Source: Lachnospiraceae bacterium
GTDB lineage: Bacteria; Bacillota; Clostridia; Lachnospirales; Lachnospiraceae
DNA: 33,381 nt
Assembly (NCBI GenBank): GCA_015057085.1
Contig: SVFB01000091.1
Location: 1-33,381 of the forward strand
Direction: 5' to 3'
In this document: positions 1 to 33,381 of the stretch, piece after piece
Layout: each line of letters begins with the position of its first letter
Numbering within the stretch: position 1 is the first letter of the stretch
The notes under the pieces: generated by a model
Told to the model about the DNA's origin: nothing
Seen by the model: the letters and a program-made list of their open reading frames with translations, nothing else
Database searches by the model: none
Translations under genes and position numbers: made by a program

Positions 1-62
1 CCGACGGCATTTTCGTCCATGTAGCTGAGCACGGGTGATATGTCATTCGAGGCAGTAAGAAA

Positions 63-283
63 TAGCGCCCTCGTGACCCGGAGAAAAATTCGGTTTAGAA
101 GCGAAACACTTGCTTGGGCAATTTTTGCGCAGCAAGCCCCGATTTTGTGCGGGAAGAGGGATGTGGCTGTGGTTGCCAAAATCCGTACTGAGTAAGTGGC
201 GGAGCCTGCACAAGCGAAGAAGTGCGAAGACCTGTTGCTGATGAAAGTGTTTGGGTGTGGACTTATGACTGCGAGGCGGAGAC
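63..283 (+). repeat. Dispersed repeat, left copy
   Basis: Positions 103-283 match the reverse complement of 33201-33381 over the same 181 bases with about ten mismatches by eye. Positions 63-110 also match the reverse complement of 33153-33200. The copy therefore belongs to a repeat family present at both window ends in inverted orientation. Short ORFs run through it on both strands, but they have no convincing ribosome binding site and I do not call them genes. No transposase or integrase is nearby. It ends where the ykpA terminator begins. Bases 1-62 contain nothing I can identify, so 1-328 holds no supported gene. Confidence 0.85.
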
Positions 284-319
284 GCAAAAAAACCACCGGC
301 GGACCGGTGGTTTTTTGCG
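283..319 (-). terminator. Terminator of the ABC-F gene
   Basis: A GC-rich inverted repeat (arms 283-299 and 304-319, loop CGGA, one bulged A) is flanked by A and T runs. On the minus strand it gives a stem ending in a U run just after the stop of the ABC-F gene. The symmetric A/T runs could let it work in both directions. Confidence 0.9.
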
Positions 320-328
320 GGATGAGAA

Positions 329-1966
329 TTAATCTTCATCGTCCGTATTATCTGCGGTATAAACTTGACGTTTGCGAGCCATTGCATCGCTTTCAAGATA
401 CTCGTCGTAGGAAGTGATTTTATCAATCATGCTTCCATCAGGAAGAAATTCAATAATGCGATTTGCAGTGGTCTGCACAACCTGGTGATCACGGCAAGAA
501 AAGAGAATTACGCCAGGGAATTTAATCATTCCGTTATTTAAGGCAGTAATACTTTCCATATCCAGGTGGTCAGTCGGCTCATCGAAAATCAATACGTTAC
601 TTCCCATAATCATCATACGAGAGAGAAGAACACGCACCTTCTCGCCTCCGGAAAGTACGCTCATTTTCTTCACGCCATCTTCGCCGGCAAAAAGCATACG
701 ACCGAGGAATCCACGCACATAGGTGGCATCTTTAATCTCTGAATATTGAGTGAGCCAATCAACAATTAAATCATTGGTAGCAAAGATTTCTGTATTATCC
801 TTCGGGAAATAGGACTGGCTTGTAGTCACACCCCATTTATAAGAGCCGGAATCCGGTTCCATCTCTCCGGTAAGAATCTTGAAGAGAGTGGTCTTTGCCA
901 ATTCATTTCCACCGACAAAAGCAATCTTATCATCATGGTTAACCGTGAAAGTAATATTGTCTAATACCTTTACACCATCGATGGTCTTGCTTATGTTTTC
1001 AACGAAAAGAACATCATTTCCGATTTCACGCTCCGGGCGGAAATCAATATATGGATACTTTCTGCTGGATGGCTTGATTTCATCCAACTGAATCTTTTCC
1101 AAGGCACGTTTTCTGGAAGTCGCCTGCTTTGACTTAGAAGCATTAGCAGAGAAGCGGGAGATGAAGTCTTGTAATTCTTTGATCTTTTCTTCCTTCTTCT
1201 TATTTGCTTCCTTCATCTGGCGGACAATCAACTGAGAAGATTCATACCAGAAGTCATAATTTCCGGCATAGAGCTGAATCTTACCATAGTCCATATCTGC
1301 AATATTGGTGCAGACTTTGTTCAAGAAATAACGGTCATGGGATACCACAATGACGGTATTTTCGAAGTTAATCAAAAACTCCTCTAACCATGCAATCGCA
1401 TCTAAATCCAAGTGGTTGGTCGGCTCGTCCAAAAGTAAAATGTCAGGATTTCCGAACAAAGCCTGTGCCAGGAGAACCTTGACCTTTGAAGCACCCGGCA
1501 TATCAGCCATGAGATTATAATGTTCTTCCGTTGGGATTCCCAATCCATTTAAAAGGGTAGCAGCATCGCTTTCAGCATTCCATCCGTCCATCTCAGCAAA
1601 CTCTGCTTCGAGTTCACTAGCGCGAATTCCATCTTCTTCGGAGAAATCTTCCTTCATATAGATGGCATCCTTTTCCTTCATGATATCATAGAGACGCTTA
1701 TTTCCCATGATAACGGTATCAAGTACTGTAAATTCGTCATATTTGAAGTGATCCTGCTGCAGGAAGCTCAGTCTTTGACCCGGAGTGATTACGATATCTC
1801 CGCTGGTCGGCTCTAATTGACCGGAGAGGATTTTGAGGAAAGTAGACTTTCCTGCACCGTTTGCACCAATCAAACCGTAGCAATTTCCTTCTGTGAATTT
1901 AATGTTTACATCTTCAAAAAGCGCCTTTTTACCGAGACGCAGGGTGATATTATTTGCACTGATCAT
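329..1966 (-). CDS. ykpA: ABC-F family ATPase, YkpA/YbiT type
   Basis: This is a soluble 545-residue protein with two ABC ATPase domains and no membrane segments, as expected of ABC-F proteins, which act on ribosomes rather than as transporters. Domain 1 has Walker A GANGAGKST (residues 34-42), DEPTNHLD and SHD. The linker contains FSANASKSKQATSRK. Domain 2 (from about residue 320) has a degenerate Walker A, GGNELAKTT (about 350), a good LSGGE signature (about 438), DEPTDHLD, and SCRD where the switch histidine is normally SHD. The first-domain signature is also degenerate (PGASKVK). Length and motifs fit the YkpA/YbiT branch as I remember it. The start is supported by AAAGGG upstream. Ribosomal substrate and any antibiotic role cannot be read from sequence. 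Confidence 0.93.
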   Translation of the reverse strand: MISANNITLRLGKKALFEDVNIKFTEGNCYGLIGANGAGKSTFLKILSGQLEPTSGDIVITPGQRLSFLQQDHFKYDEFTVLDTVIMGNKRLYDIMKEKDAIYMKEDFSEEDGIRASELEAEFAEMDGWNAESDAATLLNGLGIPTEEHYNLMADMPGASKVKVLLAQALFGNPDILLLDEPTNHLDLDAIAWLEEFLINFENTVIVVSHDRYFLNKVCTNIADMDYGKIQLYAGNYDFWYESSQLIVRQMKEANKKKEEKIKELQDFISRFSANASKSKQATSRKRALEKIQLDEIKPSSRKYPYIDFRPEREIGNDVLFVENISKTIDGVKVLDNITFTVNHDDKIAFVGGNELAKTTLFKILTGEMEPDSGSYKWGVTTSQSYFPKDNTEIFATNDLIVDWLTQYSEIKDATYVRGFLGRMLFAGEDGVKKMSVLSGGEKVRVLLSRMMIMGSNVLIFDEPTDHLDMESITALNNGMIKFPGVILFSCRDHQVVQTTANRIIEFLPDGSMIDKITSYDEYLESDAMARKRQVYTADNTDDED

Positions 1967-1990
1967 GAAATTACCCTTTCTTTTTTACTG

Positions 1991-2019
1991 ATTATAATAG
2001 CTTTTGTAGCAATCGTTTC
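1991..2019 (-). promoter_or_regulatory. Promoter of the ABC-F gene
   Basis: On the minus strand a perfect TATAAT (1991-1996) lies about 25 bases before the start codon. The -35 at 17-base spacing is weak (GAAACG, 2014-2019). Confidence 0.5.
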
Positions 2020-2069
2020 TATTTTACAGTAATTTTCGCGTTTTGCAAGTGGCAAGTTGACGAAAAGCG

Positions 2070-2078
2070 TGATATAAT
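2070..2078 (+). promoter_or_regulatory. Extended -10 promoter of the GGDEF/EAL gene
   Basis: TGATATAAT is a TGn-extended -10 element, 30 bases before the start codon at 2109. No good -35 is seen at normal spacing, which is tolerated when the TG extension is present. Confidence 0.55.
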
Positions 2079-2108
2079 TTCAATAGATTTGTTGATGGGG
2101 GTTATGAA

Positions 2109-5100
2109 ATGGAATTGAATGTATTGGCAGAAATGAGATTGCCTATACCTGCTGCTATTTTGTGCCGTAAGGATGTGTGGTATCTGATTGATACAAATAA
2201 TGAGTTTGAGGAGCTGCTCGGTTTTACACACGAGGAGCTTCATTTGATGCCTATGGATAATGTAATCTTTGATGCATTAACCGAATTTTTACAGATGGAT
2301 ATGGATGCTGCCATTCAGAAAAAGGCTATAGTTGGAGAGGAATTTAGGCTAAAGACAAAAAATGGACAGGAATGCTGGGTGGAAGGTAGAGCACGATTCT
2401 ATAGCAAAATCGATGGTTCAGATTGCCTGATTGCAACCTATACACCAATCCAGAAGCAAAAAGAAATCGAAGCTGCGACAAAGCTTTTGAGTCACAAATA
2501 TGAGATGTTAAGCCAAAGCACAGGAGAGATTCCGTTTGATTTGGATTTGTCCAATTGGACCGTTCTCGTTTCAAGTGGATTTGACGAAGTTCGTAAGGAT
2601 GGTTATAAAGCCAATCAGAAGGATTTTTATATTCCTTTTGAGCAATCCATTCAATATATTCATCCGCTTGATCGAGATGAATACAGACGTGTGATGAAAG
2701 AGGCTGCCGCAAGAGAAACTACAGGCGTAATTGAAAACCGCATTAATGTGGCACTTCCAAGTGAATCTGCAGAATTCCAGTGGTTTAGATTGTATTACAG
2801 AAGCATAGCCGATGAAGACGGAAATATGATTCGTATCATCGGAAGAAGTTTCAATGTGGATGAAGACAAACTGGATCGGGAAGCTGCCAGAAGAGATTAT
2901 CTAACGAATTTCTTGAACAAACGAGAAATTATCAAGTCAGTTAATCACCAATTAGAAGACAATCCTAGTATTCCGTATGTGATGTTTGTTATTGATATCG
3001 ATAATTTTAAGAGTATCAATGACACCTTTGGTCATACATTCGGAGACAATGTTATCATCGATAATGCAAATACCATCCGGACAGTTTTGCCAAGCAACTC
3101 TCTTCTCGGAAGAGTCGGGGGCGATGAGTTTGTAGCGCTTTTGGTTGACTGCACGATGGAAAAGGCATCAATTAAAGCAAAGGAGCTTTGTGATGCATTC
3201 CAGAAGGACTACTCAGGAGACGGAGTTGTCCGCCATATTTCCGCAAGTATCGGATTGGCCGAATACGGTAAGCACGGAAATAATTACAAAGAAATGTTTG
3301 ATATGGCCGATCGCGCCATGTATCGAGTAAAGCAAAAAGGAAAGAGTAGTTTCCAAATTGCAAACAAAAATGACAATAAAAGAGTCGAGATGCGCGTGAA
3401 AGAAACCACAGAAAGTCATGTGAATCTCGATAAAGACGATCAGCAATTCTTACTTTTTGCCATCAATTTGATGACACATGCAAGAAATATTGACGGATCG
3501 TTAAATATGTTATTAAAGAGAATCGCCACAAGATTTGAATTTGATCATGTATTATTATTTGAGAATGTGCCAAATCAAAATTATATGATTCTTTCAAATT
3601 ATCAAAGTGAGTCATTGAGCTTTTATGATAAATCCACTTTCAAAAAGGATCCTTTGATTCACGGAGGGGAGACAATCAATGATCTTCAGATGATTTCGGA
3701 GGAACAGGCAAAGAATTCCACGATTCTTAAAGATGTTTTTGAAGAAAACAAAAAGGAGATGCCTGAGGGGATTTCTGTAGCCGTTGGCAAATACGAATAT
3801 ATTGGAGAGCATGAGGGCTATATTCTCTTTATCTCAGAGAATAAGGATTTCAACTGGATGGAAGCTACCAGCGGATTGCTGATGGAATTAAACCGCGTAA
3901 TTTCGATCTTTGTATCCCTTCGATTCAGAATGGATGAGAGCAAGGCCGAAATTCGCCACATCCAAAGACGTGATCAACTCACCGGCTTATACAATCTTGA
4001 GCCATTTAAGGTGAAAGCAGTTGCTCATATTGAACATGCGCCGGAGGAGAATGTATTCGCTTTGGAATACCTCGATATCAATAACTTCGGATATATCAAC
4101 GAGAACTACGGCTATAAAGTCGGAGATAATATCTTAAAGAATCTGTCAGAGGATTTGAAGAATCAGCCTTATTTTGTGACCGGCTGCCGAATCTACTCAG
4201 ACTTTTTCCTGATTTTGTATGTGGGTGAAAGTGTTGAAAGCTTACTGGAGGATATTCGTTCTCAGCATAGACGTTTCTCGAATATGCAGAATTATCAATA
4301 TCCAAACAGCGGAATGGGAATCAGCAGCGGCTTGTATGTGGTTGAGCGTGATTTCCTGGATATGGAATCCGCTTTCGAGAATGTTACCTTGGCTTGGAAG
4401 CGTTCAAAGAAAGAACGCAAAAATGAGATATTTGTATTCACGAAGGATTTGCGAACTAAGCGCAATCGCGAACAGCAGATTCTGGGTGAATTTTATGAAG
4501 CATTATATCGTGATGATTTTAAAGTATATCTTCAGCCAAAATTTGAATTGGGAACAAGAGAAGTATATGGAGCTGAGGCATTGGCGCGTTGGAAGAAACC
4601 TACGGGAGAGATTCTTGCGCCGGGAGATTTCTTAGAACCGTTGGAACGCATCGGCTATGTGACAGAACTGGATTTTTATATTTTTGAGGAATTGCTCAGA
4701 AATGTTTCAATCTGGGATAAGATGGGCAAGCCAAAGATGGTTTATTCCACCAACTTCTCCGGCCGTCATTTCGAAAACGGCGGAAAAGAATTCATGAACC
4801 GGATTAAAATCATCTTTTCGAAATATCCTGTGAATCCAAATTATATTGAATTGGAGATTACAGAGAGTGTTTTAATTAAAGAAAAAGCAATCGTATTTGA
4901 TTGTCTGCAGGAATTGCGCAGAATTGGATTTCGAGTGTCCATCGATGATTTCGGAATCGGATATTCTTCATTATTCTCATTGATGGAGATTCCGGCTGAT
5001 GTGATCAAGATGGATAAGAGCTTTATTGATGTGAATTTAAATCCTCATCGCAAAGAACTTTTGACGGAGTTTGCAAAACTGATTCATGTAGCGCATAAGA

Positions 5101-5237
5101 CCCCGATTTTCGAAGGAGTGGAGACGGAGGAACAGGAACAGTTCTTGATGGAATGCGGTTATCAATACGGTCAGGGTTATGTATTAAGTGAACCGATGCC
5201 AATATCGGAATTTGATAAAATGTATCTTTCAGAATAG
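2109..5237 (+). CDS. PAS/GGDEF/EAL cyclic-di-GMP signalling protein
   Basis: This 1042-residue protein has no obvious transmembrane segment. Order by eye: PAS-like sensor (about 10-110), a second PAS-like region (about 120-255), a GGDEF domain with intact RVGGDEF (about 335-341), a GAF-like region (about 440-620), a second GGDEF-like domain in which the active motif has become IYSDFF (about 695-700), and a C-terminal EAL domain (about 790-1042). The EAL domain keeps EALARW, STNFSG, ELEITES, DDFGIGYSS, KMDKSF, EGVET and the final QGY, so it should bind metal and cleave c-di-GMP. The first GGDEF looks able to make it. Domain boundaries are estimates. The start follows ATGGGGG with 7-base spacing. 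Ligands of the sensor domains are unknown. Confidence 0.93.
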   Translation: MELNVLAEMRLPIPAAILCRKDVWYLIDTNNEFEELLGFTHEELHLMPMDNVIFDALTEFLQMDMDAAIQKKAIVGEEFRLKTKNGQECWVEGRARFYSKIDGSDCLIATYTPIQKQKEIEAATKLLSHKYEMLSQSTGEIPFDLDLSNWTVLVSSGFDEVRKDGYKANQKDFYIPFEQSIQYIHPLDRDEYRRVMKEAAARETTGVIENRINVALPSESAEFQWFRLYYRSIADEDGNMIRIIGRSFNVDEDKLDREAARRDYLTNFLNKREIIKSVNHQLEDNPSIPYVMFVIDIDNFKSINDTFGHTFGDNVIIDNANTIRTVLPSNSLLGRVGGDEFVALLVDCTMEKASIKAKELCDAFQKDYSGDGVVRHISASIGLAEYGKHGNNYKEMFDMADRAMYRVKQKGKSSFQIANKNDNKRVEMRVKETTESHVNLDKDDQQFLLFAINLMTHARNIDGSLNMLLKRIATRFEFDHVLLFENVPNQNYMILSNYQSESLSFYDKSTFKKDPLIHGGETINDLQMISEEQAKNSTILKDVFEENKKEMPEGISVAVGKYEYIGEHEGYILFISENKDFNWMEATSGLLMELNRVISIFVSLRFRMDESKAEIRHIQRRDQLTGLYNLEPFKVKAVAHIEHAPEENVFALEYLDINNFGYINENYGYKVGDNILKNLSEDLKNQPYFVTGCRIYSDFFLILYVGESVESLLEDIRSQHRRFSNMQNYQYPNSGMGISSGLYVVERDFLDMESAFENVTLAWKRSKKERKNEIFVFTKDLRTKRNREQQILGEFYEALYRDDFKVYLQPKFELGTREVYGAEALARWKKPTGEILAPGDFLEPLERIGYVTELDFYIFEELLRNVSIWDKMGKPKMVYSTNFSGRHFENGGKEFMNRIKIIFSKYPVNPNYIELEITESVLIKEKAIVFDCLQELRRIGFRVSIDDFGIGYSSLFSLMEIPADVIKMDKSFIDVNLNPHRKELLTEFAKLIHVAHKTPIFEGVETEEQEQFLMECGYQYGQGYVLSEPMPISEFDKMYLSE

Positions 5238-5248
5238 CGTTTAATTTC

Positions 5249-5277
5249 TTTACAAGAAAAATGCGAAATGATAGAAT
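5249..5277 (+). promoter_or_regulatory. Promoter of the coiled-coil gene
   Basis: TTTACA (5249-5254), 17 bases, TAGAAT (5272-5277), located after the GGDEF/EAL stop and 28 bases before the ATG at 5305. The small gene can thus be transcribed independently. Confidence 0.7.
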
Positions 5278-5304
5278 TAAAATAGTGTAAAGGAGTTATT
5301 GGCT

Positions 5305-5910
5305 ATGAACATCGTATCCGACGAAAAGGATCTCTTATCTCAAATTGATGAGTTTCGTCAGAAGGCCGAGAAACTGCAATCTGCACTGGATGCCAGGGTA
5401 GAGAAGGCGGAAGAGCTCGAGCAAGTAGTAACGGAACGTCAGGAAAAAGCAGATGAATTAGAACAGTTGATTGCAGAACGCGAAAAGCAGGCGGATGTAA
5501 TCAAGAGAACGGTTCATGAAGAGATGGGAAATGTTTCTCATCAATTGACAACAGAATTGTCGCAGATGCAAGGCAGAATTGACGTCTTGCTTAAACAATC
5601 AACGCAAGAACAGTTGACTCCGATTACCGATATGACAAGATCATTGGATGATTTATCACTTCGTTTGGAATCCGTTGAAACCAATACCATAGGATTGGCG
5701 GATACCATTCATAAAGAAGGGGTACAGGTTTATCGTAATTCACAGGAGTTAATTAAAAATCTTGAAAAGAAAGTTGATAAAATCAACAAAGTAGACAAAC
5801 ATGTAGGCAGAGCAAAAGGTCCTGCAATTGTAGCTGCTATTTTTGCAGTCCTCTCTTTTGGAGGAATTGTATTTACAACCTTATTGACATTAGGTTACAT
5901 TCACTTTTAA
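5305..5910 (+). CDS. Coiled-coil protein with C-terminal membrane anchor
   Basis: I do not recognise a family. The 201-residue protein is Glu/Lys/Gln-rich with heptad-like repeats (EKAEELEQ, EKADELEQ) over roughly residues 5-70 and more helix to about 165. One hydrophobic segment follows near residues 172-197, then only a few residues, so it resembles a tail-anchored protein with a cytoplasmic coiled coil. ATG 5305 is preferred over an in-frame TTG at 5299 because AAAGGAG (5289-5295) sits nine bases before the ATG and only three before the TTG. It has its own promoter just after the GGDEF/EAL gene. A link to that gene's signalling is a guess from position. Confidence 0.8.
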   Translation: MNIVSDEKDLLSQIDEFRQKAEKLQSALDARVEKAEELEQVVTERQEKADELEQLIAEREKQADVIKRTVHEEMGNVSHQLTTELSQMQGRIDVLLKQSTQEQLTPITDMTRSLDDLSLRLESVETNTIGLADTIHKEGVQVYRNSQELIKNLEKKVDKINKVDKHVGRAKGPAIVAAIFAVLSFGGIVFTTLLTLGYIHF

Positions 5911-5912
5911 AT
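5884..5912 (+). promoter_or_regulatory. Promoter of the pyrophosphatase gene
   Basis: A perfect TTGACA (5884-5889), 17 bases, then TTAAAT (5907-5912), overlapping the end of the preceding gene. Predicted initiation near 5919 would place the transcript start at the base of the hairpin at 5918-5955. Confidence 0.6.
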
Positions 5913-5917
5913 TCAAA

Positions 5918-5955
5918 ACGCGTCGGGTAAATGAAAGGGCATTTACTTGGCGCGT
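5918..5955 (+). promoter_or_regulatory. 16-bp RNA hairpin at the pyrophosphatase mRNA 5' end
   Basis: Arms 5918-5933 and 5940-5955 pair over all 16 positions when G-U pairs are allowed, with loop AAAGGG. It is followed by AUUUCA rather than a U run, so it is a poor terminator. Its position at the predicted transcript start suggests a 5' stabilising stem or control element. Ending the upstream transcript is the alternative. Confidence 0.65.
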
Positions 5956-5982
5956 ATTTCACTTGAAAGGGACAATTATTTT

Positions 5983-7632
5983 ATGACAAATAACACAGTT
6001 TGGGTAGTAGGACACAGACATCCTGATACAGATTCCATTTGCGCTGCAATTTCTTATGCGTATTTGAAGAATCAAATCGATCCGACACATACATATGAGC
6101 CAAAGCGCGCCGGAAGCATTAATCCGGAGACCGCATATGTCTTAGACCGCTTTGGAGTAGAAGCACCGGAACTTGTCACGGATGTGGGCACTCAGATTAT
6201 GGATATTGCATTTCGTGAGACTGCCGGAATCAACAGTAATATTTCCATAAAGAACGCATGGGATTTGATGCAGAAGATGGATGTAGTCACGCTTCCTGTA
6301 GTCAATAAAAAGAATAAGCTTGAAGGTTTGATTGCCGCAGGCGATATCGCAAAATCCTATATGGATGTATATGATACCACTGTTTTGTCAAAGGCGAAGA
6401 CGCAATACCGAAATATTTGCGAAACCTTAAATGGTGAAGTGATGGCGGGAAATGCACACAGCTTTTTTATGAAAGGAAAGACTGTGGTAGCCAGCGGTTC
6501 GCTTAAGCGTATTACAAGTATTTTAAATCCTGAGGATCTGGTCATTGTCAGCGATCGAGAAGATGTGATTCCGGTTTGCATGAATGCAAATGTCAGCTGC
6601 ATTATTTTGACCAACAATCCGATGGTGAAACAGGAAGTGATTGATGAAGCTAATAAGCGTGAAATCATCATCATCAGAACTCCGTTTGATACATTTACGG
6701 TTGCTCGTTTGATTAACCAGAGTATGCCGGTTAGGCATTTTATGACCACAAAGAATATCATTCACTTCCATATGGATGATTATCTTGATGAAGTGCGCGA
6801 AGTGATGTCAAAAGTTCGTCATCGGGATTTTCCGGTGCTGGATGAGTATGAAAATTATATTGGAATGTTTTCACGCAGATATTTGCTGGGCGCACAGAAG
6901 AAAAAAGTGATTCTGGTGGATCACAATGAACGCTCGCAGGCTGTACATAATATCGAAGAAACCGAAATCTTAGAAATTATTGATCATCATCGAATCGGAA
7001 GTCTTGAGACGATGGCCCCTGTATATTTCAGAAATCAACCTTTGGGATGTACAGCGACAATTATTTATCAGATGTATCAGGAAAAAGGTGTGGAGATTCC
7101 TCCGGTGATTGCAGGGCTTTTATGTTCTGCAATTTTATCGGATACATTGATGTTTCGATCTCCGACATGCACGGTTGTGGACAAAGATGTGGCGATGAAA
7201 CTGGCAGAGATTGCCCAAATTGATGTGGAAGCGCATGCGATTCAAATGTTTGAAGCCGGCAGTGATTTTGGAAACAAGACGGAAGAAGAAATCTTAAATC
7301 AAGATTATAAAACATTTTATTCCGGTAAGATTGCTTTTGGCGTGGCTCAGATCAGCGGCATGAGCCGACCGGAGTTGGATAAGGTGAAAGAGCGCGTGAA
7401 ACCACTTCTGGTAACAGAAATGGGAGAGAAGCGTTTGGATATGATTTTCATCATGCTTACGGATATTTTAAATGAATCCACCGAGCTTGTTTGTGACGGT
7501 GAAGGAGCACTGCTTTTGGCAGAGAGTGCCTTCGGCGTAACAGCAAATGAGGGCGGCGTGATGCTAAAGGGTGTTGTTTCAAGAAAGAAGCAGGTCATTC
7601 CGGCATTGATGAATACGCTGGCAGAACAATAA
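5983..7632 (+). CDS. ppaC: CBS-domain family II (Mn-dependent) inorganic pyrophosphatase
   Basis: The predicted reaction is hydrolysis of pyrophosphate to phosphate in the cytoplasm, pulling biosynthetic reactions forward. DHH-family motifs are GHRHPDTDS (residues 10-18), VDHNE (about 311-315) and DHHRIG (about 333-338), with a DHHA2-type C-terminal domain. Between the first two motifs lies an insert of about 240 residues with two CBS-like halves around a DRTGG-like region, as in adenine-nucleotide-regulated clostridial CBS-PPases. The 549-residue length fits that subgroup. Start ATG 5983 follows GAAAGGGA at ten bases; an upstream in-frame TTG at 5947 lies inside the hairpin and lacks a binding site. 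Nucleotide regulation is inferred from the insert. Confidence 0.92.
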   Translation: MTNNTVWVVGHRHPDTDSICAAISYAYLKNQIDPTHTYEPKRAGSINPETAYVLDRFGVEAPELVTDVGTQIMDIAFRETAGINSNISIKNAWDLMQKMDVVTLPVVNKKNKLEGLIAAGDIAKSYMDVYDTTVLSKAKTQYRNICETLNGEVMAGNAHSFFMKGKTVVASGSLKRITSILNPEDLVIVSDREDVIPVCMNANVSCIILTNNPMVKQEVIDEANKREIIIIRTPFDTFTVARLINQSMPVRHFMTTKNIIHFHMDDYLDEVREVMSKVRHRDFPVLDEYENYIGMFSRRYLLGAQKKKVILVDHNERSQAVHNIEETEILEIIDHHRIGSLETMAPVYFRNQPLGCTATIIYQMYQEKGVEIPPVIAGLLCSAILSDTLMFRSPTCTVVDKDVAMKLAEIAQIDVEAHAIQMFEAGSDFGNKTEEEILNQDYKTFYSGKIAFGVAQISGMSRPELDKVKERVKPLLVTEMGEKRLDMIFIMLTDILNESTELVCDGEGALLLAESAFGVTANEGGVMLKGVVSRKKQVIPALMNTLAEQ

Positions 7633-7674
7633 AATAAATTTTATTTTAATTTTTTTTTGAAAGGGAGTTGGGAC

Positions 7675-8508
7675 ATGAAATTTACCAAAATGCATGGATG
7701 TGGAAATGATTACATCTATGTGAATCTTTTTGAAGAAAACATTGAATCGCCTTCGGAATTATCCATTGCCATCAGCGATCGCCATTTTGGAATTGGCGGA
7801 GATGGTTTGATTACCATCGGTCCATCTGACTGTGCTGATTTTCGAATGCGTATCTATAATGCAGATGGTTCGGAAGCAGAAATGTGTGGAAATGGAATTC
7901 GATGTGTTGCGAAATATGTTTATGACCACGGATTGACCGAGAAGACGGAAATTACAGTAGAGACAGGTGCGGGAGTGAAAAACTTGCAATTGACTGTGAC
8001 GGATGGGAAAGTAACTCTTGTCTGTGTAGATATGGGAGAGCCGATTCTAGAGGCAGAAAAGATTCCTGTCATTGCAAAAACTTCTCCTGTAATCGGAGAA
8101 ATGATTACAGCAGGCGATCAGGAATGGAAGATGACCTGTGTGTCTATGGGAAATCCTCATGCAGTCATTTTTGTGGATGATGTGGACGGATTTGATTTGG
8201 ATCATTTCGGACCATTGTTTGAAAATCATAAGGTGTTCCCGAAAAGAACAAATACAGAATTTGTAAAGGTTCATTCACGCTCAGAGGTTTCGATGCGAGT
8301 ATGGGAGCGTGGATCTGCAGAAACCTGGGCTTGCGGAACAGGAGCTTGCGCTAGTGTGATGGCATGTATCTTAAATGGTCTGACGGAGGACGAGGTGCTT
8401 ATTCATCTGCGAGGCGGTGATTTGAATATCCGTTATGATCGTGGCAGCAATCATGTATTTATGACAGGGCCGGCTACAGAAGTGTTTAGCGGCGAATACA
8501 CAATATAA
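7675..8508 (+). CDS. dapF: Diaminopimelate epimerase
   Basis: DapF converts LL- to meso-diaminopimelate, the last shared step of lysine and peptidoglycan-precursor synthesis. The 277-residue length is normal. The N-terminus has FTKMHGCGNDYIYV. The two catalytic cysteines are visible: Cys71 in EMCGNGIRC and Cys220 in WACGTGACAS. The ATG at 7675 follows AAGGGAG at seven bases; an in-frame TTG at 7657 precedes that site and is rejected. murE starts 20 bases after the stop, so the pair probably form an operon that makes meso-DAP and then adds it to the wall precursor. An AT-only inverted repeat near 7630-7650 is too weak to call as a terminator. Confidence 0.96.
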   Translation: MKFTKMHGCGNDYIYVNLFEENIESPSELSIAISDRHFGIGGDGLITIGPSDCADFRMRIYNADGSEAEMCGNGIRCVAKYVYDHGLTEKTEITVETGAGVKNLQLTVTDGKVTLVCVDMGEPILEAEKIPVIAKTSPVIGEMITAGDQEWKMTCVSMGNPHAVIFVDDVDGFDLDHFGPLFENHKVFPKRTNTEFVKVHSRSEVSMRVWERGSAETWACGTGACASVMACILNGLTEDEVLIHLRGGDLNIRYDRGSNHVFMTGPATEVFSGEYTI

Positions 8509-8528
8509 TTAAATGGAGAATAAATAAA

Positions 8529-9998
8529 ATGAAGTTAACAGAATTATTGGAAGAATTAGATTATACCATCCTTTCAGGCGCACCTGAGAAAGAAATTTCC
8601 ACTCTGGTTTATGATTCCAGAAAGGTTCAAAAAGATTCTATTTTTGTATGTATCTCCGGAAGTGTACGCGATGCGCATGATTTTATTCCGGATGTGATTG
8701 AAAAAGGTGCTGCCGCAATCGTGGTAGAAAAGGATGTGGATGCAGTAGAAGGTGTCACATTTATTAAAGTCGAAAATAGCCGCAAGGCATTGGCATATTT
8801 ATCTGCTGCTTACTTTGGCCATCCGGCAAAACAGATTAAGACCATCGGAATTACCGGTACAAAAGGAAAAACCACCACAACTTATATGGTAAAATCCATT
8901 TTGGAATTGTCCGGTATCAAGACAGGATTGATTGGTACAATTGAGGCAGTTATCGGAGATGAGCATATTCCGGCTGAGAATACCACACCGGAATCCTATA
9001 TGGTCCAGGAATACTTCCGTAAGATGGTAGATGCGGGCTTGGATGCAGTGGTGATGGAAGTTTCTTCACAAGCCTTGATGCTTCATAGAGTAGACGGATT
9101 TACATTTGATTATGGTATTTTTACCAATTTAGAGCCGGATCATATTGGAGAAAATGAGCATAAGGATTTTGCTGATTATATGCATTGCAAGAGCTTACTT
9201 TTTCAGCAGTGCAGAACCGGTATTTTCAATGGGGACAGCGAACATCTCGAGGGTATTTTGGCTGGTCACACCTGTACGGTTGAGACCTTCGGATATGGTG
9301 AAAAGAATGATCTTCGTGCCACAAATATGGAATTAAAGAAGGAGCATGGGGCCCTAGGCGTTTGCTATCATATCAGCGGTTTGCTAGATTTTGATGTGGA
9401 AGTAAATGTGCCGGGAAGATTTTCTGTATATAATTCATTGACGGCGATTGCAATCTGCAGACATTTTGATGTTCCGGTTGAACGCATCAAAGAGGCGTTG
9501 CTTCATGTGAGTGTGCGTGGACGAATTGAGCTTGTGCCGGTGTCAAAGAAATTTACGGTCATGATTGATTATGCACATAATGCCATGTCGTTAGAGAGCC
9601 TTTTGGTTACTTTGAAAGAATATGATCCTGGAAGATTGGTATGTTTATTTGGTTGCGGTGGCAATCGCGCGAAGTCCAGAAGATTTGAAATGGGTGAGGT
9701 TTCTTCCAAATTGGCGGATCTTACAATTGTGACTTCAGATAATCCAAGGGATGAAGATCCAATGGCAATCATTGAAGATATTTTGGTTGGAATTAAAAAG
9801 GCTGACGGAGCATATGTCACAATCCCGGATCGAAAGGATGCGATAGAATATGCGCTTCTTCACGCACAAAATGGAGATATCATTGTGTTGGCAGGAAAAG
9901 GTCATGAGGATTATCAGATTATCAAGGGTGTGAAGCATCATATGGATGAACGAGATTTGATTGCGGAAATTTTGAAAGAACATCCGGAAATTCAATAA
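8529..9998 (+). CDS. murE: UDP-MurNAc-tripeptide synthetase (meso-DAP adding)
   Basis: MurE adds the third stem-peptide residue to UDP-MurNAc-L-Ala-D-Glu using ATP in the cytoplasm. The 489 residues show a Mur ligase N-terminal domain, the ATP loop GTKGKTT (110-116), ENTTPES, MEVSSQAL, FTNLEPDHIG and the C-terminal IDYAHN and GCGGNRAKSR motifs. The substrate-selecting motif reads DNPRDEDP. DNPR is typical of meso-DAP enzymes, in contrast to the lysine type, and agrees with dapF directly upstream. The start follows GGAGA at nine bases. A strong terminator ends the pair. Confidence 0.96.
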   Translation: MKLTELLEELDYTILSGAPEKEISTLVYDSRKVQKDSIFVCISGSVRDAHDFIPDVIEKGAAAIVVEKDVDAVEGVTFIKVENSRKALAYLSAAYFGHPAKQIKTIGITGTKGKTTTTYMVKSILELSGIKTGLIGTIEAVIGDEHIPAENTTPESYMVQEYFRKMVDAGLDAVVMEVSSQALMLHRVDGFTFDYGIFTNLEPDHIGENEHKDFADYMHCKSLLFQQCRTGIFNGDSEHLEGILAGHTCTVETFGYGEKNDLRATNMELKKEHGALGVCYHISGLLDFDVEVNVPGRFSVYNSLTAIAICRHFDVPVERIKEALLHVSVRGRIELVPVSKKFTVMIDYAHNAMSLESLLVTLKEYDPGRLVCLFGCGGNRAKSRRFEMGEVSSKLADLTIVTSDNPRDEDPMAIIEDILVGIKKADGAYVTIPDRKDAIEYALLHAQNGDIIVLAGKGHEDYQIIKGVKHHMDERDLIAEILKEHPEIQ

Positions 9999-10002
9999 GA
10001 CA

Positions 10003-10033
10003 AAAAAAAGAGTTGCAATGCAACTCTTTTTTT
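10003..10033. terminator. Bidirectional terminator between murE and DUF4364 gene
   Basis: Perfect inverted repeat with A-run plus GAGTTGC (10003-10016), loop AAT, GCAACTC plus T-run (10020-10033). It lies between convergent genes and has U runs in both directions. Confidence 0.93.
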
Positions 10034-10037
10034 AATC

Positions 10038-10553
10038 TTATTTTAACAGTGTATCCATCAGCAGGGCGAAGACTTCGTCACTGGAATTCTTCCAGTTGTC
10101 GCAAATGGCTTCGGCCTGTTCTTTTGTATGTACATTTAGATTGATGGATAGTTGCTCTACTTTTTCGCTTAGAATTCGCATTTGTACACAATAGGACTCC
10201 GGACCGACTCTTCGATAATCGGAAATCACGGAGTTCTCATTTTTGAAAGTCATTTGATTCTGCTCAAAAAAGAGACGAATATCATCTTTTAATTCGTGAT
10301 TTAATTTATCGTCCGAGAAAAATAATGTTTCACTGCCTTTGTCTGTCAGCGTATACATTGTTTTCTCGTGAGTCGGTTGCTCTGTAATCAGACCGGACTG
10401 CGCTAAATCCGCAAGGACTTCCTGAACTTTAAAATAGTCAGTGTATTCTTCCTGCAAAAAGAAGTCAGCAATCTGAAGATTACTAAGCGGACATTCCGAA
10501 CGGTCCAACATATATAAAATTATGGTTTTGTATACAGTGCTTGGTGTTGCCAT
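10038..10553 (-). CDS. DUF4364 family winged-helix-like protein
   Basis: A 171-residue soluble protein matching, from memory, the DUF4364 family found in Lachnospiraceae and relatives. The first 90 residues look like a winged helix-turn-helix: helices, then a turn around SNLQIADFFLQEEY, and a wing at KTMYTLTDKGSETLFF. The C-terminal half resembles a small alpha/beta ligand or dimer domain. Its ATG directly abuts the TAA of the malic enzyme gene with no spacer, so translation is probably coupled and the two are cotranscribed. A role as transcription factor is inferred from fold only, and target and ligand are unknown. Confidence 0.85.
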   Translation of the reverse strand: MATPSTVYKTIILYMLDRSECPLSNLQIADFFLQEEYTDYFKVQEVLADLAQSGLITEQPTHEKTMYTLTDKGSETLFFSDDKLNHELKDDIRLFFEQNQMTFKNENSVISDYRRVGPESYCVQMRILSEKVEQLSINLNVHTKEQAEAICDNWKNSSDEVFALLMDTLLK

Positions 10554-11702
10554 TTAAATATGATCCTTTACTGCCTTGCTGACAACATCGGCCACACGAG
10601 GGTCGAATGCTTCAGGGATAATATAGTCTTCATTTAATTCTTCGTCGCTAACCAATCCGGCGAGAGCGGTGGCAGCGGCAAGCTTCATTTCTTCTGTAAT
10701 CTGAGGTGCGCGTCCTTCTAATGCACCGCGGAAGATTCCTGGGAATGCGATTACGTTATTGACCTGATTTGGGAAATCGCTGCGTCCGGTTCCGACGATG
10801 CGAGCACCTGCAGCTTTTGCCACATCCGGCATGATTTCAGGAACTGGATTTGCCAATGCAAAGAGGATGGCATCCTTGTTCATTGATTTTACCATTTCAG
10901 CGGTTACCATATTTGGAGCGGATACACCGACAAAGATATCTGCACCTTTCAAAGCATCAGCTAAAGTTCCTGAGAGATTATCAAGATTGGTAACTTCTGC
11001 CATTTGCTTCTTAATCCAATTCAGGTTAGGGCTGTCTTTGCGGATGATTCCTTTTCTGTCACATAAAATAATGTTCTTAAATCCATATTTAAGAAGAAGC
11101 TTTGCGATTGCAATTCCGGCTGAACCAGAACCGTTTACGACAACTTTGCAAGCTTCTTTTTCCTTGCCGGTAACGCGAAGCGCGTTGATGATTCCTGCAA
11201 GTACGACGATTGCAGTACCATGCTGATCGTCATGGAATACCGGAATGTCCAACATTTCTTTCAAACGTTCTTCGATTTCGAAACAACGCGGTGCGGAAAT
11301 GTCTTCTAAGTTGATTCCGCCGAATCCCGGAGCAATATTTTTGACGGTCTGGATGATTTCTTCTGTATCCTGTGTATCTAAGCAGATTGGAACGGCATTT
11401 ACATTTCCGAATTCTTTAAATAATACACATTTTCCTTCCATAACAGGCATTGCTGCATGAGGACCGATATTTCCAAGGCCGAGGACAGCACTACCATCTG
11501 ATACAACAGCTACAGTATTGGCTTTCCAAGTGTAAGTATATGCTGCTTCTTTATTCTCTGCGATGACTTTACATGGCTCTGCTACACCTGGTGTGTAGGC
11601 AATTGCTAAGTCTTCGCGGGTGTTCACCTTTGATTTCGCAACGGTGTCTAGTTTTCCGTTCCACTGTTCGTGCATCTTTAATGCTGTTTCATTGATGTCC
11701 AT
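10554..11702 (-). CDS. NAD(P)-dependent malic enzyme
   Basis: Oxidative decarboxylation of malate to pyruvate, yielding NAD(P)H. At 382 residues it is the short bacterial form without the phosphotransacetylase-like extension. Visible motifs: AYTPGVAEPC (catalytic Tyr), MEGKCVLFKEF (catalytic Lys), NLEDISAPRCFEIE and HDDQHGTA (metal ligands), and the Rossmann loop NGSGSAGIAIAKLL. The start codon follows GGAGGC. It is first in an apparent two-gene unit with the DUF4364 gene and is transcribed away from rho. Cofactor preference (NAD or NADP) cannot be decided by eye. Confidence 0.95.
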   Translation of the reverse strand: MDINETALKMHEQWNGKLDTVAKSKVNTREDLAIAYTPGVAEPCKVIAENKEAAYTYTWKANTVAVVSDGSAVLGLGNIGPHAAMPVMEGKCVLFKEFGNVNAVPICLDTQDTEEIIQTVKNIAPGFGGINLEDISAPRCFEIEERLKEMLDIPVFHDDQHGTAIVVLAGIINALRVTGKEKEACKVVVNGSGSAGIAIAKLLLKYGFKNIILCDRKGIIRKDSPNLNWIKKQMAEVTNLDNLSGTLADALKGADIFVGVSAPNMVTAEMVKSMNKDAILFALANPVPEIMPDVAKAAGARIVGTGRSDFPNQVNNVIAFPGIFRGALEGRAPQITEEMKLAAATALAGLVSDEELNEDYIIPEAFDPRVADVVSKAVKDHI

Positions 11703-11763
11703 AGTGCCTCCAATTTCTTTTATTTCTTGTTTTCATCTTTGTAACTGAAAATATTCGCTAGTT

Positions 11764-11792
11764 ATCATAGCATTGATTTTTTCCGGAATCAA
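11764..11792 (-). promoter_or_regulatory. Malic enzyme promoter with internal inverted repeat
   Basis: On the minus strand: TTGATT (11787-11792), 17 bases, TATGAT (11764-11769). The inverted repeat ATTGATT-N8-AATCAAT (11772-11793) spans the spacer and -35, a possible operator. Confidence 0.65.
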
Positions 11793-11796
11793 TATC

Positions 11797-11825
11797 TTGT
11801 CAATTGTCATTTCAATGTGTATAAT
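11797..11825 (+). promoter_or_regulatory. rho promoter
   Basis: TTGTCA (11797-11802), 17 bases, TATAAT (11820-11825). It is back to back with the malic enzyme promoter, the two -35 boxes being four bases apart. The leader to the rho ATG is about 75 bases. Confidence 0.8.
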
Positions 11826-11905
11826 GACAACAGAAAACAATAATAAATTCGTTCTAATGTCCGGATCGGACTTGTTTCCCGAATTTTTTAGGAGAATTAT
11901 ATAGT

Positions 11906-13390
11906 ATGAGAGAAAAATATGAAAGTTTGTCACTCGTTGTATTAAAAGACCTGGCAAAGGCAAGAGGTCTCAAAGGAATATCCACGTTAAAAAAAGAAGC
12001 ATTAGTGGATCGTATGTTAGAAGAGGACGAAAGAGAAAAAGCATTTAAACAGAGTGAAAAAACGGAATCCAGATCAGAATCGAAAACGAAACCGGAATCA
12101 AAATCAGAATCAAAATCAGAATCAAGATCAGAATCAAAATCAGAAACAAAATCGGAAGTAAAATCCGAATCGAAATACGAACAGAGACCGGAACATAAAT
12201 CAGAATCACGAGAAGAAACACGCAATACCAATATGGTAAAAGAAGAATTATCTTCTATGGACAGCGGCAAAACAGTGACCGGTATTCTAGAGGTAATGCC
12301 TGAAGGGTATGGATTTATTCGAAGCGATAATTATCTTCCGGGTGAAAATGATGTTTATGTGGCACCTTCGCAGATACGAAGATTTACTCTTAAGACCGGA
12401 GATATCCTTTCCGGCAATACCAGAGTTAAGACAGATAAAGATAAGTTTGCAGCGCTTTTATATGTATCATCTGTGAATGGATATCCACCTTTTGAAGCGC
12501 AAAAGAGACCGAATTTCGAAGATTTAATTCCTATATTTCCGAATGAGAGACTGAGATTGGAGCGTCCCGGCTGCTCTGTCGCTATGAGAGTCGTGGATTT
12601 GGTTTCTCCAATCGGTAAGGGCCAGCGTGGTATGATTGTTTCTCAGCCTAAGGCCGGTAAAACTACTTTATTAAAAGAAATAGCAGCCTCCGTAACTGCA
12701 AACAATCCGGAGATGCATTTGATTATTCTATTGATTGATGAACGTCCGGAAGAAGTAACGGACATTAAGGCTTCTATTGAGGGCAAGAACGTAGAAGTCA
12801 TCTATTCTACATTTGATGAAACACCGGAACATCACAAAAGAGTATCCGAAATGACAATCGAGCGTGCAAAGCGTTTGGTTGAGCATAAGCAGGATGTGAT
12901 GATTTTATTGGATAGTATTACAAGATTAGCAAGAGCATACAACTTAACCGTTGCACCGAGCGGACGAACCTTATCAGGTGGTTTGGATCCGGCAGCACTC
13001 CATATGCCGAAGCGTTTCTTTGGTGCAGCCAGAAATATGAAAGAGGGCGGAAGCCTTACAATTCTTGCAACCGCGCTGGTAGACACCGGTAGCAAGATGG
13101 ATGATGTGGTATTTGAGGAATTTAAGGGAACCGGTAATATGGAATTGGTTCTCGATAGAAAACTTTCAGAGAAGAGAATTTTCCCGGCAATTGATATTGT
13201 AAAGAGCGGAACCAGAAGAGATGATCTGTTATTGAATGAGGAAGAAGCATTCGCTCTTGACAAGATGCATAAGAACTTTAATGTGGCGCATCCTGAAGAT
13301 GCAATTGAGAATACTTTGAATATATTCTCCAGAACCAAGACCAATCGCGAAGCAATCAATTTAATTATGAAAAACGTTTTTATTAAATAA
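11906..13390 (+). CDS. rho: Transcription termination factor Rho with disordered insert
   Basis: Rho is the hexameric RNA-dependent ATPase that ends transcripts. Domains in this 494-residue protein: Rho N-terminal helical domain (about 1-45, LSLVVLKDLAKARGL), a low-complexity Ser/Glu/Lys insert (about 48-118), a cold-shock RNA-binding domain (about 122-190, GYGFIRS) and the RecA-like ATPase. The ATPase has Walker A QPKAGKTT, LLIDERPEEVTD, VMILLDSITRLARA and the SGRTLSGG loop. The insert consists of ESKS-like tetrapeptides and is encoded by a 12-base periodic repeat. A disordered region at this place is known in some Rho proteins, though the composition here is its own. Start ATG follows AGGAGA at ten bases. 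rpmE downstream has its own promoter. Confidence 0.96.
   Translation: MREKYESLSLVVLKDLAKARGLKGISTLKKEALVDRMLEEDEREKAFKQSEKTESRSESKTKPESKSESKSESRSESKSETKSEVKSESKYEQRPEHKSESREETRNTNMVKEELSSMDSGKTVTGILEVMPEGYGFIRSDNYLPGENDVYVAPSQIRRFTLKTGDILSGNTRVKTDKDKFAALLYVSSVNGYPPFEAQKRPNFEDLIPIFPNERLRLERPGCSVAMRVVDLVSPIGKGQRGMIVSQPKAGKTTLLKEIAASVTANNPEMHLIILLIDERPEEVTDIKASIEGKNVEVIYSTFDETPEHHKRVSEMTIERAKRLVEHKQDVMILLDSITRLARAYNLTVAPSGRTLSGGLDPAALHMPKRFFGAARNMKEGGSLTILATALVDTGSKMDDVVFEEFKGTGNMELVLDRKLSEKRIFPAIDIVKSGTRRDDLLLNEEEAFALDKMHKNFNVAHPEDAIENTLNIFSRTKTNREAINLIMKNVFIK
12064..12180 (+). repeat. 12-base periodic repeat inside rho
   Basis: Degenerate tandem units of the form GAATCAAAATCA encode Glu-Ser-Lys-Ser-like tetrapeptides. 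The best-conserved units lie at about 12095-12145. The antisense Ser/Asp-rich ORF is only a shadow of this repeat. Unit number may vary between strains because whole units are in frame. Confidence 0.85.
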
Positions 13391-13394
13391 GTAC

Positions 13395-13423
13395 TTGCGT
13401 TCTATGGGACAGTATGGTATTAT
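13395..13423 (+). promoter_or_regulatory. rpmE promoter
   Basis: TTGCGT (13395-13400), 17 bases, TATTAT (13418-13423), just after the rho stop. It leaves a leader of about 130 bases before rpmE. Confidence 0.65.
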
Positions 13424-13429
13424 TAGTAA

Positions 13430-13558
13430 GCTGTTTATCGGGATGTAAACGGACGTACGTGTCATTCTTTGGACCAAGTATCATATGCGGATCGGGCATA
13501 CGGATATAAAAGAATGTAACATTATTTATAAACGATAAGACAAAAAGAGGTGAAAATC
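13430..13558 (+). promoter_or_regulatory. Possible structured leader of rpmE
   Basis: The untranslated stretch is long for a 66-residue ribosomal protein. Small self-complementary pieces are visible: GTTTA...TAAAC near 13433-13450, GAC...GTC around the ACGTACGT palindrome, and TATGC...GCATA near 13486-13502. L31 leaders that bind their own product have been proposed in Firmicutes. I cannot match this one to a consensus by eye, so the call is tentative. Confidence 0.3.
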
Positions 13559-13759
13559 ATGAGAGAAGGAATCCATCCAGATTATTATCAGGCAACTGTA
13601 ACCTGCAACTGTGGTAATACTTTCGTTACCGGTTCTACCAAGCCTGAAATCCATGTGGAAGTTTGTTCAAAGTGCCATCCATTCTATACCGGACAGCAGA
13701 AGGCTGCTCAGGCACGTGGACGTATCGAACAGTTCAACAAGAAGTACGGCATGAACTAA
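13559..13759 (+). CDS. rpmE: 50S ribosomal protein L31, zinc-binding form
   Basis: L31 is a small protein of the large ribosomal subunit. The 66 residues begin [10 protein letters not shown] and carry the zinc ligands Cys16, Cys18, Cys36 and Cys39 (CNCGNTF and [10 protein letters not shown]), so this is the C+ form. Zinc-free paralogues in other bacteria are induced on zinc starvation. Start ATG 13559 follows AAAGAGGTG at good spacing; a GTG at 13550 overlaps that site and is rejected. It is a single-gene unit with its own promoter and a clear terminator. Confidence 0.97.
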
Positions 13760-13771
13760 AAAGGAAAAAAC

Positions 13772-13802
13772 AAAGGTTGAGGATTTTTCCTCAACCTTTT
13801 TT
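13772..13802 (+). terminator. rpmE terminator
   Basis: Stem of 12 pairs (13772-13783 with 13788-13799), loop TTTT, then a T run. The T run merges into the palindrome that follows. Confidence 0.92.
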
Positions 13803-13843
13803 CATATAATAGGAAATTCATTCGAATTTCCTATTATATGAAA
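13800..13843. repeat. Perfect 20-bp-arm palindrome
   Basis: Arms 13800-13819 and 13824-13843 are exactly complementary, loop ATTC. The stem is AT-rich and has no T run of its own on the plus strand. It abuts the rpmE terminator. Confidence 0.9.
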
Positions 13844-13932
13844 GCACTCCGTGCAGGATGCGCATTCGCGCGATAGGAATATGTTGCCTTCAGCAACCAC
13901 GCTCGGCGCGAGCATGTTGCAAGCAACATGCT
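13844..13932 (+). other. Run of consecutive short hairpins before DUF1385 gene
   Basis: Successive self-complementary units: GCAC-TCC-GTGC (13844-13854), GCGC-ATTC-GCGC (13860-13871), GTTGC-N5-GCAAC (13883-13897), GCTCG-GCG-CGAGC (13901-13913) and a 10-bp stem AGCATGTTGC-AA-GCAACATGCT (13911-13932) followed by TTTTT. The last could be a terminator or could block entry to the next gene. No clear promoter for the DUF1385 gene is seen here. Confidence 0.6.
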
Positions 13933-13962
13933 TTTTAAAATTTTATGAGTAGAGATAAAAAT

Positions 13963-14952
13963 ATGGCATATTCGGGAATTGGCGGTCAGGCTGTCATGGA
14001 AGGCGTAATGATGAAAAACAAAGACGCCTACGCCATTGCAGTGAGAACATCCGACCAAAAGATTGATGTAAAAAAAGAAAATTACGGAACTTCCAATCAA
14101 TATAAGATATCCAGGAAGATTCCGATTATCAGAGGTGTGGTCAGCTTTGTTGACTCACTATATCTTGGAATGCATTCACTGATGCATTCGGCCTCTTTCT
14201 TTGAAGAAGAGGAGGAAACAGAGAAGCAGAAGCAAAAAAGAAAAGAGCATGAAGCATATTTAGAATCCCTTTCCGAGGATGAGCGCAAAATTGCAATTGA
14301 AAAGGATCAAAAGAAAGAAGAAAAAGAGACGAAGGTTCTCATGACCGGAACTGTGATATTCTCAATTGTTGCAGCTTTGGCAATTTTCTTTGCACTTCCG
14401 TATTTCTTATCAACTTTGTTTCAAAAAGTAATTGCAAATCAATGGATTGTGGCTGCAATCGAAGGCATTATCCGAATGATTTTGTTTATTGGATATGTGG
14501 CATTGATTTCGCTGACAAAGGACATTCGACGCGTTTATATGTATCATGGTGCAGAACATAAATGCATCAACTGCATTGAAAGCGGATTGGATTTAAATGT
14601 TGATAATGTGCGTAAAAGCACTAGATTTCACAAAAGATGCGGAACCAGTTTTTTATTGATTGTTATGATTATCAGTATTGTGGTTTTCATGTTTATTCGC
14701 GTGGATTCCCGTGTACTGAAACTGGTATTTCGTTTGCTGCTGATTCCGGTTATCGCAGGAATTTCCTATGAATTCATTCGATTGGCCGGACGCTATGACA
14801 ACTTTCTGGTGCGAATTCTCTCGCAGCCGGGCTTGTGGTTGCAGCATATTACGACAAAGGAACCAACGGACGACATGATTGAAGTCGGTATTGCTTCCGT
14901 AGAGGCAGTATTTGACTGGAAAAAATGGCAAGAAGAACAGGGTGTGAACTAG
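13963..14952 (+). CDS. DUF1385 (YqhQ-like) membrane protein
   Basis: A membrane protein of the DUF1385 family, whose function is unknown to me. It opens with YSGIGGQAVMEGVMMKN. A highly charged Glu/Lys segment (about residues 80-120) precedes hydrophobic segments at about 125-155, 160-185, 225-245 and 255-275. The conserved YHGAEHKCINCIESG and HKRCGTSF motifs lie between them, with His and Cys residues that could bind metal. The start is uncertain: ATG 13963 has a weak TAGAGA upstream, and ATG 13945 (six residues longer) has none. prmC follows five bases after the stop, so the two are likely cotranscribed with prfA. Confidence 0.88.
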   Translation: MAYSGIGGQAVMEGVMMKNKDAYAIAVRTSDQKIDVKKENYGTSNQYKISRKIPIIRGVVSFVDSLYLGMHSLMHSASFFEEEEETEKQKQKRKEHEAYLESLSEDERKIAIEKDQKKEEKETKVLMTGTVIFSIVAALAIFFALPYFLSTLFQKVIANQWIVAAIEGIIRMILFIGYVALISLTKDIRRVYMYHGAEHKCINCIESGLDLNVDNVRKSTRFHKRCGTSFLLIVMIISIVVFMFIRVDSRVLKLVFRLLLIPVIAGISYEFIRLAGRYDNFLVRILSQPGLWLQHITTKEPTDDMIEVGIASVEAVFDWKKWQEEQGVN

Positions 14953-14957
14953 ATACT

Positions 14958-15785
14958 ATGACTTATCGCGAGGCAATTCGTTCCGGAGAATTAATATTAA
15001 ATGAGGCAGGCATTGTTGATGCAAAAAACGATGCATGGTTACTTTTGACCATGGTCTGCCATATTGATCATACATTTTATTATGTACATATCGATGAAGA
15101 TATGACGGAAGAGCAAACCAACGAATATCAATCAGTTCTGAGAAAAAGAGCGGAGCGCATTCCGCTCCAATATATCACCGGAGAGCAGGAATTTATGGGA
15201 CTGACATTTCATGTCAATTCCAATGTGCTTGTGCCGCGCCAGGACACTGAAACATTGGTGGAAGAGGCGCTTAAAGTGGTGCGCCCGGGAATGCGGATTT
15301 TGGATATGTGCACCGGCAGTGGATGCATTTTGATTTCAATCCTGAAAAATTCCAAAAATGTCATCGGACTTGGCACCGATATTTCAAAACAGGCGCTTGC
15401 TCTTGCAAAGGAAAATGCTCGCCTGAATGATGTGCAGGCAATGTTTGAATGGAGTAATTTATTTGAACAGATTGATGATAAATTTGATGTAATCGTATCG
15501 AATCCACCTTATATTCCTACAGCTGTCATACCGGGACTTGAACCGGAAGTGGCACAATTTGAACCATATTCCGCACTTGACGGCGGAGAAAATGGTCTTA
15601 AATTTTATCAGGCGATTGTGGCGGAATCAAAAGAATATTTAACACCCGGCGGACACTTAATGTTCGAAATCGGGTACGACCAGGGAAAGGAGGTATCCCT
15701 TATGATGCAAAATGAAGGATATCGTGATGTGAAAGTGGTAAAAGATCTGGCCGGAAATGACCGTGTGGTTTGTGGTCATCTCTAG
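14958..15785 (+). CDS. prmC: Release factor glutamine methyltransferase
   Basis: PrmC methylates the glutamine of the GGQ motif of peptide-chain release factors using S-adenosylmethionine. Its substrate gene prfA is next. The 275 residues show the SAM-binding motif LDMCTGSGCILIS and the NPPY motif in VSNPPYIPT, with an N-terminal helical domain. The start is chosen at ATG 14958, giving MTYREAIRSGE, the usual N-terminus. ATG 14925 would add eleven residues and overlap the DUF1385 gene. Neither has a strong ribosome binding site, so coupling to the upstream gene is likely. Confidence 0.94.
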   Translation: MTYREAIRSGELILNEAGIVDAKNDAWLLLTMVCHIDHTFYYVHIDEDMTEEQTNEYQSVLRKRAERIPLQYITGEQEFMGLTFHVNSNVLVPRQDTETLVEEALKVVRPGMRILDMCTGSGCILISILKNSKNVIGLGTDISKQALALAKENARLNDVQAMFEWSNLFEQIDDKFDVIVSNPPYIPTAVIPGLEPEVAQFEPYSALDGGENGLKFYQAIVAESKEYLTPGGHLMFEIGYDQGKEVSLMMQNEGYRDVKVVKDLAGNDRVVCGHL

Positions 15786-15844
15786 CGAGCGAGACTTGAA
15801 ACCTTAAAATCACATGTATCATTGAAAAAAGAGGAGAAAAAATC

Positions 15845-16918
15845 ATGTTTGATAAATTAGAAGATTTGGTTCATCACTATGAAGAATTGATGAATACTTT
15901 AAGCGAGCCGGATGTGGCTTCCGATACAAAGCGTTTCCAGAAATTGATGAAAGAGCAGTCTGATCTTGCTCCAATCGTGGAAGCATACAAGGAATATAAG
16001 CAATGCAAGCAGAATATCGAAGATTCTTTGCAGATGTTAGAAGAAGAGTCTGATGAAGAAATGAAAGAGCTTGCAAAAGAAGAATTAAACGATTCTAAAA
16101 AGCGCGTGGAAGAGTTAGAGCAGGAATTAAAAATCTTATTACTTCCTAAGGATCCAAATGATGATAAAAACGTTATCGTGGAAATCCGTGCCGGCGCCGG
16201 CGGAGAAGAAGCAGCATTATTTGCGGCAGAGATTTATCGTATGTATGTACATTATGCAGAAAGTCGCAATTGGAAGGTTGAGACACTTGAAGTAGATGAA
16301 ACCGGAATCGGAGGAATGAAGTCTGTAGATTTCATGGTAACAGGTCAAGGTGCATATTCTGTATTGAAATACGAATCCGGTGTTCATCGCGTACAGCGTG
16401 TTCCGGAGACTGAGTCTCAGGGACGTATTCAGACTTCAACCTGCTCCGTAGCAGTCATGCCGGAAGCTGAGGATGTGGAAATCGAAATCAATGAAAAGGA
16501 TATCCGTATTGATGTTATGCGTGCATCAGGAAATGGTGGACAGTGTGTCAATACCACGGATTCTGCAGTTCGTTTGACACACTATCCGACAGGAATTGTC
16601 ATTTACAGCCAGACCGAAAAGTCTCAGCTGCAAAACAAAGATAAGGCATTTGCTTTGCTTCGTACAAAACTCTATGATTTGGAGCTGCAAAAAAAGCAGG
16701 ATGCAGAATCGGAAATGAGACGCAGTCAGATTGGTACAGGAGATCGCGCAGAAAAGATCCGTACTTATAATTTCCCGCAGGGACGTGTAACAGATCATCG
16801 TATCAACTTAACCTTGTATAAGTTAGATAAAGTCATGAACGGTGACATTCAAGAAATTATTGACGCCTGCATTGCAGCCGATCAGGCAAAGAAGCTTGCA
16901 AATATGAATGAGGATTAA
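15845..16918 (+). CDS. prfA: Peptide chain release factor 1
   Basis: RF1 recognises UAA and UAG stop codons and triggers peptide release. The 357-residue length is normal. The stop-codon-reading PxT motif is PET (in [10 protein letters not shown]), where PAT or PVT is common. The catalytic GGQ is residues 231-233 (SGNGGQCVN). RF2 would carry SPF and a frameshift site, and neither is seen. The start follows GAGGAG. The upstream prmC modifies this GGQ glutamine. A terminator follows directly. Confidence 0.97.
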
Positions 16919-16924
16919 TTTTGT

Positions 16925-16956
16925 GAGGAAGTATCTTTTGGTACTTCCTCTTTTTT
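16925..16956 (+). terminator. prfA terminator
   Basis: GAGGAAGTA (16925-16933) pairs with TACTTCCTC (16942-16950), then six T. The mgtE promoter starts two bases later. Confidence 0.9.
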
Positions 16957-16957
16957 C

Positions 16958-16986
16958 TTGCAGAAGAGTTCCTTTTTCGCTATAAT
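16958..16986 (+). promoter_or_regulatory. mgtE promoter
   Basis: TTGCAG (16958-16963), 17 bases, TATAAT (16981-16986). Predicted initiation near 16993 gives a leader of about 220 bases. Confidence 0.8.
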
Positions 16987-17032
16987 GTATGCGTATATGG
17001 CCGTTTGCGGCTATGAAAAATGAAAAAACTTG

Positions 17033-17130
17033 AAAGGCAGGTGAGAGAAATGGATAGTTGTGATAGTCACAGTCGAGGTACCAACGAGGTAGAAGATGGT
17101 CACATATGTTCATTGATCGCCTGCTTTTTT
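17033..17130 (+). terminator. Conditional terminator in the mgtE leader
   Basis: RNA arms 17033-17044 and 17117-17128 pair over 12 positions and the second arm runs into six T (17125-17130). The 72-base loop contains most of the leader ORF. The left arm overlaps the leader ORF's ribosome binding site, so translation and hairpin formation should exclude each other. Confidence 0.5.
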
Positions 17131-17139
17131 GTAAGATAA
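17050..17139 (+). CDS. Putative 29-residue mgtE leader peptide
   Basis: A short ORF with a good binding site (AGGTG, six bases before the ATG), nearly the same as the one before mgtE (AGGTGAGAA then ATG). The peptide starts MDSCDSHSRG, has the acidic cluster NEVED and ends SLIACFFVR. It contains three Cys and two His and no proline. Its codons double as parts of the two competing RNA helices. Acidic nascent chains can destabilise ribosomes when Mg2+ is low, which would fit a sensor role, but that is a hypothesis. The alternative is that the ORF is accidental. Confidence 0.5.
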   Translation: MDSCDSHSRGTNEVEDGHICSLIACFFVR

Positions 17140-17214
17140 AACAGGACTTCGATCAGTAATCATATGCTTCCATCATCTACCTCATTCAGATGAAAAAACA
17201 TTATGAGGTGAGAA

Positions 17215-18636
17215 ATGGAAGAAGAATTATTAGAAGACCTTGTTCTTTCTCAAAAGCCGGATTATACAACCGAGATCATAGAGATTCTTCGTGGTACTGA
17301 AGCGCCAAGAGTGATTGCGGATAAACTTTCCGACTACCATGAGGCTGATATCGCTGATATTTTGCCTCTTATTACTGAGCAAGAACGCAAAAAGTTATAT
17401 CGAATCGTAGGAGTACAATCTTTATCTGATATTCTCGAAAGCATGGAAGAAGACGAAGCTTCCAAATACTTAGATGAGATGGATTTGCGCAAAGCGGCAA
17501 CCATCATTTCTAACATGGAGCCGGATAAGGCAGTGGATGTTTTGCGCGAGATTCAAAAAGAGAAGCGTCTGGTATTAATTGACCTTTTGAACGCAGAAGC
17601 CAAGAAAGATATCGCATTGATTGCTTCCTTTGATGAAGATGAGATTGGTAGCAAGATGACCACAAATTATGTGGACATCCGAGAAAACCTGTCGATTAAA
17701 GAAGCTATGAGCTCTTTGGTGGAGCAGGCTGCACAAAATGATAATATTTCTACAATTTTTGTAGTGGACGAGAATGGAATATTCTTTGGAGCCGTGGATT
17801 TAAAGGATTTGATCATTGCAAGACAGGGGACGAAACTGGAATCTTTGATCATGACTTCTTATCCTTATGTATACGGACACGAAATCATCGATGATTGTAT
17901 CGAACGATTAAAGGATTATAGCGAAGATTCCATTCCGGTATTGGACAACGACAATACCCTTTTGGGTGTCATCACTTCTCAAAGCATCATTCAGGTTGTG
18001 GATGAAGCCATGGGTGATGATTACGCGAAGTTGGCTGGTTTGACCGCGGAAGAAGATTTAAAAGAGCCTTTGCTCGAAAGCATGAAAAAGCGTTTGCCAT
18101 GGCTTTTGATTCTTTTGGTGCTTGGAATCGGCGTATCTTCTGTGGTTGGCATATTCGAGAAAGTGGTTGCGGAATTGACGATAATCATGGCTTTCCAATC
18201 GTTGATTCTGGATATGGCCGGAAATGTCGGAACCCAGTCGTTGGCGGTAACCATCCGTGTTTTAATGGATGAAACACTGACGGCAAAGCAAAAGTTTGGA
18301 TTGGTCGGCAAGGAAATGAGAGTCGGCTTATCAAACGGCTTATTACTTGGTATAATTTCGTTTCTCTTTGTAGGGCTATATATCAGCCTGATTAAGGGAA
18401 GGGGATTTGCATTTGGATATTCGGTATCAGCGTGTATCGGTGCGTCACTGGTAGTGGCAATGGTGATTTCATCGGCTGTAGGCACTTTGATTCCGTTATT
18501 CTTTAACAAGATAAAAGTTGATCCTGCGGTTGCTTCCGGTCCGTTGATTACGACAATCAATGACCTTGTGGCAGTCGTGACATACTATGGACTGAGTTGG
18601 ATCCTCTTGATTGAGGTGTTTCACTTAGGTGGATAG
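17215..18636 (+). CDS. mgtE: MgtE family magnesium transporter
   Basis: MgtE is a dimeric Mg2+ channel gated by Mg2+ bound to its cytoplasmic domains. The 473 residues show an acidic N domain (about 1-130), a pair of CBS domains (about 135-265), a linking helix, and five hydrophobic segments from about 290 to the end. Characteristic membrane motifs are DMAGNVGTQS and DPAVASGPLITTINDL, which contain the pore aspartate region. The C-terminus is short. The ATG follows GAGGTG, which can be masked by the leader. The ribosome binding site of the next gene overlaps this stop codon, so the Hpt gene is cotranscribed. Confidence 0.95.
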   Translation: MEEELLEDLVLSQKPDYTTEIIEILRGTEAPRVIADKLSDYHEADIADILPLITEQERKKLYRIVGVQSLSDILESMEEDEASKYLDEMDLRKAATIISNMEPDKAVDVLREIQKEKRLVLIDLLNAEAKKDIALIASFDEDEIGSKMTTNYVDIRENLSIKEAMSSLVEQAAQNDNISTIFVVDENGIFFGAVDLKDLIIARQGTKLESLIMTSYPYVYGHEIIDDCIERLKDYSEDSIPVLDNDNTLLGVITSQSIIQVVDEAMGDDYAKLAGLTAEEDLKEPLLESMKKRLPWLLILLVLGIGVSSVVGIFEKVVAELTIIMAFQSLILDMAGNVGTQSLAVTIRVLMDETLTAKQKFGLVGKEMRVGLSNGLLLGIISFLFVGLYISLIKGRGFAFGYSVSACIGASLVVAMVISSAVGTLIPLFFNKIKVDPAVASGPLITTINDLVAVVTYYGLSWILLIEVFHLGG

Positions 18637-18646
18637 GAGGAATGAA

Positions 18647-19000
18647 ATGAATGTACAGGAAGTATATGAAGCTGCACATGGCGATTTTGAAGGCACGTTG
18701 GAACGTATGATGGATGAGGAATTTATGGCCAAAATTCTTATGATGTTTTTGGACGACCCGAGTTTTATGCAGTTAAAAGAAGCATATCAGGCACAGAATG
18801 TCTCAGATTCTTTTCATGCTGCTCATACATTAAAGGGTGTTGCAGGAAACGTGGGATTAAGTGATCTTGCAAAAAAGGCAAGCGATGTGACGGAAGCATT
18901 ACGCAATTCTGATAATATTCATGATGCGGATGCATATATGCCGGCGCTTATGCAAGCCTATGAAACCGCAAAACAAGCAATAGAAAAACTGGAGGCATAG
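18647..19000 (+). CDS. Stand-alone Hpt (histidine phosphotransfer) protein
   Basis: A 117-residue all-helical protein with the Hpt phosphoacceptor motif AAHTLKGVAGNVGL; the predicted phosphorylated residue is His60. It would pass phosphate between response-regulator receiver domains in a phosphorelay. No kinase or receiver gene is in the window. Start ATG 18647 follows TAGGAGG, which includes the mgtE stop; an earlier in-frame GTG at 18629 is inside mgtE and is rejected. aroB starts eight bases downstream of the stop. A link to Mg2+ transport or aromatic synthesis is not evident. Confidence 0.88.
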   Translation: MNVQEVYEAAHGDFEGTLERMMDEEFMAKILMMFLDDPSFMQLKEAYQAQNVSDSFHAAHTLKGVAGNVGLSDLAKKASDVTEALRNSDNIHDADAYMPALMQAYETAKQAIEKLEA

Positions 19001-19008
19001 CGGTAGGC

Positions 19009-20121
19009 ATGAGTACCTTTAATGTGGAACTGAAGAAAGTAGTGGATGACAGCTACGAAATCGAAATCGGATATGATTTAAAGAGCAAGCTGGTACACGA
19101 TCTCGAAGGCGGATTGGTCGGCAAGACGAAGAAAATTGCCGTGATTACGGATTCTAATGTCAGAGATTTGTATGCGAAAGAAATCTGTGAGGCGATTGTG
19201 GATGCCGGATTCTCTTTAGACTTATTTGTATTTGCAGCAGGAGAGAAGTCAAAGACAAGAGAGACGAAGGCGATGCTGGAGGATGCGATGCTCGAAAAAG
19301 GATATCGCAGAGACTGCGCAATTATCGCAATCGGAGGAGGAGTTGTCTCTGATTTGGCCGGATTTTTGGCCGGAACATTTGCAAGAGGAGTTCCTTTTGT
19401 AAATTATTCTACGACCCTGTTATCTGCAGCAGATGCATCTGTCGGTGGAAAAACTGCGGTGGATACTGCTTTGGCAACCAATCTGATTGGTTTATTTAAT
19501 CAGCCGAAAAAGGTTTATATTGATGTGGAGACCTGGAAGACACTTCCGGAGCGTCAATTAAAGAGCGGAATGGCAGAGACAATCAAACATGCTTGCCTTG
19601 CCAATTACGAGATGTTTGAATTCCTAGAGCAGAATATGGAAGCAATCTATGCGCTTCAAAAATTTCCTTGCGAATATATTACCGAGAACAATTGCCGCAT
19701 CAAATATGACGTGGTTATGAAGGATGAATTGGAAAGCGGATTGCGAGAGGTCTTGAATTTAGGACATACCGTAGGACGCGCCATCGAAACGGTAAGTGAT
19801 TATCAATTATTGCATGGAGAAGCTGTTTCGATTGGAATGGCTGCACAGGTGCAGTTATCTGCGCGACTTGGATATATGTCAGAAGAGCAGGCGGAACGTG
19901 TCATCGCTTTGTTTGACAAGGCAGGACTTCCGACAAAGATTCCTGAATATATCGACAGAGAAGCTTTGGTGAAAAAGCTTTATACCGATAAGAAGGTACG
20001 TGATGGAAAGATTCGTTTCGTATTGCAAAAGGGAATTGGTGAAGTGGTAGAATTTTCGCCGAATGTATATTCAACACCAATCGAAGAATCGGTTGCAAGA
20101 GAAATTATTTTTGAGCTGTAA
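19009..20121 (+). CDS. aroB: 3-dehydroquinate synthase
   Basis: AroB converts DAHP to 3-dehydroquinate, step two of the shikimate pathway, using NAD+ and a divalent metal. The 370 residues carry GGGVVSDLAGFLAGTFARG (NAD binding), STTLLSAADASVGGKTAVD, SGMAETIKH (metal Glu), NLGHTVGRAIE and LHGEAVSIGMAA (metal His residues). Some stretches differ from common AroB, such as the TALATNLIGLF region, so a relative of the sugar-phosphate cyclase superfamily is a minor alternative. It is last in the mgtE-Hpt-aroB run, away from other shikimate genes in this window. Its own binding site is weak (GTAGG), which suggests coupling. Confidence 0.9.
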   Translation: MSTFNVELKKVVDDSYEIEIGYDLKSKLVHDLEGGLVGKTKKIAVITDSNVRDLYAKEICEAIVDAGFSLDLFVFAAGEKSKTRETKAMLEDAMLEKGYRRDCAIIAIGGGVVSDLAGFLAGTFARGVPFVNYSTTLLSAADASVGGKTAVDTALATNLIGLFNQPKKVYIDVETWKTLPERQLKSGMAETIKHACLANYEMFEFLEQNMEAIYALQKFPCEYITENNCRIKYDVVMKDELESGLREVLNLGHTVGRAIETVSDYQLLHGEAVSIGMAAQVQLSARLGYMSEEQAERVIALFDKAGLPTKIPEYIDREALVKKLYTDKKVRDGKIRFVLQKGIGEVVEFSPNVYSTPIEESVAREIIFEL

Positions 20122-20126
20122 AATAA

Positions 20127-20170
20127 ACGCGGAAAGCATTGCAAAAGCAGTTGTTTTCCGCGTCTTTTTT
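20127..20170 (+). terminator. aroB terminator
   Basis: ACGCGGAAA (20127-20135) pairs with TTTCCGCGT (20155-20163), with a 19-base partly structured loop, then a T run. The convergent tmcAL gene ends just after it. Confidence 0.85.
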
Positions 20171-20176
20171 GTGGTT

Positions 20177-21379
20177 TTAAGAAATGCGTATTGGAGATTG
20201 CGTCATTTCGTGATATTTTTCTGCAGATTGATATGCAATCTGCTCATAGAGCATTGCTGCGTAGATGTCTTTTTGCAGTAGAGTTTTTCCTTCTTCACTT
20301 AAAAAGTCAAAAGCATTGGCCATCTTTGCGATTAGAGGAATCCGGCTTTTTTGCTTGATTTCAGAAAGCAAATCTGTGGCATCGGAACGAAAACCGAGAA
20401 TACGATAGTAATCTGCGTGATCAGGAATGCTTTTGATATCTAAAAGAATATGCAACAGCATTCGACTGATGCGGGCATAGGAGTAATTTTTTGTCTTGAT
20501 TAAACTCGCAAATTGGGTAAAACTCTGATAATCCTTTAAATGCTTTTGGATGCGATTGGAGAGTGCAATATCGCAATCTAAGAAGTCTTCATATCCTGTG
20601 GCTTCGTGCTGTAACAGCGTTTGATAGAGCAAATCGCTAAAATCATCGGCGCAAAGAAGCTTCTTTTGACTTTTGTATTTTGCAATCGAAAGCGCATCTT
20701 CTTTTGAAAGGCCTTTTGAAAAGTCTTTATCTTCTTCTAAGGCATTGCGAATTGCACTGGCGGATAAAAATTCTCCCTCCATAGAGATATCATGATAATC
20801 ATTTCCACGGCGCAGAATCGGATGAATCCTCATATGACACCGGATCGCAGCAGCTGTGTATTCGATTCCTAAAATTGTATTTGGATCTTCAAGCATCTCA
20901 TCTGTGATTTTAAATTCACATTCAAGATTACATATCTGTTTGATCGCATTGGCACGGGCCTTTGGATATGGAACCCCTGAAGAAATGTCTGAGTGAATCA
21001 AATCTTCGAATTCTTTTGAAGGAGAAAGTACTTTTCCTGCGACAAATTCAAAGGGAAAATCCGGATATTTGGTACCAAAGCAGATGGTATCCACTACGCC
21101 TGTTTCCGCCAGCTGGCAGACCGCACGACGGGCAAAGAATTCTGCGGAGGCTGTCGCATATACTACGGGCAATTCCAATACCAGATCGGCTCCGCCTAAA
21201 AGCGCAGAAGTAGTGCGGGTATATTTGTCCATGCAAGCCGGAGCACCGCGTTGCACAAAATCACCGCTCATCATAACAAGGGCGTAGTCTGCGCCCGTTT
21301 CTTGTTTTGCTTGCTTTATGAAGTACGCATGCCCTAGATGAAAGGGATTAAATTCTGCGACAATGCCGATGGCTTTCAT
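20177..21379 (-). CDS. tmcAL: tRNA(Met) cytidine acetate ligase
   Basis: TmcAL (YlbM in Bacillus) activates acetate with ATP and acetylates the wobble cytidine of elongator tRNA-Met, improving AUG reading. The 400-residue protein begins MKAIGIVAEFNPFHLGH, with the nucleotidyltransferase HxGH motif at residues 14-17, followed by MMSGDFVQRGAPA and FLSASAIRNAL (about 206). The open frame extends 56 residues further upstream, but ATG 21379 has GGAG nine bases before it and begins the conserved domain. It converges on aroB and diverges from the HAD gene. Acetate, its substrate, is also the product of ackA further along the window. Confidence 0.93.
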   Translation of the reverse strand: MKAIGIVAEFNPFHLGHAYFIKQAKQETGADYALVMMSGDFVQRGAPACMDKYTRTTSALLGGADLVLELPVVYATASAEFFARRAVCQLAETGVVDTICFGTKYPDFPFEFVAGKVLSPSKEFEDLIHSDISSGVPYPKARANAIKQICNLECEFKITDEMLEDPNTILGIEYTAAAIRCHMRIHPILRRGNDYHDISMEGEFLSASAIRNALEEDKDFSKGLSKEDALSIAKYKSQKKLLCADDFSDLLYQTLLQHEATGYEDFLDCDIALSNRIQKHLKDYQSFTQFASLIKTKNYSYARISRMLLHILLDIKSIPDHADYYRILGFRSDATDLLSEIKQKSRIPLIAKMANAFDFLSEEGKTLLQKDIYAAMLYEQIAYQSAEKYHEMTQSPIRIS

Positions 21380-21418
21380 ATCTTTGGTCTCCATAATCAT
21401 ATAATTTGATACAAAAGA

Positions 21419-21448
21419 ATTATACACCTTAAGAAGACAAAGTGAAAA
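21419..21448 (-). promoter_or_regulatory. tmcAL promoter
   Basis: On the minus strand: TTTTCA (21443-21448), 18 bases, TATAAT (21419-21424). The spacer overlaps the -35 of the divergent HAD promoter. Confidence 0.6.
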
Positions 21449-21462
21449 TATTTGTGTATAAT
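21434..21462 (+). promoter_or_regulatory. HAD hydrolase promoter
   Basis: AAGACA (21434-21439), 17 bases, TATAAT (21457-21462). It interlocks with the tmcAL promoter. A perfect inverted repeat ATTATACAC / GTGTATAAT (21419-21427 and 21454-21462) contains both -10 boxes. Confidence 0.6.
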
Positions 21463-21496
21463 ACGGAATTGACGTGAGCCAAAAAAGGAGTGCAAG

Positions 21497-22294
21497 ATGA
21501 ATAAAATCGTTTTTTTTGATATTGACGGAACCCTTTGGGACGAGCATATGAAAATAGAAGAAAGTACCAAAGAAGCAATCGCAAAGCTAAAAGCCAATGG
21601 ACATAAGGCTTTTTTGTGCAGCGGAAGAGCACGATCTTCCATTCAGGCCAAGCATTTGCTGGAACTTGGATTTGATGGTATCATCGCAGCCTGCGGCAAT
21701 TATGTAGAAATCGGCGATGAGGTGGTCTATGACAATGTCATGAGTCCGGAGCTTGCCGAACTTGTGGTGAAAACCTTGGCTGAGTGCAAACTTCCTGCAG
21801 TTTTGGAAGGTCCGGTGGATTGCTGGATTGATACAGAAGGATTTGAACAGGATCCTTATGTGGATTATCTGTTTGATTTACTTGGAGATAAGGCGCATCC
21901 GATTCAGGGTACGGATTTGGAAATCATAATGGAAAAGTGTTCCTTTGATAATTTCCCGCATTCTGATTATGAGCGGGCAAAGGATGTGCTTGGTGCACAT
22001 TTTGATTTCATCGAGCATTCCTCAGAAGAAATCTTTCATGTAGTGGAGATGGTGCCGAAGGGAACATCGAAAGCCACAGGCATCCAATGGCTTTGTAATT
22101 ACCTGGACTTTTCTGTTGATGATACCTATGCCGTGGGCGATAGTGTCAATGATTTGGATATGCTTCGTTTTGTGGGGCATAGCATTGCGATGGGCAATGG
22201 TGTAGATGCAGTAAAAGAAGTATGTGATTATGTGACGTCGGATATCCACGAGGGCGGCATCTATCAGGCGTTGGAGCACTATGGTTTGATTTGA
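21497..22294 (+). CDS. Cof-type HAD superfamily phosphatase
   Basis: A 265-residue cytoplasmic phosphatase of HAD subfamily IIB. Motif I is FFDIDGTLWD (nucleophile and acid Asp), motif II is LCSGRAR, motif III is the Lys in PKGTSKATGI, and motif IV is VGDSVNDLDM. The cap domain lies between motifs II and III. Related proteins act on sugar phosphates, flavin mononucleotide or other small phosphates, and the substrate here cannot be predicted. The ATG follows AAAAGGAG. No good terminator separates it from the groES promoter, so some read-through into groESL is possible. Confidence 0.9.
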   Translation: MNKIVFFDIDGTLWDEHMKIEESTKEAIAKLKANGHKAFLCSGRARSSIQAKHLLELGFDGIIAACGNYVEIGDEVVYDNVMSPELAELVVKTLAECKLPAVLEGPVDCWIDTEGFEQDPYVDYLFDLLGDKAHPIQGTDLEIIMEKCSFDNFPHSDYERAKDVLGAHFDFIEHSSEEIFHVVEMVPKGTSKATGIQWLCNYLDFSVDDTYAVGDSVNDLDMLRFVGHSIAMGNGVDAVKEVCDYVTSDIHEGGIYQALEHYGLI

Positions 22295-22332
22295 AAGATT
22301 TATTAAAAAAGTATAAAAGTACGCTTTGTTAC

Positions 22333-22361
22333 TTGACAAATGTAGGCAAGGAATCTAATAT
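22333..22361 (+). promoter_or_regulatory. groESL promoter
   Basis: A perfect TTGACA (22333-22338), 17 bases, TAATAT (22356-22361). Initiation near 22368 puts the CIRCE operator at the start of the transcript. Confidence 0.9.
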
Positions 22362-22372
22362 AGGATTATCGG

Positions 22373-22399
22373 TTAGCACTCGAAAGAGATGAGTGCTAA
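22373..22399 (+). promoter_or_regulatory. CIRCE operator (HrcA binding site)
   Basis: TTAGCACTC, nine bases, GAGTGCTAA: an exact CIRCE inverted repeat just downstream of the groESL promoter. It implies heat-shock control by the HrcA repressor, which is not encoded in this window. Confidence 0.98.
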
Positions 22400-22425
22400 T
22401 AAACAGATAAAGGAGGCAACATATA

Positions 22426-22710
22426 ATGAAGTTAGTACCGTTATCAGACAGAGTTGTATTAAAGCAACTTGAAGCAGAAGAAACAACTAAGAGTGGAATC
22501 ATTCTTGCAGCAAGCGCACAGGAGAAGCCACAGCAGGCGGAGGTTATCGCTGTCGGACCGGGTGGAGTTGTAGATGGAAAAGAAGTACAGATGCAAGTAA
22601 CTGTAGGTCAGAAGGTGATCTATTCCAAATATTCAGGAACAGAAGTAAAGCTTGATGGGGAAGAGTATATCATTGTTCGCCAGGGCGATATTCTTGCAGT
22701 TGTAGAATAA
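22426..22710 (+). CDS. groES: Co-chaperonin GroES
   Basis: The 94-residue lid subunit of the GroEL chaperonin, of normal length. It begins MKLVPLSDRVVLKQLEAEE. The mobile loop lies around TTKSGIILAASAQEKPQQ, and VGQKVIYSKYSGTEVK and the C-terminal IVRQGDILAVV are conserved. The ATG follows AAAGGAGG. groEL begins 24 bases later, and both depend on the CIRCE-controlled promoter. Confidence 0.98.
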   Translation: MKLVPLSDRVVLKQLEAEETTKSGIILAASAQEKPQQAEVIAVGPGGVVDGKEVQMQVTVGQKVIYSKYSGTEVKLDGEEYIIVRQGDILAVVE

Positions 22711-22716
22711 TTTTGA

Positions 22717-24378
<1,662 letters not shown>

Positions 24379-24379
24379 A

Positions 24380-24411
24380 AAGAACGCTCAGTTTTGAGCG
24401 TTCTTTTTTTT
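24380..24411 (+). terminator. groESL terminator
   Basis: AAGAACGCTCA (24380-24390), loop GTTT, TGAGCGTTCTT (24395-24405), then a T run. Confidence 0.95.
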
Positions 24412-24461
24412 ACTAAATTTCAAAGGTTTCATTTCGACTACACATGGCTTTTAACACTACA

Positions 24462-24490
24462 TTTACAACAGATGTCGTATCATTTATAAT
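24462..24490 (+). promoter_or_regulatory. degV promoter
   Basis: TTTACA (24462-24467), 17 bases, TATAAT (24485-24490). The leader that follows can form a stem, ATCTGTTTT (24489-24497) with AAAACAGAT (24529-24537), of unknown role. Confidence 0.8.
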
Positions 24491-24570
24491 CTGTTTTGTG
24501 AAAAAATAAATCTATGACATAGTTTATAAAAACAGATGTTGGGAAATATTTGCAGAGGAGATATGAACAG

Positions 24571-25446
24571 ATGAGTAATGTTTGTGTGATTACAGATAGT
24601 AATAGCGGTCTTACGCAAGCCGAGGGAAAAGAACTTGGAATTGTCGTAATGCCAATGCCTTTTTATATTGATGGCGAAATGTATTATGAAGACATTGATT
24701 TGACACAGGAGCAGTTTTACGAAAAATTAAAGGGCGATTGTGAAATCAAGACATCGATGCCGTTGGTAGGAAATGTAACCGACAAATGGGACAAGATATT
24801 AAGAGATTATGATGAAATCGTATATATTCCGATGTCATCAGGACTCAGCAGCTCCTGCGAAACCGCATACATGCTTTCACAGGGATACGACGGAAGAGTA
24901 CAGGTCGTAAACAATCAAAGAATTTCAGTTACGCAAAGACAATCCGTATTGGATGCGCTTGCACTTGCAAAATCAGGAAAGAACGCAGAAGAAATCAAAG
25001 ATATTTTGGAGGAACAGAAATTTGAATCCTCTATTTATATTATGCTGGATACCCTGTATTATTTGAAAAAAGGCGGCAGAATCACACCTGCGGCAGCTGC
25101 GCTTGGAACCTTATTGAAATTAAAGCCGGTATTGCAGATTCAGGGCGAAAAGCTGGATGCATTTGCAAAGGCAAGAACTGTGAAACAGGCAAAGGATATC
25201 ATGATCAAGACCATGCATCATGATTTTGATGAGCGTTTTAAAGATCCGACAGGAGAGCATATGCATCTGGAGATTGCATACACCTATGACCGCGATGCAG
25301 CAATGGCATTTAAGGAAGAAGTACTTGCTTCTTTCCCAGGTTTTAAAGACGAAGATGTGGTTGTAAATCCATTATCATTATCCGTTTCGTGCCATATTGG
25401 ACCGGGTGCTTTGGCAATTGCGTGCTCAAAGAAGATAGAAAGTTAA
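24571..25446 (+). CDS. DegV family fatty-acid-binding protein
   Basis: A 291-residue protein of the DegV/EDD-fold family; characterised members bind a fatty acid, and some (FakB) present it to a fatty acid kinase. Motifs: ITDSNSGLT near the N-terminus, TSMPLVGNVTDKWD, and PMSSGLSSSCETA, which line the carboxylate-binding site. No fakA is in the window, so a kinase partnership is unproven. ATG 24571 follows AGAGGAGA at nine bases; an in-frame TTG at 24550 lies before this site and is rejected. It appears to be a single-gene unit. Confidence 0.9.
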   Translation: MSNVCVITDSNSGLTQAEGKELGIVVMPMPFYIDGEMYYEDIDLTQEQFYEKLKGDCEIKTSMPLVGNVTDKWDKILRDYDEIVYIPMSSGLSSSCETAYMLSQGYDGRVQVVNNQRISVTQRQSVLDALALAKSGKNAEEIKDILEEQKFESSIYIMLDTLYYLKKGGRITPAAAALGTLLKLKPVLQIQGEKLDAFAKARTVKQAKDIMIKTMHHDFDERFKDPTGEHMHLEIAYTYDRDAAMAFKEEVLASFPGFKDEDVVVNPLSLSVSCHIGPGALAIACSKKIES

Positions 25447-25468
25447 ACATATTTGTAAGAATATGCGG

Positions 25469-26858
<1,390 letters not shown>

Positions 26859-26867
26859 AATTTTGGA

Positions 26868-26896
26868 TTGTTTGAATTCGAAAAAGGTTCTATAAT
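26868..26896 (+). promoter_or_regulatory. ackA promoter
   Basis: TTGTTT (26868-26873), 17 bases, TATAAT (26891-26896), 33 bases before the ackA ATG. Confidence 0.75.
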
Positions 26897-26928
26897 AAAT
26901 ATAAAAATCAATCTAAGGAGACGGAAAA

Positions 26929-28122
26929 ATGAATGTATTAGTAGTTAACTGTGGTAGTTCATCATTAAAGTATCAGTTGATCAACTCTGACACAGAGGCT
27001 GTTCTTGCAAAGGGTCTTTGCGAAAGAATCGGAATTGACGGACGTCTTGTTTATCAGAAGGCAGGACTCGACAAAGAGATTACCGAGGCTCCAATGCCAA
27101 CCCATAAGCAGGCCATTCAGATGGTTTTGGATGCATTGGTAAATGATAAGACCGGAGCAATCAAAGACTTAAGCGAGATTGATGCAGTAGGACATCGTCT
27201 TGTGCATGGCGGAGAGAAATTTTCCGAGAGCTGTGTAATTACAGATGAAGTAATCAAGGGCGTAGAAGACTGCAATGATCTTGCGCCGCTTCACAATCCT
27301 GCAAACTTAATCGGTGTTCGTGCATGTCAGGAATTAATGCCAAACGTACCGATGGTAGGTGTATTTGATACAGCATTCCATCAGACCATGCCTGCAACTG
27401 CATATATCTATGGTCTTCCATATGAATATTATGAGAAATACAAGGTTCGTCGTTATGGATTCCATGGAACCAGCCACAGCTTTGTATCTAAGAGAGCGGC
27501 AGAGCTTGTTGGTAAGAAATACGAAGATTTAAAGATTATCGTATGTCATCTTGGAAACGGAGCATCTGTATCAGCAGTACAGAACGGAAAGTGCGTAGAC
27601 ACTTCAATGGGTCTGACTCCGCTTGAGGGACTTATAATGGGAACCCGTTCCGGTGATTTGGATCCTTCTATTCTGGAATTCATTTGCCAGAAAGAGAACT
27701 TAAATGTATCTGAGATGTTGACTGTATTAAACAAGAAGTCCGGTATCGAAGGAATTTCCGGAGTATCTTCAGACTTCCGTGATTTGACAGCAGCAGCTGA
27801 TGCCGGAAATGAAAGAGCAGCTCTTGCAATTGATGCATTTGCTTATCGTGTTGCAAAATATGTCGGTGCTTATGCAGCAGCTATGAACGGTGTAGATGTG
27901 ATCGCATTCACAGCCGGAATCGGTGAGAACGTATGCATCGTCCGAGAGAAAATTTTAGAGAGATTTGGTTATCTCGGAATCACCTTAAATAAAGAAGTGA
28001 ACAACAAGACCTTCGGTGAAGAAGCAGAAATCTCCACCCCTGATTCAAAGGTAAAGGCTTGGGTTGTTCCTACAAACGAAGAGCTTGCAATCTGCAGAGA
28101 AACAGTTGCTCTTGTGAAATAA
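26929..28122 (+). CDS. ackA: Acetate kinase
   Basis: AckA transfers phosphate from acetyl phosphate to ADP, giving ATP and acetate, the energy-yielding end of fermentation. The 397 residues show VNCGSSSLKYQL, GHRLVHGGEKF, GVFDTAFHQTMP, the active-site FHGTSHSFVS, HLGNGASVSA and FTAGIGEN. Length is standard. The ATG follows AAGGAG. The phosphotransacetylase gene, often next to it, is absent here. The order ackA-DUF177-rpmF fits Clostridia as I know them. The acetate formed is also the substrate of TmcAL. Confidence 0.98.
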   Translation: MNVLVVNCGSSSLKYQLINSDTEAVLAKGLCERIGIDGRLVYQKAGLDKEITEAPMPTHKQAIQMVLDALVNDKTGAIKDLSEIDAVGHRLVHGGEKFSESCVITDEVIKGVEDCNDLAPLHNPANLIGVRACQELMPNVPMVGVFDTAFHQTMPATAYIYGLPYEYYEKYKVRRYGFHGTSHSFVSKRAAELVGKKYEDLKIIVCHLGNGASVSAVQNGKCVDTSMGLTPLEGLIMGTRSGDLDPSILEFICQKENLNVSEMLTVLNKKSGIEGISGVSSDFRDLTAAADAGNERAALAIDAFAYRVAKYVGAYAAAMNGVDVIAFTAGIGENVCIVREKILERFGYLGITLNKEVNNKTFGEEAEISTPDSKVKAWVVPTNEELAICRETVALVK

Positions 28123-28130
28123 AAAACCTA

Positions 28131-28159
28131 TTGACAAATGAAGCACATCTCGATATAAT
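28131..28159 (+). promoter_or_regulatory. DUF177-rpmF promoter
   Basis: Exact consensus TTGACA (28131-28136), 17 bases, TATAAT (28154-28159), starting eight bases after the ackA stop. An inverted repeat (CTCGA 28149-28153, TCGAG 28163-28167) brackets the -10 and could be an operator. Confidence 0.93.
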
Positions 28160-28185
28160 ATTTCGAGTGTGGGTAGGAGTAGACC

Positions 28186-28710
28186 ATGATTTTAGATATT
28201 ACTGATGTGATTAAAACAATCAATAAAGTTAAAACATTCGAAACTCCCATCGAACTGGATAACTTTTCTTCGCGTTTAGGAGACTTTCCGATTACGAAGA
28301 AAGATCCTGTGAATCTTACCATCGCAAATCAGGAGGATGCAGCATTGCTCATCACCGGAAATGCGAACCTAACCCTGGAGATTCCCTGTGGTCGTTGTTT
28401 AAATCCGGTTCCAACCAATCTTTCATTTTCAATCGATCGCAAGCTTACACTTCATGATGGTGTGGCTACGGACGATGATATGGAAGAAACTGACTACCTG
28501 ATTGGGTTTGAAATGGATGTAGACAAATTGATCTACGCCGAAATCTTGGTGAACTGGCCGATGAAAGTTCTGTGCAAGGATGATTGCAAAGGAATTTGCA
28601 AAGTGTGCGGTATGAACTTAAACGCAGGCACCTGCAAATGTGACACTTTTGTTCCAGATCCAAGAATGGCAGCAATCCAGGATATATTTAAAAATTTTAA
28701 GGAGGTGTAA
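28186..28710 (+). CDS. DUF177 (YceD) family protein
   Basis: A 174-residue YceD/DUF177 protein, a family nearly always encoded just upstream of rpmF and thought to be involved in 23S rRNA or large-subunit maturation. A central motif IPCGRCLNPV and the C-terminal cluster CKDDCKGICKVCGMN followed by CKC supply many Cys residues, probably binding zinc. The ATG follows TAGGAG. Its stop codon lies just after the rpmF ribosome binding site, so translation is probably coupled. Confidence 0.93.
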   Translation: MILDITDVIKTINKVKTFETPIELDNFSSRLGDFPITKKDPVNLTIANQEDAALLITGNANLTLEIPCGRCLNPVPTNLSFSIDRKLTLHDGVATDDDMEETDYLIGFEMDVDKLIYAEILVNWPMKVLCKDDCKGICKVCGMNLNAGTCKCDTFVPDPRMAAIQDIFKNFKEV

Positions 28711-28714
28711 ACAG

Positions 28715-28894
28715 ATGTCTATTTGTCCAAAGAATAAGTCTTCTAAGGGAAGAAGAGATAAGAGAAGAGCAAACTGGAAGATGAGCGCTCCTACTTTAGT
28801 AAAGTGCAGCAAGTGTGGTGAACTTATGATGCCTCATCGTGTTTGCAAGAACTGTGGATCTTACAATAAGAAAGAAATCATTCCTCAGGACTAA
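28715..28894 (+). CDS. rpmF: 50S ribosomal protein L32
   Basis: A 59-residue L32 starting MSICPKNKSSKGRRDKRRANW, with a zinc-ribbon pair CSKCGELMMPH and VCKNCGSYN. The start ATG 28715 follows AAGGAGGTG (28699-28707), which runs to the DUF177 stop codon. The frame is open further upstream, but only inside the DUF177 gene. A strong terminator follows, making DUF177-rpmF a two-gene unit. Confidence 0.97.
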   Translation: MSICPKNKSSKGRRDKRRANWKMSAPTLVKCSKCGELMMPHRVCKNCGSYNKKEIIPQD

Positions 28895-28904
28895 TTTAAA
28901 ACCA

Positions 28905-28936
28905 AAACCTCTCGCAAACCTGCGGGAGGTTTTTTT
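28905..28936 (+). terminator. rpmF terminator
   Basis: AAACCTCTCGC (28905-28915) pairs with GCGGGAGGTTT (28922-28932) with one G-U pair, then a T run. Confidence 0.93.
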
Positions 28937-28979
28937 ACTTTATGATATAGGATTTTTGACAAAAAGGGAGATATGAATT

Positions 28980-30794
28980 ATGGCAGAATCATTAAAAAAG
29001 AGAAATGAAGTCCCGGAGCAATTAAAATGGGATTTAAATTTGATTTATCAAAACGATGAAGCAATGTTTGCAGATCTGAAAAAGGCAATGGAATTGGCAG
29101 ATCAGATCGAAGAAAGCTTCAAGGATCGTTTAAATACAGCAGAGAATATTGTGGCATGCATGGATTTACTGGAGCAGTTTTATCAGTATATTTCATGGGT
29201 AGAGCATTATACTTCTCTTGCCGTATCTGTTGATTATACAGATGCGGATGCACAGAAATTGGATGCAAAGGTGTCTAACGAATACAGAAAGGCTTTCGGA
29301 AAGCTTTCTTTTATCGAAGGTGAAATTGCAAAGGCAGATGAAGCGCAAATCGAGAAAGCCATCGAAAAGACATCTGTCGCTAAGCAATATTTGCGTGATA
29401 TTTTACGCGAAAAGCCACATCAGCTGAGTCCGGAAACAGAGTTTGCGCTCACAACCTTGGAGGATACTTTGAATGCGAGCTATGAGCTTTATGAGCAGAC
29501 AAAGCTTGCGGATATGAAATTCCCGGATTTTGAAGTGGGAGGCAAATCTTATCCCCTTGGCTATTCTTTGTTTGAGGATAATTATGAATACGAGAAGGAT
29601 ACTAAGGTTCGCCGTGCAGCATTTGCAGCATTTTCTTCAAAATTAAAAGATTATATGTATACCACAGCCGGTGAATATCAGGCTTGTGTTAAGAAAGAGA
29701 AGCATCTTGCGGATTTGAGAAAGTATGAGAGTGTATTTGATTATCTCTTATTCCCTCAGAAGGTTACACGTGAGATGTATGATCGTCAGATTGATTTGAT
29801 TATGGAGAAACTTGCGCCTCATATGAGACGTTATGCGAAGCTTCTTAAGCGAACCAATCATCTTGATCGGATGACTTATGCAGATTTGAAAATTGCATTG
29901 GATCCGGAATATGATCCACATGTTACAATAGAACAGTCCAAAGAATATATTTTGGACGGCCTTTCTGTTTTAGGAGAGGAATACGGCGAAATGTTAAAAG
30001 AGGCATATGCGAATCGCTGGGTTGATTTCGCACAAAACGAAGGAAAATCAACCGGTGGATTCTGCGCATCACCGTATCAGAAGGGTTCTTTCATTTTGCT
30101 GTCATGGAACGAGCGCATGAGCGATGTATTCACTCTGGCACATGAGTTGGGACATGCAGGTCACTTCAGACTTTGTCATAATGCGCAAAGTTATCTGGAT
30201 TCAGAAGTATCCACTTATGCGGTTGAAGCACCGTCAACCATGAACGAGCTTTTGATGGCAGAATACTTAAAGGAAAAGAGCGGCGATGATAAGAGACTTC
30301 GCAGATGGGTATTATCGGCACAGATTTCAAATACCTATTATCACAACTTTGTTACACATTTGCTGGAGGCAGCTTATCAGCGCGAAGTATATAAATTAAT
30401 CGATCAAGGCGAAGCGGTACCGGCAGAAACCTTAAATGAAATCTATCGGGGCGTGTTGGAAAAATTCTGGGGAGATGCAGTAGAATTGACAGATGGCTGC
30501 GAGTTGACCTGGATGCGCCAGCCGCATTATTACATGGGCCTGTATTCATATTGCTACAGCGCAAGCCTGACAATCGCAACACAGGTCGCTAAGCGCATTC
30601 GCAAGGAAGGACAGCCTGCTGTGGAAGATTGGAAGAAGACCATGGCCGCAGGCGGAACTGTTACACCGGCTGAATTTGCCCAAATGGCAGGTGTGGATGT
30701 AACAACAGATGCGGCACTCAATGATACCATTGAATACATCGGAAGCATTATTGACGAAATCGAGGCGCTCACCGACGAGTTGGAGAAACAGTAA
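28980..30794 (+). CDS. pepF: Oligoendopeptidase F, M3B family
   Basis: A cytoplasmic zinc metallopeptidase cleaving oligopeptides. The 604 residues fit PepF: a long helical N-terminal part (WDLNLIY start, the M3 N-terminal domain about 115-185) and the catalytic domain with HELGH at residues 388-392 (FTLAHELGHAGH) and a downstream Glu in EAPSTMNELLMAEY. No signal peptide. The ATG follows AAAGGGAG at nine bases. The thioesterase gene starts 19 bases after the stop and a second M3 peptidase follows, so the three are probably one operon. Confidence 0.95.
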   Translation: MAESLKKRNEVPEQLKWDLNLIYQNDEAMFADLKKAMELADQIEESFKDRLNTAENIVACMDLLEQFYQYISWVEHYTSLAVSVDYTDADAQKLDAKVSNEYRKAFGKLSFIEGEIAKADEAQIEKAIEKTSVAKQYLRDILREKPHQLSPETEFALTTLEDTLNASYELYEQTKLADMKFPDFEVGGKSYPLGYSLFEDNYEYEKDTKVRRAAFAAFSSKLKDYMYTTAGEYQACVKKEKHLADLRKYESVFDYLLFPQKVTREMYDRQIDLIMEKLAPHMRRYAKLLKRTNHLDRMTYADLKIALDPEYDPHVTIEQSKEYILDGLSVLGEEYGEMLKEAYANRWVDFAQNEGKSTGGFCASPYQKGSFILLSWNERMSDVFTLAHELGHAGHFRLCHNAQSYLDSEVSTYAVEAPSTMNELLMAEYLKEKSGDDKRLRRWVLSAQISNTYYHNFVTHLLEAAYQREVYKLIDQGEAVPAETLNEIYRGVLEKFWGDAVELTDGCELTWMRQPHYYMGLYSYCYSASLTIATQVAKRIRKEGQPAVEDWKKTMAAGGTVTPAEFAQMAGVDVTTDAALNDTIEYIGSIIDEIEALTDELEKQ

Positions 30795-30813
30795 GACGAG
30801 GTTGTTGACTAAA

Positions 30814-31218
30814 ATGTTAGATGAGAAAAAACTGAGAAAATTATATGAAGTCAATCCGTTTAATCAAACCATTGGCGGCAAAATCCTTGATATACAAGAA
30901 GGTTATGCAAAGGGAAGTCTGCCGATTGACGAACGTTATTACAATGTTTACAGTGGAATGCATGGAGGATGTTTGTTTTCTTTAGCGGATTCCATCTGCG
31001 GAATTGCAGCAGCCACATATGGCCATTATGTCACTACGCTAAACGGAAACATCAATTATCTTGTTCCGGCAAAGGATTGCAAGGAAGTTATCTGCGAAGC
31101 AAAAGTGATTCGAATGGGACGAACCATCGGCGTCATTGATTACACATTGACCGGAGACAACGGTGTTTTATTTGCAACCGGTACTTTTAACTATTATGCG
31201 TTAAAGGAAGAATTGTAA
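30814..31218 (+). CDS. PaaI-like hotdog-fold thioesterase
   Basis: A 134-residue single-domain hotdog protein. The active-site region is SGMHGGCLFSLADSICGIAA, the HGG motif of PaaI-type acyl-CoA thioesterases, followed by strands LNGNINYLVPA and ICEAKVIRMGRTIGVIDYTL. Substrate is unknown. The chosen ATG 30814 gives the usual domain start; the binding site (GAGG) is 12 bases upstream and weak, and in-frame codons before it run back into pepF. Its place between two oligopeptidases gives no clear metabolic hint. Confidence 0.88.
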   Translation: MLDEKKLRKLYEVNPFNQTIGGKILDIQEGYAKGSLPIDERYYNVYSGMHGGCLFSLADSICGIAAATYGHYVTTLNGNINYLVPAKDCKEVICEAKVIRMGRTIGVIDYTLTGDNGVLFATGTFNYYALKEEL

Positions 31219-31242
31219 AAATATATTCAAAGGAGATTATTT

Positions 31243-32997
31243 ATGAAGACTGAATGGAATTTGGACAAGCTCTATCACGGGCTGGAGGATCCAAGCTATA
31301 AGGCGGATCAGGAAAAATATAAGGAGATGTCGGACCGCTTCAATAAAATCGTAAGTGATTTGCCGGATGTGCCGACCATCGAAGAAGTAGAGCGAGTTTT
31401 GCTCTTACAGGAGCAGATGACAAACTGCTTTATGAAGATGATTTTTTATGTGGAACTTCGTCAGGCAACCGATACCGAAAACGGTGATTTACTTGCAGAA
31501 ATGAATCATTTGATTCGACTTAATTCCGCAACCATAGCCAGCGAAGCGAAGGCTACAAAGGTGATGGCAAAGTTGCCGGACTTAGATCAAAGCGCGGAAA
31601 AATCAGAAATCATCAAGGATTATAAATTCCTGCTTAAGAAATTAAAAGAGCAAAGCGAACATATGCTCTCTGATGCAGAAGAGGAATTGTATAGCCGTAT
31701 GGATATGACCGGAGGTAGCGCCTGGGGAAATCTTCAGAATTATCTCTCTTCAACTGTAAAAGTAGATTATGAGGGAAAGCAGATTACCTTAACCGACGTG
31801 CGCAATCTGGCATATGATGCAGATCAAAAGGTGCGTAAATCAGCCTACGAAGCAGAATTAAAATGTTATGACAAGATTGCGGATTCTGTCGCTTATGCAT
31901 TGAATAATATTAAACTTCAGATGAACATGATCGCAGATAAGCGCGGATATTTATCACCTCTTGATATGACATTAAAGCAGTCCAATATGAAGAGAGAAAC
32001 CCTTGATGCCATGATGACAGCCATCGAAGAACATTTGCCTAAGGTGCGCAAATATTTCCTTCATAAGGCAAAGAAATTAGGTTATGAAGGCGGATTGCCT
32101 TGGTACGAATTATTTGCACCGTTAGGCCATGATGACAGAAAGTACACTGTGGAAGAAGCAAAAGAAGTATTGACATCCACTTTCGAAAAGTTTACTCCGG
32201 AAATGTCTTCTCTGATGAAGGAAGCCTTCGAAAACGAATGGATTGACTTCTTCCCGAAGAACGGAAAGTCCGGCGGTGCCTTTGATTTAGGTGTACCGAT
32301 GATAAAGGAAAGCCGTGTGCTTACAAACTTTGACGGCACCTTTACCGCAATCGACACATTAGCGCATGAATTAGGTCATTCCTTCCATGATCGTCAGGTG
32401 CAGGATAATCGCCCAATGAATATGGATTATCCAATGCAGGTAGCAGAAACCGCATCCACCTTCAACGAGACCTTCCTCTGCAGCGACTACGTGAAGAATG
32501 CAAAGAATGATGATGAAAAGCTTGCACTGCTCGAGGGCCTTTTGAAAGAGCAGACACAGTGCATCGTCGATATCTATTCGCGCTATTTGTTTGAAACTGC
32601 TGTATTTGAGCAGTGCGAAGACAAATTCCTGATGACAGAGGACTTGAAGAAATTGATGTTGGATGCGCAGAAGAAAGCATACGGAGAAGGCGTTGACGAA
32701 AACTACATGCATCCATATATGTGGGTTTGCAAGGGACATTATTACAGCACCGGTTTAAGTTTCTATAATTTCCCATACGCCTTTGGTGTATTATTTGCTG
32801 CAGGTCTTTACAGCTTATATTTAAAAGAGGGTGGCGAAACCTTCGTGCCAAAATATAAAGCAATGTTAAAAGCCACACCGACATGTACCGTAGAAGAGGC
32901 AGGAGCATTAATGGAAATCGATTTGACCGATAAGAAGTTCTGGGAGGACTCCTTAGAAATGATCGAGCAAAACATCGAAGAATTCTGCAATTTATAG
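31243..32997 (+). CDS. M3 family oligoendopeptidase (second PepF-like)
   Basis: A 584-residue zinc peptidase related to the PepF encoded 450 bases upstream but clearly diverged from it. It begins MKTEWNLDKLYHGLEDPSY, and the catalytic motif is HELGH at residues 375-379 (LAHELGHSFHDRQVQ), with the third ligand Glu in VAETASTFNETFL. The C-terminal part has GHYYSTGLSFYNFPYAFG, a substrate-binding region typical of M3B enzymes. No signal peptide. The ATG follows AAGGAG. It ends the apparent operon and is followed by a long-stem terminator. Confidence 0.94.
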   Translation: MKTEWNLDKLYHGLEDPSYKADQEKYKEMSDRFNKIVSDLPDVPTIEEVERVLLLQEQMTNCFMKMIFYVELRQATDTENGDLLAEMNHLIRLNSATIASEAKATKVMAKLPDLDQSAEKSEIIKDYKFLLKKLKEQSEHMLSDAEEELYSRMDMTGGSAWGNLQNYLSSTVKVDYEGKQITLTDVRNLAYDADQKVRKSAYEAELKCYDKIADSVAYALNNIKLQMNMIADKRGYLSPLDMTLKQSNMKRETLDAMMTAIEEHLPKVRKYFLHKAKKLGYEGGLPWYELFAPLGHDDRKYTVEEAKEVLTSTFEKFTPEMSSLMKEAFENEWIDFFPKNGKSGGAFDLGVPMIKESRVLTNFDGTFTAIDTLAHELGHSFHDRQVQDNRPMNMDYPMQVAETASTFNETFLCSDYVKNAKNDDEKLALLEGLLKEQTQCIVDIYSRYLFETAVFEQCEDKFLMTEDLKKLMLDAQKKAYGEGVDENYMHPYMWVCKGHYYSTGLSFYNFPYAFGVLFAAGLYSLYLKEGGETFVPKYKAMLKATPTCTVEEAGALMEIDLTDKKFWEDSLEMIEQNIEEFCNL

Positions 32998-33006
32998 GAT
33001 GATCAA

Positions 33007-33051
33007 AAAGAATCTTTTGACAGACATAAGTCTGTCAAAGGGTTCTTTTTT
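33007..33051 (+). terminator. Terminator of the pepF operon
   Basis: A 19-bp RNA stem (33007-33025 with 33030-33048, several G-U pairs), loop ATAA, then T residues to 33051. Confidence 0.94.
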
Positions 33052-33061
33052 GGTGATATAA

Positions 33062-33200
33062 AAAGCGCTCCGCACTTTCTTGACGCGGATTTTGCGCAAC
33101 CGCACCATATTCCTCTTCCCACACAATGTCTCGCTGCGCAAATTGCACCAACGTGTTTCGCTTCTACACCGAATTTTTCTCCGGGTCACGAGGGCGCTAT
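33062..33200 (-). repeat. Degenerate adjoining unit of the dispersed repeat
   Basis: Read on the minus strand, 33200-33153 repeats the 48 bases seen at 63-110. The rest, down to about 33062, is a shorter, diverged version of the first part of the main unit (GCGCAGCGAG, GTGTGGGAAGAGG, GCAAAATCCG). The sequence GTGTTTC recurs at 33153 and 33375, a period of 222 bases. No gene is supported between 32998 and 33381. Confidence 0.7.
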
Positions 33201-33381
33201 GTCTCCGCCTCACAGTCATAAGTCCACCCCCAAACACTTTCATCAGCAACAGGTCTTCGAATTTCTTCACTTGTGCAGGCTCCCGCACATTCTCAGTACG
33301 GATTTTGGCAACCACAGCCACATCCCTCTTCCCGCACAAAATCGGGGCTCGCTGCGCAAAAATTGCCCAAGCAAGTGTTTC
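33201..33381 (-). repeat. Dispersed repeat, right copy (inverted)
   Basis: Reverse complement of 103-283, 181 bases aligned without gaps, about ten mismatches. It is cut by the window end, so the family probably continues beyond 33381. An ORF on the minus strand (LLLMKVFGGGLMTVRRR) parallels one on the plus strand of the left copy (LLLMKVFGCGLMTARRR), because the DNA is repeated. There is no transposase or ribosome binding site to support a protein. Confidence 0.88.

Follow-up and report, generated by a model that had tools for sequence, protein, structure and literature searches.

The window, by which we mean the whole 33,381-nucleotide stretch of DNA analyzed here, comes from a contig of the 2.79-Mb genome of an Agathobacter-like bacterium and contains a gene for the Mg2+ transporter/channel MgtE. 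The closest relative of this mgtE, at 85–86% amino-acid identity, belongs to Agathobacter ruminis. A rho–rpmE–DUF1385–prmC–prfA cluster lies directly upstream of mgtE, with rpmE, encoding ribosomal protein bL31, at 13550–13759. The features that bound the mgtE leader are the following:

16925–16956, forward strand: intrinsic terminator (9-bp stem plus U6) of prfA, the gene upstream of the leader (terminator by eye; prfA by Pfam PCRF and RF-1)
16958–16986, forward strand: candidate sigma-A promoter, TTGCAG – 17 bp – TATAAT, from which a transcript would start at ≈16993 (by eye)
17215–18636, forward strand: mgtE, Mg2+ transporter/channel of 473 amino acids (TIGR00400 above cut-off; Pfam MgtE, MgtE_N and CBS)

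Because the prfA terminator and a plausible sigma-A promoter precede it, the ≈220-nt leader probably has its own transcript start. The bL31 protein has been reported to counteract ribosome destabilization by acidic residues (PMC8092293), and a functional reason for the position of mgtE beside rpmE and prfA was considered. It was rejected as a general explanation: a prfA/prfB motif lies upstream in only two of the 52 leader loci described below, so the proximity of rpmE is probably a coincidence, and the leader is tied to mgtE rather than to a neighborhood or to synteny. Elsewhere in the window, two adjacent genes for M3 family peptidases (oligopeptidase F-like) were seen at 28980–30794 and 31243–32997.

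The first-pass annotation had described the region preceding mgtE as a candidate switch, built from a short ORF mostly enclosed by a terminator-like stem, a long helix crossing that stem and a helix masking the mgtE Shine–Dalgarno sequence. These parts, together with those that emerged from comparison with relatives, are:

17033–17044, forward strand: 5′ arm of stem S1, which is the Shine–Dalgarno region of the leader ORF (by eye; folding; shuffle p = 0.003)
17050–17139, forward strand: leader ORF MDSCDSHSRGTNEVEDGHICSLIACFFVR, codons 2–10 of which are part of a conserved peptide family (ORF reading; family searches)
17053–17079, forward strand: codons 2–10, the proposed sensor, with Asp2, Asp5 and AGT and CGA codons (conservation across leaders)
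17086–17108, forward strand: element 1, codons 13–20, the arm of the long helix that lies in the ORF (by eye; three-element and exchange tests)
17117–17130, forward strand: 3′ arm of S1 (17117–17128) and a terminator-like U run (17125–17130), inside the ORF tail (by eye; stem tests)
17161–17183, forward strand: element 2, predicted to pair with element 1 (ON) or, through 17178–17185, with the mgtE Shine–Dalgarno sequence (OFF) (tests and folding)
17203–17210, forward strand: element 3, the mgtE Shine–Dalgarno sequence ATGAGGTG (by eye; tests and folding)

All three pairings were found in place when the sequence was read base by base. S1 (17033–17044/17117–17128) is a 12-bp stem with two G·U pairs, the 3′ arm of which enters the U run; it covers the leader Shine–Dalgarno sequence and encloses most of the ORF. 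The long helix (17086–17108/17161–17183) consists of 19 pairs with one mismatch (17094 × 17175) and one 3 × 3 loop, and crosses S1 because its 5′ arm sits in the S1 loop. The anti-Shine–Dalgarno helix (17178–17185/17203–17210) has 8 bp, one of them U·G, over the mgtE Shine–Dalgarno sequence. Since this helix and the long helix share nucleotides 17178–17183, they are mutually exclusive.

When folded and compared with shuffled sequences, the window leader proved unusually stable, with a z-score of −4.16. S1 reached p = 0.003, the lowest value obtainable with 300 shuffles, and the three-element combination reached p = 0.025 in a contiguous-helix test; in an earlier, looser pairing test, the window had given p = 0.002 in Shine–Dalgarno mode and 0.132 in terminator mode. 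The unconstrained fold of the leader had probabilities of 0.97 for S1, 0.91 for the anti-Shine–Dalgarno helix and 0.00 for the long helix.

The M-box riboswitch is the usual explanation for Mg2+ control of mgtE in Firmicutes. As the annotation had said, the window has no M-box consensus: the M-box model, RF00380, had no match in it, either at the gathering threshold or up to E 10. Indeed, no Rfam family reached its gathering score in the window, and the 17 matches up to E 10, nine of them to microRNA models and the rest to snoRNA/scaRNA, sbrA, and the L10 and ylbH leader models, were all far below gathering.

A feature absent from the annotation is that the N-terminal part of the leader peptide is conserved. 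The leader family precedes mgtE in Lachnospiraceae and a few neighboring families, and its members share a Shine–Dalgarno-led ORF that starts with MDSCDSxGRS or a variant of it, such as MDGSDSHGHK, MTDDSCGRSN, MESGDNGGSK, MDSGSSCKQI or MPDDGHSPKP, residues 2 and 5 usually being acidic. We refer to mgtE genes whose products are ≈47–71% identical to that of the window (86% for A. ruminis) as group A, and to those at ≈23–31% as group B. By a rule that required a Shine–Dalgarno-led ORF with at least four D/E/S/G among residues 2–7, a leader was found at 52 of 96 group-A loci, which include some repeats of one genome (e.g., L024/L084, with identical ORFs, and L039/L122), compared with 36 of 1920 shuffled upstream sequences. 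In a set with one genome per genus, which excluded two contig-edge places (G389 and G541), 60 group-A loci were examined, and the rule found a leader at 36 of them and none at 24; the 36 are a lower bound, since the leader of L082 (MDSCDSYDRS) escaped it. Group-A loci in other families of the class had a leader in five of seven cases (MSNSDSNGRS, MTNSDSCGSSGR and three with MDAGDSCDKRG), and one of the two loci lacking it is truncated. G461 contig 53 has a tandem pair of group-A mgtE genes, L073/L099, of which only the first is preceded by a recognized leader.

A DNA pattern for the ORF start matched in 17 of 348 genomes of the family, including the window's own genome and A. ruminis, and its reversed control matched none. 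All 17 matches were directly upstream of an mgtE gene, recognized by an MgtE_N-like motif. An earlier, stricter version of the pattern had matched in none of 295 genomes, the window's own included. A DNA search with the whole leader in 60 genomes found a match only in the window's own genome, and a search of a phage collection found none. A second match to the leader in the same genome (35 nt, 89%; window 17116–17149 against L003 1140–1175, on the other strand) lies inside a coding sequence that is presumably cbiD-like and was judged to be due to chance.

The leaders collected in this way numbered 66, of which 14 had been added by a peptide or DNA pattern instead of the D/E/S/G rule; removal of redundancy, judged by shared 8-mers, left 61. 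Of these, 85% had an acidic residue at position 2 and 79% had one at position 5. Within residues 2–8, Ser was found in 60 leaders, Gly in 53, Cys in 40, Arg or Lys in 14, and Asp or Glu in all 61, the last not being an independent finding because the leaders were chosen for a D/E/S/G-rich start or an Asp-containing pattern. The fixed places of the acidic residues, at positions 2 and 5, depend less on this selection than the totals do.

Codon choice in the leader start was restricted as well. In codons 2–10, Ser was encoded by AGT in 133 of 154 cases, Arg by CGA in 51 of 55 and Gly by GGG in 27 of 77, while the usage of the same three codons was 11%, 8% and 7% in 37 mgtE genes of the group; for 21 genes of the window, the values were 12%, 10% and 3%. 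The use of rare codons was strongest at codon 9, where RSCU was below 0.5 in 77% of leaders, and at codon 8 (46%). The codons for Asp and Cys varied synonymously (Asp2, GAC 33/GAT 12; Asp5, GAT 32/GAC 13; Cys4, TGT 23/TGC 9) in 48 leaders that were picked by peptide motif, which inflates conservation at the first and second codon positions. The strong choice of CGA, AGT and GGG places some of the conservation in the RNA or the codons and, as judged from these sequences, both the peptide and its codons (or the RNA) are constrained in the leader start. Past codon 10, conservation drops sharply among the 61 leaders. A comparison of the window with A. ruminis shows that the complement of the leader Shine–Dalgarno sequence and the U run are retained in the ORF tail, although displaced by one nucleotide relative to the reading frame; the tail is therefore conserved as RNA and not as peptide.

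The rare codons, clustered at codons 8 and 9, and the serine present in nearly every leader would fit a switch with the same parts in which the ribosome is held by slow decoding, either at AGT, GGG and CGA or through a shortage of charged Ser, Arg or Cys tRNA, so that the signal would be translation speed or amino-acid supply and not Mg2+. There is a precedent in Salmonella mgtP, which has been reported to sense the charging of proline tRNA (PMC3641672). However, the composition of residues 2–8, even with a selection that favors D/E/S/G, makes Cys or Arg supply an unlikely signal, with Cys in 40 and Arg or Lys in 14 of 61 leaders that all carry Asp or Glu; a serine attenuator is less affected by this argument. 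Furthermore, all 17 pattern matches had a Mg2+ transporter gene as their target, and a ribosome held at codon 9 would start to cover element 1. We consider slow decoding an unlikely basis for the switch.

Across the relatives, element 1 is in the ORF at about codons 11–16, just past the conserved codons, and pairs with a downstream element 2, for which element 3 competes. Element 3 is either a terminator arm followed by a U run or, as in the window, the mgtE Shine–Dalgarno sequence; by best helix, the output was a terminator in 38 and the Shine–Dalgarno sequence in 19 of 57 leaders. In L062, a terminator example, AAUAAUACGGUAAAAG is element 1, UUUUUGCCGUAUUGUU element 2 and ACAAUGCGGU element 3, followed by UUUUUU. 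Alone, this leader gave a p of 0.129, because the control admits any ORF helix. In L030, L011, L054 and L055, the U run of the terminator is followed by a short UAUGCCC–UUUUUU-like element; by eye, it is frequently accompanied by a matching GGGC (for L030, GCUC/GAGC) and may form a second small hairpin.

The competition was first assessed by free duplex folding, which proved overly permissive, with 15 of 52 leaders falling below 0.05 once corrected, and was replaced by the contiguous-helix and exchange tests, chosen after the outcome of that first test was known. In the three-element test, where only the ORF was shuffled, 24 of the 61 leaders had p < 0.05, with ≈3 expected; the binomial probability of 6 × 10−16 presumes that the leaders are independent, which relatives are not. 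The other 37 leaders missed p < 0.05 individually, among them that of the closest relative, A. ruminis (p = 0.149).

Since the elements diverge too fast to be aligned, co-variation was tested without an alignment, by exchanging element 1 in the 57 of 61 leaders that had a usable element 2, which was picked regardless of its pairing with the ORF. Pairing with element 2 was −12.31 kcal/mol for the leader's own element 1 and −8.64 kcal/mol for swapped ones (z −10.7; n = 57), and none of 20,000 permutations was as good. When the segment was slid along the leader, codons 6–15 gave z −7.5 and codons 11–20 z −10.0, while codons 1–10, 16–25 and 21–30 and the 30 nt upstream showed no pairing signal (z 0.0 to 1.3), the signal thus being confined to segments that contain codons 11–15. 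With element 2 reversed as a control, z was −2.1 (89 of 5000 permutations), and composition therefore accounts for a small share of the signal. Co-variation across relatives, which the annotation had named as the check on its helices, was thereby found for the pairing of element 1 with element 2 (z ≈ −10).

These data also bear on the alternative that the conserved 5′ segment acts as an aptamer, an orphan riboswitch, and can be read as an ORF only by accident. The constrained third codon positions of Ser and Arg (AGT and CGA) and the length and structure of the leader would be consistent with an aptamer, but the synonymous variation of the Asp and Cys codons in the 48 motif-picked leaders and the changes of length by whole codons (MDSCIGRS, MDSCDSRS) count against it. 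In addition, codons 1–10 had no co-varying partner in element 2, and the window had no Rfam match. An aptamer is thus very improbable.

The stem between the leader Shine–Dalgarno region and the ORF tail, S1 in the window, outperformed shuffled controls (p < 0.05) in 28 of 61 leaders. Of the 61, 46 have such a helix next to a U run, and 22 of these 46 reached the same level. This stem is a recurrent further part of the leader that hides the leader start when no ribosome initiates, and termination may occur there.

The effect of ribosome position was then predicted by folding the leader with the ribosome footprint blocked, as an equilibrium calculation on nested structures that left out the S1/long-helix pseudoknot. 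In the window, opening the mgtE start cost 8.7 kcal/mol with no ribosome, 8.4 with an initiating ribosome, 5.6 with the ribosomal P site at codon 5 and 6.1 at codon 8; the cost then rose to 15.6 at both codons 13 and 16, and was 13.4 at codon 20, 10.1 at codon 25 and 8.6 at the stop codon. The corresponding values for A. ruminis were 11.1 with no ribosome, 8.3 on initiation, 6.1 at codon 5, 7.2 at codon 8, 11.1 at codon 13, 11.0 at codon 16, 8.1 at codon 20, 8.0 at codon 25 and 15.2 at the stop codon. In both leaders, opening was cheapest with the ribosome near codon 5, the second Asp. It was costliest with the ribosome over element 1 in the window and at the stop codon in A. ruminis. The contrast between early and later codons was smaller in A. 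ruminis (6.1 at codon 5 and 11.1 at codon 13, but 8.1 and 8.0 at codons 20 and 25). A ribosome at codon 8 followed by a second, initiating one gave 8.7 kcal/mol in the window, no gain over the leader without a ribosome (8.7), and 7.9 compared with 11.1 kcal/mol in A. ruminis, some gain. An initiating ribosome on the window leader (8.4–8.7) was no better than none. In the modeled ON state of the window, the long helix had a probability of 0.89, and the mgtE Shine–Dalgarno sequence was only ≈0.24 unpaired, mostly residing in a weaker hairpin.

The annotation had proposed that a ribosome on the ORF arm would free the anti-Shine–Dalgarno segment and that one that “stalls early or leaves” would expose the mgtE start. 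The first part agrees with the footprint folding, which predicts a hidden mgtE start when a ribosome covers the ORF arm, and the underlying competition of the ORF arm and the mgtE Shine–Dalgarno sequence for one segment is supported. The second part has to be divided: an early stall favors ON, opening being cheapest at codons 5–8, but after a ribosome leaves, the start is predicted to stay hidden (8.7 compared with 5.6 kcal/mol). As S1 reforms without a ribosome and the mgtE start is then hidden, departure without renewed initiation should give OFF, and because pure drop-off is OFF by folding, a lingering ribosome is the better reading.

The OFF state of the ribosome-free fold, along with the 22 of 46 leaders in which S1 with its U run is better than chance, could be taken to indicate the opposite polarity, whereby leaving or aborted ribosomes would let S1 and its U run terminate transcription and the leader would only couple mgtE to its own translation. 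This would leave the co-varying competition of elements 1, 2 and 3 unexplained, and switching off an importer at low Mg2+ would make little physiological sense. We therefore regard it as exceedingly unlikely. The conserved ORF, the competing, co-varying pairings and the predicted effect of ribosome position show an architecture that is a recurrent ribosome-position switch, well supported by computation.

Our favored reading, which we hold to be probable, is that mgtE is controlled by a translation-dependent leader switch that responds to Mg2+ through the acidic start of the leader peptide. Ribosomes would initiate on the leader ORF and have to clear an N-terminal peptide with Asp2 and Asp5, encoded partly by rare codons. 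With plentiful Mg2+, they would pass on to cover element 1 (codons 13–20), leaving element 2 to pair with the mgtE Shine–Dalgarno sequence, and mgtE would be off. At low Mg2+, ribosomes would pause or abort within the first codons through intrinsic ribosome destabilization; element 1 would then be free to pair with element 2, releasing the mgtE Shine–Dalgarno sequence and turning mgtE on. If no ribosome initiates, S1 would hide the start of the leader ORF and might cause termination at the U run, so that mgtE would stay off. In many relatives, the final step would be an intrinsic terminator rather than masking of the Shine–Dalgarno sequence.

Translation of the leader ORF, its destabilization by the acidic start and the polarity in the cell are what we infer from this architecture. 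That Mg2+ would be the signal is suggested by the early acidic residues, which resemble those of MgtQ and MgtL, and by the Mg2+ transporter target. The likeliest sensor is the acidic N-terminus of this peptide. The stretches commonly cited for destabilization are more strongly acidic than Asp2 and Asp5 are.

A second type of leader was found upstream of group-B mgtE genes in Lachnospiraceae and other Clostridia. Here, an acidic residue is followed by PLP or PVP, as in MDSGPLPGYG, MDPVPLPVNF, MDSSPLPEGK, ..SVDVPLPGRS.. and ..SDTPVPGRS.., at loci that include L128, L131, L137, L157, L158, L161, L211, L216 and L219. In L131 and L137, the PLP/PVP is followed by the codons GGG CGA AGT (GRS), and the tails of several leaders of this type share AIT..W. 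Such a leader with a Shine–Dalgarno sequence was present at 21 of 96 group-B loci, compared with one of 1920 shuffles; the motif was defined once 36 of these loci had been inspected, and 10 of the 60 loci fetched later carry it with a Shine–Dalgarno sequence. A looser form of the motif was found at 15 of the first 36 loci and in 165 of 720 shuffles. The Rfam model detected an M-box at three of 20 other group-B mgtE loci and at none of 20 mixed loci (15 group-B and five group-A loci without the leader). Since both M-boxes and leader ORFs are found at mgtE, several Mg2+ devices coexist there.

In a large group of Lachnospiraceae, the device at mgtE seems to read the behavior of ribosomes on a nascent acidic peptide. 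A broader view, to which we give an even chance, is that Clostridia gauge cytoplasmic Mg2+ by the stability of ribosomes on leader peptides of two designs: the MDSCDSxGRS three-way switch, which would be ON only while ribosomes linger early, and the acidic-PLP leaders (MDSGPLPG, SVDVPLPGRS) in front of the distant mgtE genes. The two designs would resemble the enterobacterial peptides MgtQ and MgtL, and unstable translation would be a general bacterial Mg2+ sensor able to replace the M-box. The conserved ORF start offers a simple handle for finding further leaders and for testing the roles of the Asp residues, codon choice and Mg2+ in early elongation.

A literature search, with subscription papers mostly outside its scope, turned up no description of such an mgtE leader among the matches listed, and the words “mgtE” and “magnesium” are absent from the main text of a survey of premature terminators (PMC2965389). 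Several known systems can nevertheless be compared with it.

Classical attenuators (trp, tna) and translational attenuators of the ermC type resemble the mgtE leader in that the position of a ribosome decides between 1:2 and 2:3 pairing, with a terminator or a Shine–Dalgarno sequence as the output. The mgtE leader differs from them in having neither a drug nor a run of one regulatory codon, Ser and Asp recurring without such a run, and in combining an acidic N-terminal peptide with a transporter gene, mgtE, as the target. The M-box (ykoK) riboswitch, RF00380, is different in kind, being a direct aptamer without an ORF; it is absent from the window, although the same covariance model matched three other mgtE loci.

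On the E. coli mgtL leader, ribosomes have been reported to drop off at an EPDP motif at low Mg2+, after which mgtA is transcribed, and EttA to relieve pauses at acidic residues, such that its loss raises MgtA (PMC11282234). The mgtE leader shares with mgtL an early acidic motif, alternative folds and the proposed logic, in which full translation would be off and early ribosome loss at low Mg2+ on; mgtL, which is found in E. coli and Salmonella, differs in its Rho-dependent termination, its proline codons at positions 3, 5, 7 and 9 and its target, mgtA (PMC11282234, PMC6460261). In peptide sequence, the PLP-type leaders of group B look nearer to mgtL.

The closest experimental parallel is Salmonella mgtQ, an ORF between mgtC and mgtB, whose Asp2 and Glu5 are described as impeding its own translation. 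They are needed for mgtB translation, which is raised by way of competing stem-loops, the ribosome binding site of mgtB being masked in one of them (PMC8092293). Like mgtQ, the window has a short ORF whose second and fifth residues are acidic, and competing stem-loops, one of which masks the ribosome binding site of a transporter gene. However, mgtQ has 8 amino acids, is intergenic and belongs to a Gammaproteobacterium, its target is the P-type ATPase MgtB, and a ribosome on its region 1 favors ON, whereas covering element 1 in the window leader favors OFF. The mgtE leader nevertheless has what characterizes MgtQ and MgtL: a Mg2+ transporter gene preceded by a short ORF that has its own ribosome binding site, conserved acidic first residues (Asp2 and Asp5; Asp or Glu in 61 of 61 leaders, partly chosen for D/E/S/G) and, by computation, mutually exclusive structures set by ribosome position. 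We conclude that it would work like MgtQ and MgtL, with convergence as likely as common descent for peptides this short. The principle would be that of Salmonella and E. coli, but with a different transporter and different RNA parts; if so, ribosome destabilization as a gauge of Mg2+ would be widespread, and not an enterobacterial peculiarity.
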